DNA of 64,000 nt from positions 1,116,001 to 1,180,000 of the forward strand of contig UGGN01000001.1 in NCBI GenBank assembly GCA_900450455.1. Direction: 5' to 3'. Positions within the stretch are counted from its first letter, which is position 1, and the number at the start of each line of letters is the position of its first letter. Origin of the DNA: [Eubacterium] infirmum. Lineage in GTDB: Bacteria > Bacillota > Clostridia > Peptostreptococcales > Anaerovoracaceae. This document shows, piece by piece, positions 1 through 64,000 of the stretch. The notes beneath the pieces are model-generated. The model did no database searches, was not told the origin of the DNA, and was given only the letters and a program-made list of their open reading frames with translations. A program made the position numbers and the translations under genes.

Positions 1-1
1 A

Positions 2-586
2 AGCTACGGAGCCGGTATAAGGATACTGAAGCAGGAACTTTGGGAGACTATAGTTTCCTTTATAATATCTCAGAATAACAATATTCCCCGAATCAAAGGA
101 TGTATAGAAAATCTGTCACGCGAGTTCGGTGAAAAAATAAATTTGAAATCTGCTTCTTGGCAAAGCGAAAATACCGAAAAGTTGACAAAGCTTGAGCCAT
201 ATACGATTCCGAGTGCAGAGAAACTGGCAAGCTTGACTCAGGATGATCTCGCGAGCATAAAGCTCGGATACAGATCGAGATATCTAATAGAGAGCGCAAA
301 GACCGTATGTGAAAATGGTCTACCTGTAAACTTTGAGGAACTAAGTAAACTTTGTGGGGTAGGACCTAAGGTTGCAAACTGTATAAGTCTGTTCGGTATG
401 AATGATACTGAAAGTTTTCCTATAGATGTATGGGTAAAGAGAGTTATGGCGAGGCTTTATGGCTTTGATGAAAATGATATTAAGGGGATGCAAAGTTTTG
501 CCGGTGAAAAGTTCGGTAAGCTTTCCGGATTTGCTCAGCAATATCTGTTCTATTACATCAGAAATTTGGATGAAAACAAGAAATAG
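2..586 (+). CDS. 8-oxoguanine DNA glycosylase-like protein, 5' end outside window
   Basis: C-terminal part (about 194 residues) of a helix-hairpin-helix base-excision glycosylase of the OGG1/AlkA superfamily. The frame is open from base 2, so the N-terminal domain lies before the window. The opening stretch ISQNNNIPRIKG is typical of bacterial OGG1-like proteins. The hairpin LCGVGPKVANCI carries the expected catalytic lysine (GPK) and is followed about 18 residues later by FPIDVW, whose aspartate is the second conserved catalytic residue. Predicted role: excision of 8-oxoguanine and strand cleavage by the lysine Schiff base. AlkA-like substrate specificity cannot be excluded without the N-terminus. 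It ends about 80 bases before the groESL promoter. Confidence 0.82.
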   Translation, partial: SYGAGIRILKQELWETIVSFIISQNNNIPRIKGCIENLSREFGEKINLKSASWQSENTEKLTKLEPYTIPSAEKLASLTQDDLASIKLGYRSRYLIESAKTVCENGLPVNFEELSKLCGVGPKVANCISLFGMNDTESFPIDVWVKRVMARLYGFDENDIKGMQSFAGEKFGKLSGFAQQYLFYYIRNLDENKK

Positions 587-668
587 AAATCTATTTTTAT
601 TAAAATATCACCATAAAAATTATAATGTAGTGCATTTGTGTACTTCAGCTGAAAATTCGAAAAAACCA

Positions 669-697
669 TTGACATTGTATGGGGAAAGTCATACAAT
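669..697 (+). promoter_or_regulatory. groESL promoter
   Basis: TTGACA (669-674), a 17-base spacer and TACAAT (692-697) form a near-consensus housekeeping sigma promoter immediately upstream of the CIRCE operator and groES. Confidence 0.75.
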
Positions 698-707
698 AAA
701 ATACGGG

Positions 708-734
708 TTAGCACTCTAGCACAACAAGTGCTAA
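708..734 (+). promoter_or_regulatory. CIRCE operator (HrcA binding site)
   Basis: TTAGCACTC, nine bases, then AAGTGCTAA. This is the CIRCE inverted repeat (TTAGCACTC-N9-GAGTGCTAA) with one mismatch in the right arm. It sits just downstream of the -10 box and 43 bases before the groES start, the classical place for HrcA repression of the chaperonin operon. The hrcA gene itself is not in the window. Confidence 0.9.
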
Positions 735-776
735 CAAATTTAAAGCGTTTAATTTTTATGAATATAGGAGGTAGTT

Positions 777-1055
777 ATGAGTGTAGGAATTAAGCCGCTT
801 GGCGCAAGAGTTTTAATCAAAAAGTTAGAGGCGGAAGAGAAGACCTCTGGTGGAATTATATTGACAAGCTCAGCAAAGGAAAAACCTCAGATGGCTGAGG
901 TTTTAGAGGTAGGTCCGGGTACTAAGGACGAAGCTATGGAGCTAAGAGTAGGAGATAAAGTTATATTTGCAAAGTATGCAGGTACAGATGTCAAATTCGA
1001 TGGAGAAGAGTACACACTTATGAACCAGTCGGATATTTTGGCAACAGTAAAATAG
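777..1055 (+). CDS. groES: co-chaperonin GroES (Hsp10)
   Basis: 92-residue single-ring co-chaperonin, normal length, that caps the GroEL folding chamber. Recognisable features are the N-terminal IKPLGARVLIKK strand, the mobile-loop region EEKTSGGIILTSSAKEKPQ with the hydrophobic GGIIL contact to GroEL, and the C-terminal beta strand ending DILATVK. A strong ribosome site (ATAGGAGGTAG) lies 6 bases before the ATG. First gene of the CIRCE-controlled groES-groEL operon; groEL follows after 35 bases. Confidence 0.98.
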   Translation: MSVGIKPLGARVLIKKLEAEEKTSGGIILTSSAKEKPQMAEVLEVGPGTKDEAMELRVGDKVIFAKYAGTDVKFDGEEYTLMNQSDILATVK

Positions 1056-1081
1056 TAAATTTATAAATAAGATATGGATAG

Positions 1082-2719
<1,638 letters not shown>

Positions 2720-2760
2720 TGTCAAGCATTTGAGTTGTATCTAATTAGTACAAATTGTAA

Positions 2761-2806
2761 GGGGCTGAGCTTAATGAATTATAAGTTCAGCTCTCTTTAT
2801 TTTTTG
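2761..2806 (+). terminator. groESL terminator
   Basis: GCTGAGCTTA pairs with TAAGTTCAGC across an 8-base loop, followed by CTCTCTTTATTTTTT. It lies 40 bases after the groEL stop. Confidence 0.8.
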
Positions 2807-2886
2807 AACTTTTCATCTAATTTTATGGTGCGTATTTTTATTTTAGAATCCTTGTTTTTATAGTTTTTTGATGATACGATATAAAC

Positions 2887-3570
2887 ATGAGTAGGGAAGC
2901 TGTTAAGACGATTTTGCTGCGTACATTGCCGATAATGACAGGCTATGTGGTTTTGGGGATAGGCTTTGGAATTATGCTCAATCAAGCCGGCTACGGTGTT
3001 GGATGGGCTATTTTGATGTGTATTTTTGTGTTTTCCGGAACCATGCAATAAGTCGGTGTTGGTCTAATGGCTAGCGGTGCTTCTATCTTGACTACTCTTG
3101 TAATGTCTCTTGCTATCAATGCAAGATATCTGTTCTATGGACTTTCTCTGATTGATAAGTATCGAGGAAGCGGATGGAAGAAGCCGTATTTAATCTTCGC
3201 TATAACGGACGAGACTTTTGCAATTCTATGTTCGAGCACGGTTCCGCATGGGATGAAGCCTCATAACTACTATTTTTCAGTATCTCTTTTGAATCACATT
3301 TATTGGATATTCGGATGTGCTGTAGGCACAATGATAAACACTGGATTTAAGCTTGAGCTTAAGGGTGTTGATTTTGCTTTGACGGCTCTGATTATCTCTA
3401 TATTTGTTGATCAGTGGAAGAGTTGTAAGCAGCATATCCCTGCGGTTTTGGGTGTAACAGTGACGATTGTATGTCTATGCGTTTTCGGTAGGGAGAATTT
3501 CCTTCTTCCTGCACTTCTTATTTTGGTTATGGCTTTGCTTGCGGGAAGGCGGTTGATAGATGAACATTGA
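2887..3570 (+). pseudogene. azlC: AzlC branched-chain amino acid exporter subunit, internal stop codon
   Basis: Large subunit of the AzlCD branched-chain amino acid efflux pair. The reading frame from the ATG at 2887 gives a typical AzlC N-terminus (MSREAVKTILLRTLPIMTGY, then GIGFGIMLNQAG) up to SGTMQ, then meets TAA at 3049-3051. The same frame continues with VGVGLMASGAS and conserved AzlC sequence through several membrane segments to 3570. Total length (about 227 codons) is normal for the family, so only one codon is wrong; a single T-to-A change from TAT (Tyr) would explain it. Either a recent nonsense mutation or a base-call error. The 3' end overlaps azlD by 11 bases, as in intact operons. 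No good ribosome site is visible before 2887. Confidence 0.85.
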
Positions 3571-3892
3571 TTTTTACTCGCTGGCACTCGTATCCGTCAT
3601 GGCTCTTTCGCTTCTATTTCTTAGAGCATTTCCGTTTTTGGCTCTCAGGGGTAAGGAGACACCTGTACTCATTGAGTATCTTGGCAAGTATCTGCCTTAT
3701 GCGATAATGGGGATGATGGTAGTTTACTGCCTCAAGGAGACGAGAATCATGGGGTCGTTTCACGGAATTCCGGAGTTGATTGCCATACTCGTGACTGTAG
3801 CAGTGCAGCTATGGAAGAAAAATAGTCTAATGGCTATAGTGCTTGGAACAGCTACTTATGTTATACTTGTAAATTATATATTCATTGGATAG
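3560..3892 (+). CDS. azlD: AzlD family branched-chain amino acid transport subunit
   Basis: 110-residue, very hydrophobic small subunit of the AzlCD exporter (export of leucine/valine-type amino acids and their analogues, with AzlC). Three to four membrane segments are visible, with the family's typical start ALVSVMALSLLFLRAFPFLA and the central KYLPYAIMGMMVVYCLK. It overlaps the end of azlC by 11 bases, implying translational coupling, so the stop codon in azlC may also affect its expression. Confidence 0.88.
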   Translation: MNIDFYSLALVSVMALSLLFLRAFPFLALRGKETPVLIEYLGKYLPYAIMGMMVVYCLKETRIMGSFHGIPELIAILVTVAVQLWKKNSLMAIVLGTATYVILVNYIFIG

Positions 3893-3914
3893 TTTTATTT
3901 TAGGTTAGGATATA

Positions 3915-4394
3915 ATGAAGAAACATGAAAAGACAAATGTGATGAGAATCCTCGATCAAAAGAAGATAGATTATGTAAGTCACAGTTATGATGGAACAGG
4001 AGCGGTAAGCGGTGTCGAGGTTGCCGAGGCGCTCGGTCAGAATCCCGACTTTGTTTTTAAGACTTTGGTGACGGAGGGTAAGAGCAGGGAGCATTACGTA
4101 TTTGTTATACCTGTGTCTGCCGAGCTCGACCTAAAGAAGGCTGCGCATGCGGTAGGTGAAAAGAGCATAGCGATGATTAAATCAAAGGAACTTCTGCCAC
4201 TGACCGGCTACGTTCACGGTGGATGTTCACCTATAGGAATGAAGAAATTTTTTAAAACGGTTATAGACGAAAGTTCACTATCATGCGACAGGATAGTTTT
4301 CAGTGCAGGTAAAATTGGGTATCAGGTCGAAATGAGTCTGGATGAGCTTTCCAAGGTAATCGCTTTTAGTACTGCAGATATAAGGGAATTTTAG
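3915..4394 (+). CDS. ybaK: YbaK/EbsC family Cys-tRNA(Pro) deacylase
   Basis: 159-residue trans-editing enzyme of the YbaK family, which hydrolyses Cys-tRNA(Pro) formed by mischarging prolyl-tRNA synthetase. Family landmarks are visible: the AEALGQNPDFVFKTLV segment with its conserved K-T-L-V strand, VIPVSAELDLKKAA, and GYVHGGCSPIGMKK, the conserved G-x-x-S-P-G/I-x-x-K loop. Length fits the family. It follows azlD after 22 bases and is followed one base later by the start of a small CXXC gene, so it may share a transcript with the redox module downstream. Confidence 0.92.
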   Translation: MKKHEKTNVMRILDQKKIDYVSHSYDGTGAVSGVEVAEALGQNPDFVFKTLVTEGKSREHYVFVIPVSAELDLKKAAHAVGEKSIAMIKSKELLPLTGYVHGGCSPIGMKKFFKTVIDESSLSCDRIVFSAGKIGYQVEMSLDELSKVIAFSTADIREF

Positions 4395-4395
4395 G

Positions 4396-4542
4396 ATGAA
4401 TAAGCATAAGAATTTAATCATAAGTACTTTGCTTGTATGCTGCTCCATAGCCATGATATATGTAGGAGTTATGCGTGATGAGCATCTTTCGGTTTTACAA
4501 AAGGCAGGACAGATATGTCTTGAGTGTATAGGTATTGGATAA
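4396..4542 (+). CDS. CD1871A-type small membrane protein with CXXC motif
   Basis: 48-residue ORF beginning 1 base after the ybaK stop and ending in a TAATG overlap with the next gene. It has one N-terminal membrane segment (NLIISTLLVCCSIAMIYVGV), a short VMRDEHLSVLQKAGQ linker and a C-terminal ICLECIGIG tail. That tail, with its CxxC, matches my memory of the small CD1871A family known from Clostridioides difficile and relatives, found next to 4Fe-4S and thioredoxin-like genes. The coupling to the downstream polyferredoxin gene supports a shared role in moving electrons across the membrane. The molecular function is unknown. Confidence 0.75.
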   Translation: MNKHKNLIISTLLVCCSIAMIYVGVMRDEHLSVLQKAGQICLECIGIG

Positions 4543-5468
4543 TGAAATTTTTTAGCAGGGCAAATTACTTTTCTAAAGGCAGAGTTGGAAGGTCGGAAAC
4601 CAAGAGAACTCTATTTCAATTTGTTTTTGCCGCTATGGCAAATCCACATTTTAAGGGATTTCTAGATGGGCAAATATATAAGGGGAACAGCAAGGCTGTG
4701 TGTGTTCCGGGGCTGAATTGTTATTCATGTCCCGGCGCTGCAGGGGCATGTCCTATTGGCTCACTTCAGGCGATTATAGGCTCGCCTAAATACACGGTTT
4801 CACTTTATGTGATGGGACTTTTGATGCTCTTTGGCACACTTTTGGGTAGACTTGTATGCGGGTTTTTATGTGTTTTTGGACTTATACAGGATTTGCTGTT
4901 TAAAATTCCAACACCTAAGTTTAAGTTGAGCAAATCAGTTGATTCCAAACTTCGCTATCTCAAGTACCTTGTTTTGATTGTCATGGTTATTGCATTGCCA
5001 ATGTTTCTAACTAATAAATTTGGCATGGCACCGCCATATTTCTGCAAATATCTTTGTCCTGCGGGAACAATTGAGGCTGCATTTCCACTTATTGCAAAGA
5101 ATCCGTTTTTGAGAGAAACCATAGGAAATATATTCTTTATAAAGCTATCTATACTTATTGTATTTATAATATCATCCATATTCATATATCGTCCGTTTTG
5201 CAAATACTTTTGCCCGCTTGGGGCAATTTACGGGCTGTTCAACAAGCTTGGCATATTCAGGCTCGAGTTTGAAGAATCAAAGTGCACAGACTGCGGTCTT
5301 TGTGAGAAGAGCTGTAAGATGGATATAGATGTGAGAAGCAATTTGAATTCAGCGGAGTGTATCAGATGTGGCGCCTGCATCAAAGCTTGTAACTACGGGG
5401 CACTTAATTCACTTGTAGGTAAGGCAACAAAGGTGGCTCAAAAAAATAAAAGTGAGAAAATGCACTAA
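4542..5468 (+). CDS. 4Fe-4S polyferredoxin membrane protein (NapH/YccM type)
   Basis: About 308 residues. Several membrane helices carry three cysteine clusters in the membrane half (CPGAAGACPIGS, CKYLCPAGTIEA, CKYFCPLGAIYG), each of the CxxxCP type found in NapH, NosR and YccM. Two classical 4Fe-4S motifs at the C-terminus (CTDCGLCEKSC and CIRCGACIKAC) indicate an 8Fe ferredoxin domain. Likely role: transfer of electrons from a cytoplasmic donor to an extracytoplasmic acceptor. The ATG at 4542 overlaps the stop of the preceding gene. A TlpA-like lipoprotein follows after 60 bases, which suggests that this protein replaces CcdA/DsbD as the thioredoxin reductant. That role is inferred from context. 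Confidence 0.85.
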   Translation: MKFFSRANYFSKGRVGRSETKRTLFQFVFAAMANPHFKGFLDGQIYKGNSKAVCVPGLNCYSCPGAAGACPIGSLQAIIGSPKYTVSLYVMGLLMLFGTLLGRLVCGFLCVFGLIQDLLFKIPTPKFKLSKSVDSKLRYLKYLVLIVMVIALPMFLTNKFGMAPPYFCKYLCPAGTIEAAFPLIAKNPFLRETIGNIFFIKLSILIVFIISSIFIYRPFCKYFCPLGAIYGLFNKLGIFRLEFEESKCTDCGLCEKSCKMDIDVRSNLNSAECIRCGACIKACNYGALNSLVGKATKVAQKNKSEKMH

Positions 5469-5528
5469 ATGGGGTAAAGATATAAAAAATAAGAAAGGGA
5501 GCAGCATATGCTGCGCTAAGGTATATTG

Positions 5529-6095
5529 ATGAATAAGAAAAAAATTCTAGTGCTTTTAGCAACACTGGTAGTTTCGACCGTTTTAGCAGCTTGTGGAAAC
5601 AGCGACGGTGGAAATAGCACAGAATCCAAAAACAGTAATGATGGCAGAAGTCAGGTATCAGAGCAGGGTGAACTGAAGAGTATACCCGAATTTTCAGCAA
5701 AAGATATAGACGGTAACAAGGTTGATAATAGTGTTTTCAAGGAAAACAAAGTAACTCTGGTAAATGTATGGGCAACTTGGTGTGGACCTTGTGTAAACGA
5801 GCTTCCCGAAATTCAGAAAGCTTATTCTGAACTCAAGGCTAAGGGTGTAGGAGTGGTTGGAATCGTTTCCGATGGTAATGATGCCAAGGACACTGCAAAG
5901 GAGCTAATTAAAGAAAATAATCTAACATACAAGATGATTATTCCGGACAACAATCTTGATAAGAACTTGATTTCAACTCTAAAAGGATTTCCAACAAGCT
6001 ACGTAGTTGATAGCGAAGGCAAGATACTCGGTATGAAGGTTGGTGGAATGAACGCAGAAGGTTTTAAGGAGTTTATAGAACAGTATATTAAATAA
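5529..6095 (+). CDS. TlpA/ResA-family thiol-disulfide oxidoreductase lipoprotein
   Basis: 188-residue lipoprotein: signal peptide with lipobox LAAC (Cys22), a low-complexity Ser/Asn/Gly linker, then a thioredoxin fold. The redox motif WATWCGPCVNELPE is intact, and the cis-Pro region GFPTSYVVD is present. It is predicted to sit on the outer face of the membrane and reduce extracytoplasmic disulfides or sulfoxide reductases. The ATG at 5529 is preferred over a TTG three bases earlier. It forms a unit with the CXXC miniprotein and the polyferredoxin, which probably supply its electrons. A lipoprotein MsrAB encoded near 25 kb is a plausible client. Confidence 0.92.
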   Translation: MNKKKILVLLATLVVSTVLAACGNSDGGNSTESKNSNDGRSQVSEQGELKSIPEFSAKDIDGNKVDNSVFKENKVTLVNVWATWCGPCVNELPEIQKAYSELKAKGVGVVGIVSDGNDAKDTAKELIKENNLTYKMIIPDNNLDKNLISTLKGFPTSYVVDSEGKILGMKVGGMNAEGFKEFIEQYIK

Positions 6096-6099
6096 AGAA

Positions 6100-6127
6100 A
6101 TGGAGCTATATTCACGTATAGCTCCAT
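6100..6127. terminator. hairpin between convergent genes
   Basis: ATGGAGCTATA pairs perfectly with TATAGCTCCAT across a 6-base loop. It lies between the convergent TlpA-like and symporter genes. The T-rich flank is on the minus-strand side, so it probably ends the minus-strand symporter transcript and perhaps both. Confidence 0.6.
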
Positions 6128-6141
6128 CGTGCTTATGAGGA

Positions 6142-7590
6142 TTAAATCTCTTTGACACCGCCGAGTTTCTCACCGTATATGTCTTTGAACTCGTTCATAT
6201 CTACATTTTCACCTGCCTCTCTTTTCTCCAAGGCAAGGCAAATCCTGCTATATGAGCGCTTGTTTATAGGGTGTCTTAGGAAGACCAGGCTCACTGCTAT
6301 GAATATCAGACCGGGGATAATGGTTGAGCAATAGCCTATCCATCGTACCGTTAGCTCGCTCTGCACCGCCAGATCGTCTTTGAAGTTTGCAAACTGAAGT
6401 ATCAGACCAAGGAACTGAGTTCCTATAGCGCTTGCAAGTGATTCTGAGAGTGCTTGTGTTGAGATGACCTGACCGGAGTGGTGGCTTCCTGAAGCAAGTG
6501 CCTCAGCCTCGCAGACATCGTAGAGCATGGAAGGCATAAGCTGCCAGTAACAGATATTTGCAAGGGTATAGAACACGCACATGAGGCAACAGGCGGAAAA
6601 GGTTCTTATGTCTAAAATTCCCATGATGATAAGAAGCACGCCTGAGGTAAATATTCCTATTCTGAAGACTTTTGTCTTATCGCTTTTAGCAGACAGCTTC
6701 GATATAAAAGGTGCAATCAGCGCACCGGAAACCGCAATTACAACTAGTGCAAGCGATGATTTTGTAGCACTCAGACCAAGTCTATAATTGAAGTTATAGA
6801 CTATGGCAGAACAGAAGAAAATATCTGCGATAAGATAGAGCATGCTGGCCGATACTATGAACTTCGCAGGCTTCAGTTTTATGATTTCAAGGTATTCCCT
6901 GAACATGTCAGCAATTTTCCTCATCGTGAAAATCTTTTCACGATGAGGATTTTTCTTAAAAGTAGGCTTATCGCTTATTTTGATGCTAAATGCACAGTAG
7001 AGAAGTGCAAGGCAGCAGAGCACCCCTATCAAGCTTCCTACGGCTGACCATGCGTGAGTCTTGCTTAGACCTAAATCCATAAAGGAAGAGACCAGAAATA
7101 ACGGCATAATCATACCGATGACCATACCGAACTGATTTCCGACATAGGCGAAAGAACGAAGCTCGGTTCTCTCGTCATAGTCGTCAGTAAGCTCAGAACC
7201 CCAAGCAATATATGGAACGAAGAACATCGAAAAAGCTTGCCAGCATAGAAGAGTCATTATCATGTAGTAGATGAACTTCGCATGAGTACTGAAATCAAAT
7301 GCAGTAAATAACAGCGAAACCGTAACAGCGAGCGGAATTGCTGCTATAATAAGAAAAGGTTTACGTTTTCCATATTTAGTATCTATATTATCGGATACAA
7401 AGCCGGTAATAGGACCGCAAAATGACTCCCATATAGGTCCGGCGGCTGCGATGGTACCGGCAAAGGCCGGCTCTATGCCTGCTACTGATGTCAGGAAAAA
7501 CAATAGATAGGTGCCTATTAAAGTGTAAATCGCATGGTCTGCGGCACCGCCGATTCCATATGAGAATTTGGTATGGAATCCAAGTTTCAT
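6142..7590 (-). CDS. GPH-type sodium/cation:sugar symporter (MFS superfamily)
   Basis: 482-residue polytopic protein with about 12 membrane helices. The start HTKFSYGIGGAADHAIYTLI, the loop GFVSDNIDTKYGKRKPFLII (conserved D-x-x-x-T-x-x-G-K-R-R/K-P of the GPH/MelB family) and the length identify a glycoside-pentoside-hexuronide:cation symporter. The sugar cannot be told from sequence. A clear AGGAGG lies 8 bases before the ATG. It is monocistronic, convergent with the TlpA-like gene and divergent from cca, with no glycoside hydrolase beside it. Confidence 0.88.
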   Translation of the reverse strand: MKLGFHTKFSYGIGGAADHAIYTLIGTYLLFFLTSVAGIEPAFAGTIAAAGPIWESFCGPITGFVSDNIDTKYGKRKPFLIIAAIPLAVTVSLLFTAFDFSTHAKFIYYMIMTLLCWQAFSMFFVPYIAWGSELTDDYDERTELRSFAYVGNQFGMVIGMIMPLFLVSSFMDLGLSKTHAWSAVGSLIGVLCCLALLYCAFSIKISDKPTFKKNPHREKIFTMRKIADMFREYLEIIKLKPAKFIVSASMLYLIADIFFCSAIVYNFNYRLGLSATKSSLALVVIAVSGALIAPFISKLSAKSDKTKVFRIGIFTSGVLLIIMGILDIRTFSACCLMCVFYTLANICYWQLMPSMLYDVCEAEALASGSHHSGQVISTQALSESLASAIGTQFLGLILQFANFKDDLAVQSELTVRWIGYCSTIIPGLIFIAVSLVFLRHPINKRSYSRICLALEKREAGENVDMNEFKDIYGEKLGGVKEI

Positions 7591-7655
7591 TTTAACACCT
7601 CCTAAAGCGTTATGGTAAAATTATAACATCTTCTTTGTGCTTTATCAAAGAAGCC

Positions 7656-7698
7656 CTAAAGCAAGAGCAAAACCACTCTAAAGCAAGAGCAAAACCAC
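7656..7698. repeat. 21-bp tandem direct repeat, 22-bp period
   Basis: The 21-base unit CTAAAGCAAGAGCAAAACCAC occurs at 7656-7676 and again at 7678-7698, in the divergent region between the symporter and cca. Function unknown; it could be a slippage product or a regulator site. Confidence 0.8.
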
Positions 7699-7732
7699 GA
7701 GAAATATTAGTTATTATACAAAGGAATCCAAG

Positions 7733-9106
7733 ATGAAAGATAACTATAAAAAAAATAACTATATAGATATTGGAGAAAGGATATCAAAGCAAGCCATCAT
7801 TACCATGGAGATGCTTGAGGGCTCCGGCTACGAGGCTTATCTTGTTGGCGGCAGCCTTAGAGATATACTAATGGGTAGGGAAGTTCATGATTTTGATGTG
7901 ACAAGCTCTGCTAAGCCTCAAGAGGTCATGGGTGTATTTGCAGATTTTAAGGTGATACCGACCGGGCTTAAACACGGGACCGTTACTGTTTTGATAGAGG
8001 GTGAGCCCATAGAGATAACGACATTTCGGAGTGAGTCAGGATACTCGGACGGGAGACATCCTGACAGCGTGAACTTTGCCGGAAGCGTAATAGAAGATCT
8101 GGGACGCAGGGACTTTACTGTGAATGCCATGGCTTATAGGATAAATGGGCAACTTGTAGATTTATTTGGAGGACAAGAAGATATAGCAAATAAGCTCGTT
8201 CGAACTGTAGGTGAGGCGAGCGAGAGATTTTCCGAGGATGGACTTAGAATTCTCAGGGCGATAAGGTTTGCTGCGGTATTTGGTTTTGATGTGGCGGCTG
8301 AGACGAGAAGAGCTATACACGAGCTTGGCTACATGATAGAAAAGGTGAGCGAGGAGCGTATAGCATCCGAGTTTAACAAGATACTGCTTTCGAATAAACC
8401 CGGCAAATATCTAAGGGAATATAAGGACATTCTATGTATTTTTATACCCGAGTTAAAGGCTTGTATAGGTTTCAATCAAAGAAATCATCATCACGTGTAT
8501 GATGTATTTGAGCACACTATAAGAGTTGTAGACAACACTCAGGCAAGGCTGAATCTCAGGCTTGCAGCTTTGTTTCACGATATATCAAAACCGCTTTGCT
8601 TTGAACTTGGAAGCGACGATGAGGGACATTTCTACGGGCATGCGAGCAAAAGCGCTGAAATGGCTGAGGAAATACTGAAACGCCTCAAATACGACAGTGT
8701 GACAATTTCGCAGGTATGCATACTCATAAAATACCACGACCATCAGATAGAAAATAGTGATCGCATAATCAAAAGAATGCTGCAAAGATTAGGTGAGGAA
8801 GCATTCTTTGCGCTTTTGGATATAAAGAGGGCGGATAACTTCGGGCAGTCAGAAAAATTTAGATACAGGCAAGAGATTTTGCAGGAGATTGAAGATAGTG
8901 CAAGGAAGATAATTGCCGAGAAAGCATGCTTTTCACTAAAGGATATGGTACTTAAGGGAAATGATTTGATAGATTTAGGTGTTTCTCAAGGGCCGGAGGT
9001 AGGCAGAATACTTGAGATGCTTTTAGACAAGGTTATTTCCGGTGAGATTAAAAACGATAGACAGGAACTTATTACTTACCTAAAAAAGTCAGGCGTGTTA
9101 GAGTAA
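7733..9106 (+). CDS. cca: CCA-adding tRNA nucleotidyltransferase with HD domain
   Basis: 457-residue class II nucleotidyltransferase that builds or repairs the 3' CCA end of tRNAs. Visible parts: the nucleotidyltransferase core GSLRDILMGREVHDFDVTS with the metal-binding D-x-D, the motif GRRDFTVNAMAYRI, the template-type motif RFSEDGLRILRAIRFAA, and a later HD-type domain (LAALFHDISKP). Length agrees with Firmicute Cca proteins carrying an HD domain. It stands alone, followed by a long intergenic region with a hairpin. Confidence 0.95.
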   Translation: MKDNYKKNNYIDIGERISKQAIITMEMLEGSGYEAYLVGGSLRDILMGREVHDFDVTSSAKPQEVMGVFADFKVIPTGLKHGTVTVLIEGEPIEITTFRSESGYSDGRHPDSVNFAGSVIEDLGRRDFTVNAMAYRINGQLVDLFGGQEDIANKLVRTVGEASERFSEDGLRILRAIRFAAVFGFDVAAETRRAIHELGYMIEKVSEERIASEFNKILLSNKPGKYLREYKDILCIFIPELKACIGFNQRNHHHVYDVFEHTIRVVDNTQARLNLRLAALFHDISKPLCFELGSDDEGHFYGHASKSAEMAEEILKRLKYDSVTISQVCILIKYHDHQIENSDRIIKRMLQRLGEEAFFALLDIKRADNFGQSEKFRYRQEILQEIEDSARKIIAEKACFSLKDMVLKGNDLIDLGVSQGPEVGRILEMLLDKVISGEIKNDRQELITYLKKSGVLE

Positions 9107-9152
9107 AAGACTTACAGGGAAGTCGCCGCATAACGTCGGATATCAAAAAAGT

Positions 9153-9183
9153 AAAGTACCACATTACAGGTATGTGGCACTTT
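9153..9183 (+). terminator. hairpin downstream of cca
   Basis: AAAGTACCACAT pairs with ATGTGGCACTTT across a 7-base loop, with one A-C mismatch. It is not followed by a strong T-run, so the terminator call is tentative. Confidence 0.5.
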
Positions 9184-9333
9184 GTATGACTTATATTATT
9201 TATTAAGGAGTGTACTCGTCACTTAGACTTGAAACATTCTATAAATAGTATACAATATTATAAGCATTAGTAAAACGCAAGATTATTATATTTTTGATGA
9301 GCAAAACTAATTATTGATCAAGCAGGAGGAAAA

Positions 9334-9627
9334 ATGATAACAGGAAAGCAGAGAAGCAAGCTAAAGTCCATAGCAAACGGGCTTAGTGCAGTATTCAGCA
9401 TAGGGAAGAGCGGAATTACCGAGAATGTAATCAAGGCGATAGACGATTATCTTGATGCAAACGAGATAATAAAGGTATCAATTCAGGAGGGTGCTGAGCT
9501 TGAACCTAAGCTTGTATGCAACGAGCTGGCAGAGAAGCTTAACGCAGAATTCGTACAGGCAATAGGGAGAAAATTCGTCCTATATAGAAGAGCAAAGTCA
9601 AAAGACAAGAGGAAAATTGTTCTTTAG
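9334..9627 (+). CDS. yhbY: YhbY/CRM-domain RNA-binding protein
   Basis: 97-residue single CRM (YhbY) domain, an RNA-binding fold associated with 50S ribosome precursors. The start MITGKQRSKLKSIANGL is a family hallmark, as is the IGKSGITENVIKAIDD segment with its GxxG-like loop, and the C-terminal GRKFVLYRRA strand. AGGAGG precedes the ATG by 6 bases. It is a free-standing gene between cca and the dlt operon. Confidence 0.95.
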   Translation: MITGKQRSKLKSIANGLSAVFSIGKSGITENVIKAIDDYLDANEIIKVSIQEGAELEPKLVCNELAEKLNAEFVQAIGRKFVLYRRAKSKDKRKIVL

Positions 9628-9647
9628 GTAAAAAATCTTAAGATATT

Positions 9648-9677
9648 TTTAACATAGTTTTAACATAGTTTTAAACA
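9648..9677 (+). promoter_or_regulatory. three 11-bp-spaced direct repeats upstream of dlt (OmpR/PhoP-type box)
   Basis: TTTAACA at 9648-9654, TTTAACA at 9659-9665 and TTTAAACA at 9670-9677 repeat with an exact 11-base period. They lie 36 bases before a TATACT -10-like box (9713-9718) that lacks a good -35 box, and about 90 bases before dltA. This layout is typical of activator sites for OmpR-family response regulators, for example PhoP of Bacillus. The regulator is not in the window. Confidence 0.6.
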
Positions 9678-9765
9678 TTGATGACAAGCGTTTTTTCGAG
9701 GTTTTTATATGATATACTATGATTGACATATAGAGTGAAAGAATCATAAAATATTTGGAGAAAAT

Positions 9766-11268
9766 ATGCTGATTTTAGATAAAATACGCAGACATGTAAA
9801 TAATACGCCTGATGCACCGGTGATGATATCAGCTGAGCAGAGTATAAGTTATGCTGAGCTTTGGGAAAGGTCAGGCAGGCTAGCGGTAGAGATAGAGAAG
9901 ATACAGGGTAGTGATAAGTCGCCTGTCATGGTTTTTGGTCACAAGGACCCTCTGATGCTAATTTCATTTATCGCTTGTGTGAGATCGGGAAGAGCATACT
10001 GTCCGGTCGATGTTTCGACTCCGGTGCAGAGAATTTCAGATATAGCCGAAGTGATTGAGAATCCGCTTGTGCTTGCTGTAGAGCAGGGACACTGTCTGGA
10101 GGGCAAGGCAAAGATAGTAGAGAGAAGCGAACTCAATAATCTTGTAAGCAATGCAAATGCAGAAACAAATATTCCGGTAGAGCTTGAACTTGATGAAGAT
10201 GATACATATTACATAATATTTACATCCGGAAGTACAGGCAAGCCTAAGGGCGTAGAGATTTCCTGCGGAGCGCTGAGCAGATTCACAGACTGGTCGGCAG
10301 GTCTAGGCGGAAGCGTAGAGGATAAGCAGGGAGCAAGATTCCTAAATCAAGCACCTTTCTCATTTGACCTTTCGGTTATGGATGTATATACTGCGCTTGC
10401 TACAGGTGGATGTATATTCTGCCTAGATAAAAAATTACAGCTTTCGATGGCTGATATGCTTGCAGAACTGGGCAAGAGCAAGGTTAAATATTGGATATCA
10501 ACACCTTCATTTGCAGACATGTGTCTAGCAGACAGAAGCTTTGATGAAAAGCTAATGCCTGAGCTTGAGAACTTCCTGTTCTGTGGTGAAAAGCTGACAA
10601 ACAGAACTGCAGAGAAGTTACTTGAGAGATTCCCAAGGGCAAGGGTTATAAACACTTACGGGCCTACGGAGTCTACAGTAGCTGTGACAGATATAGAGAT
10701 TGATAAAGAGATGGTTTTGGCTGATAAAGATCTTCCGATAGGGAGATGCAAGCCCGGCACGGAGATTCTCATAGACGAGTCTAACGGAGAAATAATAATT
10801 AAGGGTGATACAGTCAGCAAGGGTTACTTCAGAGATGCTGAAAAGACAGCTAAGGCTTTCTTTGTTTCAAAAGATGGAAAGCCTTGCTACAGGACCGGGG
10901 ATGCAGGACATTTTGAGGGAGACATTCTATATTATGGAGGAAGAATCGACCTTCAAGTCAAGCTACACGGATACAGAATTGAGCTTGGAGATATAGAGAG
11001 TAATCTTATTAAGATGGAGGAGATTGAATCTGCTGTAGTTGTTCCAAGAATGCAGGATGGAAAGGTAAAATACTTACAGGGTTTTGTAGTGAGCCATTTT
11101 GATGACAAGTCGAATGCACAGGTTAAGAATATAAAGGCTTTTCTAAAACAGTTCCTACCGGAATACATGGTCCCTAAGAGAATCGTATTTGTTGACAATA
11201 TACCTCTTACGGCAAACGGAAAGGCAGATCGAAAGAAACTTACTGAGCTTATGGAGGGAAGAAGCTAA
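9766..11268 (+). CDS. dltA: D-alanine--D-alanyl carrier protein ligase DltA
   Basis: 500-residue adenylate-forming enzyme that activates D-alanine and loads it on DltC for teichoic acid D-alanylation. The P-loop TSGSTGKPKGVE, the NTYGPTESTV motif, YRTGDAGHFEGD and the C-terminal lysine segment LTANGKADRKKL are all present, and length matches the family. It is the first gene of dltABCDX; its stop overlaps the dltB start (TAATG). The 11-base-spaced repeats upstream suggest control by a two-component system, as in other Firmicutes that respond to cationic peptides. Confidence 0.97.
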   Translation: MLILDKIRRHVNNTPDAPVMISAEQSISYAELWERSGRLAVEIEKIQGSDKSPVMVFGHKDPLMLISFIACVRSGRAYCPVDVSTPVQRISDIAEVIENPLVLAVEQGHCLEGKAKIVERSELNNLVSNANAETNIPVELELDEDDTYYIIFTSGSTGKPKGVEISCGALSRFTDWSAGLGGSVEDKQGARFLNQAPFSFDLSVMDVYTALATGGCIFCLDKKLQLSMADMLAELGKSKVKYWISTPSFADMCLADRSFDEKLMPELENFLFCGEKLTNRTAEKLLERFPRARVINTYGPTESTVAVTDIEIDKEMVLADKDLPIGRCKPGTEILIDESNGEIIIKGDTVSKGYFRDAEKTAKAFFVSKDGKPCYRTGDAGHFEGDILYYGGRIDLQVKLHGYRIELGDIESNLIKMEEIESAVVVPRMQDGKVKYLQGFVVSHFDDKSNAQVKNIKAFLKQFLPEYMVPKRIVFVDNIPLTANGKADRKKLTELMEGRS

Positions 11269-12437
11269 TGACATTATTTGGGGGATCGTACTTCTTCTAC
11301 ATAACTATAATGCTTGCAATACCGACGATAGTGCTCGGATATTTGGGGAAAACCCAGAAATATTACGGTTTTCTGGTTAGTATCCTGATGGTGTACCTGA
11401 CGATGAGGGAAACGCCGACTGCTATAGCCTATATGGCAGTCTACTGTTTGTTGGAACTTGTCATAGTCAAGGGCTATCAGATGATATGCACACGTGGAAT
11501 TAAGAACAATAAGTTATACTATCTGTTTATAACGCTTTCTTTGATGCCACTGGTAATTTGGAAGATTACATCATTTACGGGTGTCGGCAAAGGCATATTC
11601 GCATTTATAGGAATCTCGTACATGAGTTTCAAGTCCATACAGATGATAATTGAAATTCACGATGGACTGATTAAAGATATAAGCATATTTGAGTTCCTAT
11701 ACTTTTTGATATTTTTCCCAAGCTTGCTATCGGGACCGATAGAGAGAAGCAGAGATTTCCACAGAGATCTCACAGAACTTCCGGGAAGGGACGCCTACAT
11801 CGAGATGTTGGGTGATGGACTTATGAAGGTCTGTCTGGGAATGATATATAAATTCGTACTTGCAGCCGGATTGTATCAGTCTCTGATATGGCTCGGTCGA
11901 GGAGATAGAATACCTAATCTAATCGTATACATGTATTCATATGGTGGATATCTGTTCTTCGACTTTGCCGGTTACAGTTTGATGGCTGTAGGCGTAGGCT
12001 ACATATTTGGAGTAAAACTGCCGGATAACTTTCGCAAACCGTTCCTGGCAACGGATATGAAGGACTTCTGGGATAGATGGCATATAAGTCTTTCGTACTG
12101 GTTTAGAGATTTTCTTTTCTCCAGATTCATGATGAAGGCTATCAAGGGCAAGTGGTTTAAGAGCAGGCTGACAGGTGCATCAATTGGCTTTATAATCAAT
12201 ATGGGAATAATGGGTGTTTGGCACGGTCTCGATATTCAGTATATCGCCTATGGCCTTTATCACGGCATACTTCTATCGATTACTGAGGTATACCAAAAGA
12301 AATCCAAGTTCCATAAGAAGCATAAGAAAGAAATGCTATATAAATTCGTAAGTTGGTTCATAACATTGAATCTGGTAATGTTCGGCTTCCTGATTTTCTC
12401 AGGAAGACTGAATCAGCTGTTTACGAATCCGCAATAG
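11268..12437 (+). CDS. dltB: DltB, MBOAT-family D-alanyl transferase
   Basis: 389-residue multi-pass membrane O-acyltransferase that moves D-alanine from DltC across the membrane towards teichoic acids. The MBOAT signature is visible: FWDRWHISLSYWFRDFLFS, and a later GVWHGLDIQYIAYGLYHG containing the conserved catalytic histidine. Translation starts inside the dltA stop. Length and hydrophobicity fit DltB. Confidence 0.96.
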   Translation: MTLFGGSYFFYITIMLAIPTIVLGYLGKTQKYYGFLVSILMVYLTMRETPTAIAYMAVYCLLELVIVKGYQMICTRGIKNNKLYYLFITLSLMPLVIWKITSFTGVGKGIFAFIGISYMSFKSIQMIIEIHDGLIKDISIFEFLYFLIFFPSLLSGPIERSRDFHRDLTELPGRDAYIEMLGDGLMKVCLGMIYKFVLAAGLYQSLIWLGRGDRIPNLIVYMYSYGGYLFFDFAGYSLMAVGVGYIFGVKLPDNFRKPFLATDMKDFWDRWHISLSYWFRDFLFSRFMMKAIKGKWFKSRLTGASIGFIINMGIMGVWHGLDIQYIAYGLYHGILLSITEVYQKKSKFHKKHKKEMLYKFVSWFITLNLVMFGFLIFSGRLNQLFTNPQ

Positions 12438-12480
12438 ATATAATTCTAATTTAATATGATATAGAGAGATAGGAGAAAAA

Positions 12481-12714
12481 ATGGAAGAGAAAGTTTTAGA
12501 TTTACTGGTTGATCTTTGTGGAGATGAAATCGTAAGAGAAAATCCGAATATAAATTTACTTGAGGAGGAACTCATCGACTCACTCGATTATACTGAACTC
12601 CTAGTAAATATTGAGGAAGAGTTTGGCATCGTAATGTCACCGTCAGAGTTCACAAGAGAGCAGATGGACACACCGGCAAAGATTATTGAGCAGGTTAGAG
12701 CGAGACTTAAATAA
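12481..12714 (+). CDS. dltC: D-alanyl carrier protein DltC
   Basis: 77-residue acyl-carrier-type protein. The phosphopantetheine attachment serine lies in LIDSLDYTELL, and the acidic helix II continues EEEFGIVMSPSEF. It receives D-alanine from DltA and delivers it to DltB. AGGAG precedes the ATG; the stop TAATG overlaps the dltD start. Confidence 0.97.
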   Translation: MEEKVLDLLVDLCGDEIVRENPNINLLEEELIDSLDYTELLVNIEEEFGIVMSPSEFTREQMDTPAKIIEQVRARLK

Positions 12715-13904
12715 TGAAAAAAATTAAAGCGTTTTTCATTGCACTGGCAAGTTTTGCCATAGTTGTACTGATATTGCACTTTACACTGGCAAGAAGTATA
12801 AGCAACAATAAAGGCTTCGGTACATGGGTTAACTTGTATAAGGATTTATCATACAGTGCAATTTCAGATAATATCGGTAAGGATACCGTAATGATGATGG
12901 GATCCTCCGAATTCCAACACGGAAGAAACAGCAAATACCATCCGACTAAGCTGTTTAGACGGATGGGTGTAGATGTAATGTGCATAGGTGCTGCATATAA
13001 TCAGAGTTTATCCCATGCTATTACGCTGGGTTCCGTATCAGAGAAGATGAAGAAACATAAGGTTGTGTTACTTCTATCACCGGCCTGGTTTGATAATCAG
13101 GGGGTCAAGAAGGACGCCTTCTCCGTCAGGTTTTCGGAGACACAGTTTATCGCTTTGATGCAAAATCCTAAGCTTTCCAAGAACCTTAAGAGGAAGATTG
13201 CAAACAGAACGATAGAGCTTTTGGCAAACGATAAGGGTACTCGTGCAAACGTTGAGATGTACGCAAACTACTACATAGACGGAAAGTTGAGTCCGGTAAA
13301 CAGAGCATACATCAAAATGAGAGAAACTGTTCTGAACGAAAGGGAACGCATAAACATCAACAGTACGTGGAGACTCAAAGGACAGAAAGAATATGAGCAG
13401 TTTAAGAAGCATGTTGACGGTAAGGTTCCTAACTGGGATGAGTATAAGGAGCAGGCTGATGCACAGTACTTTAAGAAGGCGACAAATAACCCTTACGGAA
13501 TAATTAACCGAACATACAATAGAAAGTTTGCTCATGTCGACAAGAGCAATAAGAACAAAATGAAGGAAAGGAAGTTCCGAAAGGACTCGCCTGAATATAA
13601 GGATCTTGAGCTTTTCCTCGAGGTCTGCAAGGAATCGGATGTAGATGTAATGTTGGTTCTACTTCCAATTAACGGCAAATGGTATGATCATATGGGCTTC
13701 AGAAAGGAAGCAAGAAGCGTACTTCCGGGTCAAATTAAAGAAATTGCTGACAAATACGACGTAAAATGGTATAGTTTTTATAACAAAGATTACACAGCAG
13801 GATTCTTACAGGACGTGTTCCACCCTGCTGGGAAAGGATGGACTGAGATCAATGAAAGGGCTTACAAATTTTTTACAGAGAAAAGCAGTAGCAATAAAAA
13901 ATAA
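12714..13904 (+). CDS. dltD: DltD, D-alanyl-lipoteichoic acid biosynthesis protein
   Basis: 396-residue protein with an N-terminal membrane anchor (FFIALASFAIVVLILHF) and an extracytoplasmic SGNH-like domain. The nucleophile block MMGSSEFQH, with its catalytic serine, and the C-terminal DVFHPAGKGW block with the Asp/His pair are present. It completes D-alanine transfer to teichoic acid outside the membrane. Start overlaps the dltC stop; the 3' end overlaps dltX in another frame. Confidence 0.96.
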   Translation: MKKIKAFFIALASFAIVVLILHFTLARSISNNKGFGTWVNLYKDLSYSAISDNIGKDTVMMMGSSEFQHGRNSKYHPTKLFRRMGVDVMCIGAAYNQSLSHAITLGSVSEKMKKHKVVLLLSPAWFDNQGVKKDAFSVRFSETQFIALMQNPKLSKNLKRKIANRTIELLANDKGTRANVEMYANYYIDGKLSPVNRAYIKMRETVLNERERININSTWRLKGQKEYEQFKKHVDGKVPNWDEYKEQADAQYFKKATNNPYGIINRTYNRKFAHVDKSNKNKMKERKFRKDSPEYKDLELFLEVCKESDVDVMLVLLPINGKWYDHMGFRKEARSVLPGQIKEIADKYDVKWYSFYNKDYTAGFLQDVFHPAGKGWTEINERAYKFFTEKSSSNKK

Positions 13905-14025
13905 AGCATCGAAGAACTATCTGATTTATGCAGGAATTTTCTTCGGAATCATGGTGGGGCTTTACCTGTACATGATATTTGCAGGCATGGCTAAGGCTCC
14001 TAATTTCACATACTCTGAGTTCTAA
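13852..14025 (+). CDS. dltX: DltX-like small membrane protein at the 3' end of the dlt operon
   Basis: 57-residue ORF starting inside dltD in the +1 frame (53-base overlap) and ending just before the operon terminator. It has a basic N-terminus, one membrane helix (NYLIYAGIFFGIMVGLYLYM) and the C-terminal tail FTYSEF. DltX proteins are about 50 residues, have one helix, and end in a conserved F-x-Y-x-x-F motif that works with DltB/DltD in D-alanine transfer; this ORF has all three traits. In the best known operons dltX precedes dltA, so the position here is unusual. I see no dltX-like ORF upstream of dltA. Confidence 0.82.
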   Translation: MKGLTNFLQRKAVAIKNKASKNYLIYAGIFFGIMVGLYLYMIFAGMAKAPNFTYSEF

Positions 14026-14048
14026 TAAAATGTAAAAATGCTTTTCAA

Positions 14049-14075
14049 ACCGACATCGCTTGATGCCGGTTTTTT
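14049..14075 (+). terminator. dlt operon terminator
   Basis: ACCGACATC pairs with GATGCCGGT (one mismatch) around a 4-base loop, followed by TTTTTT. It lies 24 bases after the dltX stop. Confidence 0.85.
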
Positions 14076-14103
14076 CAAGATATGATGTTAAGGGAGATGT
14101 AAA

Positions 14104-15228
14104 ATGAAATCCAGGTATGCAAAGCGCATGATACTTCTTGTGGCCTTAGTTGCCATTCTGTTCATTTTAGTGTTTGCTTTATCGAAAGTTCAGAAGAGTG
14201 TACATAAGGCAAAGACTGATGATAACAAGCAGAGCCTTGCAACATCAAATAACATAGATGACAGCGATTTTAAACTTAACGATAAAAAACTTCTGAAGAA
14301 GTACCCAGAGTCTGCACATCTTTTGATAGGTCTAAAAGGAAGCAAAGTAACTCTTGTAAAAGAAGGCGAGGACTACGTTGAACCTGGTGCCTATGCTCTT
14401 GATGACAGAACCGGTGCTGTAACAAATATCAAAATCAAGGGTAGCGTTGATACATCAAAACCCGGAGAATACAGGATTGAGTATATTGCCAAGTCAGACA
14501 GAGCAGCAAGCAAGGCGACACGTACGGTCAAGGTCGTAAAGGCCGATAAGTTTGATGCTAATGATAGAGGTATTCCTGTTTTGATGTACCACTACGTTTT
14601 CTCAGGAAACGATGCTCCCAGCAAACTTGATTCGAACTACATATTAGATAGTGAGCTTGAGAAACAGCTAAAATGGCTCAAGGATAACAACTACTACTAT
14701 CCAAGCTTTGCAGAGCTTTCAGCTTATATAGACGGAAAGCATTCGCTCCCTAAGAAGAGTGTTATTTTGACATTTGATGACGGACAGGTCGGTTTCCTGA
14801 ACTACGGTATTCCACTACTCAACAAGTACAAGATTCCGGCTACGGGCTTTCTTATCGGAACGAGATACGGTCCTGACATTGTCAAAGCCGACCGTAGTAA
14901 ATACGTGTGCTACCAGTCGCACTCATATGATATGCACAGAGCCGGAGGAAACATAGGTCATGGCGGTAGAATCAGTGCGATGTCACTTGGAGAGATAGAA
15001 GAGGATCTAAATATGGCCATAGCCATGGTCGGAAACAAGGATGCCTTTGCTTATCCTTACGGGGACGTTACGGAAGACGGCAAGAAAGCTATAGAAAACT
15101 GCGGTATCAGCTGTGCATTTACGACTCAGTACGGCAAGGTAGAAAAGGGCGACGATAAGACAGCGCTTCCTAGAATAAGAGTTTTGGGTCAAGCAGGGCT
15201 TGAAGGATTTATTTCATCTATCAAATAG
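14104..15228 (+). CDS. membrane-anchored polysaccharide deacetylase with Ig-like domain
   Basis: 374 residues. An N-terminal membrane segment (MILLVALVAILFILVFALS) is followed by an Ig-like domain of DUF5011 type (about residues 75-148: VTLVKEGEDYVEPGAYALDD to the TRTVKVVK strand). A NodB-type carbohydrate esterase domain follows: ILTFDDGQVGF with the metal/base Asp pair, then the SHSYDMH metal-binding histidines, and FAYPYGD. Likely role: removal of acetyl groups from peptidoglycan or another wall polysaccharide at the cell surface. It lies right behind the dlt operon, whose products also modify the envelope, but a terminator separates them. Confidence 0.9.
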   Translation: MKSRYAKRMILLVALVAILFILVFALSKVQKSVHKAKTDDNKQSLATSNNIDDSDFKLNDKKLLKKYPESAHLLIGLKGSKVTLVKEGEDYVEPGAYALDDRTGAVTNIKIKGSVDTSKPGEYRIEYIAKSDRAASKATRTVKVVKADKFDANDRGIPVLMYHYVFSGNDAPSKLDSNYILDSELEKQLKWLKDNNYYYPSFAELSAYIDGKHSLPKKSVILTFDDGQVGFLNYGIPLLNKYKIPATGFLIGTRYGPDIVKADRSKYVCYQSHSYDMHRAGGNIGHGGRISAMSLGEIEEDLNMAIAMVGNKDAFAYPYGDVTEDGKKAIENCGISCAFTTQYGKVEKGDDKTALPRIRVLGQAGLEGFISSIK

Positions 15229-15384
15229 CTTTATCTCTTTGATGCATTTAAACTTACGGCAGTTTTCAAAATATAGATTTGTTGAATACTACTAAATTAT
15301 TTAATACACTTTGTTGCTTACGAACACATAAAATCATGTATCAAAAAATAATGAAAAAATCGCTTAGATTTAAGTAAAAAATCA

Positions 15385-15413
15385 TTGTAAGAGCATGCAA
15401 AAAGGTATAAAAT
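15385..15413 (+). promoter_or_regulatory. probable guaB promoter
   Basis: TTGTAA (15385-15390), a 17-base spacer and TAAAAT (15408-15413) lie 70 bases before guaB. The rest of the 254-base gap between the deacetylase and guaB is AT-rich, and I see no purine riboswitch in it. Confidence 0.5.
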
Positions 15414-15482
15414 AGTCTGCAAAAGTAATTTTATGTTAGTTTTAGGCAAGAGTATTTTATATAAATAGAGAGGAGCTTCAAC

Positions 15483-17000
15483 ATGGCGCAGTTTATCGAT
15501 GAACCATCAAGGACGTTTAATGAGTACCTTCTTATTCCGGGTTTTACAAGCAAGGATTGTACTCCGGAAAATGTTGATTTATCAACACCGGTAGTTAAGT
15601 ATAAAGTGGGAGAAACGCCATCGATACGTGCAAACATTCCGCTGGTTTCAGCAGTAATGCAGGCTGTATCAAATGACACTATGGCAGTTGCGCTGGCTAA
15701 AGAAGGCGGAATCTCTTTTATATTCGGCTCACAGTCAATAGAGAGTCAGGCTGAGATGATACGCAAGGTTAAGTCATACAAGGCCGGATTTGTAAGAAGT
15801 GACAGTAACCTACGTCCGGATCAGACTCTTGCAGATGTTCTCGCCCTCAAGCAGGAGAGAGGACACTCAACTATAGCTATTACGGAGGATGGAACTCCTT
15901 CAGGTAAGATTGTCGGTCTTGTTACAAGCCGTGACTACAGAGTTAGCAGGCTTGACAAGAACACTAAAATCAGTGAATTCATGACTCCATTCGAGAAGTT
16001 GATATATGCTAAGGACGGTGTCACTCTGTCAGAAGCTAATGATATTTTGTGGGAGAACAAGCTAAATGCACTTCCAATTATAGACGAAAATCAGAGACTC
16101 ACACATTTCGTGTTCAGAAAGGACTACGACAGCCACAAGTCCAATCCTAACGAGCTTTTGGACGATCACAAGCGCTATTTAGTTGGAGCGGGTATCAACA
16201 GCCGTGACTATGCAGAACGTGTTCCTAAGCTAATAGAGGCCGGTGTAGATATTCTTTGTATCGACTCATCTGAGGGATATTCAGAATATCAGAAGGACAC
16301 TCTCGGTTGGATTCGTGAAAACTACGGAGATACAGTTAAGGTTGGAGCCGGAAACGTTGTCGATGCAGAAGGCTTCAGGTATCTTGCAGATGCCGGTGCA
16401 GACTTTGTCAAGATCGGTATCGGTGGCGGATCAATCTGTATCACCAGAGAGCAGAAGGGTATCGGTCGTGGTCAGGCCTCAGCAGTAATAGAGGTTGCCA
16501 GAGCTCGTGACGAGTACATGAAGGAGACAGGAATATACATCCCAATTTGTTCAGACGGCGGAATCGTTTATGATTACCACATGACACTTGCACTTGCAAT
16601 GGGAGCTGACTTCATCATGCTGGGTAGATACTTTGCAAGATTTGATGAATCACCAACAAGCGTGCTCAACATCAACGGAAACTACGTTAAAGAGTACTGG
16701 GGTGAGGGTTCAAACCGTGCAAGAAACTGGCAGAGATACGATTTGGGCAGCGAAAACACTGACAACAAGATGAAGTTTGAAGAAGGTGTTGATTCATACG
16801 TCCCATATGCCGGTTCACTTCACGATAATGTAACGCTTTCGCTAAACAAGGTGAAGTCTACAATGTGCAACTGCGGTTCGCTCAGCATCCATGAGCTGCA
16901 GTCAAAAGCAAAGATTACACTCGTTTCTGCGACATCCATCGTCGAGGGTGGTGCACACGACGTAATTTTGAGAGATTCAAGTCAAAACGTCTTGAGATAG
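15483..17000 (+). CDS. guaB: IMP dehydrogenase, parabasalid-like type
   Basis: 505-residue enzyme converting IMP to XMP with NAD+, the committed step to GMP. The catalytic loop is [19 protein letters not shown] (active-site cysteine in SICI), a CBS pair occupies about residues 95-215, and the flap carries the [10 protein letters not shown] Arg-Tyr dyad. The wording of these motifs, the start [15 protein letters not shown] and the ending [19 protein letters not shown] are strikingly like the protozoan Tritrichomonas foetus IMPDH as I remember it, and unlike the common Bacillus-type GuaB. AGAGGAG precedes the ATG. guaA lies 1.7 kb downstream, with mobile DNA between them. Confidence 0.95.
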
Positions 17001-17004
17001 ATTG

Positions 17005-17046
17005 CAAGGTCGGCGGTCAAGTATGAACTGCCGACTTTTATTTTAT
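17005..17046 (+). terminator. guaB terminator
   Basis: AGGTCGGCGGT pairs with ACTGCCGACTT (one G-T wobble and a bulge), followed by TTATTTTATT. Confidence 0.75.
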
Positions 17047-17047
17047 T

Positions 17048-17118
17048 GTTTTAGCAGCGGTTCATCGAACGATAGAGAGATGAACGATTAACCGCCGGCT
17101 TAGCCGGTGGTTATGATT
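17048..17118. mobile_element. 71-bp miniature element derived from the IS200-type copy at 23.3 kb
   Basis: The first part (TTTAGCAGCGGTTCATCGAACG, then GAGAGATGAA) matches the left end of the IS200-type element at 23.33 kb with few changes. It runs straight into AACCGCCGGCTTAGCCGGTGG and TTATGATT, which resembles that element's right-end hairpin. No transposase gene lies between the ends, so this looks like an internal-deletion derivative that only a full copy could move in trans. Boundaries are estimated from the alignment of the two copies. Confidence 0.65.
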
Positions 17119-17250
17119 ATAAACTAATGGAGACCAACTATGAAAAGTCAAGGTAAATTTCAGAAGAAAATAGAATAAGTTGCATTTAGAAAGAAGCGCA
17201 GCTTAAAAAGACCTCCCAGCAGGAAGCCTCAAAAATCATATGGATGGAAT

Positions 17251-18417
17251 CTAATCTAAGTTAAATTCCACATCGTCCTTAAGCATCTTGTAGATGATAC
17301 GGACAAGCTTGCCGGCGCAATGTCCAAGAGCATTGTAATGGCCACGGCCTTCGGCCCTTTTAGAATCATAGTATTCCTTGAATGTCTGATTGTACTTCAC
17401 AATATTGTGAGCAGCGTTCATGAGGGCATAACGAAGGGCGGAAGAACCCCGTTTTGACATTTTGGTTTTCTTCGCAATGAAGTTTCCGGATTGGTAAACG
17501 GATGGGTCAAGACCCGCAAAGGCAAGCAGCTTGCGAGGCTTGGAAAAGCGGTTAATGTCACCGATTTCACCGATAATCATTCCCCCGTTGATGGGACCGA
17601 TACCCGGTATGGTCATGATAACAGAGTCGAGAGATGTGACAATGTCTTTCATCTCAGACTCTACCGCATCAAGTTGACTATCCAGTAGCTCGATCTGGGC
17701 GATAGATTGAGTAATCTGAATGGATAGAGATCTGTCGGCAGTGCCGACGGACTTCTGTGCCAGAACTCTTAATTCTAAGGCCGTTTCCTTCTTGAAGTGT
17801 CCGTGGGAATTAGACACAAGAAGGTTCTTAAGATGAGTCAGATGCATGGAAGCAATCCGGGTAGCAGAGGGTGCCTCTTTTAGGATAGCGTAGACCGTCT
17901 TTTGATGAATACCGGACTTGAAGAAATACTGGAGTTCAGGGAAGACCTGATCCAGGTAAGCAGTGAGCTGTATCTTGGTGCGAGAACGCTGCTTAACAAG
18001 CTTCATCCGGAATCTCCCTAGATTCTTCAGTTGCATGAGAGCAATATCATACAGAGTAACAAATCTTGGGTGATCCATCAATGCGACGGCTTTAGCAATT
18101 ACCAGAGTATCGACCTTGTCCGTCTTGGTTTTACGGATATTGTTCTTCCGCAAAGTGGCGGTCTGTATCGGATTGATGACACAGACGTGCAGACCTTTGG
18201 TGACAAGGAAAGAAACCAGGTTGTTGCCATAATGAGCAGTGGATTCAAGACCAATGATGATGTCATCCAATTCAAAGGAATTGAGCTTGGATAAGAGGGT
18301 GTAAAAACCCGCATTGTCATTCAAGAATTCGAACGGCTCGATGAGTACCACACCATCGGAATCGATGGCAGAGGCATAGTGATTAAGCTTGGCGATATCA
18401 ATGCCAACATATATCAT
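17251..18417 (-). CDS. IS110-family DEDD transposase (bridge-RNA recombinase type)
   Basis: 388 residues, full length for the family. The N-terminal RuvC-like DEDD domain has GIDIAK (Asp7), GLESTAHYG (Glu58) and TDKVD (Asp100, Asp103). The C-terminal Tnp_20/IS116 domain has [19 protein letters not shown] and the serine-bearing block [13 protein letters not shown], which supplies the recombinase nucleophile. A coiled-coil linker lies between. The start is supported by GAAAGGAGG on the minus strand. Nothing indicates inactivation, so the copy is probably active or recently so. Confidence 0.95.
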
Positions 18418-18660
18418 TGAAAGCGCCTCCTTTCATAAAGATTTGATACTGTCAGATCCACCTTACAATTATCCTCGTAAACTTGATCGATATAAGTACT
18501 CGGAAAGCAAAGCCTCCGGCAACATCCAACTAATAAACATTTCAGATAATGTAGCGGCAATACACTCCTATCAAGTAGTCAATGCTACAGAAATAGATAA
18601 AAAGTCCACAGTATCTAAATGTATTATGACACAGACAGTAAAAATGGAAAGGAGAGTATG
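18418..18660 (-). ncRNA. candidate IS110 bridge RNA region (5' non-coding end)
   Basis: About 240 bases upstream of the transposase gene contain no credible ORF, and the opposite flank is shorter. In the IS110 group this 5' non-coding end is known to encode the bridge RNA that pairs with donor and target DNA. I did not identify the RNA's loops; this call rests on position, size and family knowledge only. Confidence 0.35.
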
Positions 18661-18693
18661 ATTTAGCCTATGATATAATCATACAAGAAATAG

Positions 18694-20238
18694 ATGAAAC
18701 AAGAAATGATAATTGTCCTCGATTTTGGAGGGCAGTACAATCAGCTTATAGCACGTAGGGTTAGAGAGTGCGGAGTTTACTGTGAGGTTCTATCCTATCA
18801 AACTCCGATAGAGGAGCTAATCGCAAAGGCGCCTAAGGGAATAATTCTAACCGGAGGTCCTAACAGTGTTTACGATGAGACATCACCACACTACGATAAG
18901 GCTTTGTTTGAGACTGGTATTCCAATTCTCGGAATCTGCTACGGAGCTCAGCTTATGGCTTACTCAACAGGAGGCAAGGTAGAGACTGCAACAACGAGCG
19001 AATACGGCAAGACGGATGTAAAGGTGATATGTAATAATAGCCTTTTATTTGGTGGTGTAGAAAACGAAACTGTGGTTTGGATGAGTCACACAGATATGAT
19101 TACAGAGCTAGGTTCAGGCTTTGTTGTAACCGCACATACCGACAAATGTCCGGTTGCTGCTATGGAAAATGCAGAGAAGAAGCTATATGCAGTACAGTAC
19201 CATCCGGAGGTTACGCACAGTATTAAAGGTCAGCAGATGCTGTCAAACTTCGTCTATGATGTTTGCGGTTGCAAGGGCGACTGGAAGATGGCCGACTTCA
19301 CAAGAAACACAATAGAAGAGATAAAGAAAAGAGTCGGCGATGGAAAGGTACTATGCGCACTTTCAGGAGGTGTGGACTCATCTGTTGCAGCTGTTCTTCT
19401 GTCAAAGGCAGTAGGGAAAAAACTAACATGTGTATTCGTTGACCACGGACTCCTCCGTAAAAATGAAGCTGAAGAGGTTGAAAGAATATTTGGTGATGAG
19501 GGCGAGTACGACCTTAACTTCGTTCATGTAAAATCGAGCGAAAGATTCTACGAAAAGCTCGCAGGTGTATCGGAGCCGGAAGCAAAGCGTAAGATCATCG
19601 GAGAAGAGTTCATTAGAGTTTTTGAGGAAGAAGCTAAGAAGATAGGTGCAGTTGATTATCTCGTTCAGGGAACAATTTATCCCGACGTAATCGAGAGCGG
19701 ACTGGGAAAATCAGCAGTAATCAAAAGTCATCACAATGTGGGAGGACTTCCTGACTATGTCGATTTTAAGGAAATCATCGAGCCACTTCACATGCTCTTT
19801 AAAGATGAAGTAAGAGCAGTAGGTCTTGAGCTTGGACTTCCGGAACAGCTGGTTTACAGACAACCGTTTCCGGGACCGGGACTAGGCGTGAGAATCATAG
19901 GAGAAGTAAACGCTGAGAAGGTAAAAATCGTCCAGGATGCAGATGCCATAATGAGAGAGGAATTTGCCAAGGCAGGCCTTGATAAGAAGGTGAATCAGTA
20001 CTTTGCAGCGCTCACAAATATGCGCTCGGTCGGAGTAATGGGCGACTTCAGAACCTACGACTATGCGATTGCACTTCGTGCAGTAACAACATCAGACTTT
20101 ATGACAGCAGAAGCGGCGGAAATCCCATGGAAAACCCTGCAGCTGATAATGAATAGAATCGTAAACGAAGTAGAACACGTAAACCGCGTATTCTATGATT
20201 TGACGAGTAAACCACCGGGAACAATCGAAATGGAATAG
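18694..20238 (+). CDS. guaA: GMP synthase (glutamine-hydrolysing)
   Basis: 514-residue two-domain enzyme converting XMP to GMP. N-terminal class I glutaminase: [18 protein letters not shown], nucleophile loop GICYGAQLM, and the YHPEVTHS His/Glu pair. The ATP-pyrophosphatase P-loop follows ([15 protein letters not shown]), and the C-terminal XMP-binding dimer domain ends KPPGTIEME. Length is standard. The ribosome site is weak and the promoter region abuts the IS110 element, so expression may have been changed by the insertion. Confidence 0.98.
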
Positions 20239-20323
20239 TTAAAAACAGGCTATAAAGCTTTATAAATAGCCGTTTTGTGAGCATTGTGCTTGCAAAATGC
20301 TTGCAGATTTTATTATTGTATAT

Positions 20324-20366
20324 AAAACGCTAATGAATCAATTCGAATCTGACTCATTAGCGTTTT
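20324..20366. terminator. bidirectional terminator between guaA and the nuclease gene
   Basis: AAAACGCTAATGA pairs perfectly with TCATTAGCGTTTT around a 17-base loop. T-runs lie on both sides. It serves the convergent guaA and minus-strand SEC-C genes. Confidence 0.85.
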
Positions 20367-20368
20367 CT

Positions 20369-22750
20369 CTATGTTGAAATATATTTATTTTTTAATAAGC
20401 AACATTTTTTGTATTTCAGTCCACTGCCACATGGACATAAATCATTTCTTCCTATTTTTTTCTTGTGATTTCTATTAAACTGAATAAATCTATTTTTAGC
20501 AATGGTATCACTTAATTGTTTTATGTCATCTAGTTCTGTATCTAAAATATCTTTTTTACGAAGTTTTTTAATATTAATTTTTTCTATTTTATTTTGTTCG
20601 TTAAAATATAGATCTATTAAGCACCTATCATCATCTTTATCTCTAAGCAAATTAGCCAAAGTATATTTTCTTTTTTGTTTATCTGTGAAATTAGAAATAT
20701 TTATTTGATTTATAAAGCAAGTATATCTTAAAGAGTTGCTACCTAAACCGGCTACGTGTATAGGAATCGTTTCTTTTGAAGAATTTTGCTTGTTAATTAC
20801 ATATGAAATTGATTCAGATAATTGTTTTTTTGCCTCTGTAGAGAAATTTAATAAGTAGTTTGCCATTGAAGCTCGTTTTGATATATTTGAATTATCTAAC
20901 CAATTTATCATTTCGCAAAATATATCAGGAAGAATTTGAGTGGGTTTTACTGGATTAAGTTGAGGGTGGTACAGTTTACTAAAATAGTTATCTAAATCAG
21001 CCCTATATCCATAAAAATTGATTCTACTATAGTCATTAGTATCTTGAAGTTCTAAAGTATAGTAATTATGTTTTATGTACATACCTAGATGATCTAATTC
21101 ATCATTTAGTGTTAATTTAGGCTCTTTAGTTGCCAGTGTTCGCTGTTCTAAAAAATGCAAGAAAGTTAATGGTGAATCAAAATATTCTCTATATACCATT
21201 AAATCGTCCACTCCAATGCTGATTGTAGAATCATTTAGATTTAAGAAACTGATTTTTTCTGCCTTGGCTGCAAATGTATTGATATTATCAATAGTTACAG
21301 AAAGCATATATATTTTAGAAACCCTATTCATATCTATAGTTGATTTGATGTTGTAATTTTGATCAAATATTTTTGCTGATCCATATTGTTGTAAGTAGTC
21401 TTTTGTTCTTTTACATTGATGGTCTGCTTTCTCTATTAAGGATTTATATGATTTTATATGATTTTCAAAATCTTCCATTGGCGATGTATATACGAATGAG
21501 CCCGCTTTTACTTCAACTATTATAAGTACCTCATCATATATAATTATTAAGTCGTTTTCTGCAAACTTTTTCTTAGCATTATTAATAGGATAATAATTTG
21601 ATGTGAAAGTTAAGCAGTTAGGAAGAATAGACTTAAAAATATTTTCTACCATCTTTTCGCTAGCTACTTGTTGTTTATCTTTCCAGTTATATTGTGGTTT
21701 CAGTCTAGTAATGGTTTTCTGGATTACTCTATAAAAATTATCTATAAAAACATAGTAGTCAAAACAATAGTATTGCTCATCTATTTTTATAAATGGTCTT
21801 TTAAAAACCGGCAAATATGTAACAGGCCATCCTGAAAAATCAGTTCCATCATAAAAATTGAGGTGGTGGTCATTTAGTTCCCAAGATAATTCGTTTAATA
21901 GCGAGTTTGGCCAACCGGTTACTTCATAAACATTTCGTAATTTTGCACCTAAACATTTATCTATAATATCATAGTGTTCAGTTTTTTTCTCATGTGAAAA
22001 TTCTTCAATAGTTTTATTGCTAGACTGAAAATCTTCAAAAAGATTATATAAAGACTTAAAAACATCTAATTTTCCCTGTGTTAGAGAGTATTGAAGATTT
22101 TTAATTCCATTAATTATATCTTTTGAACATATATCAAATAATTCTAAAAATATATCGTTATGTTCCGTCAATAAACTTTCATAATATTCCAACTCAAAAA
22201 TCTGATATCTGTGTCCTCTAACTAAGTACATTAATTGAGCTTCTATCATAAGTTCAATAGTTGAATCATTTATGTCTGGATATAGCTCTTTTATGTTGGC
22301 GGCAAAAGAAAAATAAAATTGCCTAATCATAGAATGTAGATTATCAATTTCATTAATGATTTGATAAAATTTTTCACTAGGATCTGTATCTTCTGTTTCT
22401 ATTTTAGTTTGTGGAGAAGAAACAAAAATGCTTTGTATATATTCTGTTGATCTGTTTATGTGGTCATTACTGATTTCAGATTCGGAAAAGCAATTAATAA
22501 ATCCCATCAATGTATTGTCAGCAGAAAAAGAAAGTAATTGTATTGGATCACATTTTGAAATTTCTTCTCTTATTTTTTTGATTTCATTATTTATTTTTGA
22601 AATTTGTTTAGGGTATTCGGATTTAAGATACTTTTCATATTCAATATGTTTTTTAGTAGACATATTGTTTCTCAAAATCATGTGTCTACCAAATCTTGCC
22701 ATTTCAAATATTCCGTTATTAAAATAATCATCAGGCTTTACTTTTTTCAA
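20369..22750 (-). CDS. large protein with PD-(D/E)XK nuclease-like core and C-terminal SEC-C motif
   Basis: 793 residues, family not recognised as a whole. A mostly helical N-terminal half (about 1-330) is followed by a stretch that reads as a restriction-endonuclease fold: conserved-looking Glu in ASEKMVENIF, then NDLIII (Asp400) and VEVKAG (Glu413, Lys415), i.e. D-x12-E-x-K. The C-terminus is a zinc-binding SEC-C motif, NDLCPCGSGLKYKKCC (Cys772, 774, 783, 784). The coding sequence is visibly more AT-rich than its neighbours, suggesting transfer. It starts 22 bases after the XRE regulator on the same strand, so the two form an operon. A defence or toxin role is possible; no experimental homologue is known to me. 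Confidence 0.7.
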   Translation of the reverse strand: MKKVKPDDYFNNGIFEMARFGRHMILRNNMSTKKHIEYEKYLKSEYPKQISKINNEIKKIREEISKCDPIQLLSFSADNTLMGFINCFSESEISNDHINRSTEYIQSIFVSSPQTKIETEDTDPSEKFYQIINEIDNLHSMIRQFYFSFAANIKELYPDINDSTIELMIEAQLMYLVRGHRYQIFELEYYESLLTEHNDIFLELFDICSKDIINGIKNLQYSLTQGKLDVFKSLYNLFEDFQSSNKTIEEFSHEKKTEHYDIIDKCLGAKLRNVYEVTGWPNSLLNELSWELNDHHLNFYDGTDFSGWPVTYLPVFKRPFIKIDEQYYCFDYYVFIDNFYRVIQKTITRLKPQYNWKDKQQVASEKMVENIFKSILPNCLTFTSNYYPINNAKKKFAENDLIIIYDEVLIIVEVKAGSFVYTSPMEDFENHIKSYKSLIEKADHQCKRTKDYLQQYGSAKIFDQNYNIKSTIDMNRVSKIYMLSVTIDNINTFAAKAEKISFLNLNDSTISIGVDDLMVYREYFDSPLTFLHFLEQRTLATKEPKLTLNDELDHLGMYIKHNYYTLELQDTNDYSRINFYGYRADLDNYFSKLYHPQLNPVKPTQILPDIFCEMINWLDNSNISKRASMANYLLNFSTEAKKQLSESISYVINKQNSSKETIPIHVAGLGSNSLRYTCFINQINISNFTDKQKRKYTLANLLRDKDDDRCLIDLYFNEQNKIEKINIKKLRKKDILDTELDDIKQLSDTIAKNRFIQFNRNHKKKIGRNDLCPCGSGLKYKKCCLLKNKYIST

Positions 22751-23327
22751 GAATCTCCTCCTCGTATTTAAATTACACTAAATTATTCTCTTTCAAGTAT
22801 TCAATTCTCTTTTTCAGAATTTCATCTCTTGAAAGTTCTTCAAATTCTTTCTGTGTTAGCGGTAGAGAATAATACTCTAAGGATTTGTTTTTCATAGAAT
22901 CAAATTGTTCTTTTGTAATAGAGTAGGACTTCAAGTCAAACAGATTATCCGATAGTTCCTTTAAGATATTGCATACATCAGCATTAAAAGCGTGTTCTTT
23001 ATCATTACCATAGAACACAAGCTTAACATTCCATTTATTTTCATCTGTTTCAATGTCATTATTGTGGAATTTATCTTCCACAATTATTTCAAATCCGATT
23101 TCTTTTTTCATTGCCAGTTCATACATAAATAATACAAAATCTCTCATGCTTGAAAGGGCAAAAGTATAGTCACTTCTTCCGGCAAGCCAGTCTAAAGATA
23201 CTTTACATTTATCGGCAATATCGATCAGCACATCTATTGTAGGATTATTTTTTCCATTTTCATATGCAGACATAGAAGGCTGAGGTATTCCTAAAAACTC
23301 AGCAAATTCTTTTTGTGTTTTTTTATT

Positions 23328-24067
23328 GTATTGCTTTAGCAGCGATTCATCGAACGAATGTGAGATGAATAATAAACCACCGGCTATGCCGGTGAGATTA
23401 AATGGCTTTAGCGAAAAGATACCTCCTATGTTAAGATAAATGTGGTCACCAACCGCATATCAAAACAAGGAGGTAATCCAAAATGGATAAGAATAGTTTA
23501 TCACATACATCGTGGAATTGTAAGTATCACATAGTGTTTGCACCAAAGTACAGAAGAAAAGTCGTTTACGGAAAGATAAGAGTAGACATAGGGAAAATAT
23601 TAAGGCTTCTGTGTGAAAGGAAAGGAATACAAATAATCGAAGCAGAATGTTGTCCTGATCATATACATATGCTTGTAGAGATACCACCAAAATACAGTGT
23701 GTCCCAAATTGTTGGTTATCTCAAAGGGAAAAGCTCATTGATGATTTTCGATAAACATGCAAATTTAAAATATAAATATGGAAATAGACATTTCTGGTGT
23801 CGAGGCTATTTTGTAGATACAGTAGGGAAGAATAAGAAAAGAATAGAGGAATACATACGTACACAACTTCAAGAAGATATAGCAGAGGACCAGATAAGCT
23901 TGAAAGAGTATATAGATCCGTTCACAGGAAAGAAAAATAAATAGCCCTTTAGGGCTTGTAGAAAAGGATGTGCGGTTGGTGAATAATTCAGTACATCTTG
24001 AGATGTTGCTGGCAAAAGCCCCTTATAGGGGCAGTACAAACCACCGGCTAAGCCGGTGGTCATGATT
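23328..24067 (+). mobile_element. IS200/IS605-type element carrying tnpA only, about 740 bp
   Basis: The interrupted XRE gene fixes both boundaries to within a few bases. Both ends hold subterminal hairpins built on CCACCGGCTATGCCGGTG (left) and CCACCGGCTAAGCCGGTGG (right). One transposase gene is present and tnpB is absent, as in the IS200 group. No target duplication is expected for single-strand transposition. A 71-bp derivative is present at 17.05 kb. Confidence 0.88.
23483..23944 (+). CDS. tnpA: IS200/IS605 transposase TnpA (HUH Y1)
   Basis: 153 residues, full length. The HUH metal site is visible in ECCPDHIHMLVEIPP, and the catalytic tyrosine is expected in the C-terminal helix region KRIEEYIRTQL. 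The family start SLSHTSWNCKYHIVFAPKYR is intact. A strong AAGGAGG precedes the ATG. No frameshift or stop is visible, so the copy is probably functional. Confidence 0.96.
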   Translation: MDKNSLSHTSWNCKYHIVFAPKYRRKVVYGKIRVDIGKILRLLCERKGIQIIEAECCPDHIHMLVEIPPKYSVSQIVGYLKGKSSLMIFDKHANLKYKYGNRHFWCRGYFVDTVGKNKKRIEEYIRTQLQEDIAEDQISLKEYIDPFTGKKNK

Positions 24068-24272
24068 TATAGAACGAAGATATTTCAACCGTTCCGATAC
24101 AGGTTTATTATTCATATTATAATCTCCTATATTTATTATATTTTATTATATCAAATTGCATACTAAAAGTAAAGGGAAATTCTGATAAAAATTAGAAATA
24201 ACTATTGAATTACATTATATAAATAAGTATACTAATATATATCACAAGTCCAAATAAACGAGGAGCTTGAAG

Positions 24273-24806
24273 ATGAGTAAAGAATTAGAAAAGATTCATG
24301 GAGAGGTTGTCATATATACTGCTGATGATGGAAATACTAGGATAGATGTTAATTTTACTGATGAAACGGTATGGTTATCACAACCGCAGATGGCAGAGTT
24401 ATTCAAAACATTAAGGACGAATATTGTAGAACATATAGGAAATATTTATGATGAAGGTGAGCTGGATAAAAACTCAACCTGTCGGGATTTCCGACAGGTT
24501 CGAAAAGAGGGAAATCGTAATGTTTCAAGAGATATTCCCTTTTATAATTTTGATATGATAATTTCTCTTGGTTATAGGATTAAATCCAAAATTGCTAATG
24601 ACTTCAGAAAGTGGGCGACCGAAAGGCTGAAAGAATATATAATCAAAGGCTTTACAATGGATGATGAACGCCTGAAAAATTTGGGTGGTGGAGCATACTG
24701 GAAAGAACTTTTAGAGAGAATTCGTGATATTCGTTCATCAGAAAAAGTTATGTACAGACAGGTTTTGGACTTATATGCAACTAGTATGGCAACGTGGAAC
24801 AAATGA
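24273..24806 (+). pseudogene. RhuM-family protein, C-terminally truncated
   Basis: The N-terminal 160 or so residues match the RhuM (virulence/KilA-N-related) family: TVWLSQPQMAELF, the NIYDEGELDKNSTCRDF block, the YNFDMIISLGYRIKS motif and RKWATERLKEYIIKGF. The family usually runs to about 330 residues. Here the sequence goes off-family after RQVLDLYATS and stops at residue 177, and the following 150 bases hold no RhuM sequence. It is therefore probably a 3'-deleted remnant. The ATG at 24273 has GGAG 10 bases upstream. RhuM genes often lie in defence and mobile islands. Confidence 0.75.
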
Positions 24807-24956
24807 AAATACTGACTCCTTATGAGGCCTATTATTCAATCTCATTGCGCTTGACTTGACAATTCAAGTTTCAAAAAATCGCTTAACTATATTGAAACTG
24901 GGTATTCCAAAACATGAAGGTTTTTTGATTTAGGCCGTGAAGGAGAGACATAGATT

Positions 24957-26015
24957 ATGAAAAGAACAATATTAATAGCTATATTTATATTTTTAATATG
25001 CATTGTATTTATTATAACAGCTTGTAGTAAGAGTGGGGAAGAAAGTATGGGAAATACACAAAAAGATAAGGCAGTTTTACCTGGGAATAAAAAGGCTATT
25101 TACCTGGCAGGAGGTTGTTTTTGGGGTGTGGAAGGATACTTCCGAAGGATTAACGGCGTGGTTAATACTGAAACGGGATATGCCAATGGTAAGACTAAAG
25201 ATACTGATTATGAGCATCTTAAGTCCACGGATCATGCTGAGACAGTAAAAGTGGAATATGACCGTTCCAAGATCTCTTTGGAGGAAATTCTGCTTCATTA
25301 TTTTCGTATTATCAATCCAACTTCTGTCAATAAACAGGGTAATGATATAGGGCGTCAATATCGTACCGGAATCTATTATGAAAAGGATGAAGATGCGAAG
25401 ATTGTTGAAAAAGTTATGGATTATGAAAGAAAGAAGCATGAAAAACTTGCGGTAGAGTCTCAAAAATTAAAGAATTTTGTAATGGCTGAGGAATATCATC
25501 AGGATTATTTAGATAAAAATCCAAATGGATACTGCCATATAAATTTAAGCTTGGCGAAAAAACCTTTGATAGAGGAAGATTTAAAACTCATCCAAAAGAA
25601 AACAATCAATGACTTGGACGAGCTTTCTCGATCGGTCATGTTTGATTCAGCAACGGAACATCCTTTTACCAGTCCGTTAAACGAGGAGTACCGCAAAGGG
25701 ATTTATGTAGATAAACTCACCGGAGAACCCTTATTCGCCTCTAAGGATAAATTCGATTACGGTTGCGGATGGCCCAGCTTTTCAAAACCGATTTTAAGTG
25801 ACAAGGTGAAGGAAAAAATTGATAAAAGTCACGGGATGATTAGAAACGAGGTACGAAGCAAAAATTCGGATATTCATTTAGGGCATGTATTTACAGACGG
25901 TCCTAAAGACAAAGGCGGACTTAGGTATTGTATTAACGGTGCCAGTCTTGAATTCATCCCATATGAAGAGATGGATGCCAAGGGATACGGGGAATACAAA
26001 GTGTTTTGTGAGTGA
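24957..26015 (+). CDS. msrAB: bifunctional methionine sulfoxide reductase MsrAB lipoprotein
   Basis: 352 residues. A signal peptide with lipobox ITAC (Cys23) puts it on the outer face of the membrane. The MsrA domain has its catalytic GGCFWGVEGYF (Cys54) and the late EEYHQDYLDKNP. The MsrB domain follows (from about 215) with GCGWPSF and the catalytic RYCINGASLEF (Cys325). It repairs both stereoisomers of oxidised methionine on surface proteins. Such reductases need an extracytoplasmic thioredoxin; the TlpA-like lipoprotein at 5.5 kb is a candidate partner. AAGGAGAG precedes the start. It lies between accessory genes. Confidence 0.96.
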   Translation: MKRTILIAIFIFLICIVFIITACSKSGEESMGNTQKDKAVLPGNKKAIYLAGGCFWGVEGYFRRINGVVNTETGYANGKTKDTDYEHLKSTDHAETVKVEYDRSKISLEEILLHYFRIINPTSVNKQGNDIGRQYRTGIYYEKDEDAKIVEKVMDYERKKHEKLAVESQKLKNFVMAEEYHQDYLDKNPNGYCHINLSLAKKPLIEEDLKLIQKKTINDLDELSRSVMFDSATEHPFTSPLNEEYRKGIYVDKLTGEPLFASKDKFDYGCGWPSFSKPILSDKVKEKIDKSHGMIRNEVRSKNSDIHLGHVFTDGPKDKGGLRYCINGASLEFIPYEEMDAKGYGEYKVFCE

Positions 26016-26116
26016 CGCCATCCTTACGAAGTGCAGAACTCTAAGGTATATGGAGGATGAAAATATGGCTTCACACCGCGAGATTTGGTACGTCATTTAG
26101 TCCTGCAAATAAAATG

Positions 26117-26152
26117 AGACCGTAGCATGATAGTTACGGTCTTCTTGGTTTT
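26117..26152 (+). terminator. msrAB terminator
   Basis: AGACCGTA pairs with TACGGTCT around a 10-base loop, followed by TCTTGGTTTTC. It lies between convergent msrAB and the SMI1 gene. Confidence 0.65.
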
Positions 26153-26168
26153 CGTTAAAGTATATTTT

Positions 26169-26681
26169 CTAATACTGGATTTCTTCCAAAGGAGTAAGCC
26201 CTAATATAAATTCCTCAAAGCTGTCTGCGAGTACAATTATCTCATGGTCGTCTTCTGCTGAGCAGAGCGATACTTTTGGTTCTCCATTCTTGCCGCAATC
26301 TCTATAGTCCAGGTATATCATTTCGTGACCACCTGATATTGTGTCAGCTATAATAATACCAACATCTCTAGGATATTCCCATTCTTCGTACCAAAACTCA
26401 TTGCCATAGGTTCCAAATAGGGAATCCTTTTTATCTTCTGATATGCTGAAGATTTCTTCTACATCAACACGATATCGATTTTTTTCATCAAACCAAACAG
26501 TTTTTAGTGGCTTGCCACCGTTTCGCGTTTTCATTAGTGCTATATATGATTCAGGAAGCTTGTATCCAAGTCTTTCCTCTGCTTCGCGCACCATTTCATC
26601 CGTTAGAGCTTCACCGGTGCAAACTTCATTTATGTAGTCGCTTTCTTTCCAAAAAATATTAAAGTCGATAGTATCAAACAT
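26169..26681 (-). CDS. SMI1/KNR4 family protein (probable immunity protein)
   Basis: 171 residues with the SUKH/SMI1-KNR4 fold signature: EERLGYKLPESYIALMKTRNGG, then WYEEWEYPRDVGIIIADT and GGHEMIYLDYRDCG. SUKH proteins are best known in bacteria as immunity proteins of polymorphic and contact-dependent toxins. The ATG at 26681 (MFDTIDFNIFWKESDY) has GGAGG 8 bases upstream; starts at 26696 and 26717 are also possible. It is divergent from the small genes at 26.8 kb that share this island. No toxin gene is visible nearby. Confidence 0.88.
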   Translation of the reverse strand: MFDTIDFNIFWKESDYINEVCTGEALTDEMVREAEERLGYKLPESYIALMKTRNGGKPLKTVWFDEKNRYRVDVEEIFSISEDKKDSLFGTYGNEFWYEEWEYPRDVGIIIADTISGGHEMIYLDYRDCGKNGEPKVSLCSAEDDHEIIVLADSFEEFILGLTPLEEIQY

Positions 26682-26734
26682 ACCTAATTCCTCCATTACG
26701 CCTCCGGCTTTGTACATTATGCCTCTAGCTCATA

Positions 26735-26754
26735 ATACCATTTTTGGATGGTAT
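26735..26754. promoter_or_regulatory. short inverted repeat in a divergent promoter region
   Basis: ATACCAT pairs with ATGGTAT across 6 bases, between the divergent SMI1 gene and the 104-residue gene. It could be an operator; no regulator is identified. Confidence 0.35.
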
Positions 26755-26802
26755 GTTATATAATAATATTATAAAACTGAAACAAGTATGATTTGGAGAG
26801 AA

Positions 26803-27117
26803 ATGGATAAAAAAGATTTAATTTATTTTAAAAATAGAATTGATTCTATAGACTGGGATACTGATTTTGAAAAGGCGGACAAGGAAAACTATGAGATTTT
26901 AGATAGACTTTGTGAATATATAAAGAATGAGCTTTTGAAAAATCAAAAATCAAAGATATTACCCGAAGCATTGTTACTTCTTGCAGATAATGTAGGTTGT
27001 GCAGAGGATTTTGAACGATATGAAGAGAATTTTGTAAACCAACTTGAGGAAGAAGGCTTGCTCACAAAAGAACTATCCGAGTTATTTCGCCAAAACACAA
27101 ACAGAAGACAAGGATAG
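26803..27117 (+). CDS. hypothetical protein, 104 residues
   Basis: Small acidic protein (MDKKDLIYFKNRIDSIDWDT...), predicted mainly helical, with no signal peptide or membrane segment. The ATG at 26803 follows TTGGAGAG and is preferred over one at 26788. I do not recognise a family. Its size, acidity and position among SMI1-like and other small cytosolic genes are compatible with an immunity protein, but that is inference from context. Confidence 0.6.
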   Translation: MDKKDLIYFKNRIDSIDWDTDFEKADKENYEILDRLCEYIKNELLKNQKSKILPEALLLLADNVGCAEDFERYEENFVNQLEEEGLLTKELSELFRQNTNRRQG

Positions 27118-27155
27118 CACATTTAAAAAGTAAAATTATTTACGGAGGATAAGGA

Positions 27156-27671
27156 ATGTATATAGAAAAATATTGGGGAGAGTATATAGGAGGATCTGAT
27201 GACAGCTTGAGCCTTGTGGCATTTTTGGAAGATCAGAAGAAAGAAGAGATTTCGCTTAGCGAAATATTTGATAAGATAGGTTTAGATAAGCTGAACTGGA
27301 ACTTTCGACAGACAGTAGAGTACCTTGGATTTACTCACTCTAATGGTGTGGAAACAGACTTTCACTTCGCAATAGACGTGATTACCGATATTGCTGCAAT
27401 CTTGCTTGAGTGCAAGGTAAACAAAGTTGTAAATCTTCATGACCTTGACGAGTACGACGCACCGTCGCGTAATATACGCATTATTGCAACAACAGAGGAA
27501 CTCAATGCTATGGATAAGGCTTTGCTTGATTTTACTCAAAATCCACTAGAATATGACCTCAGTGAATTAATAGGTGAAGATGATACCAAAGATATGGCCA
27601 AGCAGGTTGAAACATTGAGAAAAGAACTCTATAAAATATCTACATCACAGATGCTTACCGAAAGAAAATAA
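27156..27671 (+). CDS. conserved hypothetical protein, 171 residues (immunity-like)
   Basis: Soluble acidic protein starting MYIEKYWGEYIGGSDDSLSL, with a central FHFAIDVITDIAAILLEC helix. I have a sense of similar proteins in Clostridia toxin-immunity islands but cannot name the family. A ribosome site (GGAGG) precedes the ATG. It follows the 104-residue gene after 38 bases and is probably cotranscribed with it. No catalytic motif is visible. Confidence 0.65.
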   Translation: MYIEKYWGEYIGGSDDSLSLVAFLEDQKKEEISLSEIFDKIGLDKLNWNFRQTVEYLGFTHSNGVETDFHFAIDVITDIAAILLECKVNKVVNLHDLDEYDAPSRNIRIIATTEELNAMDKALLDFTQNPLEYDLSELIGEDDTKDMAKQVETLRKELYKISTSQMLTERK

Positions 27672-27700
27672 GGATTATAAAATTTGAATTTGATGGGAAG

Positions 27701-28138
27701 TTGGTAAATGTGAATAAAAGAACTTTGAAAATAAGCTCTATTGAAATCATGGCGGTCTTAGGAACTTTAATTTGGTTAGCAACGATTTTTCTAAGAAAAT
27801 ACTATTCGATAAACTCGATTATACCTATATTTTGCGTTATGCCTAATTTTGGAGGAGCATGGATTGCCACGGCTATGCTAAAACAAGCTTTTAGTCCTGT
27901 ATTCAGTGAGAACAAAGTCCTAAATATCGAGTTTTCTAAAAAAGTACTATTTTATATATGTATAGTTGTTATATTCATGTCTTTTGTTAATGAATTATTA
28001 CCATTTACTAATACCGGTGCAGGATTTGATTTATATGATATACTTGCTACAGTATTAGCAGAAATTATAGTTTTTAGTATACCTATTATTCTAAAAGAAA
28101 AGACATTAATCGAGTATCGCCTACTTCGGAAAGGTTGA
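27701..28138 (+). CDS. small multi-pass membrane protein of unknown function
   Basis: About 142-145 residues with three to four membrane helices (IEIMAVLGTLIWLATIFL, VLFYICIVVIFMSFVNE, ILATVLAEIIVFSIPIIL). The start is uncertain: TTG at 27701 or GTG at 27710, the latter with GGGAAG upstream. It lies 7 bases before the CPBP protease gene, suggesting coexpression. Family not recognised. Confidence 0.6.
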   Translation: MVNVNKRTLKISSIEIMAVLGTLIWLATIFLRKYYSINSIIPIFCVMPNFGGAWIATAMLKQAFSPVFSENKVLNIEFSKKVLFYICIVVIFMSFVNELLPFTNTGAGFDLYDILATVLAEIIVFSIPIILKEKTLIEYRLLRKG

Positions 28139-28145
28139 AAAACAT

Positions 28146-29072
28146 ATGAAGAAATCGATAAGGAAACTGCTAAGGGACAACTTAATATGGATATGTATTT
28201 TAGGGGTCGGATTATTATTTGCGGGACAGCTTATTTCAAGTTTCACAGGTCCGTTTCCTCTTCCGAATTATTTCAATAATAATTTCAAATTCACATTTAA
28301 TATATACGCTAATTTTTGGGGAATTTGGATTGCATTTATATTGTTTTGTATAATTTTTAAAGAAAATAATAAAGTGATTTTAAACTCTGTTAAATATAAC
28401 ATGACTTGCAATAATTTTAAAATGTTGATGTTAGGTTTTTTGATTGGCTTTGTATTGAATGGATTTTGTGCAGCAGTTGCAATTTTACACGGTGATATTA
28501 AGCTTACTTTTTACAAGTTTGAAATAGGTAACCTAATTCTATTATTTATTGCAGTTTTCATTCAGTCTTCGAGCGAAGAATTAATCTTTAGAGGATTTGT
28601 TTATCAAAGATTGAAAAATAGATATATCAATATTAAATTTGCAATAATAGTAAATTCAATATTGTTTGCAGTACTTCACTTAGGAAATAATGGAATATCA
28701 GCTGCCGGATTTATAGATATACTACTTTCCGGTGTGTTTTTTAGTTTGATGTTTTGTGCATTTGACAGCATTTGGCTTGTTATGGCATGTCATACAACAT
28801 GGAACTTTACACAAAACATTCTATTAGGGCTACCAAATAGTGGAACCGTATCTAAATATTCCATTTTTATAATGGATGTAAATTCCGCGACAAGCAGTTT
28901 TGCCTTTGATAAAAACTTTGGCTTGGAAGGGGCAGCACTCTCAATAACACTAATGTTTATAGGGTGTATGATAATGTATATTTATTGCAAAAAATACAAT
29001 AAGTTTGTCTTTAGAATGAGTAATTACAGTGACGGCAATAAGCGAAATTTTAGAATTAAATATGACAGATAA
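28146..29072 (+). CDS. CPBP-family intramembrane protease (CAAX/Abi)
   Basis: 308 residues with about eight membrane helices. The three CPBP motifs are in order: SSEELIFRGFVYQRL (EExxxR), FAVLHLGNNG (FxxxH) and CHTTWNFTQN (HxxxN). In bacteria these glutamic-type intramembrane proteases often protect against self-made bacteriocins or process membrane peptides. The gene directly follows a small membrane protein and belongs to the AT-rich accessory island. Confidence 0.9.
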   Translation: MKKSIRKLLRDNLIWICILGVGLLFAGQLISSFTGPFPLPNYFNNNFKFTFNIYANFWGIWIAFILFCIIFKENNKVILNSVKYNMTCNNFKMLMLGFLIGFVLNGFCAAVAILHGDIKLTFYKFEIGNLILLFIAVFIQSSSEELIFRGFVYQRLKNRYINIKFAIIVNSILFAVLHLGNNGISAAGFIDILLSGVFFSLMFCAFDSIWLVMACHTTWNFTQNILLGLPNSGTVSKYSIFIMDVNSATSSFAFDKNFGLEGAALSITLMFIGCMIMYIYCKKYNKFVFRMSNYSDGNKRNFRIKYDR

Positions 29073-29147
29073 CAAATTCTAAACAAAATTGCTCAGAATT
29101 TATCGAGTTTAAATAGTGAATGATAAATTGAGTTGTGAGGATGTTAT

Positions 29148-29453
29148 ATGAATGCTGAACTATTTATAACAAAAGCTGCGTTGCAGATAAAAAAAGGCGA
29201 TATGGATAATGCAGCCTGCAGCATGAAAAAAGCTATTGAAATCGGAGATGACATTGTTGCAGTCGCACAAGCCCGTTGCTTTCTCGGAGAATATTATTTT
29301 TTGAAACAAGAATATATTTTAGCAAAGGAAAATTTAGAGTGGATTTATGAGAGACAAGAGGAGTTTGAAAGTGATTTTGACGATTTATTAAACGAAGAAT
29401 TTGATATAGCAAATATTTTGCTTGATATGATTGAAAAATTTTCTTTGATTTAG
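29148..29453 (+). CDS. hypothetical TPR-like protein, 101 residues
   Basis: Short helical protein whose sequence (AALQIKKGDMDNAACSMKKA, then ARCFLGEYYFLKQEYILAKE) reads as two tetratricopeptide-like hairpins. No membrane segment. The following gene begins 14 bases after its stop. Function unknown; a partner or immunity role in this island is only a guess. Confidence 0.6.
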   Translation: MNAELFITKAALQIKKGDMDNAACSMKKAIEIGDDIVAVAQARCFLGEYYFLKQEYILAKENLEWIYERQEEFESDFDDLLNEEFDIANILLDMIEKFSLI

Positions 29454-29467
29454 AGGAAGGAGCATAA

Positions 29468-29827
29468 ATGAGTTATACAATATCTTTATACTCTGTTAGA
29501 ACAAAGCAGAGAGAACAGGAGTCTGCACAACCGGACTTCTTCGAAAATGAGGAAAATCTTGAGAAATTCACGATGGCACAGCAGTCGGCACTGGAAAACC
29601 GCTTGTTGAAATATCAGTATAAGCCGGTAGGGAATAACAGCGACGGGAAAATATTTGAACATGCCGGTTTTGGAGAAGCATTTTTGACGGACAGAGCTCT
29701 ATATTTTTCGACTTCTTATGACTTTGATTGTATTTTTGAAGTGGGAATGACGGCATCTGAATTTACGGATACCGGTGAGTTTGCAAAATATGATGTTCAG
29801 GCAGGAGGATGGGAAGAGATAGACTAA
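29468..29827 (+). CDS. hypothetical protein, 119 residues (immunity-like)
   Basis: Soluble acidic protein starting MSYTISLYSVRTKQREQES, ending in a Trp-rich acidic tail (AGGWEEID). AGGAAGGAG precedes the ATG. The start resembles small proteins I associate with toxin-immunity loci, but I cannot name a family. It closes the run of small genes from 26.2 kb. Confidence 0.55.
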   Translation: MSYTISLYSVRTKQREQESAQPDFFENEENLEKFTMAQQSALENRLLKYQYKPVGNNSDGKIFEHAGFGEAFLTDRALYFSTSYDFDCIFEVGMTASEFTDTGEFAKYDVQAGGWEEID

Positions 29828-29918
29828 TGTAGTTAGGGAATTAAACCCTAAAATCAGGCAAAAGATTTATTTAATAAAAAGCTTAGAATAATGTTTACGG
29901 AGGATAACTACAACTACA

Positions 29919-30587
29919 ATGAAAAATAAAGAATTTATACCAGTGATTTCAATAATAGTAATTGTACTAGTACTTTTAGGAATGGCTTTTCTATTGATAC
30001 ATAAATCTGTTTCATCAAAGCAGGAGTTCGTCTCATCACCTGATACCATAGAAGTGTACATAAATGAGGGGAATCGGGATATAATAGTTGAGCCATCAGA
30101 TGATAATATGGTACACATAACATACTACGGGAATGGAAAGAGTGATGCACCTAGGGATGAGCTAGGTCAAGTAGTTTATAAAAGCAAGCAAAAAAGCTCA
30201 ATCTTTGGCTTTTTATTTAACACCTCATCAAAGAAGACCGTCGTAAAGGTACCCAAAAATATATTAGTACTTAATGTTTTAAACGATAATGGCGATAGCA
30301 CCATCAAATCAATAAACAATGAAGATTTAGCAATAACAGTGCATAGCGAAAATGGTGATGTGTCTATTGAAGATGTCAAAGTCTATTTAGCTGAAACATA
30401 CCTGGATAATGGAGATGTTTCAATTAAGGCGGATTTACGCAGTCTAATAGCTAAATCAAAAAACGGAGACATACATGCTAAGCTAAAAGGTGAAGAGTCG
30501 GATTATTCTAGGGAGTTTAAGGAAGATAAAAAATACTACAACGTAAGGTCTGAAAATGGAGATGCAAAAGTCGATTTCTATAAATAG
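29919..30587 (+). CDS. DUF4097-like beta-strand-repeat membrane protein
   Basis: 222 residues: N-terminal membrane helix (FIPVISIIVIVLVLLGMAFL), then an external beta-rich region with repeated N-G-D turns (LNDNGDSTIKSI, HSENGDVSIEDV, LDNGDVSIKAD, SKNGDIHAKL, SENGDAKVDF). That pattern is the DUF4097 right-handed beta-repeat fold, often linked to envelope-stress or anti-sigma functions. No partner regulator is next to it. GGAGG lies before the start. Confidence 0.75.
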   Translation: MKNKEFIPVISIIVIVLVLLGMAFLLIHKSVSSKQEFVSSPDTIEVYINEGNRDIIVEPSDDNMVHITYYGNGKSDAPRDELGQVVYKSKQKSSIFGFLFNTSSKKTVVKVPKNILVLNVLNDNGDSTIKSINNEDLAITVHSENGDVSIEDVKVYLAETYLDNGDVSIKADLRSLIAKSKNGDIHAKLKGEESDYSREFKEDKKYYNVRSENGDAKVDFYK

Positions 30588-30634
30588 TTTTGAAGAGTAA
30601 AAAATGCAAAGTATATTATTAAGAAGGAGCAAAT

Positions 30635-31096
30635 ATGAAGCCATTAATTGTATATTATTCATATTCAGGAATAACAAGAAGATTAGCAGAAGATATTGCA
30701 CTTATTACAGATGGAAATTTGAGAGAACTCAAACCTCAGAAACCTTATTCTTTTTCATATAATACAGCAGTAAAAGAAGCGAGAGCTGAAATTGAAAAAG
30801 GATATTGTCCTCCTCTGCTTCAGGGAGCTGAACCAATAGAGGATACAGATGTGATTTTTGTAGGCTCTCCTAATTGGCTCAAAACTTTTGCCCCACCGGT
30901 TTTATCGTTCTTAAGGTCAGTCGATTTAAGCGGCAAGACAATCATTCCTTTTTGTACGCATGGTGGAGGTGGCTTCGGCAGAATGATTGAAGATTACAAA
31001 AGGGAATGCAAAAATTCTATTATAAAAGATGGAATAGCATTAAGGGGAGATTATAGTTTTGATGAACTCGAAAAATGGTTTGAGAATAATATGTAA
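30635..31096 (+). CDS. flavodoxin
   Basis: 153-residue FMN protein. The phosphate-binding loop VYYSYSGITRRLAEDIA is at the extreme N-terminus, the aromatic FMN-contact loop VGSPNWLKTFAPP in the middle, and the TIIPFCTHGGGGFG block follows, as in single-domain flavodoxins of Clostridia. Role: low-potential electron carrier or flavodoxin-type reductase. AAGGAG precedes the ATG. It lies upstream of the P-type ATPase with a 63-base gap. Confidence 0.9.
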   Translation: MKPLIVYYSYSGITRRLAEDIALITDGNLRELKPQKPYSFSYNTAVKEARAEIEKGYCPPLLQGAEPIEDTDVIFVGSPNWLKTFAPPVLSFLRSVDLSGKTIIPFCTHGGGGFGRMIEDYKRECKNSIIKDGIALRGDYSFDELEKWFENNM

Positions 31097-31159
31097 AATC
31101 AATTCAAAAATTAAGCGAATAATTCTCACAGAGAAAGCATAAGGAGGGTGCAGGGCGTT

Positions 31160-33691
31160 ATGAAAGAATTTTGGACATATAAAATAAAAGATATGCTAAA
31201 AGAACTAAATACCGATGAAAATGGTTTATCTAGCCAAGAAGCAGAGGAAAGAACAGATAAATATGGACAAAACATTTTAGAAGAGAGGAAGTCTTCTTCA
31301 AAAATAGAGATGTTTATAAATCAATTTAAAAGTCCTATAATTATTATACTGATTTTTGCAGCTGTTTTATCCATTTTCTTAAAAGACTACTCTGATGGTA
31401 TTATTATACTAATCATTATTATGATTTCTGCAGTTTTGAGCTATAGCCATGAGAGTAAGGCAAATAACGCTGTAAAAAAGCTTCTTTCATCTGTAAGTGT
31501 AAAATCCTCTGTTTTAAGAGATGGAAAGTTTGAGGAAATAGATAATGTGATGCTGACAGTAGGTGATATCATAAATGTGAAGACAGGAGATATGATACCT
31601 GCGGATTGTTTACTTATCGAAGAAAATTCTCTTTTAATGGATGAATCCAGTCTAACCGGTGAAACTTTTCCGGTAGAAAAAAGCCCTCAAAGAATACCCG
31701 TTGATACAGCACTTTCTAATAGAAGAAATTCGCTTTGGATGGGGACTCATGTTATAAGTGGGTCAGGTAAGGCAGTGATAGTAAATCTTGCTAAGGACTC
31801 GGAGTTTGGAAAAATCACTGCATCTTTAGATGAGAAAGATGTAGATACAGATTTCGAAAAAGGTATAAAAGACTTCGGTAATTTAATATTACATGTTACT
31901 ACTTTATTGATTGGGTTAATATTTGTATTTAATATCTTTTTGAACAAACCGTTTCTAGAATCATTTATGTTTGCCTTGGCTCTCTCGGTAGGATTAACAC
32001 CCCAAATGCTTCCGGCGATTATAAGTGTAAATCTATCGCAAGGTGCAAAGAGAATGTCTGAACAGGGTGTTATAGTAAAGAAATTAAATGCTATAGAAAA
32101 CTTTGGATCAATGACAGTGATGTGTTCTGATAAAACAGGGACTATAACTCAAGGGAAGGTAAAACTTGATGGGGCATTAGATTGTAATGGAAATAAATCA
32201 GATAATATATATAGACTTGCTGCTATAAATTCATACTTCCAAGAAGGATATGCTAATCCTATTGACAGCGCTATTTTGGATACCCGCACAGATGATTTTT
32301 CCAATTACGAAAAACTATCTGAGATACCATATTCTTTTGAAACAAAACTTTTAAGCGTTATAGTAAGAACGGACCGGAATTCTTCATTAAGAAATATAAT
32401 GGTTACAAAAGGTGCTTTAACTAATGTATTAGATGTATGCAAGACCTACGAAAACTCAGATAACAGCGTTGGAAATATTGAGGATGTTAAATCTCAAATA
32501 CTGGATATGTTTGATAAGTATTCAAGTCAAGGCTATAGGGTTTTAGGAATTGCTTATAAATTGGTAGAAGATGGCATAGATGTCAAAAGTCAAAAGGCTG
32601 AAGATATGATTTTTTCGGGTCTATTGCTGTTTATAGATCCGTTAAAAGATGATATAAAAGATGTTGTTGCTGAGATGAATAGATTAGGTGTATCTCTAAA
32701 AATGATTACAGGCGATAATCATCTCATTGCTAAGAATATAGGTGCTCAGATAGGACTTAATCCGGAAAAAATTTTATTGGGCGATGAACTGGATTCATAT
32801 TCATTGAGCCAGCTGAATAAGAAAGTTTTAGATATAGATATTTTTGCCGAAATAAGTCCTAATCAAAAAGAAAAAATAATTATGGCCTATAAGCAGGCAG
32901 GTGAAATAGTGGGATATATGGGAGATGGAATCAACGATTCCCCTGCTATAAAGCAAGCTGATGTCGGAGTATCGGTAAATACCGCAGCAGACACTGCTAA
33001 AGATGCTGCATCAATAGTACTTTTACAGAACAGTTTAAAGGTATTGATATCAGGTATAAACGAAGGTAGAAGAACTTTTATTAACACTCTGAAATACATA
33101 TTTATAGCTACAAGTGCAAACTTCGGCAATATGTTTTCAATGGCAGGAGCAAGTCTATTCTTGAATTTCTTGCCTTTACTACCGAAGCAAATTCTTTTGA
33201 CAAACCTGATGACAGACTTTCCGTCACTACAAATTGCCTCGGATTCAGTTGATGAAGATTGGCTAAAGCGTCCTGTAAAATGGGACATGAAGTTTATAAA
33301 AAAATTTATGGTTTTATTTGGGATTATTTCTTCTGTATTTGACTATTTAACTTTTGCAGTATTACTATTTGTTTTTAAAGCTAATGAAGGATTATTTCAT
33401 ACCGGATGGATGCTGGAGTCAATAATTTCTGCTATGGTTGTAATGATAATAGTTAGAACAGCAAGACCGGTCTTTGTAAGCAGACCAAGCAATAAATTAC
33501 TGATTGCCATAATATGCGTAGCCGCGGCTTTGCTAGCGATTATATATAGTCCAATAAATATGTATTTAGGATTGATTAAGCTTCCTATTAAGGTGCTACT
33601 AGCTTTGCTTGGAGTTTCATCAATATATGCATTAACTGCCGAGATATTAAAAAAGAGTTTCTATAAACATAATTCATTTTCCGGTATATAA
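31160..33691 (+). CDS. mgtA: magnesium-translocating P-type ATPase (MgtA/MgtB type)
   Basis: 843 residues. P-type hallmarks are in order: actuator loop SLTGETFPVE, phosphorylation site CSDKTGTITQG, nucleotide-domain MITGDNHLIAKNIG and the hinge MGDGINDSPAIKQADVGVSV. The preceding membrane segment LSVGLTPQMLPAIISVNLSQG and NAIENFGSM are the wording of the MgtA/MgtB class IIIB rather than the calcium pumps, hence Mg2+ import. The ATG at 31160 follows AAGGAGGG; a GTG at 31148 would overlap that site. No M-box or other leader is visible in the short gap before it. Confidence 0.88.
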   Translation: MKEFWTYKIKDMLKELNTDENGLSSQEAEERTDKYGQNILEERKSSSKIEMFINQFKSPIIIILIFAAVLSIFLKDYSDGIIILIIIMISAVLSYSHESKANNAVKKLLSSVSVKSSVLRDGKFEEIDNVMLTVGDIINVKTGDMIPADCLLIEENSLLMDESSLTGETFPVEKSPQRIPVDTALSNRRNSLWMGTHVISGSGKAVIVNLAKDSEFGKITASLDEKDVDTDFEKGIKDFGNLILHVTTLLIGLIFVFNIFLNKPFLESFMFALALSVGLTPQMLPAIISVNLSQGAKRMSEQGVIVKKLNAIENFGSMTVMCSDKTGTITQGKVKLDGALDCNGNKSDNIYRLAAINSYFQEGYANPIDSAILDTRTDDFSNYEKLSEIPYSFETKLLSVIVRTDRNSSLRNIMVTKGALTNVLDVCKTYENSDNSVGNIEDVKSQILDMFDKYSSQGYRVLGIAYKLVEDGIDVKSQKAEDMIFSGLLLFIDPLKDDIKDVVAEMNRLGVSLKMITGDNHLIAKNIGAQIGLNPEKILLGDELDSYSLSQLNKKVLDIDIFAEISPNQKEKIIMAYKQAGEIVGYMGDGINDSPAIKQADVGVSVNTAADTAKDAASIVLLQNSLKVLISGINEGRRTFINTLKYIFIATSANFGNMFSMAGASLFLNFLPLLPKQILLTNLMTDFPSLQIASDSVDEDWLKRPVKWDMKFIKKFMVLFGIISSVFDYLTFAVLLFVFKANEGLFHTGWMLESIISAMVVMIIVRTARPVFVSRPSNKLLIAIICVAAALLAIIYSPINMYLGLIKLPIKVLLALLGVSSIYALTAEILKKSFYKHNSFSGI

Positions 33692-33753
33692 ATGGTGGGA
33701 AAGAACATTATTTTTGAGTATATTATACTAACATTAAAGCAGGAGTATGAGAT

Positions 33754-34191
33754 ATGACAATCAAAGAGTTTGCATTAGAGAAGAACGTGTTAGAGTCCAC
33801 AGTTAGGGGCTGGTGTGAGAAGAAGCTGATCAGAGGGATAAAGTTTGACGAGAAGACCGGTGAATACGATATTCCATCCAGCGCCAAAGTTCCGTACTAT
33901 AACAATAGGGCATATAAGGGTGACAAAATATACATCAGCATAGTAAGAGCAACGATGAAGGGATTTGACGTTTGTGCAGCCTTATATAAGATTCATGAAG
34001 ATGAGTTTCAGGGCTATATAAAGGATTTATTAGAAGCTGAGATAATTGCAGAGTATACTGCGAGGGATACAGGCGTTCTATATTACAGACAGACTCTTAA
34101 GAGCAGTGAGTTTGAGAAGTTGCCAATGAATAGAGTTAAAGCTTTTTTGAATGAGGCGAAGAAAATCGTCAGCATTAATCTAAGCAAGTAG
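33754..34191 (+). CDS. HTH (MerR-like) protein of unknown function
   Basis: 145 residues. The start MTIKEFALEKNVLESTVRGW is a MerR/excisionase-like winged-helix reading head, followed by a basic stretch and a C-terminal half with no recognisable domain. Putative DNA-binding protein. It stands alone between the Mg ATPase and the cobalamin riboswitch. Confidence 0.65.
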   Translation: MTIKEFALEKNVLESTVRGWCEKKLIRGIKFDEKTGEYDIPSSAKVPYYNNRAYKGDKIYISIVRATMKGFDVCAALYKIHEDEFQGYIKDLLEAEIIAEYTARDTGVLYYRQTLKSSEFEKLPMNRVKAFLNEAKKIVSINLSK

Positions 34192-34240
34192 CTATTAAAA
34201 ACACTAGAAAACAAACTATGTGTATTTTTTGCTTAAAATA

Positions 34241-34269
34241 TTGACATTTTATCACAGAAAATATAGAAT
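34241..34269 (+). promoter_or_regulatory. promoter of the first B12-regulated transcript
   Basis: TTGACA (34241-34246), a 17-base spacer and TAGAAT (34264-34269) give a strong promoter whose start (near 34276) lies just upstream of the cobalamin riboswitch. Confidence 0.75.
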
Positions 34270-34304
34270 CTATTAGGTTAGACAAGTTAATATTTGCAAT
34301 TTAT

Positions 34305-34470
34305 AATTATAGGCTAATTAAGAGGGGAAATCGGTGAAATTCCGGTACGGTCCCGCCACTGTGATGCCGATGTGTTTCAGTCATCTTTGTGAATTAACAT
34401 TGCTATATGTATACACTTATGATTGATTCGAGGCTAAGTCAGGTACTTCTTTGCGAGAATTGTTTTGACG
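34305..34470 (+). promoter_or_regulatory. cobalamin riboswitch 1
   Basis: The conserved core is easy to read: AAGAGGGGAAATCGGTGAAA, then TTCCGGTACGGTCCC, the B12 box GCCACTG at 34355-34361, and the distal GGCTAAGTCAGGTAC. A long variable arm lies between. It is followed by about 210 bases of leader before the 931-residue surface protein, and no other gene intervenes. The rest of the leader (34471-34670) has a weak hairpin (TATGTGATT with AATCATATA) but no clear T-run terminator, so the expression platform is not identified. Confidence 0.93.
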
Positions 34471-34681
34471 TGGTTATCGAAGCATTTCATATAAAAGTAT
34501 AAAAGTAGTAAACGGGTTGCTTATGTGATTCGTTATTTTTTGGTTTCTTACGGATAAATCATATATCGAAGATGGGGACAAGGCAAACAGCACCCGCACA
34601 TCAAATACGGTAATAATATTTTATATATTTACAATACACTAAGTTATTACAGATCGTTATAGTAAAGAAAGGAAGTATAAG

Positions 34682-37477
34682 ATGACAAACATGTCAGGAA
34701 AACACTGGGTTAAGAGAATCAGCGTGTTTTTGTTGGCTTTCGCAATGCTATTTACCGTGGTAGTTCCATCTGGCATGGGTAAGGTATATGCAGAGAGCGG
34801 ATCAAATGCACCAATTACTGTTAACCTGACAATTTCAAACAAAACAGCACTAAATGATCTCAAGGATGATTTTGGTAGTAATATCAAGGTGCCTAATACG
34901 GCAAAGAATGAGATTCTAAAAAAGCAGATTACTGTAAATTACGGTGAAAGCTTGCTGGATGCAATCAAGAGAGAGCTTGGTGCATCAAATATCGCATATG
35001 AGACCAGCGGAAACAAGGGTTTCAAAAGTATTGCGGGATTAAAGGAAAAGATAAATATCATATCTAACGTAACAAAGGGCGGGAAAAAAACAACTGATGA
35101 TTTCTCGGGATGGTATAATTTTCTAAACGGAGCAAACAAAAACCTGGGACTAGGTCAGATGAAGAACAAGGCTGAGCTTGCTTCAGGTGAAGTTGCTCTT
35201 AAGAACGGAGACAGCATAGATATAAAATACTCTGTTGATGGAGCTGACTTTGATAATGAGTATAAGCAGATTTTCACTGTTGACGGTTCAATCAAGAACT
35301 TAGAGCTGACAGTGGGTGAAACATATAATGTTCCACTGGATAAGCTGAAATATCAGCCGGAGAACTGGTCATCGGCAAAGAGTTTTGATGTATTCTTCTT
35401 CATGGTAAATAATGATAAAGTTGTAAAGGTTGATAACAAGAGTGACAGCGTTAAAATTACCGCTAAATCAGCAGGAAAGACAGAAATAAGAATTGAGACG
35501 CCAAACGAGATTGCTGACACGATGACAGTAACGGTAAAGGCTAAGTCAGAGGAGAAGCCTGAGCCAAGGATTTTAATCGACGGAACAGTTTGGGATATGA
35601 CCAAGGTTTTTGAGACAGAGAAACAGGGTCCTCACTCACTAAAGGTACAGGTTAAGAAGAACGGTCAGTATGTAGATGTTGATAAGAATAAGATTAAGTG
35701 GAACATCAGTAACGGTGCAACAAGCCGTGTATTCAATGGTGCATTTTGGATTACTGTAGATCAAGAAGCTACATTTACGGCAACTCTTGAGGAATTCCCT
35801 AACGAAAAGGTATCCTTCAGAGCAAAGATTAAGCCTGTTGCAATGACCGACTTTGATGTAAAACTCCCAACAACATATAAGATTAGTGCATGGAACAACC
35901 TTGCAGGAAGCTGGTCAAGCAAGACCGGTGGCAGCTACTATGTCGGTATCATAGAAGGTGAAGGAACAGACAACTACAAGATTCTTCCTAAGCCTGCGAA
36001 TGCTTCAAACACTGAGGTCACTTGGGAAGCCTTAACACCTGAAATCGCAACATATATGGAGCTGTTCAAGAACGGTATCATTCCTGTAAAAGCAGGGATA
36101 GCTAAGTTCAAGGTAACAAGCAAGGCAAACCCAAGCGTATCGAAGATTGTCGAAATTAAGCTTGAGTACAAGACTCCTATGAAGTCAGCGGCAGCTGAGG
36201 AAGAGGAAATCGTACTAAAGGTTGGAGAAACGAAGAATGTAAACTTCAATTTTGACCCGATTAAACCTTCAGAACAGAGATTCAATTGGACTTTTGATAA
36301 GACGGGAATAGTTGATAATGAAGAGGTTGTAGAGTCATCAGGAGTTACCGGTGCACTTCCAACATTCCTTCACAAACTGACAGGACTTCAGAAGGGAACT
36401 GTTACAGCTACTGCAACACCTTGGGATACAACAGGCGGAGCAAAGCCTATTAAGATTAAAATACACGTTCTTGGTACTATGACAATAAAGCCAAATAGAG
36501 AGCTCAACAAGGACAATCATGTTGAAATTGAAGGCGGAAAGTTAACATATACCAAGGGAGTTTCCGATAAGGCTACATACTATGTTAGCAATTCAGTCCT
36601 AAGCAGACTTCTAAATGTTAAGGTTGATGGTGCGGTTATTGACAAATCGAACTACGAGACTGAAGAGGGAAGCATAATTCTAAACCTTAAGAAGGATTAC
36701 CTAAACACACTTGCTCCCGGAAAACACACACTTGAGGTTGAAACAAAGGACGGTAAGGTCGAGACTGAGTTCACAATCAAAACGGGTCCTGTGACATATA
36801 AGGTAACCCACGAGTACAAATCAATAACTCCGGGCAAGGAACTACCTTACGAGGTTACAAGATTTACCCCGGCAACTGTTGAAAACCTTCCGGATCACCG
36901 ACATGTTGCAGTAGTGGATCCTTATCACAAAGAAATTGAAGTTAAAGGCGGTAAGTGGGTATTCAAGGGTTGGAACCCTCAGTCAGCAATTATAAACGGT
37001 GCAGATGTGCACTTTGTCGCAAGCTGGGAGTTCGTAGCTAAGCCTGTTCAACCTGTACAGCCTGCAGCAGCAGACTACTACTTCGAAAAAGGCGCAAACA
37101 TTGTTTGGAAAAACGGCGATAAGGATATTCTTCTCGTTGTTAAATCAAAGACAGACGATAGCCACACATTTGATAACTTCAAGAGTGTAGAGGTAGACGG
37201 AAAGAAGCTGGATGTAGCAAACTATGATGCAAGTCGCGGAAGCGTAAGAATAAGTCTAAAGGCAGCATACCTGAAGACACTAAAACCTGGAAAGCACACT
37301 CTAACAGTAAGATTCAGTAACGGTTCAGCAAGCACAAGCTTCACTGTAGCAGGTTCTGGTGCAGGTTCAGGTGCTGTTAACACAGGAGATGCTTCAGGAC
37401 TAGTTTACATGATTATGCTTTTAGCTTTCGCATCAACAATGATGACTGTACTAGTGCTCAGAAAGAGAGTTAAGTAA
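34682..37477 (+). CDS. cell-surface protein with transcobalamin-like DUF4430 domain, B12-riboswitch controlled
   Basis: 931 residues. Signal peptide 1-38; DUF4430 domain about 85-186 (GESLLDAIKREL, FSGWYNFLNG, LKNGDSIDIKYSVDG), the fold shared with the C-terminal domain of transcobalamin and intrinsic factor. Ig-like (Big_2-type) modules follow, then an X2-like module (about 610-695), a SHIRT-type domain (about 704-785, YKVTHEYKSITPGKELPYEV) and a second X2-like module (about 800-895). The C-terminal anchor is AVNTGD (NTGD 900-903), a hydrophobic helix and RKRVK, a non-canonical sortase signal. Proposed role: corrinoid capture at the wall, derived from riboswitch plus domain. Start supported by GAAAGGAAG. 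Confidence 0.85.
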   Translation: MTNMSGKHWVKRISVFLLAFAMLFTVVVPSGMGKVYAESGSNAPITVNLTISNKTALNDLKDDFGSNIKVPNTAKNEILKKQITVNYGESLLDAIKRELGASNIAYETSGNKGFKSIAGLKEKINIISNVTKGGKKTTDDFSGWYNFLNGANKNLGLGQMKNKAELASGEVALKNGDSIDIKYSVDGADFDNEYKQIFTVDGSIKNLELTVGETYNVPLDKLKYQPENWSSAKSFDVFFFMVNNDKVVKVDNKSDSVKITAKSAGKTEIRIETPNEIADTMTVTVKAKSEEKPEPRILIDGTVWDMTKVFETEKQGPHSLKVQVKKNGQYVDVDKNKIKWNISNGATSRVFNGAFWITVDQEATFTATLEEFPNEKVSFRAKIKPVAMTDFDVKLPTTYKISAWNNLAGSWSSKTGGSYYVGIIEGEGTDNYKILPKPANASNTEVTWEALTPEIATYMELFKNGIIPVKAGIAKFKVTSKANPSVSKIVEIKLEYKTPMKSAAAEEEEIVLKVGETKNVNFNFDPIKPSEQRFNWTFDKTGIVDNEEVVESSGVTGALPTFLHKLTGLQKGTVTATATPWDTTGGAKPIKIKIHVLGTMTIKPNRELNKDNHVEIEGGKLTYTKGVSDKATYYVSNSVLSRLLNVKVDGAVIDKSNYETEEGSIILNLKKDYLNTLAPGKHTLEVETKDGKVETEFTIKTGPVTYKVTHEYKSITPGKELPYEVTRFTPATVENLPDHRHVAVVDPYHKEIEVKGGKWVFKGWNPQSAIINGADVHFVASWEFVAKPVQPVQPAAADYYFEKGANIVWKNGDKDILLVVKSKTDDSHTFDNFKSVEVDGKKLDVANYDASRGSVRISLKAAYLKTLKPGKHTLTVRFSNGSASTSFTVAGSGAGSGAVNTGDASGLVYMIMLLAFASTMMTVLVLRKRVK

Positions 37478-37514
37478 GCAATCTATACTTTAAATATAAT
37501 AAAACAATGATTAG

Positions 37515-37545
37515 AGGAGATGGCTCAGGCTGTCTCCTTATTTTA
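37515..37545 (+). terminator. terminator after surface protein gene
   Basis: AGGAGA pairs with TCTCCT, with inner GGC/GCT pairing, followed by TTATTTTAATT. Confidence 0.75.
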
Positions 37546-37618
37546 ATTATGGAACTTTTAAAATGTATCCGATTTTGATATAATCACAATATAGTATGTT
37601 TATTTTAGGAGATATACC

Positions 37619-38686
37619 ATGGCAAAGAAGAAGAGGGTATCGTTAACGGATAATTTTGAAGAGGTACTTAAGGCAGGGGATTTTGAAGCCTTTAAGGCTA
37701 TTTATGATAAGTGCGAGCTGAATGCATATTATGATGGACGCTTTGGACTTAGCACAGCACTCCATCACAGACATATAAATGAGGAATGTGCAAGATGGCT
37801 TGTCGAGCAGGGTCTTGATATAAATGTTTTGGACTACTATGGAAAAACACCTTTATGCGAACAGGCATCAAATGGAAACGATATTGTAGAGCTTTATTAT
37901 GAGCTTGGTGGAGATATAAATAAACCTGACAGGTATGGTATGACGCCTTTGCACATGGCTGCTGATTACCATCACGTTAATACAGTAAAATTCCTAGTTG
38001 CAAATGGAGCTGATATTTTCGCCAAAAACGATAGAGGATGGAATGCACTTCACTACGCTTTGATGAACTGTAGAGGAATATATACCGTTCCGATGGTTGA
38101 GATTGCTGAGATTCTGCTGAATGCAGGAAACACAATTACACCGGAGATACAAGAGTGTGTAAAAAATATTGGCGAGGACTTTGAGTTTCATAGAGAAAAC
38201 TTCAGTAAGAGAGAAGCAGAAAATGTTGATGAAGCTCTTCAGAAGATGTACAAGTTCTTTATGGTAGAACCTGTAGCTCGGAGGATAGTTCACGACGGAG
38301 TTTCGCCTATAATTGTATGCGATGGAACCTGGAGACAGCAGTTTAATTACCTTTGGGATTATCTGGTTCCTTCTTCCGGGGCTGCCAAGACTGTTCAGGG
38401 TGAACTTATCCGTATAGGTGGACGTATAACTGATGAGTTTTATAGAAATGGCGGAGTTAACTGGGATAGAGAATATAGGAAGATGGTCGATGCGCTACCT
38501 AGATATTTTTCGAAAGGTAATCCGCTTTCAGATGATGAGCTTGCTGAGATTGAGACTCTAATATCAAAAATCAAAGGTCATGGTACGCCTGATGAGATTT
38601 TGGATCGCATATGTGAGCTTGCGGTTGTATGGGTTCTTAATAATCAAACTCCGATAACGCTAGAGAAAACTAATTATAGGAGATAA
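37619..38686 (+). CDS. ankyrin-repeat protein
   Basis: 355 residues. About four ankyrin repeats lie between residues 40 and 180 (for example YGKTPLCEQASNGNDIVELY, YGMTPLHMAADYHHVNTVKF, RGWNALHYALMNCRG). The C-terminal half is a conserved-looking region with no domain I can name (GELIRIGGRITDEFYRNGG, NWDREYRKMVDALP). No signal peptide, so cytoplasmic. Function unknown. A promoter-like TTTTGATATAATC precedes it and AGGAG is near the start. Confidence 0.8.
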   Translation: MAKKKRVSLTDNFEEVLKAGDFEAFKAIYDKCELNAYYDGRFGLSTALHHRHINEECARWLVEQGLDINVLDYYGKTPLCEQASNGNDIVELYYELGGDINKPDRYGMTPLHMAADYHHVNTVKFLVANGADIFAKNDRGWNALHYALMNCRGIYTVPMVEIAEILLNAGNTITPEIQECVKNIGEDFEFHRENFSKREAENVDEALQKMYKFFMVEPVARRIVHDGVSPIIVCDGTWRQQFNYLWDYLVPSSGAAKTVQGELIRIGGRITDEFYRNGGVNWDREYRKMVDALPRYFSKGNPLSDDELAEIETLISKIKGHGTPDEILDRICELAVVWVLNNQTPITLEKTNYRR

Positions 38687-38774
38687 GCTTCAATTTAGCA
38701 TGGACACAGTGGATTGACACCTCGTTTTGCTGCTAGGAAGAGGTGTATTTATTCCGGATTATAAAGGAGGCAAA

Positions 38775-39935
38775 ATGGACAGAGACGATAGAGATTTTGA
38801 TAAATATGATAACAGAAATTGTGATGATGAGGGCAAGCAGCAAAGGAGGACAAGTAGTGGATTTGTGCCTTGGTCTATGCAACAGCAGAATGGTCAAAAT
38901 CAGCAGAGACGATACGAATACACCGGCACCGGTCAAGGATTCAATATGGCACCACAGCCGGTTCGAAGAAACAGCGGACTTAAGACCGGATTAATAATTA
39001 TTTTGGTAATAGTGGGGGTTATGTTCGTAGCGGGTATAGGGTGTAATGCTCTTATATCAGGAGTTTTTTCCAAAGGGGATAACACGAACATGCGGTATGA
39101 GTTCAGGGAGGACTACGTTGGAGTTTTAGCTCTTTCTGGAACCATAACAGACGGTGAGAGTAAAGATGGATATAATCAGGACTGGATTTTAGATAGAATC
39201 GACCAGATGAAAAAGGACAGGCACAACAGAGGTATTCTTCTCAGTGTAAATACGCCTGGCGGAAGCGCCTATGCGACAGCGGAGCTCTATAATGCCTTAC
39301 TCGACTATAAGAAGAGCACCGGAAGACATATATATGTTTATTTCGGTTCACAGGCTACATCGGGAGGATACTACGCAGCTATGGCAGGCGATAAGATATA
39401 CGCTAACCAGGAGTGCTGGACGGGTTCAATCGGTGTTATCGTTGGTCCTTTATATAATCTCTCAGGTCTGTATGAAAAATTTGGTATTCAGCCATACAGC
39501 TTCAAGTCCGGAACAAATAAGGATATCGGAGCAAACTATAGGGATATGACTGATGAACAGAGAAGCATAATGCAAAGCTTAGTCGACGATTCATATAATA
39601 GGTTCGTGAAGGCTGTTATGGATGGTCGTAAGATGGATGAGGCTACGGTTAGAAAGCTTGGAGACGGTAGAGTTTACTCAGCAAATCAGGCTATGGAAAA
39701 TGGGCTTATCGATAAGATTGGATCGCTTGATGATGCCATAGACGCAATGCGTAAAGAATGCGATTTAGGAAATGTGAGCTTTGAGAGCATAGTATATGAG
39801 AAGAAGACAAGCTTAAGGGATCTCTTTGGACTCAGCTCAGAAAAGAAAGAGGATGGTTTCGACAAACTGCTCAATATGCTGGAGGAAAGTAACAAGGCCA
39901 GCATTCAGTATATTGCTCCGGTTCAGAAGCAATAA
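38775..39935 (+). CDS. sppA: signal peptide peptidase SppA, S49 family
   Basis: 386 residues. A charged, Gln/Arg-rich cytoplasmic N-terminus (about 70 residues) precedes one membrane helix (GLIIILVIVGVMFVAGIGC) and an external S49 serine protease domain. The catalytic serine lies in YFGSQATSGGYYAAMAGDKI and the lysine about 50 residues later in SFKSGTNKDIGA. It degrades cleaved signal peptides in the membrane. The ATG at 38775 has AAAGGAGG 5 bases upstream and is preferred to an earlier in-frame start at 38727. Confidence 0.93.
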   Translation: MDRDDRDFDKYDNRNCDDEGKQQRRTSSGFVPWSMQQQNGQNQQRRYEYTGTGQGFNMAPQPVRRNSGLKTGLIIILVIVGVMFVAGIGCNALISGVFSKGDNTNMRYEFREDYVGVLALSGTITDGESKDGYNQDWILDRIDQMKKDRHNRGILLSVNTPGGSAYATAELYNALLDYKKSTGRHIYVYFGSQATSGGYYAAMAGDKIYANQECWTGSIGVIVGPLYNLSGLYEKFGIQPYSFKSGTNKDIGANYRDMTDEQRSIMQSLVDDSYNRFVKAVMDGRKMDEATVRKLGDGRVYSANQAMENGLIDKIGSLDDAIDAMRKECDLGNVSFESIVYEKKTSLRDLFGLSSEKKEDGFDKLLNMLEESNKASIQYIAPVQKQ

Positions 39936-39966
39936 TTTCTGCTAGAAAATCAAAAGAAAATCAAAT

Positions 39967-39998
39967 GGTGTTAAGTTAAATTGCTTGACACCATTTTT
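39967..39998 (+). terminator. sppA terminator
   Basis: GGTGTTAAG pairs with CTTGACACC (one U-G wobble) around an 8-base loop, followed by ATTTTTCT. Confidence 0.8.
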
Positions 39999-40055
39999 CT
40001 ATTGTGATATATTGTCTATGTTAAGCTAAAATACTTGACGGCAGAGGAAGAGAGA

Positions 40056-40427
40056 ATGGAAGATTTTGCAAAGACAAGTATGCTCTTTGATATCTACGGA
40101 GGGTTGCTTACAGATAAAAAGAAACGCGTGATGGAGATGTATCACGAGGACGACATGTCGCTTTCTGAAATTGCAGAGGAACTTGAGGTTTCGAGGGCTG
40201 CTGTATACGATTCGCTGAGGAGTGCCGAGAGCCTGCTTCACTCATATGAGGAAAAGCTTGGAATATTGGACGACTACCTACGTAGGGGAAAACTTGCAGA
40301 GGAGCTTGGGTATTGTGTATCGGAGGCAAGAGGGCTTCTGAACAAGGCTTCGATAGATTGTAAGAGTAAGGATAAGCTGGACAAATATCTGGCAGAAGCG
40401 ACAAAATTGATAGATGAACTTGATTAG
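40056..40427 (+). CDS. ylxM: YlxM family HTH protein
   Basis: 123 residues. Sigma-70 region 4-like helix-turn-helix (MSLSEIAEELEVSRAAVYDS) after the family start LFDIYGGLLTDKKKRVMEMY. YlxM partners the SRP GTPase in Firmicutes and Mycoplasma, and ffh follows here after 16 bases. The ATG at 40056 has GAGGAAGAG upstream and fits the family start better than the TTG at 40035. Confidence 0.93.
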   Translation: MEDFAKTSMLFDIYGGLLTDKKKRVMEMYHEDDMSLSEIAEELEVSRAAVYDSLRSAESLLHSYEEKLGILDDYLRRGKLAEELGYCVSEARGLLNKASIDCKSKDKLDKYLAEATKLIDELD

Positions 40428-40443
40428 TTAATGGAGGATGATT

Positions 40444-41787
40444 ATGGCATTTGAGAGCCTTTCAGATAAACTGCAGAATGCCTTTTCCAAATTAAAGGGC
40501 AAGGGTGTTATCACTGAGTCTGACATAAATGCGGCTATGAGAGAGGTCAAGTTGGCTTTGCTGGAAGCCGATGTAAACTTCAAGGTAGTTAAGGAATTTG
40601 TTGCGATAGTAAAGGAAAAGTGCTTGGGTGCCGAGGTACTCCAAAGCCTCACACCTGCTCAGCAGATTATAAAGATAGTAAATAGTGAGCTCATCGATTT
40701 GATGGGTGGAGCCGGAAGCAAGCTGACATACTCACCTTCAGGTTTTACTGTCTTGATGATGGTAGGTCTTCAGGGTACAGGTAAGACTACAACTTGCGGT
40801 AAGTTGGCTTCATTCCTAAAGCAAAACGGCAAGAAGCCTATGCTGGTAGCCTGCGATATTTACAGGCCTGCAGCTATTGACCAGCTCGAGGTTGTCGGAA
40901 AAGCGGTTAATACACCGGTATTCACAATGAGAGAGAGCAAGGATGCCGTGCAGATTGCTTTGGCAGCAAAGGAAGATGCAGAACGCAAAGGCTTTGATGT
41001 TTTGATTATAGATACAGCAGGACGACTTCAGATAGATGAGAGCTTGATGGAGGAACTTGCAAGCATGAAGTCTGCGGTAAGACCTCACGAAATACTTCTC
41101 GTTGTAGACGCTCTTACAGGACAGGATGCGGTAAATGCTGCTGACGGTTTTAACCAGAAGCTCGGAATCGACGGAATCATCATGACCAAGATGGATGGTG
41201 ATTCAAGAGGCGGCGCAGCGCTTTCGGCTAAGAAAGTAACCGGTAAGCCTATCAAATTCCTAGGAACAGGTGAGAAGTCGGATGCGCTTGAACCTTTTCA
41301 TCCGGAACGGCTTGCCAGCAGAATCCTCGGTATGGGAGATATGCTTTCACTAATCGAGAAAGCGGAGCAGGCCTATGATGAGGAACAGGCTGAGAAGCTG
41401 GAGCGTAAGATTCGTAAGAACCAATTTACACTTGAGGACTTCCTTGAGCAGATGGGACAGGTTCGTAAGATGGGCGGGCTTGCTAAGATTATGGATATGC
41501 TTCCCGGAATGGGCGGAGCTAAGATAAGCGAGGCAGACATAGAGAAAGGTGAGAAAGAATTCCGAACTATGGAAGCCATAATCCGTTCAATGACCGTAGC
41601 CGAGCGTAAGAACCCGGGATTACTAAATGCCTCAAGGCGTAAGAGAATTGCAGCGGGTTCCGGACAGACCGTAAACAGCGTAAACAAAGTAATAAGCAAG
41701 TATGAGGAATCCAAGAAACTGATGAAGCAGTTTTCAAATCCTAATGCTATGAAGAAGGGCAGCAAGCTTTTCAAGGGGCTTTTCTAA
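40444..41787 (+). CDS. ffh: signal recognition particle GTPase Ffh
   Basis: 447 residues: N domain, G domain and methionine-rich M domain. GTPase motifs VGLQGTGKTTTCGKLA (G1), ACDIYRPAAIDQL, IDTAGR (G3) and TKMDGDSRGGAA (G4) are intact. The C-terminal M domain binds SRP RNA and signal sequences (FLEQMGQVRKMGG to SRRKRIAAGSGQTV). Start at 40444 (MAFESLSDKLQNAF) because GGAGG is 7 bases upstream. First large gene of the SRP/ribosome-maturation cluster. Confidence 0.98.
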   Translation: MAFESLSDKLQNAFSKLKGKGVITESDINAAMREVKLALLEADVNFKVVKEFVAIVKEKCLGAEVLQSLTPAQQIIKIVNSELIDLMGGAGSKLTYSPSGFTVLMMVGLQGTGKTTTCGKLASFLKQNGKKPMLVACDIYRPAAIDQLEVVGKAVNTPVFTMRESKDAVQIALAAKEDAERKGFDVLIIDTAGRLQIDESLMEELASMKSAVRPHEILLVVDALTGQDAVNAADGFNQKLGIDGIIMTKMDGDSRGGAALSAKKVTGKPIKFLGTGEKSDALEPFHPERLASRILGMGDMLSLIEKAEQAYDEEQAEKLERKIRKNQFTLEDFLEQMGQVRKMGGLAKIMDMLPGMGGAKISEADIEKGEKEFRTMEAIIRSMTVAERKNPGLLNASRRKRIAAGSGQTVNSVNKVISKYEESKKLMKQFSNPNAMKKGSKLFKGLF

Positions 41788-41903
41788 AAGCCTTGCATAG
41801 CAAAGCGAGATGCTTTTGATGGCTCATAAACAAATAGACAATTAGCCGGAAATCCGGGGAAATATAAAGTAAATAAAGAGATATAAATAAGGAGGAAATA
41901 GTT

Positions 41904-42146
41904 ATGGTAAAGATTAGATTGAAGAGATTAGGTGCTCACAAGAAGCCTTTCTACAGAGTAGTAGTTGCAGATTCCCGTAATGCAAGAAACGGAAGATTCA
42001 TCGAGGAAATCGGATACTATGATCCACTAAAGGAGCCGGCAGTAATTAAGATTGATGCTGAGAAGGCGAACAAGTGGCTAGGTAATGGTGCGCAGCCAAC
42101 AGATACAGTAAGAATGCTACTTAAGAAGTCCGGTGTCATCGAATAA
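41904..42146 (+). CDS. rpsP: 30S ribosomal protein S16
   Basis: 80 residues, standard for Firmicutes. Family start [20 protein letters not shown] and the conserved [20 protein letters not shown] precedes the ATG. It is followed by khpA after 15 bases, the usual gene order. Confidence 0.98.
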
Positions 42147-42161
42147 GAAAGCGGTGCTAAA

Positions 42162-42446
42162 ATGACTAATCTGGTAGAAATGATTGCCAAGGCACTGGTC
42201 GATAGGCCTCAGGATGTGAAGGTCAGCGAATCGACAGGTGATACGGGCATGCTGATAACTTTGCAGGTATCAAAGGATGATATGGGTAAGGTTATCGGTA
42301 AACAGGGAAGAATCGCCAGAGCTCTTCGCACGGTGGTAAAAGCTGCCGCTATTAAAAGCAACACTAAGGTAACGGTGGATATCGTATCGGAACCGCAAGC
42401 TGAGGCTGCTGAAACAGTGACAGAAGAACAAGGTGAAACCCTTTAA
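42162..42446 (+). CDS. khpA: KH-domain RNA-binding protein KhpA
   Basis: 94 residues with a type-II KH domain. The GKVIGKQGRIARALRTVVKA motif contains the GxxG loop, and the start LVEMIAKALVDRPQDV is typical. KhpA usually works with KhpB/EloR in RNA binding and cell elongation control. Position between rpsP and rimM is conserved in Firmicutes. An acidic C-terminal tail (EAAETVTEEQGETL) follows the domain. Confidence 0.95.
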   Translation: MTNLVEMIAKALVDRPQDVKVSESTGDTGMLITLQVSKDDMGKVIGKQGRIARALRTVVKAAAIKSNTKVTVDIVSEPQAEAAETVTEEQGETL

Positions 42447-42464
42447 CTTAATTATGAACTTTAT

Positions 42465-42518
42465 TTGAGCATATGATTATGGCCTGCGAAATGCCTGTTT
42501 TCATGTGCTTAAATTTTT
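42465..42518 (+). terminator. hairpin between khpA and rimM
   Basis: TTGAGCATATGA pairs with TCATGTGCTTAA (two wobbles), with an inner GGC/GCC stem, followed by ATTTTT. It may attenuate transcription into rimM-trmD. Confidence 0.6.
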
Positions 42519-42527
42519 GGGAGAGAT

Positions 42528-43031
42528 ATGGAAAAAATTGAGATTGGCAGAATAGTGAGTGCCATAGGAATCAAAGGTGAGGTGAAATTCTACAGCTTTT
42601 CCGATGATCCGATGAGACTTGCAGATCTGGAATACATATATATCGGCAAGGATGAAATAAAGTATGATGTTGAGAATGTAAGATCACCGAAGGGAAACAC
42701 AGCGGCACTTAAGCTTTCCGGAGTTGACACCCGTAATGTTGCCGAGCTTTTCAAGGATAAGCCTTGTTATATAGATGAGAGTATGCTTGCAGAACTGGAT
42801 GATGGAGAATACTATATCAAGGATTTGATTGGTCTTAGTGTCTTTGATGCAGGTGATAATTTGCCGGTAGGCACAATTGAAGACGTAATCCAAAACACGG
42901 CTCAGGATATATATTTGATAAAAACCTGCGATGGAGCTGAAGTACTTGTTCCGGCTGTTAAGGAATTTATCAAAGATATAGATATTAAAGCAGGACGAAT
43001 TTCCATAAATTTCATAGAAGGAATGAGATAA
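42528..43031 (+). CDS. rimM: 16S rRNA processing protein RimM
   Basis: 167 residues. The N-terminal RimM barrel starts IGRIVSAIGIKGEVKFYSF, and the PRC-barrel half holds GEYYIKDLIGLSV and VLVPAVKEFIKDID. It helps 30S head assembly around S19. Its stop overlaps the trmD start (ATAATG). GGGAGAG precedes the ATG. Confidence 0.97.
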   Translation: MEKIEIGRIVSAIGIKGEVKFYSFSDDPMRLADLEYIYIGKDEIKYDVENVRSPKGNTAALKLSGVDTRNVAELFKDKPCYIDESMLAELDDGEYYIKDLIGLSVFDAGDNLPVGTIEDVIQNTAQDIYLIKTCDGAEVLVPAVKEFIKDIDIKAGRISINFIEGMR

Positions 43032-43762
43032 TGAAGATTAATATTTTGACTCTTTTTCCGGAGATGTTTACGCCGCTTACAAGCAGCATGCTTGGACGTG
43101 CTTCGGATAAGGGCATCTTAGAGTTTAATATTGTGAATATACGGGACTTCAGTCAGGATAAGCATTGCAAGGCTGATGACTATCCTTTTGGTGGTGGTCA
43201 CGGCATGGTTCTGATGGCAGACCCGGCTTTTCGTGCACTGGAGAGCGTAGGAGCAGAAAAGACAAGAAACATATATATGTCTCCTCGCGGTAAGATATTA
43301 GATATGGACCTTTCTGAGGATATTGCAAGGGAAAGGGAAATCACTGTTTTTTGCGGTCACTATGAGGGCATTGACCAGAGAATAATTGATGCATGGGACA
43401 TGCAGGAAGTCTCGATAGGTGACTATATTTTGACCGGTGGTGAACTTGCTGCTATGGTTTTGATTGATACCGTTTCGAGAATGGTTCCTGATGTTCTACC
43501 AAAGGAAGCTTCGGCTTTTGATGAATCGATTTACTCGGGACTTCTGGAGTACCCACAGTACACACAGCCGCGCTCATATAGGGGAATGGATGTGCCTGAT
43601 ATACTCGTTTCAGGTAATCATAAACTTATTGCATTATGGAAGTTTGAACAGTCTCTAGCACTTACAAAAGTGCGCAGACCCGATATTTTTGAACAATATG
43701 TGAATAAACGTAGTGAATTGTCAAAAGATGAGCTCAAAGTATTGGAAAAATTTCTGAAATGA
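43031..43762 (+). CDS. trmD: tRNA (guanine-N1)-methyltransferase TrmD
   Basis: 243 residues, SPOUT-fold enzyme making m1G37 in tRNA with S-adenosylmethionine. Landmarks: ILTLFPEMFTPLTSSMLGRA at the start, DDYPFGGGHGMVL, CGHYEGIDQRIID, and the knot segment SIGDYILTGGELAAMVLID. Normal length. Coupled to rimM by overlap. Confidence 0.98.
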   Translation: MKINILTLFPEMFTPLTSSMLGRASDKGILEFNIVNIRDFSQDKHCKADDYPFGGGHGMVLMADPAFRALESVGAEKTRNIYMSPRGKILDMDLSEDIAREREITVFCGHYEGIDQRIIDAWDMQEVSIGDYILTGGELAAMVLIDTVSRMVPDVLPKEASAFDESIYSGLLEYPQYTQPRSYRGMDVPDILVSGNHKLIALWKFEQSLALTKVRRPDIFEQYVNKRSELSKDELKVLEKFLK

Positions 43763-43776
43763 TGTAATATATACGT

Positions 43777-44778
43777 ATGGTTAGATTGAAAAATAAGGGA
43801 ATATTCATATTCGCTATTTTGTGCATTCTGCTGATGATTATCATCTATGTATTACCCGGTTTGGGCAATCTGATGAAGGTGAGCTATGTGGCTGAGTACG
43901 GAGAGTTATCGGTATATGACGACACTACCGGTTATATGGTTCGCACCGAGTATGTGTATGAGGCCACAAACAATGGTAAGCTTAACCGTCTAGCTAAGGA
44001 GGGGCAGCTTCTGCGGAAGGGAACTGCTGCTGTTGAAGTAAGTGATGGTAAGGAGTCTGAGGAATCCGATGAGTTTACGAGTGTTAAGGACAAGCTCAAG
44101 GGAAAGATGATAAGCGTTGCTGATTACAAGGTAACAGAGGGAGGGCTTGTTTATTACCATGTGGATGGTATGGAGAGCAAGCTCACCTTGAAATATGCAA
44201 AGTCAGCCGGAAAGAAGTTCTTTTCGTCGCTGGATAAGCTCGAGGCTATAAAACTGCCGGAAAACACAGCGCACAAGGGCTATCCGTTGTTTAAAGTTGT
44301 AGATAGCACCAATTGGTATATCGTAGCCTTTGTAAGCAATAACTCAGCAAAGAAGTATAAGAAGGGCGCTACTGTAGATGTGATGTTCAATCCTGAGAAG
44401 GATAGAGATATTGCGCAGAAGGACTCCGATCTAATCCAGATGAATGTTGTTGATGTGAGTAAGTCGGGTGATAAGACCAAGCTTCTCTTAGAGTCCAACA
44501 GATACTTTGATAGTGTGGGTTCAGTCAGAAGTGTGCCTGTCAGATTGACTACATTTAACGCCAGGGGATTGATACTCGAGAAGAGCAGCATTACCAAGCT
44601 TAAAGGTCAAACAGGCGTTTATGTAAAGGACAAGAAGGGTAAGCAAAAATTTGTGCCGGTAAATGTGATTGGTGAGAATGGCAACAAGGTTGTCGTTTCC
44701 GATTCATATTACACTGACAAGAATCGAAATAAGGTAAGGACACTTGACCCGTTTGCCGATGTAATCAAGCGTCCGTAA
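43777..44778 (+). CDS. HlyD-like membrane protein of the division cluster
   Basis: 333 residues: N-terminal membrane helix (GIFIFAILCILLMIIIYVLP), then a beta-rich external region with a barrel-sandwich feel (YVYEATNNGKLNRLAKEGQL and LRKGTAAVEV), ending ...RTLDPFADVIKRP. It resembles the HlyD-type adaptor-like proteins found beside ylmE-sepF in Clostridia. No cognate efflux gene is present, so an envelope or division role is more likely than export. Function unproved. Confidence 0.75.
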   Translation: MVRLKNKGIFIFAILCILLMIIIYVLPGLGNLMKVSYVAEYGELSVYDDTTGYMVRTEYVYEATNNGKLNRLAKEGQLLRKGTAAVEVSDGKESEESDEFTSVKDKLKGKMISVADYKVTEGGLVYYHVDGMESKLTLKYAKSAGKKFFSSLDKLEAIKLPENTAHKGYPLFKVVDSTNWYIVAFVSNNSAKKYKKGATVDVMFNPEKDRDIAQKDSDLIQMNVVDVSKSGDKTKLLLESNRYFDSVGSVRSVPVRLTTFNARGLILEKSSITKLKGQTGVYVKDKKGKQKFVPVNVIGENGNKVVVSDSYYTDKNRNKVRTLDPFADVIKRP

Positions 44779-44791
44779 GGGAAGTGATCAG

Positions 44792-45496
44792 ATGTCAATC
44801 CAAGATAATATTTTAGAAATAGAAACTCAGATTGAGAGTGCCTGCGCAAGAGTGGGAAGAAGCAAGGATGAGGTTCAGCTTATCGCGGTAACCAAGCTTC
44901 ATACACCAGCTGAGATAAACGAGGCTCTCGATGCCGGTATAACCGACATAGCTGAGAACAAGGTTCAAGAAATCCTCAACAAGTACGAGGCTGTAGGTGA
45001 TGCAAGATGGCACCTGATAGGACATCTCCAGACTAATAAGGTTAAGTACATAGTCGACAAGGTCGCTATGATTCATTCAGTCGATTCTCTCAAGCTGGCT
45101 AAGGAAATAAATAAGCGCTCTGAAGCTATCGGAAGAACGATGGATATTTTGATACAGGTCAATTCAGCTGAAGAGGAATCCAAGTTCGGCATCAAGTCCG
45201 AAGAGGTGGATTCTTTGATAGATGATATAGTAAATGAGTGTAAGTATGTAAGGATTAAAGGGCTAATGTGCATTGCTCCTTTTGAGGAGGATGTCAACGA
45301 TTGCAGACCTTATTTCGCAGAGGTTAAGGACATCTTTGACAGATACAAGTCAGATGAAAGAGATGCTGTCGATTTCGAATTTCTTTCCATGGGTATGAGT
45401 GGCGACTTTGAGGTTGCAATTGAAGAGGGTTCAAACATGGTCAGGGTTGGTACAGCAATCTTCGGCGCAAGAAATTATCGCCAAGAGGAAAAATAA
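44792..45496 (+). CDS. ylmE: PLP-dependent YggS/YlmE family protein
   Basis: 234 residues, fold type III PLP protein involved in PLP homeostasis. The PLP lysine is in QLIAVTKLHTPAEI; the ARWHLIGHLQTNKVKYI motif and the C-terminal FLSMGMSGDFEVAIEEGSNM phosphate-binding block are intact. Position before sepF is the Firmicute standard. Confidence 0.97.
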   Translation: MSIQDNILEIETQIESACARVGRSKDEVQLIAVTKLHTPAEINEALDAGITDIAENKVQEILNKYEAVGDARWHLIGHLQTNKVKYIVDKVAMIHSVDSLKLAKEINKRSEAIGRTMDILIQVNSAEEESKFGIKSEEVDSLIDDIVNECKYVRIKGLMCIAPFEEDVNDCRPYFAEVKDIFDRYKSDERDAVDFEFLSMGMSGDFEVAIEEGSNMVRVGTAIFGARNYRQEEK

Positions 45497-45547
45497 ATTT
45501 AAGTAAATCAGTCCAAGTCAATTGATAAGTTAATTAAGGAGAAACAG

Positions 45548-46072
45548 ATGGGATTTAAAGATTCATTGATGAAAGTTATAGGCATGGAAGAAATCGAAGA
45601 CGATGAAATTGTCACAGAGCAGGAGTTAGAAGAGGCAAAGAAAAAAATCGTCCGTGAAACAGAGAAAGAGACGAAGATTATGCCTTCTTTTAAGAAACCT
45701 GAATCTATTAGTACAAGTGAAAGAATGTCAAGTTCCAGCTCATACCGAGGAAAAGAAAAGAGGTTTTCAGTGACAAATACAAGTTCATTAAAGCTCATTT
45801 TGATTGAGCCAAAGGGATATGAGGATTGCACCAAGTTAGTTGACTGTCTAAAGGCACGCAAGCCGGTTATTATAAATCTTGAGAGATTAGAGACAGAGTC
45901 CGCTCGTAAGATTTTTGATTTCCTGAGCGGTGCTACATATGCACTAAACGGAAATGTACAGAAGATTGCAAATAACATCTTCATCTTCGCTCCGGAAAAT
46001 GTTGCAGTTTCAGCACAGCAACCTAGCATAAGCAATGTTGCTGACGTGGACGATAAGAACCCATGGAGGTAA
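45548..46072 (+). CDS. sepF: cell division protein SepF
   Basis: 174 residues. The N-terminal amphipathic membrane-binding helix (MGFKDSLMKVIGM), an acidic/basic linker and the C-terminal SepF domain (ARKPVIINLERLETESARKI, then FLSGATYALNGNVQKIANNI) are all present. It links FtsZ to the membrane. AAGGAGAAAC precedes the ATG; YggT follows after 3 bases. Confidence 0.97.
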   Translation: MGFKDSLMKVIGMEEIEDDEIVTEQELEEAKKKIVRETEKETKIMPSFKKPESISTSERMSSSSSYRGKEKRFSVTNTSSLKLILIEPKGYEDCTKLVDCLKARKPVIINLERLETESARKIFDFLSGATYALNGNVQKIANNIFIFAPENVAVSAQQPSISNVADVDDKNPWR

Positions 46073-46075
46073 GAG

Positions 46076-46363
46076 ATGCTCACCATCTTGGGCTATGCAG
46101 TAAGCAGGTTCGGAAACCTACTGGTATTGTTGCTTGTAGCTAGAGCATTACTCAGCTGGTTTGCAGCAGATCCATATTCATATGCAAGAAAAATTTATGA
46201 TGTGGTAGTTATGCTAACAGAGCCAATTGTGGCCCCATGCAGAAATATTTTATCAAAGCATTTTAACACGGGTATATTTGATTTTTCTCTATTAGTTGCA
46301 GTACTTTTAGTTCAAATAGTGACGAGAGGAATTCTTTTAGTGTTATATAAATTTATGATGTAA
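46076..46363 (+). CDS. YggT family membrane protein
   Basis: 95 residues with two membrane helices (FGNLLVLLLVARALLSWF, then FSLLVAVLLVQIVTRGILLV) around the family loop MLTEPIVAPCRNIL. Role in division or osmotic tolerance is suggested for the family. Conserved position between sepF and divIVA. Confidence 0.93.
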   Translation: MLTILGYAVSRFGNLLVLLLVARALLSWFAADPYSYARKIYDVVVMLTEPIVAPCRNILSKHFNTGIFDFSLLVAVLLVQIVTRGILLVLYKFMM

Positions 46364-46372
46364 GGAGTTTTT

Positions 46373-47143
46373 ATGATTACACCATTAGAGATAGAAAACA
46401 AGGAGTTTTCCAAGCAGATACGTGGATACAACGCTGATGAGGTTGATGAATTTTTAGATCTTATCATAGAGGACATTGAGACTTTACAGGAGGAACTGAT
46501 TGCGTTAAGAAATGAAAACGCTGATCTTAGGGAGCAGAACGAAGACTATAAGCGTTCTCAGGTAAATGTGATGAACACTATAGATACGGCAAAGAAACTT
46601 ATGAAGGATATTTCAGAGAGTGCCGAGAAGAGGGCTGAGATAATTATAAAGAATGCTAAGCTCGATGCCGAGATGATAGTACGAGATGCCAAGGATTCAG
46701 CATCACATTATGGAAACGAAAGTGCTCAGCTTAGAGACAAAATTTTGCAGTTCAGAGCCAGATATAAGAAGCTCTTGAGAGACGAAATCGACCATATAGA
46801 GGACAAAGGTAGTGATCTTTTATCAGATCTCGAGAAGGAACTATTCGTTTCTCCTGTCGATAAGACAAAGCGCCCAAATAGTGTGCTTCGCACAGAGGAG
46901 CTAAGCAAGGAAGATGCAGGTAGTGATATTCTAAAGGAACTTGAAAGAGATGTAGATGAAGCTGAGGACAAGCTTGATAGCCTTGATGAAACTAAGGTAA
47001 TCGAGACTATTCCTGAGCATATGGAAACCAAGATTGGTGTTCCAAAGGAAACAGTTGCCCTTAACAGCAAGGATATCGAGGAATTGATACAGAAGGCTGA
47101 GAACAAGGCTAAGGGTAATGTCGAAGATTTAGACGAAATCTAA
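46373..47143 (+). CDS. divIVA: DivIVA domain protein
   Basis: 256 residues. The membrane-curvature-sensing N-terminus ITPLEIENKEFSKQIRGYNA is followed by a long coiled coil (about 30-165) and an acidic C-terminal tail. It marks poles and septa and recruits division or wall proteins. AAGGAG precedes the ATG. End of the sepF-yggT-divIVA set. Confidence 0.96.
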   Translation: MITPLEIENKEFSKQIRGYNADEVDEFLDLIIEDIETLQEELIALRNENADLREQNEDYKRSQVNVMNTIDTAKKLMKDISESAEKRAEIIIKNAKLDAEMIVRDAKDSASHYGNESAQLRDKILQFRARYKKLLRDEIDHIEDKGSDLLSDLEKELFVSPVDKTKRPNSVLRTEELSKEDAGSDILKELERDVDEAEDKLDSLDETKVIETIPEHMETKIGVPKETVALNSKDIEELIQKAENKAKGNVEDLDEI

Positions 47144-47183
47144 AAGAAGGATGGAGGCGGGGCGTTTTGCCCCGTGATTTATT

Positions 47184-47648
47184 ATGTGGGAAATTTTGCT
47201 TGTAATTGCGATTGTGTCTTTTGACCAGCTTAGCAAGTATGCGATTAGAAGTCTTTTTAGTGTGAATGAGTCCTTAAGTGTGATAGGCGACTTTTTCGAA
47301 CTAAGATATATTCAAAACGATGGCGCTGCATTCAGTTCATTTGCAGGAAAGCAGGCGTTCCTAATTGCTGTATCCATTATAGCAATTATCGGAGCTACAT
47401 TTTTTTTACGCAAATTAAAATCTGAGGGCCGCTTGTTCAAGGTGGCCTTGCTTTGCATAATTGCCGGCGGAATAGGAAATCTGATAGATAGATTTTTGCT
47501 TGGATATGTGACAGATATGATTAGCTTTTCAATATTTCCACCGGTTTTCAATATAGCTGACATTTCCGTGGTCTGTGGCTGCGGACTTTTGATAATCTAT
47601 GTGCTTTTCTTTATGAAAGACGATAAGACTAATAAAGAGGTAGCTTAG
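47184..47648 (+). CDS. lspA: lipoprotein signal peptidase LspA
   Basis: 154 residues with four membrane helices. The two catalytic aspartates are in GGIGNLIDRFLLGYVTDMI and FNIADISVVCG. It cleaves lipoprotein signal peptides, and would process the TlpA-like and MsrAB lipoproteins in this window. A GC-rich hairpin (CGGGGCGTTTTGCCCCG) sits just before the gene. Confidence 0.97.
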   Translation: MWEILLVIAIVSFDQLSKYAIRSLFSVNESLSVIGDFFELRYIQNDGAAFSSFAGKQAFLIAVSIIAIIGATFFLRKLKSEGRLFKVALLCIIAGGIGNLIDRFLLGYVTDMISFSIFPPVFNIADISVVCGCGLLIIYVLFFMKDDKTNKEVA

Positions 47649-48596
47649 ATGGGGGATGCGAAAATTATCAGGTATGTTTTCAACACAGATAACTCGGATA
47701 GAGGAAAACGAATAGATGTATTCCTTGGAAGCCGGATAGATGAGCTCTCAAGAAGCCAAATTCAAAAGCTGTTTAGCAAGCATGAGGTTTTTGTAAACTC
47801 TGCTGTTTGCGAGGAAAAAAAGTACAAGATAAAGGTCGGAGACAGCATTGAGGTATATTTTTCGGTTGAGGATGAATATATACCGAAGGCAGAAAACATA
47901 AAGCTGAACATTATTTATGAGGACGAGGATATAATCGTTATAGACAAGCCGAGGGGAATGGTTGTTCACCCAGGAGCCGGTAACTACAACAGCACTTTGG
48001 TAAATGCACTTCTCTACCATGTCGGTGAAGACTTAAGAGAGGTTGGAGAGGCGGATAGACCGGGTATAGTTCACAGAATAGATAAGGACACGAGTGGGAT
48101 ACTTGTTGTAGCAAAGTCAAAACTCGCCTTTGATTCACTCAAAGCCCAGTTCAGCAAACATAGCATCAAAAGATGGTATTATGCCTTAGTATATAACAAT
48201 TTTGGAGAAGACAGTGGCAAGATAGATAGACCAATAGGTAGAGATAAAAAGAATAGGTTAAGACGTGCAATAGATGGAGAAAATCCAAAGAGAGCTATAA
48301 CAAGGTATGAGGTTATGGAGCGCTTTGGCAATGTAGTTCTGATTAAGGCTATACTTGAGACCGGTAGGACACATCAGATAAGAGTTCACCTTACGAGCAT
48401 AGGACATCCCCTTGTTGGTGATAAACTATACGGATCAAAGAAGGATAAATTTGGTGTAGACGGTCAAATTCTACATGCTGCACATCTGGAATTTGTGCAT
48501 CCGCGAAGTGGAGAGACGGTAAGTTTTGATAGCGAGCCTCCTGAATACTTCATCAAGGCGATAGAAAAAGCGAAGAAACTTGCCGGACAAAAATAA
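47649..48596 (+). CDS. rluD: RluD-type ribosomal large subunit pseudouridine synthase
   Basis: 315 residues. An S4 RNA-binding domain (RIDELSRSQIQKLFSKHEVF) is followed by the synthase domain with the catalytic-Asp block GIVHRIDKDTSGILVVAKS and the ETGRTHQIRVHLTSIGHPLV motif. It modifies 23S rRNA uridines. It begins immediately after lspA, the usual partner. Confidence 0.96.
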   Translation: MGDAKIIRYVFNTDNSDRGKRIDVFLGSRIDELSRSQIQKLFSKHEVFVNSAVCEEKKYKIKVGDSIEVYFSVEDEYIPKAENIKLNIIYEDEDIIVIDKPRGMVVHPGAGNYNSTLVNALLYHVGEDLREVGEADRPGIVHRIDKDTSGILVVAKSKLAFDSLKAQFSKHSIKRWYYALVYNNFGEDSGKIDRPIGRDKKNRLRRAIDGENPKRAITRYEVMERFGNVVLIKAILETGRTHQIRVHLTSIGHPLVGDKLYGSKKDKFGVDGQILHAAHLEFVHPRSGETVSFDSEPPEYFIKAIEKAKKLAGQK

Positions 48597-48691
48597 AGGG
48601 GAAAATAGCTCTCCCCTCCCGGCATAAACCTCGGTGAATTCGATTTAATTAAACACTGTCTAATTTAGTAGTTTTAAAGTAATGGAAGCAG

Positions 48692-48805
48692 CTAGATACT
48701 ATCAGCTTCAGATTTAATATAGCTTAAGCAGTCTTCACAGATATAACCTCCCCTAAAGGTTATGTTGTGAAATATGTTTCCGCATAATGAGCACTGAAAG
48801 TTCAT
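48692..48805 (-). CDS. 37-residue zinc-finger protein (Gin/CsfB-like)
   Basis: A very short minus-strand ORF: FQCSLCGNIFHNI, then GGYICEDCLSYIK, i.e. CxxC-x14-CxxC. The pairing and the G-x-x-I-C-x-x-C wording resemble the anti-sigma factor Gin (CsfB), but the gene is shorter than typical Gin and the window gives no evidence of sporulation. A GGGGGG run lies just upstream of the ATG. Function uncertain. The rest of the 345-base gap between rluD and the hydrolase holds only a small hairpin after rluD (AGGGGA with TCCCCT). Confidence 0.6.
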   Translation of the reverse strand: MNFQCSLCGNIFHNITFRGGYICEDCLSYIKSEADSI

Positions 48806-48941
48806 AAAATACCCCCCTTTTTTGTTTTTCGGTTTAGCCTAATGGAAAGTATAGTTTGGGGAAGACTTTATATCAAGGGAAATATAGCAAAACATCTGTG
48901 GGATATTTTTATATCAAAAAGGATTAGAAAGGAAGCTAGTA

Positions 48942-49790
48942 ATGTACGATAATAAAGTATTGAAAAGTACAAATACAAAGACAGTAGCATACACCTGGAA
49001 TGTTGAAAATCCGAGTAAGGTGATGTGCATAATTCACGGAATCGGTGAGTATATCGGAAGATACGACAGGATGGCAAAGGTTCTGAACGATGCCGGAATT
49101 GCTGTAATCGGAGTAGACCTTCCCGGTCATGGATTATCGGAAGGAAAGCGTGGCCACGCTGCACCTAGAGCGTATGTGCTCGATGTTGTTACTGCGATGC
49201 TTGATTTCGCAACAGAGAGATATCCCGGTGTTGACATAGTTCTCTATGGACATAGTATGGGCGGAAATATCTGTCTGGACTATAGAAGTAGAGGAGAGAA
49301 GAACGACCTACCTTGCAAATATATAATTTCGGCACCTTGGGTTAAACTTGTTAGAGCAATTCCAAAGCCTCTATATGTCGTAGTTAAAGCAGGATCGAAG
49401 CTCATGCCAAAGAAATCGATTTCTTCCGGTTGCAGTGCAAGCGACCTTGGAAATATAGAGATAGTTAAGTCTTATGACACAGATCCGCTGGTGCATCCAT
49501 ATATAACCATGCAGTGTGCGGTTGATGGTTTTGATATAGGAAATGCTCTCTTTGATGGAACTTATGAATCAAACGGAAGAGCTGACGCTAAGCCGACTCT
49601 TCTTATGCACGGAAGCGCTGATAAGATCTGTGATGTTGAAGGATCGAGAGAAATTGCAAAGCAAAATCAGAATGTAGAAAGCTTCATCTACAGAGAATGG
49701 GATGGATATTACCATGAGATTCACAACGGTGGACCTAAGGCTGACGGTTCAAAGGTTATAGAGACCATCAGAGATTTTGTTCTTGATTAG
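48942..49790 (+). CDS. alpha/beta hydrolase, monoacylglycerol lipase-like
   Basis: 282 residues. Oxyanion motif IIHGIGEYIGRYDRMA, nucleophile elbow YGHSMGGNICLDY, and later LMHGSADKICD and YYHEIHNGG supply the Ser-Asp-His triad. This is the lysophospholipase/monoglyceride lipase type (Hydrolase_4). No signal peptide. AAAGGAAG precedes the ATG. Confidence 0.9.
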   Translation: MYDNKVLKSTNTKTVAYTWNVENPSKVMCIIHGIGEYIGRYDRMAKVLNDAGIAVIGVDLPGHGLSEGKRGHAAPRAYVLDVVTAMLDFATERYPGVDIVLYGHSMGGNICLDYRSRGEKNDLPCKYIISAPWVKLVRAIPKPLYVVVKAGSKLMPKKSISSGCSASDLGNIEIVKSYDTDPLVHPYITMQCAVDGFDIGNALFDGTYESNGRADAKPTLLMHGSADKICDVEGSREIAKQNQNVESFIYREWDGYYHEIHNGGPKADGSKVIETIRDFVLD

Positions 49791-49903
49791 GTATGCATGG
49801 AAGAAGCTATACAAGATAGAACAATCTATTGTATCAAAATACAATCGTTGCAGTACATAATTTAAACTTTACCAAAAAAAGTAAAATATCAGTTCAAAAA
49901 TCA

Positions 49904-49932
49904 TTGCACATTTGCATGTAATCCTGTACAAT
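49904..49932 (+). promoter_or_regulatory. promoter of the FMN-protein/heme-protein operon
   Basis: TTGCAC (49904-49909), a 17-base spacer and TACAAT (49927-49932), about 95 bases before the FMN-binding surface protein. Confidence 0.6.
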
Positions 49933-50027
49933 AATTAAGAGTTGGTTTGTTTAAACTAACTCTTTTAAAATACCTCTAAATTACACAAAAACTATTAAAA
50001 CACATATACTAAGGAACAGGAGGAATA

Positions 50028-53000
50028 ATGAAAACAACTGGTATAAAGGGAGTTATCGCTTTCATTGTGGCTGTAGCCGTAACGGTAGTTATGGTGTATT
50101 CAACCGTACAGATTGTCGATAAGCATAACTCCATTGCCAAACAACAGGCAAAGGAACAGGCCAATGAACAAGCTGCAGGCTCAGAAGTCTCCACCGACAA
50201 TCTTAAGGATGGAGAATACGAAGGTACTGCAACCGGTTACGGCGGCCCTCTTACTGTCCGTATTACCATCAAGGATGGAAAGCTGACAGATATCAAAGTT
50301 ATATCTCAGATGGAGACACCGGAATACTTCAACAGAGCAAAAGCTGTCATAGGTAAGATTCTAAGCAGTGGTAGCGTAGATGTTGACTCTGTTTCAGGAG
50401 CGACTATATCGTCGAATGCAATCAAGAAAGCTGTTGCCGATGCGCTTCGTAAAGCGGGTTCTAAACAGAAAGCAAAAGTGTCAACCGTTAAGAAGGATGC
50501 AAGGAAAGCAAATGGCAGAAGAGGTAATGCAGGAGGAACATTTGCCATTGCAAATACCAACTTAAAGGATGGAACTTACATTGGAACCGGTCAGGGTTTC
50601 AATGGACCGATTAGTGTTCGTGTAACTGTATCAGGTGGAAACATCGTTAATGTTGAAATACTTTCATACAGCGATGATGCACCGTACTTTAATCGTGCTA
50701 GAGCTGTAATCAGTAGACTGATAGGTAAGCCGGGCAAGAGTGTAGATACTGTATCCGGTGCCACCTATTCAAGCCGCGGTATTATTGATGCTGTAAGAGA
50801 TGCCCTGTCAAAAGCCGGTATTTCTGATATAACTAATGCCAATAAACCGGGTAATGGTGGAAACAGCAATACACCTGAAAATGGCAATAGTACGAATCCA
50901 TCTATAAACCCTGAAACAGGGGAACCGTCATATGTAGACGAAGCTCTTCGCAGGTACTATCCTAAAGGCAAGCTGAAGGACGGTGAATACACCGGCATCG
51001 GTATCGGGTATAATAATCCGGGAGGAATTAAGACTTATATAACCGTCAAGGGTGGTGAGATTATCGATGTAAGAGTCGGAACAGGCGCTGACTACCGTGA
51101 CGACATGGGTCCTTTTAGGAGTAAAGCGGAGAGATTACTTCCGTTCCTGAAAGGCAAGGACGGACGTTGGAACATCGCAAAGATGGGACTATACCGTGAG
51201 TATTTTGAAGCTATTAGAAATAGCGGGAATCCAAAGGCTAAAGTAAAGGAGCTTTTTGGAGACAAGTATGTAGGTATGCTCAGCGGATTGTCAGGAAATA
51301 ATACAGTGTCTGATATATCTATTATGTCACGTACTGTAAAGGCATACATGGGTGACCGCTATGCCGGAAAGAAAATGTTTGACAGTGTGACCGGAGCTAC
51401 CGTGAGTGCGAGCGGAATTTCGGCGGCGACAAAGGAAGCTGCGAATAAATCAGCTAACGATTACAAAACTAACTCTGATGTAAAGGAGATTTCAATTCTT
51501 GAGCCAAAGGCCAAGACAGTAGAAGTTAATAAAGGCGACTCCGTTGACTTCTCGGAACTTAAAGTTAAGGTTGTTAAGAAAGACGGCTCTGTTAAGGAAG
51601 TGGAGTGGAAAGATTTTGTAGCTAATGGACTCAGCATAACAGATGAGGACGGCAAAGCTATCAAAAATGGAAGTGATTTAAAATCATACGGTGATAAGAA
51701 GATAATCAAAGCAAAGGTAGTTCACAAGGAATCACTTTCATATGATACCTTTAGGATTTTGGTTGGACATTATAGCAAGGATTATATTGTCGGACTGGAA
51801 TATAGTGCTGACGGTTCAAAATGGTACAGGGTGAAAAACATTAAGAAAGATCCTACTGATATCCGTAAAATTGACGACCAACAGATTGTTGATGCTCCTT
51901 TATCGTTCGAGTTCGAAACAGTTAAGCTTCGCGTTGTTTCAAAGAGCGGACATCGCTATGAGTATACACCTGATAAAAAACCTGTAAATAAGAAGGTAAA
52001 ATATACTCTTAATAAAGACGAGAATCCTAATACCCCTAAGACAATCTATGTGGAGTTCCAGCTCTCAGGTACAGAAGCTGATAAAGATCTTGTAGATGAT
52101 AACGGCGGCGGTGGAGGTGGCGGCGGAGAGCCGGCACTACCTGAAGTGGAGGTTGACAGCAAGGTAATCGAAACTGATCTTGATGAACCCGGAAGACCAA
52201 AGTGGACTGAACGCGTGCCAATAAAACCGGCAACAGTTAAGAGCCTGGATAAGGATGCGGAGATGCAGACCACAATCGAAGGACTTCCAAAGGGACTTAG
52301 CTTTGATGGAACCAATATTACGGGAACACCGGTTGTAGAAGATAATAACTGGGACGGCGACGGCGGCATGTTCAAGACAGTAACTCTGAAGTTCAAGGCA
52401 AAGAAGAACGGAAAGCTGCTGGTTAGAAAGTACAAGTACTGGATTTACAGAGATAAAGACCGCGACGGAATAGCAGATGATGATGAAGATGGCGGAATAG
52501 CGTTTACACCACAGAGACTCAGCAGTAAGCCGCTCGTTGTAGATGGCAAAGAGCCAACGCTTGATGATTACAAAGCTCTGTTCAGCAACATACCGTCAGA
52601 CGGTTCTGTAAAGGTAAGCATAAAGCAGAAGCCTGACCTCAGTAAGAAGGGTATAACGAAAGCAGTTCTTGAGTTTTCTGTAGATGGAGTAAATAAGAAC
52701 GGCAAAGCGACTGTTATGATTGATGTGAAGAACCCTGTTAATGGCGGTGGTAGTGGAGAGCCGGCACTACCTGAAGTAGAGGTTGACAGCAAGGTAATCG
52801 AAACTGATCTTGATGAACCCGGAAGACCAAAGTGGACTGAACGCAAGCCGATAAAACCGGCAACAGTTAAGAGTCTGGATAAGGATGCGGAGATGCAGAC
52901 CACAATTGAAGGACTTCCAAAGGGACTGAGCTTTGATGGAACCAATATTACGGGAACACCGGTTGTAGAAGATAATAACTGGGACGGTGATGGCGGCATG

Positions 53001-53576
53001 TTCAAGACAGTAACTCTGAAGTTCAAGGCAAAGAAGAACGGAAAGCTGCTGGTTAGAAAGTACAAGTACTGGATTTACAGAGATAAAGACCGCGATGGAA
53101 TAGCGGATGATGATGAAGATGGCGGAATAGCGTTTACACCACAGAGACGCAGCAGTAAGCCGCTCGTTGTAGACGGTAAAGAGCCAACGCTTGATGATTA
53201 CAAAGCGCTGTTCAGCAACATACCGTCAGACGGTTCTGTAAAGGTAAGCATAAAGCAGAAGCTTGACCTCAGTAAGAAGGGTATAACGAAAGCAGTTCTT
53301 GAGTTTTCTGTAGATGGAGTAAATAAGAACGGCAAAGCAACCGTTATGATTGATGTGAAGAACCCTGTTAAGGGTGAAACAAAAGCGAGCTATGTTTCAA
53401 GCGAGAATTATTCACATGGAGCTGCTATGGCCGTACCTAATTTAAAAACACCTACAATTGAAAAGCAGAGCAGGCAATCTGCTAACTCTAATAATTTCAG
53501 CAAAGAAAAAACACAAAAACAGGCGGAGCAGGTAACTGCTCCGGCTACGGCTGAAAAAGAAAGGATGGGACAGTGA
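50028..53576 (+). CDS. surface-anchored triple FMN-binding-domain protein
   Basis: 1182 residues. One N-terminal membrane helix (7-27) anchors it outside. Three FMN_bind domains follow (about 59-144, 179-264, 316-472), each with the covalent-flavin acceptor motif: D120SVSGAT126, D240TVSGAT246 and D452SVTGAT458; ApbE-type transferase would attach FMN to the threonine. After a beta-rich linker, two near-identical 210-residue repeats (from about 700 and 910) hold a Ca-type loop DKDRDGIADDDEDGG. The C-terminus is Gln/Thr/Lys-rich, with no sorting signal. Likely role: flavin-based extracellular electron transfer, as for PplA in Listeria. It overlaps the heme-type gene downstream by 4 bases. Confidence 0.9.
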   Translation: MKTTGIKGVIAFIVAVAVTVVMVYSTVQIVDKHNSIAKQQAKEQANEQAAGSEVSTDNLKDGEYEGTATGYGGPLTVRITIKDGKLTDIKVISQMETPEYFNRAKAVIGKILSSGSVDVDSVSGATISSNAIKKAVADALRKAGSKQKAKVSTVKKDARKANGRRGNAGGTFAIANTNLKDGTYIGTGQGFNGPISVRVTVSGGNIVNVEILSYSDDAPYFNRARAVISRLIGKPGKSVDTVSGATYSSRGIIDAVRDALSKAGISDITNANKPGNGGNSNTPENGNSTNPSINPETGEPSYVDEALRRYYPKGKLKDGEYTGIGIGYNNPGGIKTYITVKGGEIIDVRVGTGADYRDDMGPFRSKAERLLPFLKGKDGRWNIAKMGLYREYFEAIRNSGNPKAKVKELFGDKYVGMLSGLSGNNTVSDISIMSRTVKAYMGDRYAGKKMFDSVTGATVSASGISAATKEAANKSANDYKTNSDVKEISILEPKAKTVEVNKGDSVDFSELKVKVVKKDGSVKEVEWKDFVANGLSITDEDGKAIKNGSDLKSYGDKKIIKAKVVHKESLSYDTFRILVGHYSKDYIVGLEYSADGSKWYRVKNIKKDPTDIRKIDDQQIVDAPLSFEFETVKLRVVSKSGHRYEYTPDKKPVNKKVKYTLNKDENPNTPKTIYVEFQLSGTEADKDLVDDNGGGGGGGGEPALPEVEVDSKVIETDLDEPGRPKWTERVPIKPATVKSLDKDAEMQTTIEGLPKGLSFDGTNITGTPVVEDNNWDGDGGMFKTVTLKFKAKKNGKLLVRKYKYWIYRDKDRDGIADDDEDGGIAFTPQRLSSKPLVVDGKEPTLDDYKALFSNIPSDGSVKVSIKQKPDLSKKGITKAVLEFSVDGVNKNGKATVMIDVKNPVNGGGSGEPALPEVEVDSKVIETDLDEPGRPKWTERKPIKPATVKSLDKDAEMQTTIEGLPKGLSFDGTNITGTPVVEDNNWDGDGGMFKTVTLKFKAKKNGKLLVRKYKYWIYRDKDRDGIADDDEDGGIAFTPQRRSSKPLVVDGKEPTLDDYKALFSNIPSDGSVKVSIKQKLDLSKKGITKAVLEFSVDGVNKNGKATVMIDVKNPVKGETKASYVSSENYSHGAAMAVPNLKTPTIEKQSRQSANSNNFSKEKTQKQAEQVTAPATAEKERMGQ
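52126..53385 (+). repeat. tandem 630-bp intragenic repeat
   Basis: Two head-to-tail copies (52126-52755 and 52756-about 53385) within the FMN-binding protein gene, nearly identical at the DNA level, including most synonymous positions. Differences seen at the protein level are few (for example ERVPIKP versus ERKPIKP, QKPD versus QKLD). This points to a recent duplication and possible copy-number variation. Confidence 0.88.
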
Positions 53577-54274
53577 CTTTAATTATCGGAATAGTGCTGA
53601 CTGTTGTATTTTATATAGTGTCAGCCAATGCTATAAAGAAACATCCGGGGGTGTTCTACATAGGAATTTATATATGGTGCGGACTGGTCGTTTTCTATTT
53701 CAATATGGGATATGACAAGAACTTCCCGGAATGGTTCAATGAATACTTTATGAATATATTCGCCAGGGGAATCTTTTCAACAGCCACATTCATGGTTGTT
53801 ATGTTTCTTGGGACTATTACAAAACACAGCAAACTGTCAAGAAAGCTTATGAGCGTGCGTGGAGAAATATCGATTATTGGTAGTTTGATTGTTCTGAGCC
53901 ACAACGTGGTATTCGGCGTGACATATTTTCCGATGCTATTCACAAATCCAAAAGCTATGCCTACCAGACAGATGATAGCATCAATTATCACACTGTGCTT
54001 GCTGGCAATGTTGATTCCTCTCTTTATAACATCGTTCAAATTTGTTCGACGTAAAATGAAAGGTAAGACTTGGAAAAATGTACAGCGCCTGGCATATCCA
54101 TTCTTTATCGGAATATATGTGCATGTAATGGTGCTGTATTCGGCAGATGTGAAAGCACATCTATCAGGTATAATTATCTACACGCTTATATACGGAAGCT
54201 ATATAGTTTTACGTCTGCGTAAGGCGGCACTAAAGGCACGCAAGTCGCGCATGACAACGGAGCAGGCAGTGTAG
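53573..54274 (+). CDS. ferric-reductase-like heme membrane protein
   Basis: 233 residues with about six membrane helices. Candidate heme ligands are His110 in RGEISIIGSLIVLSHN and His184 in AYPFFIGIYVHV, each inside a helix; with K-x-W-x-x-x-Q-R-L-A-Y this resembles the ferric reductase/YedZ-MsrQ fold. It begins with GTG inside the stop of the FMN-protein gene, so the two are translationally coupled. Proposed role: pass electrons from the membrane to the surface flavin protein. Confidence 0.8.
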   Translation: MTLIIGIVLTVVFYIVSANAIKKHPGVFYIGIYIWCGLVVFYFNMGYDKNFPEWFNEYFMNIFARGIFSTATFMVVMFLGTITKHSKLSRKLMSVRGEISIIGSLIVLSHNVVFGVTYFPMLFTNPKAMPTRQMIASIITLCLLAMLIPLFITSFKFVRRKMKGKTWKNVQRLAYPFFIGIYVHVMVLYSADVKAHLSGIIIYTLIYGSYIVLRLRKAALKARKSRMTTEQAV

Positions 54275-54353
54275 TTAGAATTGACAGGATATGTGGTTCG
54301 GCTTATGAAGAGCTGAATTAACCTCATATAATATAAAAGTAAATATTAACAAT

Positions 54354-54400
54354 AAAACAGGTCGGAGGCTCAATAGAGTATCCGACCTGTTTTATTATAT
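54354..54400 (+). terminator. terminator of the FMN/heme operon
   Basis: AAAACAGGTCGGA pairs perfectly with TCCGACCTGTTTT around a 14-base loop, followed by an AT/T-rich run. It separates this operon from the next, B12-regulated unit. Confidence 0.9.
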
Positions 54401-54424
54401 ATATATTTTTTTTGTGAATAGATA

Positions 54425-54453
54425 TTGACAATTTTGTGAACAAGAAATACTAT
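54425..54453 (+). promoter_or_regulatory. promoter of the second B12-regulated transcript
   Basis: TTGACA (54425-54430), a 17-base spacer and TACTAT (54448-54453), ending just upstream of the second cobalamin riboswitch. Confidence 0.75.
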
Positions 54454-54480
54454 GTAAGTACAATTGGAAAATTAAATATC

Positions 54481-54573
54481 ACTCACATAAGGGGAAACAG
54501 GTCAAATTCCTGTGCGGTCCCGCCACTGTAGTGCATCTCATTAAGAATGCTAAGTCAGATTGCCTTATGTGAG
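54481..54573 (+). promoter_or_regulatory. cobalamin riboswitch 2 (compact)
   Basis: About 93 nt. A perfect 11-base closing stem CTCACATAAGG (54482-54492) with CCTTATGTGAG (54563-54573) encloses GGGGAAACAGGTCAAATTCC, GCGGTCCC, the B12 box GCCACTG (54522-54528) and GCTAAGTCAGA. It is much shorter than riboswitch 1 and lacks its long variable arm, so it looks like a compact (Cbl-II-like) class. Confidence 0.93.
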
Positions 54574-54627
54574 AGTTTGCATAGAGCGAGAGACTCATTG
54601 ATGCAAATATATTAAGAAAGCGAATAC

Positions 54628-54661
54628 GGGCTGTATCTCATTTGAGGTACGGTCCTTTTTT
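54628..54661 (+). terminator. riboswitch-controlled intrinsic terminator
   Basis: GGGCTGTATCTC pairs with GAGGTACGGTCC (three wobbles) around a 4-base loop, followed by TTTTTT. It sits 55 bases after the aptamer and 170 bases before the coding start, so it is the likely off switch when cobalamin is bound. The antiterminator is not resolved. Confidence 0.8.
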
Positions 54662-54833
54662 ATCGACATATTAGCATGTCGATTATATTGGAAACAAAGG
54701 AGGTGGTATGTTATTGATTGAGGAAGAAATGCAGGTAGCGCCGCATGATTCCGGGCGGCACTTTCCGGGAGATAAGACGGAATCATCTGTTTCAGTCCTA
54801 CATGCAAAGCATGTGAGAAAGGAGAATATTGAA

Positions 54834-55700
54834 ATGTCGATTAAAAAAAATAACAAAATGCTTAGAAGAGCCGGAATACTGCTCTTAGTACTGGGTATCA
54901 TTTTCAGCATGGGCTCGGCAGCATTTGCCGCACAGACTGATCTCGATTGGACGTCCGTGCCGAATCTCACGACCTATAATACGCCTTTTAACCAGGTTGT
55001 TACACAGGGTAAAAATGGATATGTTGAGTTTAAGGTACAGGCTGCTGACAATAATTATAAGCCGTTGCTCTTTCCTTCAGCTGATTATCCTAATGCGCTG
55101 AGCTACAGCTGGTTGCACCAGGGAGAAGAGGGCTATTACAGTGAGGATATGACATCGGAAATAATAAGTGCCAATCCTTCGGGTTATATAGCAAAATATA
55201 GCGTTAATCTCAGACCTGATGTAGATATAGGTGCTAATGTGCTTTCAATTACAAGCCCGGCAGGCGGATATCTTGATCTGGGTCTCATAGTAAATCCTAA
55301 ATCAGCTCAGCCTGATGCGAATGTGAATATCAGAATATATCATGACAGTGTAAGCGCTGATAATAATCTCGTGTCGGTAACGAAAAGCGTCAATTGCGAT
55401 GCATTCGGAAGCGAGGTTAATTATCCTACTGCAATAGACTCCGTAGCTTCCGTAGCACAGATTCCGGACAATACGGCGGAGCATTCGGTAAATGCATATA
55501 TAACCCAGCTTAAGGTAGGAGAAACTCTGTATGTCGGAGGAGTAAACTATAAGTACTGGATGTACGGCGTATATGGGTCAGATGGAAACCTAAAGCCAAT
55601 TTCATCCAAGATTGGCGGAGAAGCGTATATGATAGAGGATGGAGATACCGTAGTTTGGCTATACGGAACATGGGGTTCTCTTCCTTCAAGCATAAGATAA
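54834..55700 (+). CDS. secreted protein with transcobalamin-like C-terminal region, B12-riboswitch controlled
   Basis: 288 residues: signal peptide (ILLLVLGIIFSMGSAAFA), then a beta-rich region with no family I know, and a C-terminal part (from about 210) reading YITQLKVGETLYVGGVNYKY, W-x-Y-x-V-Y and EDGDTVVWLYGTWG, which fits the W...DGD-x-V-x-W pattern of DUF4430/transcobalamin-like domains. No anchor, so secreted or bound to a partner. The ATG at 54834 follows AAAGGAG and starts a clear signal peptide; the in-frame extension upstream to 54708 lacks one. First gene after riboswitch 2. Confidence 0.75.
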   Translation: MSIKKNNKMLRRAGILLLVLGIIFSMGSAAFAAQTDLDWTSVPNLTTYNTPFNQVVTQGKNGYVEFKVQAADNNYKPLLFPSADYPNALSYSWLHQGEEGYYSEDMTSEIISANPSGYIAKYSVNLRPDVDIGANVLSITSPAGGYLDLGLIVNPKSAQPDANVNIRIYHDSVSADNNLVSVTKSVNCDAFGSEVNYPTAIDSVASVAQIPDNTAEHSVNAYITQLKVGETLYVGGVNYKYWMYGVYGSDGNLKPISSKIGGEAYMIEDGDTVVWLYGTWGSLPSSIR

Positions 55701-55766
55701 GAAGATGTTAAGTCTCAGCCCGCATTCAGCGGGCTGGGACCGATTTAATATTGGATTAAGGTAGAA

Positions 55767-58700
55767 ATGATGTATAAGAAAAAATATATAAGCAGGGCAC
55801 TCTGTCTTCTGATTGCTCTGTCCCTTATTTTGATGAATATTCCTCTTTCGCATGCTGAGGATAGCATATCAAATATCCCGGGCGAACGTGTCGGATTTGT
55901 TACAATTAGCGTTGAGGACAGTCTTCCTGTACCGGAGGGTAAGGATTGGAAGCAACCTCTCGGACAGATACTGCCTCCGGTAAAGGTTGCGCTATACGAA
56001 AACGATACGATGATGGACTGCATAGAGCGAGTGTGTGAGGAAAATGATGTAAGCATAGGTTGGAGCAATGAGTCCAAGACATATATAAATGAGATAGCAG
56101 GTCTCAAAGAAAAGGAAAAGGGCGATTACAGCGGCTGGATGGGAACCTTGAACGACTGGTTTACAGACAAGGGATTCAAGGAATTCTCATATTCAAAGGG
56201 AACCCTTAAGGATGGCGATGTAATAAGACTTCAGTACACTCATAATTTAGGACAGGATTTAGGGCAAGACTGGAACAGCACTGACAGAACTGTAAAGAAA
56301 ATAAGCTTCTCGGAAGGAAGCCTAAGCAGTGAATTTTCAAAGGATAAATATGAATATGAACTAAAACTTGATAAGAATAAGGCAATCAGTATTTTCTCAG
56401 AAGCCACAAACAAAAAATATCAGGTTAAACACTTTCTAAACGGCAAGGAAATAAGTAAAAATGAGCCTGTTAGAGTGAAAAACGGCGATAAACTTGAAGT
56501 TAAGTGTGGAATGAAAGGCTGGGCGCCGGATGAAAGCGCAACGGAAGAAAACGGGAAAGTCTACAGTTTTACAATAAAAAGTAAAGAGCAGGTGGAACCG
56601 CCGGTAAATGATGAACCCGTAGATGTCGAACTTCTTCTGAGCGCTAATGCGGGGTATTTTTATGTTCTTTACGATAGCGAAGGCAGAAAGGTAGCAAGTA
56701 AGAGACTTCAATTAAAGTATTTAGATACTGAAAAAGAACTAATAGATGATGTCTTAGGCGACGGGAGTTGTCATGTTAAATGGAATCTCAAACTGAAGCC
56801 TGGGAATTACACTATAAAGACCGGAATTAAAAACAAAAAAGATGATAATTTTAAAACCATTGATACTCAACTTCCGATAACAGTTAAGCCGGGAATAGAA
56901 AACCAGAGGCAGGTTTTCTTATATCTATGCATAGATGGAATGAATGCTATAGATAGAAAAGAATGGAAAGAGCTCAAAGAAAAGGGCTGGAGTCCAAAGA
57001 TGGATGTGGAAGTAATAAGCTCCTCGGGCGAAATTATGAAACCAAATTATAGATTTAATGCTAAGGCCGATTTTTCCGAATTCACATACCTGCTAAGAGC
57101 TGACGAAGGCTTCAGCTATACGGTAAAGGGAAGATTCCTTGATAAGAGGCTTGGGGTTAGAATATTTAATAACCCGGGTATTATAAAGATAAAGAATAAT
57201 TATTTCACATGTACAATAGATAAGGAGTTCCTGAAAAAAATTCATCCGGTCGGCTCAGGTTCCGGTTGGGCAGATGTAGATATCAGAGCTGATTATATCA
57301 AACCGGAAAAGGCAGTTTACCGCATAAGAGTTCCTAAGGGACTTAAGAATATCAAGATGTATGCCCAAAATAAAAAGGCCTACTATCCTTTTGAAGATTA
57401 TAATGTAGCATCACAAAATCTACTCAGCGACATCAAGCGTGAATCTCTTGATGAAAATTACGATGTTTATACCTTCAAGGGCCCTAAAAGTGGGGGAGCG
57501 TATGGTTACTCTTCAATACTTTTGATAGGCGGAGGCGAGGGAACGGACTATGTGAAAAGCATGGGAGGACTTCTTCTTGAGGCTGGGAAGGGGGATGAAT
57601 ATGCCAATGTTGACTTTCTACCTCGTAAGAAGGGAGAGGCTCCGTCAGGTGAAGCTCATGGCTATGCCGCAAAATTCCTAAAAAACGATATATATACGAA
57701 CATAAAAGATGAGGGCATGTATAGAGCACTCAATCCGGGAGAGGAGGTGGAGCTAAACACCTTCAGAGTAACTCAGGGAACGGGCAGCGATGTAGGAAAC
57801 ACCATCCTCGAGCCTGACAAGCATTATAAGGTGATGTACGGAGATACTGTAAGCGTGAGTGGCACCAAGGGATCCGATGGAAGAGAATGGGTTGACATCA
57901 AAGCGAGCAACAGCAAAAAGGGCGTCTCCATCGTGGCTATTACCTATGATGAGACCGGACGCTTGTGGTATAACACTTCAAACGGGAAAACGGAGGAATC
58001 GGTTGCACCTGCTATAGACCCCGCCAATACCGGAATCGCAATCTACGATGTCGGAGGAAGCGGCCTTGAAATAGATCCTAACATAAAGGTTCGCAAATAC
58101 GATACCGTTTACTTCCCTAAGTCGATTACCGGACCGAGCGGAAGAAAGCTGGGTGGTAAGGAATTCAAGGAGTTCACATTTGAGCCTAAGGCTGCATCGG
58201 GAATTGCTTCGGTAGAGTTCCATAGACCTATACAGACTAAGGATGACTATAACAACGATGCCTTCTTTGCCGACAATACATGGGAAAAGGCGGATGTTAA
58301 CGGAAGTAAGTATACGGTAAAGCTTCGGGACGGTAGAAATATTATAAGGATAAGGGATAATAACGGCGGAGTAAGATATTTTACACTGAGAGCGAGAGCT
58401 ATAAATGTAAAGACAAAGAATTTGTCAAATGAAGGCAAGGTTATCAAGAAGGGTGATAGGATTAGAGTTACATTCTCAGACCTCGATCTTCCTCTTCAGA
58501 AACTTTCTGCAATATATAATCCGGGTTTCCCTGATACCACTTATCTCATGGGCAAGCTGAACGGTAAGGATATTATCGGACCTAAGACTCAATATGATAT
58601 TGTCAATAATAATTACTTTGAGTTTGAAGCAGGCGATGGAGATGAAATCAAGCTTAGCGGAATACGCATCCATTCGGGACACTTCGGAAGCGGTCTTGAC

Positions 58701-59363
58701 GCTCATTGTGAGGTCGACAAAAACGGTCTTCCGCCAAACCTGAATGCGGGTCAAAGTGATGGAATATACTGCTACTTCGACGATGTCAGCCTGCCTGTTG
58801 AAGATAAGCTTGAGACGACATATCCGGATGCGGATAACAAGGAACTAAAAGCCGAGGCAAGTAAAGATAAGGTCAAGTATACAAAGGGAGTATCAAAAGG
58901 TGCTGTCATTTATTGGAAGGACGGTCAATTTAATAAGTTCGACAAGCTTACGCTCGACGGTGAGCCGATTGATAAATCGTGCTATGAGATAAGCGAAGGA
59001 AGTATACGACTAAAGCTTTCATCTGCATACCTTGATACACTGTCATACGGTGAACACAGGATTAAAATGACTCAAAGCGACGGTGCATATGGTGAAGGTG
59101 TTATCCTCATTGCAAAAAAACAAGAGGTTCCGGAAAACGGGCAGAATCCACCGGGTGGAAATACAGCAAAGCCGGGTCAAGGACCATCAGAAAATCCAAA
59201 TAATGAAGGACCGGGAGGCAAAGCAAAGAATGCCGTTAATAAATCGAAAAAAGCAGCTAATACCGGCGATAACGGTAGTTTAGGAATCGAATTTATTATG
59301 CTTCTTGCCGCTTCGGGTGGATTTGCATTTGCAATCAGAAGAAAGAAAAATACACTGCAGTAA
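55767..59363 (+). CDS. large wall-anchored protein with DUF4430 domain, B12-riboswitch controlled
   Basis: 1198 residues. Signal peptide 1-30 (CLLIALSLILMNIPLSHA); DUF4430 domain about 72-160 (NDTMMDCIERVCEENDVSIG, DYSGWMGTLND, LKDGDVIRLQYTH). A cadherin-like/Ig-like stretch follows (about 165-275), then a long middle with no recognised domain, and an X2-like module near 1040-1120 similar to those of the 931-residue protein. The C-terminal anchor is ANTGD (NTGD 1165-1168), a hydrophobic helix and RRKKN. It follows the 288-residue protein gene after 66 bases, so riboswitch 2 should control both. Role proposed: surface corrinoid binding; inference. Confidence 0.82.
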   Translation: MMYKKKYISRALCLLIALSLILMNIPLSHAEDSISNIPGERVGFVTISVEDSLPVPEGKDWKQPLGQILPPVKVALYENDTMMDCIERVCEENDVSIGWSNESKTYINEIAGLKEKEKGDYSGWMGTLNDWFTDKGFKEFSYSKGTLKDGDVIRLQYTHNLGQDLGQDWNSTDRTVKKISFSEGSLSSEFSKDKYEYELKLDKNKAISIFSEATNKKYQVKHFLNGKEISKNEPVRVKNGDKLEVKCGMKGWAPDESATEENGKVYSFTIKSKEQVEPPVNDEPVDVELLLSANAGYFYVLYDSEGRKVASKRLQLKYLDTEKELIDDVLGDGSCHVKWNLKLKPGNYTIKTGIKNKKDDNFKTIDTQLPITVKPGIENQRQVFLYLCIDGMNAIDRKEWKELKEKGWSPKMDVEVISSSGEIMKPNYRFNAKADFSEFTYLLRADEGFSYTVKGRFLDKRLGVRIFNNPGIIKIKNNYFTCTIDKEFLKKIHPVGSGSGWADVDIRADYIKPEKAVYRIRVPKGLKNIKMYAQNKKAYYPFEDYNVASQNLLSDIKRESLDENYDVYTFKGPKSGGAYGYSSILLIGGGEGTDYVKSMGGLLLEAGKGDEYANVDFLPRKKGEAPSGEAHGYAAKFLKNDIYTNIKDEGMYRALNPGEEVELNTFRVTQGTGSDVGNTILEPDKHYKVMYGDTVSVSGTKGSDGREWVDIKASNSKKGVSIVAITYDETGRLWYNTSNGKTEESVAPAIDPANTGIAIYDVGGSGLEIDPNIKVRKYDTVYFPKSITGPSGRKLGGKEFKEFTFEPKAASGIASVEFHRPIQTKDDYNNDAFFADNTWEKADVNGSKYTVKLRDGRNIIRIRDNNGGVRYFTLRARAINVKTKNLSNEGKVIKKGDRIRVTFSDLDLPLQKLSAIYNPGFPDTTYLMGKLNGKDIIGPKTQYDIVNNNYFEFEAGDGDEIKLSGIRIHSGHFGSGLDAHCEVDKNGLPPNLNAGQSDGIYCYFDDVSLPVEDKLETTYPDADNKELKAEASKDKVKYTKGVSKGAVIYWKDGQFNKFDKLTLDGEPIDKSCYEISEGSIRLKLSSAYLDTLSYGEHRIKMTQSDGAYGEGVILIAKKQEVPENGQNPPGGNTAKPGQGPSENPNNEGPGGKAKNAVNKSKKAANTGDNGSLGIEFIMLLAASGGFAFAIRRKKNTLQ

Positions 59364-59400
59364 TCACTATGTATTAGTTAAAACAAAGAAAAAGGCATGC

Positions 59401-59436
59401 CCCTTTTGCTCGATTTATCGGCAAAAGGGGTATATT
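59401..59436 (+). terminator. terminator of the B12-regulated operon
   Basis: CCCTTTTGC pairs perfectly with GCAAAAGGG around an 11-base loop, followed by GTATATTTTAT. Confidence 0.85.
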
Positions 59437-59453
59437 TTATATGGAGCTTATTA

Positions 59454-59482
59454 CTGACATACGTATGATTTTTATGTATAAT
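59454..59482 (+). promoter_or_regulatory. promoter of the hydrolase-relQ unit
   Basis: CTGACA (59454-59459), a 17-base spacer and TATAAT (59477-59482), about 28 bases before the hydrolase start. Confidence 0.7.
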
Positions 59483-59509
59483 AATGGTGTGATAGGTATA
59501 GGTAAGTAA

Positions 59510-60385
59510 ATGAAAGATACAAAATTCCGTTTAGGAAAATTAAAGAAAATACTGCTTGTTTTATGTTTAATTTTTGTTGTCGTAACAGTTGCATATGGTA
59601 TTGAAAGCGCAATAATATATAACAGACAGCCATCGACTAAGTATGTTCAGTCGACGCGTCCTACTTTGTTCTTTCACGGCTTTGGGTCCAGTAGCCTGGC
59701 AGAAAGGCATATGGCAAGAGCTGCGGTAAAGAGTGGTGTGACAAATACTGTCATAGAGGTAAATGTCGACAAATCAGGCAATGTCACACTTGATGGCAAG
59801 ATAGAAAAGGGTGCGATAAATCCAATAGTACTAGTTAACTATGAGGATAACAAGAATCCTAATTATCGTCAGGACGGAAGGTACGCTTTAGCAGTGGTTA
59901 AGAAGTTGCAGGATGAGTACGGTTTTACAGAGATGAACATGGTCGGTCACTCTATGGGCAACATGTCAATAATGTATTATCTGCTTGATAATAGTGGGTA
60001 TAGGACTCTTCCTAAGCTGGTTAAACAGGTTGACATAGCAGGGCATTTTGATGGAATCCTAGCTTATGATTTTGATGAGAATACTGCTCTTGATAAAGAA
60101 AATGGGAAACCGAATATAATGACAGAAACATACAAGGAACTTACCCGAATTAGAGATGTTTATCCTGAGAACCAAATAGATGTGCTTAATATATTCGGTG
60201 ATAGAGGGGATGGCGGCGATGGTGCTGTAAGCATAATTTCATCTAAAAGTTTGAGATATCTGGTCGAAGGAAAAGCAAAATCCTATAGGGAGGAGCTCAT
60301 CAAAGGAAAAGGTGGAAAACACAGTAAACTACACGAAAACGAGGAAGTTGACAAGTTGCTAATTGATTTTATATGGGGGAAATAG
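59510..60385 (+). CDS. DUF915-type alpha/beta hydrolase, membrane-anchored
   Basis: 291 residues. N-terminal membrane helix (ILLVLCLIFVVVTVAYGI), then a hydrolase domain with FFHGFGSSSLAERHM (oxyanion), the elbow MVGHSMGNMSIMYYL (serine) and a C-terminal HSKLHENEEV (histidine). This is the DUF915/YxiM-like family common in lactic acid bacteria and Clostridia. Extracellular face predicted; substrate unknown. It overlaps relQ's upstream region by its last codons. Confidence 0.88.
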   Translation: MKDTKFRLGKLKKILLVLCLIFVVVTVAYGIESAIIYNRQPSTKYVQSTRPTLFFHGFGSSSLAERHMARAAVKSGVTNTVIEVNVDKSGNVTLDGKIEKGAINPIVLVNYEDNKNPNYRQDGRYALAVVKKLQDEYGFTEMNMVGHSMGNMSIMYYLLDNSGYRTLPKLVKQVDIAGHFDGILAYDFDENTALDKENGKPNIMTETYKELTRIRDVYPENQIDVLNIFGDRGDGGDGAVSIISSKSLRYLVEGKAKSYREELIKGKGGKHSKLHENEEVDKLLIDFIWGK

Positions 60386-60387
60386 AA

Positions 60388-61065
60388 ATGAGAACAAAAG
60401 CAGAACCCATGCAGGGGCTCATAACTAAATATCTACCAAATGATCCCGAAGAAGCTAAGGAATTTATGGATGAACTGGATATACTTCTAATGAGATATGA
60501 ATCAGCGATAAGAGAGGTGCGTACCAAGCTTGAGATACTAAATGACGAACTATCGCTACGTGGGCATCAAAACCCCATAAACAGTATACTCTCAAGGCGT
60601 AAGAAGACTCTTAGCATCTTCGAAAAGCTTGAACGCCAGGGAGATGAACTGACACTTAATTCCATACAGGAAAATCTCAATGATGTTGCAGGAATTAGAG
60701 TCATATGCGGCTTTATTGACGACATATACAAGGTTGCAAAGATGCTCGCAAGACAGGACGACATACGTCTTATTCAGGTAAAGGACTATATTAAGAATCC
60801 TAAACCGAACGGTTATCGCAGTTACCACATGATAATTGAAGTGCCTGTTTTCTTTTCAAATGAAAAGCTACCAATGCGCGTTGAGGTTCAAATTAGAACG
60901 GTAGCCATGAACTATTGGGCAAGTCTTGAGCATAAAATGAAGTACAAGCAGGATATAGAAAATGCCGGCGAGATTATGGATATGCTGAAGGAGTGTGCAG
61001 ACACTATTGCAGAGACAGATAAGAAGATGCTCGCTATCAGAGAAATGATCCCAATCAAAAACTAG
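60388..61065 (+). CDS. relQ: small alarmone synthetase RelQ (GTP pyrophosphokinase)
   Basis: 225 residues, synthetase domain only, no HD hydrolase domain. Motifs: NDVAGIRVICGFIDDIYKVA, VKDYIKNPKPNGYRSYHMII, and the E-x-Q-I-R-T block VEVQIRTVAMNYWASLEHKM, all typical of RelQ/YjbM. It makes (p)ppGpp during envelope or other stress. The ATG at 60388 follows GGGGGAAAT; the gene begins just after the hydrolase stop and is probably cotranscribed. Confidence 0.95.
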   Translation: MRTKAEPMQGLITKYLPNDPEEAKEFMDELDILLMRYESAIREVRTKLEILNDELSLRGHQNPINSILSRRKKTLSIFEKLERQGDELTLNSIQENLNDVAGIRVICGFIDDIYKVAKMLARQDDIRLIQVKDYIKNPKPNGYRSYHMIIEVPVFFSNEKLPMRVEVQIRTVAMNYWASLEHKMKYKQDIENAGEIMDMLKECADTIAETDKKMLAIREMIPIKN

Positions 61066-61082
61066 AAACGAAAATAACAAAG

Positions 61083-61153
61083 CAGATTAGGCTGAGTTCA
61101 CTGCCCCAAAGCATAGGCTTTAATGGGCAGTTCAAATCTAATCTGTTTTTTTA
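61083..61153. terminator. bidirectional nested terminator between relQ and rqcH
   Basis: CAGATTAG (61083-61090) pairs with CTAATCTG (61138-61145), enclosing a second stem ACTGCCC/GGGCAGT, followed by TTTTTTT. It overlaps the last codons of rqcH and serves both convergent genes. Confidence 0.85.
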
Positions 61154-62868
61154 GGTAATGCAGGGTCTATATATACAGTGTGATTATTTGTAAATATCAC
61201 CATGCCGGGTTTTGCACCGGACGGTTTTTTGACATACCTTACCGGAACATAGTCGACGGCTACATTTGCAGATGACTTGGCTTTACTGTGCCAAGCGGCA
61301 ATTGCAGCTGCACAGTAGATATCGTCAGCCGCAGCATTCTCTCCGTTCGTTTTAAGTATTACGTGAGAACCGGGGATGTCCTTCGTGTGGAGCCAGATGT
61401 CACTTTTTGATGCAGTTTTCAGCGTCAAAATATCGTTTTCCTTATTGTTTCTACCGACGAGAATATCAAATCCGGAAGGGGATTTATATCTATGAGGACT
61501 AGGCTTAAATTTAAGAGCTTTCCCTTTCAGTTTTCTTGGTCGCAGATATCCACCTTCGACGAGCTCGGCTCTAACAGCTTCTATGTCATCTGAATTTTCC
61601 GGCTCGTCCAGAAAACTCAAAACAGAATCGAGGTAATCGATGTCAGCTTGAGTCTCTTTAAGTTGAGATGTTTTCTCCTTTATTGCTGTCTTTGATTTTC
61701 CATACTTCTTAAAATATATTTGTGCATTCTTTGATGCCGAAAACCTTGTATCCAGCGGAATTTCAATTTCACTTCCGTCGTAGTAGTTCACGAGCTTCAC
61801 CTTGCATATTCCGGGTTTTACTGCGTGCAGGTTTGCAGTAAGAATTTCACCGTAGAGCCTCAAATACTCGGAGTCCTGTGCAGAAATCAAGTCCTCGGAG
61901 AGCTTCTGCTTCTTAAGGACGGCTTTGTCATACATAGCCTGCACCTTCTTGTAGAGGTCGTGTGAGCGTTGCTTTACCAGACTTGAATTTATCTTGCCGG
62001 AGAAGAAACTATCTATGCATTCACTCATGCTGTCAAAGTGCCTTGAATAAGCTGATTGTTCAAGCTCATTTAAGTTCATCACGTGGTAGTCGAGAGGTTT
62101 TGTACATTCTTTATCCTCGTAGTAAATGACCGGTTTTATTTCCTGTCGAGAATCCCTCGCCAGGTTTGTTTCCGGAGCATTGCCGATTTGTGATGCTGCT
62201 TCGATGAGTTTGAATGCTTCCTGCTTACACCTGTTCAAAGCCATGTCAGCCAGTTCTCTGGCGATAGCAGGGGAGATGCCGCCGATTGTGTTTAGATAGA
62301 TCTTCGGTGATGGCTGAAGTGCAGCAAATTCCTCAAAAGTCAGTTCATCAAAGCCTATCTTATCCTGAGCAGGCGGATACTCATAGCGCATTCCGGGAAG
62401 GACCTGCCTTGCACGGCTCGTATCGATGGAAACTCTTTTGATAGCATCGACTATGTTTCCACTTTCGGTATCAACTAAAATTATGTTGCTGTGCTTTCCC
62501 ATAATCTCAAAGATCAGCTTTTTGCCTAGGGTAAATCCGAGTTCGTTTAATGTTTCAAAAGAGAACTCTATAATCCGTTCACAATCCTTTTGCTTAATTG
62601 CAATTATTCTTCCACCGGACAGGTGCTTGCGGAGAAGCATGCAAAAGGCAAAAGGTGTTGCCGGATTTGCAGTATTATAGTCGATAAAATGAAGTCTTGG
62701 CGCATTGCTGGATGCAGATGCGAAAAGCCTTTTGTTACCGCACTTGGTGTGTATATTTATAACCAGTTCGTCGCGGATAGGCTGGTATATCTTATCGATT
62801 TTTCCGAGCAAAATCCGGTCGTTAAGTTCTTTGACCATTGCTCTTGTAACAATTGCATCAAATGCCAT
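61138..62868 (-). CDS. rqcH: NFACT protein RqcH (Rqc2 homologue)
   Basis: 576 residues with the NFACT-N domain starting MAFDAIVTRAMVKELN, a helix-hairpin-helix and coiled-coil middle (about 300-430), and the NFACT-R domain with KSDIWLHTKDIPGSHVILK. It recruits Ala-tRNA to obstructed 50S subunits and adds Ala tails to stalled chains; older annotations call it fibronectin-binding protein. AGGAGG lies upstream on the minus strand. Ends within the shared terminator. Confidence 0.95.
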   Translation of the reverse strand: MAFDAIVTRAMVKELNDRILLGKIDKIYQPIRDELVINIHTKCGNKRLFASASSNAPRLHFIDYNTANPATPFAFCMLLRKHLSGGRIIAIKQKDCERIIEFSFETLNELGFTLGKKLIFEIMGKHSNIILVDTESGNIVDAIKRVSIDTSRARQVLPGMRYEYPPAQDKIGFDELTFEEFAALQPSPKIYLNTIGGISPAIARELADMALNRCKQEAFKLIEAASQIGNAPETNLARDSRQEIKPVIYYEDKECTKPLDYHVMNLNELEQSAYSRHFDSMSECIDSFFSGKINSSLVKQRSHDLYKKVQAMYDKAVLKKQKLSEDLISAQDSEYLRLYGEILTANLHAVKPGICKVKLVNYYDGSEIEIPLDTRFSASKNAQIYFKKYGKSKTAIKEKTSQLKETQADIDYLDSVLSFLDEPENSDDIEAVRAELVEGGYLRPRKLKGKALKFKPSPHRYKSPSGFDILVGRNNKENDILTLKTASKSDIWLHTKDIPGSHVILKTNGENAAADDIYCAAAIAAWHSKAKSSANVAVDYVPVRYVKKPSGAKPGMVIFTNNHTVYIDPALPKKTD

Positions 62869-62986
62869 GAAGACATCCTCCTTAAATGTATGTATTTAAT
62901 TTTAATTTGACTGTGCTCGTTTGTCAATCAAATGCAAATATGGTATTATTGTGTATGGATATGCATACAGAAATGAGGATAAATAC

Positions 62987-63871
62987 ATGATTAAAAGTAT
63001 GACGGGTTTCGGTAGAGCCGAGCTGACAGACGAGAAGAGAACTGTAGTCGTAGAGATAAGATCGGTTAATCACAGGTATTGCGATATAAATGTAAAGATG
63101 GCGAGGCGATATGCCTTCGCAGAAGAAAAGATAAAAGCTACTATTAAAGAAGTGATAAAGCGTGGGAAGCTCGACGTTTCTGTAGTGGTCGAGAGCCTGA
63201 CGGAAAGCGATGTAAACATTAAGCTGAATGAGCTTGTTGCAAAGCAGTATGTAGAGAATCTCAAGATCCTCAAGGAAAATTTTGGTCTAAGCGGTGAACT
63301 GAATCTGGATTTAATCGCCCAGCAGCCGGATGTTATGAAGATAGTTCCGGATGTAGAAAATCAAGATGAGGTTTTAGAAGCGATTCTTGAGCCCGTTAGA
63401 CTTGCTGCGATAAATCTTGATGAGATGAGAGTCGCAGAAGGCAAAAAGCTCGAGAAAGATTTGTTAGAAAGAGGTGAAGTCATCAAGGGCTTTGTCGCTG
63501 AGATAAGTGAGCGTGCTCCTTCAGTTCCCAAAGAATATGCAGAGAGACTAAAGCAAAGAATAGCAACGCTTCTTGAGGATTCCACGCTTGCATCTGAGGA
63601 GAGAATAGCGGTTGAGGCTGCCATCTTTGCTGATAAATGTAATATAGATGAGGAAATCACAAGGCTTAACAGCCATATGGAGCAGATGAAGAAAATCATT
63701 GACGAGAATGGAGAACCTGACGGAAAGCGCCTCGACTTCCTGGTTCAGGAGATGAACAGAGAGGCTAATACCATAGGCTCAAAAGCTAACGACCTTAGCA
63801 TAACCGAGAGGATGCTCAAGATAAAGGCTGAGGTTGAAAAGATAAGAGAGCAGGTTCAGAACATAGAGTAG
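62987..63871 (+). CDS. yicC: YicC/YloC family endoribonuclease
   Basis: 294 residues. The family start MIKSMTGFGRAEL, the SVNHRYCDINVKMARR block and the C-terminal LDFLVQEMNREANTIGSKAND are unmistakable. Recent work classes the family as RNA-clamp endoribonucleases. The ATG at 62987 gives the standard MIKSMTGFG start; an earlier in-frame start at 62921 is not needed. The next gene, usually remA or gmk, lies outside the window. Confidence 0.95.
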   Translation: MIKSMTGFGRAELTDEKRTVVVEIRSVNHRYCDINVKMARRYAFAEEKIKATIKEVIKRGKLDVSVVVESLTESDVNIKLNELVAKQYVENLKILKENFGLSGELNLDLIAQQPDVMKIVPDVENQDEVLEAILEPVRLAAINLDEMRVAEGKKLEKDLLERGEVIKGFVAEISERAPSVPKEYAERLKQRIATLLEDSTLASEERIAVEAAIFADKCNIDEEITRLNSHMEQMKKIIDENGEPDGKRLDFLVQEMNREANTIGSKANDLSITERMLKIKAEVEKIREQVQNIE

Positions 63872-63945
63872 CACGTTTATTTTTCGTCAAAATTCCCGTG
63901 CGGGCACAAAATATGCATTTTAAGGGATAAAATAGTATTTATAAC

Positions 63946-63974
63946 TTGAGAATTCAGTTATAAAATGCTATAAT
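63946..63974 (+). promoter_or_regulatory. promoter at the window end
   Basis: TTGAGA (63946-63951), a 17-base spacer and TATAAT (63969-63974). It would drive the next gene, outside the window. Confidence 0.7.
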
Positions 63975-64000
63975 CTTATTCCGATAAGTTTAGGTTAGGA

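Follow-up and report, generated by a model that had tools for sequence, protein, structure and literature searches.

Two overlapping genes in the 64,000-nucleotide stretch of DNA that we analysed (hereafter the window), which sits in the near-complete 1.9-Mb genome of [Eubacterium] infirmum (G000), probably encode a two-gene exporter that passes electrons through the membrane to a chain of flavins at the cell surface. The open reading frames at 50028-53576 (1,182 aa) and 53573-54274 (233 aa, GTG start) share the four bases GTGA, in line with the translational coupling noted in an earlier sequence-only reading of this DNA. The pair is most likely a Pfam-invisible, unannotated member of the MsrQ-like and multi-flavinylated electron exporters, and MsrQ-like flavinylation systems have been described previously (Meheust et al. 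2021, PMC8238504; PMC11334425). The features of this part of the window, with the evidence for each, are as follows.

49905..49932, + strand: putative promoter of the pair, TGCACA-16-TACAAT (consensus scan match only, 9/12)
49941..49960, strand-less: palindrome GTTGGTTTGTTTAAACTAAC directly after the -10 element, probable operator of the pair (conservation)
50028..53576, + strand: predicted multi-flavinylated surface protein, 1,182 aa (Pfam, PDB relative 8p2b, motifs, alignment)
53573..54274, + strand: predicted short-form ferric-reductase-domain (FRD) membrane protein, 233 aa (remote homology, structure model, alignment signature)
about 54358..54396, + strand: terminator hairpin ending the flavin/cytochrome unit (fold -29.7 kcal/mol, z -10.4)
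54470..54609, + strand: AdoCbl riboswitch belonging to the following, separately transcribed unit (Rfam RF01482, 65.3 bits)
54834..55700, + strand: secreted protein encoded by the first gene of the B12 operon, outside the pair (open reading frame, no Pfam match)
55767..59363, + strand: DUF4430 surface protein with an LPXTG-like C-terminus, outside the pair (DUF4430 26.0 bits, Pfam; LPXTG 16.9 bits, NCBIfam)

The 1,182-aa protein begins with a membrane anchor that is followed by three FMN_bind domains (at about residues 70-140, 190-262, and 316-477) and then by Ig-like repeats. Pfam detects two FMN_bind domains with an E value of 3e-35 and places the third above the cut-off at 24 bits, and each of the three contains an intact ApbE motif of the form D-x-x-S/T-G-A-T (DSVSGAT at residue 123, DTVSGAT at residue 243, and DSVTGAT at residue 455), bearing out the triple FMN-binding surface protein that had been proposed. 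From these motifs we predict that three FMN groups are covalently bound to the protein. With three FMN_bind domains in series behind an N-terminal membrane segment, it resembles the exported, beads-on-a-string multi-flavinylated surface proteins described before (PMC8238504; PMC10339131; PDB 8p2b, its relative in the PDB). It differs from them in that its third domain contains a long helical insert and Ig-like repeats come after, and in that the repeat copies of the surface protein vary between species. The insert is conserved in every pair-bearing species in our alignment, which took in M. timidum, M. pumilum, and Anaerococcus; apparent breaks in the M. pumilum gene (L018) are runs of N and were rejected as frameshifts, and a phase-variable G tract looked for in the Gly-rich linker of the gene is absent. 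For the FMN region, AlphaFold gave a low-confidence model (pLDDT 57), too weak for use.

The second gene product had been called a heme-type membrane protein, a label that stands only through remote homology. The 233-aa protein itself matches no Pfam model even at an E value of 10, PF01794 included, and it matches part of the NCBIfam model MamZ weakly. An hhalign comparison with Escherichia coli MsrQ gave an E value of 5e-4 over 92 residues at a probability of only 31%, and PDB sequence searches with the protein returned nothing useful. Because its homologue L048 passes the PF01794 cut-off with 29.9 bits, the window protein is tied to this family by homology only. The best sensible Foldseek matches to its AlphaFold model (pLDDT 84) are STEAP2, STEAP1, and NOX5, with E values of 0.02-0.7 and none below 0.001. 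An alignment of 29 sequences that includes MsrQ revealed a residue signature. R96 and H110 are found in all 29 sequences, Q171 takes the place of the MsrQ histidine in 27, and 23 have H184, where five homologues have Gln and one has Tyr; H184 is kept in all Mogibacterium and Anaerococcus pairs. The outer-heme histidine pair, H110/H184, is thus present, and the inner-heme site, which is a second heme site in MsrQ-like systems, is occupied by R96 (TM3) and Q171 (TM5), whose ends are placed on the cytoplasmic side by positively charged loops. Outer-heme histidines combined with Arg and Gln in place of the inner ones are the pattern of most short bacterial FRD proteins, the YedZ/STEAP group (PMC3591440, Zhang et al. 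2013). The protein therefore resembles this group in its ligands, whereas it differs in having seven predicted membrane segments rather than six and in being encoded with, or fused to, flavinylated proteins. We infer that it is a short FRD-type cytochrome with a single outer heme b.

The association of this cytochrome with flavinylated proteins extends well beyond the window. The best-matching named loci for the membrane protein are those of Mogibacterium timidum (87%) and M. pumilum (80%), on which basis we treat G000 as Mogibacterium; in these two species the pair lies at other chromosomal sites. Genome G008 carries it at the same site as G000 with 94% identity, and it is also present in four Anaerococcus genomes and in G729. 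Overall the cytochrome family is sparse, occurring in 15 of 391 genomes of the class and 4 of 398 genomes of the phylum. An FMN_bind domain is adjacent or fused to the cytochrome at 22 of the 27 homologous loci; no FMN_bind gene is nearby at the other five (L047, L079, L083, L084, and L087, the last of which is a pseudogene). Cytochrome-FMN_bind fusions followed by apbE, eetA, and eetB are found at L023, L024, L081, L082, and L085, and at L048 the FMN_bind domain is fused to the cytochrome that passes the PF01794 cut-off. The fusions contain one more hydrophobic membrane segment ahead of the C-terminal FMN_bind domain, which argues that this domain lies outside the cell. More distant forms combine the cytochrome with one small and one multi-FMN protein, sometimes adding an FMN_bind protein bound to the wall (CWB2 or SLH). 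The cytochrome cluster of G160 has a domain resembling the third FMN_bind domain of the window protein on an SLH wall protein of its own.

We also find apbE in 14 of the 15 tested genomes with the cytochrome, and the exception, G137, has a cytochrome without FMN_bind. G000 encodes a single apbE (G000:C2:342212), which had been named as a gene to look for; it does not adjoin the pair and is located beside an rnf cluster that includes RnfG. Homologues of EetA and EetB, of which EetB serves FAD export in Listeria (PMC9973259), are encoded next to it. No UbiA-family gene was found in any Mogibacterium tested. The intact motifs, the presence of apbE, the FRD-type cytochrome, and the pairing in Mogibacterium, Anaerococcus, and other Clostridia together support the flavin/heme electron export suggested for these genes at the outset. 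Another FMN_bind surface protein of G000 (L036) is encoded directly upstream of a heme-uptake operon of the Shp/binding-protein/FecCD type.

The pair carries transcription signals of its own. The putative promoter stretch is partly conserved in four Mogibacterium, and the palindrome that follows it recurs as GTTAGTTT-N4-AAACTAAC, with at most two mismatches, ahead of the pair in G000, G008, M. timidum, and M. pumilum, in the latter two at chromosomal sites other than that in G000; 20 simulated 64-kb sequences contained no match to it. We considered the palindrome as a terminator of the upstream gene and rejected this, since M. timidum retains it although its upstream gene is divergently oriented. 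Given that four species share the palindrome in different chromosomal contexts, the pair is probably regulated on its own and separately from the B12 operon.

Downstream, the terminator that had been placed between the two units is present as the -29.7 kcal/mol hairpin and is followed by the RF01482 riboswitch, so that the riboswitch lies past the terminator and is not part of the transcript of the pair. The sequence-only reading had nevertheless linked the pair to this operon, and one explanation of the adjacency is surface reduction of Co(III) corrinoids or cobalt by the pair, in concert with the B12-regulated DUF4430 proteins. The neighborhoods, riboswitch content, G008 deletion, and regulatory signals that we examined do not support this link except in one genome, and we consider the explanation very unlikely. 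Cobalamin riboswitches number 15 matches in G000 and 12 in G008, whereas none was detected in the genomes of M. timidum, M. pumilum, and the four Anaerococcus, all of which keep the pair, that is, in six of the eight pair-bearing Mogibacterium and Anaerococcus genomes searched. Of the genes that had been proposed for a co-occurrence survey, FMN_bind recurs with the cytochrome, as described above, but DUF4430 is absent from M. timidum and M. pumilum. In nearly all genomes the pattern is thus the one that the sequence-only reading had itself named as refuting the link. G008 lacks the segment corresponding to window positions 54298-59380 and retains a 43-base remnant of the DUF4430 gene (37 of 43 matches, compared with 26 for the best of 200 simulated controls). 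This scar shows that the common ancestor of G000 and G008 had the B12 operon, which together with the adjacency in G000 speaks for a link, but also that the operon was deleted while the pair stayed.

An Rfam scan of the 27 cytochrome loci identified a cobalamin riboswitch near only two of them, the window and L048 of G382. Given 28 matches among ten genomes of some 2 Mb each, and stretches of 20 kb, the chance expectation is roughly 0.7 loci within 10 kb, and it is far higher in riboswitch-rich genomes such as G000; two of 27 is not clearly above chance. None of the other FMN_bind genes of G000 is near a riboswitch. At L048 the association is nevertheless close: on one strand, a cobalamin riboswitch (96 bits) is followed by lipoprotein genes, CbiQ, CbiO, CbiM, two further genes, and, last, the cytochrome-FMN fusion, flanked directly by apbE in front and by a DUF4430-SLH gene behind. 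However, the cytochrome gene occurs in no other genome of the order to which G382 belongs. There is only a slim chance that this cluster and the adjacency in G000 both reflect an ancestral surface reduction of Co(III) corrinoids or cobalt that aided capture or release. The adjacency in G000 is best explained as coincidence, and G382, a real counter-example, keeps the B12 idea barely alive.

Returning to electron export, we propose that the 233-aa protein spans the membrane with one heme b close to the outer face and is supplied with electrons from the cytoplasm, probably by reduced flavin or a flavin reductase. MsrQ, with Fre, and STEAP likewise receive electrons from reduced flavin. Menaquinol would be an unlikely donor, since no gene was found in the tested Mogibacterium for a UbiA-family enzyme, the family of the menaquinone prenyltransferase. 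The single outer heme would pass electrons to FMN 1 and FMN 2 of the surface protein made together with it, and so across the wall, the three FMN groups having been attached by the single ApbE of G000. FMN 3, in the domain with the long insert, is the likely exit site; the G160 relative of this domain, carried by an SLH wall protein of its own, would fit such a role. The acceptor would lie outside the cell, leading candidates being ferric iron, iron complexes, or another surface flavoprotein. By analogy with the FRD superfamily, iron would be the most natural candidate. Several findings weigh against electron export: the cytochrome matches no Pfam model and is only remotely similar to MsrQ and STEAP, H184 is replaced in six homologues, five cytochrome loci have no FMN_bind nearby, apbE lies away from the pair, and the FMN part is poorly modeled.

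If iron were the acceptor, the pair could instead serve iron assimilation, reducing ferric or heme iron so that it becomes available for uptake, and the FRD/STEAP-like fold matches are consistent with this. So are the link between MsrQ-like flavinylation clusters and VIT1 iron transporters (PMC8238504), the position of L036 upstream of the heme-uptake operon, and the palindromes that precede the pair in Mogibacterium and, in three cases out of four, in Anaerococcus, which suggest repressor control. No iron transporter was recognized beside the pair in the pair-bearing genomes examined, whose neighboring genes are only partly annotated, and the FMN_bind motif of the heme-operon protein is degenerate (SNAT); we regard an assimilatory role as rather doubtful. 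Heme uptake as the partner of the pair was considered at L036 and L034 and rejected, the FMN_bind motifs at these loci being degenerate (SNAT and TSAT). The surface flavins could also be fed by the Rnf complex, with the membrane protein containing no heme and acting only as an assembly or docking factor. The cluster with RnfG and apbE in G000 and the loss of H184 in six homologues point in this direction, but H110 is invariant among 29 sequences, every Mogibacterium and Anaerococcus pair retains H184, and the cytochrome-FMN_bind fusions imply direct transfer, making an Rnf-fed chain quite improbable. Homology to MsrQ and the abundance of flavinylated reductases (PMC8238504) would suit a pair engaged in the repair of oxidized proteins at the surface or in supplying a dedicated fumarate-type reductase, as MsrPQ and flavinylated fumarate reductases do. 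The pair, however, contains no MsrP-like or fumarate-reductase domain, and no recognized common neighbor of that type occurs at the pair loci, so such a function seems highly unlikely.

Among known systems, the preferred electron exporter shares with MsrQ-like systems an FRD-type cytochrome beside an extracytosolic FMN_bind protein, here encoded by an overlapping gene in the same cluster and predicted to be flavinylated by ApbE, and fusions of the two occur. Unlike those systems, the Mogibacterium cytochrome falls below PF01794 detection, has ligands for one heme, and lacks an NAD domain, and apbE is outside the cluster, beside rnf. The flavin-based extracellular electron transfer set of Listeria consists of Ndh2, DmkAB, EetAB, FmnAB, and PplA. 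G000 is similar in having a surface flavoprotein as the predicted exit, ApbE, and EetA/EetB homologues, but with no UbiA-family quinone enzyme found in Mogibacterium, a membrane cytochrome is present instead. The pair would be a simple exporter that relies on a single predicted heme and three flavins, and no quinone prenyltransferase was detected in its host. The usual domain model misses one branch of the cytochromes associated with flavinylation, so that surveys relying on PF01794 count too few of these electron exporters in Gram-positive anaerobes such as Mogibacterium and Anaerococcus.

In the separate downstream unit, an attenuator-like hairpin (54628-54655) lies 3' of the AdoCbl riboswitch, and the first gene most likely starts at 54834, where the product begins with a signal peptide, rather than at 54708.

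Cobalamin riboswitch matches number about 15 in the 1.9-Mb genome that contains the window, and at least 10 of these precede genes of large surface proteins (482–1791 aa), most of which have a signal peptide; the genomes of M. timidum and M. pumilum gave no cobalamin riboswitch matches. A surface proteome under B12 control may be more noteworthy than the flavin/cytochrome pair itself.

Window 34281-37477: cobalamin riboswitch and surface protein
Window 54470-59363: cobalamin riboswitch and surface protein
L050, L051, L052, L053, L054, L057, L058, L059: cobalamin riboswitch and surface protein, further loci

The window's DUF4430 protein has a 586-aa relative (29% over 152 aa) in the closely related genome G008 (L027:5827-7587), which lies about 5.6 kb from that genome's pair and has no Pfam match.

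Two further loci carry a cobalamin riboswitch.

L055:1524-6008: cobalamin riboswitch, then genes for a 269-aa secreted protein, a binding protein, a permease and an ATPase
L048:2295-10553 (genome G382), all on the same strand: cobalamin riboswitch, lipoproteins, CbiQ-CbiO-CbiM, HID-domain protein, cytochrome-FMN fusion

The last three proteins of L055 are a probable corrinoid importer, and the secreted protein, which has no credible Pfam match, may be a surface corrinoid binder. The L048 run is preceded by apbE and followed by a DUF4430-SLH gene.

In the window's own genome, an FMN_bind surface protein with the motif SNAT is encoded directly upstream of the heme-uptake genes Shp, binding protein and FecCD (L036:9110-14681). 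Two cytochrome/FMN_bind clusters stand in tandem at L078:4234-13111, and about 3 kb downstream an FMN riboswitch accompanies the gene of a membrane protein, probably a riboflavin S component. Several cytochrome-FMN fusions share a conserved upstream neighbor, a secreted HID-type protein.

L024:8270-9859: secreted HID-type protein
L085:9707-10864: secreted HID-type protein
L086:7798-9183: secreted HID-type protein

Just upstream of the start of Anaerococcus pairs we observed a palindrome, TTTAGGTTA-N7-TAACCTAAA, that differs from the Mogibacterium one; A. hydrogenalis (L019) has just part of it. Its half-sites are reminiscent in sequence of DtxR-type operators, which we treat as a lead only.

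L020:5420-5680: palindrome
L021:5270-5530: palindrome
L022:5410-5670: palindrome

Among the cytochrome homologues, five (loci L029, L030, L028 and L078) have Gln in place of H184, a predicted outer-heme histidine, and four of these five gain a histidine three residues past H110, a combination suggesting that a heme ligand has been swapped or lost.
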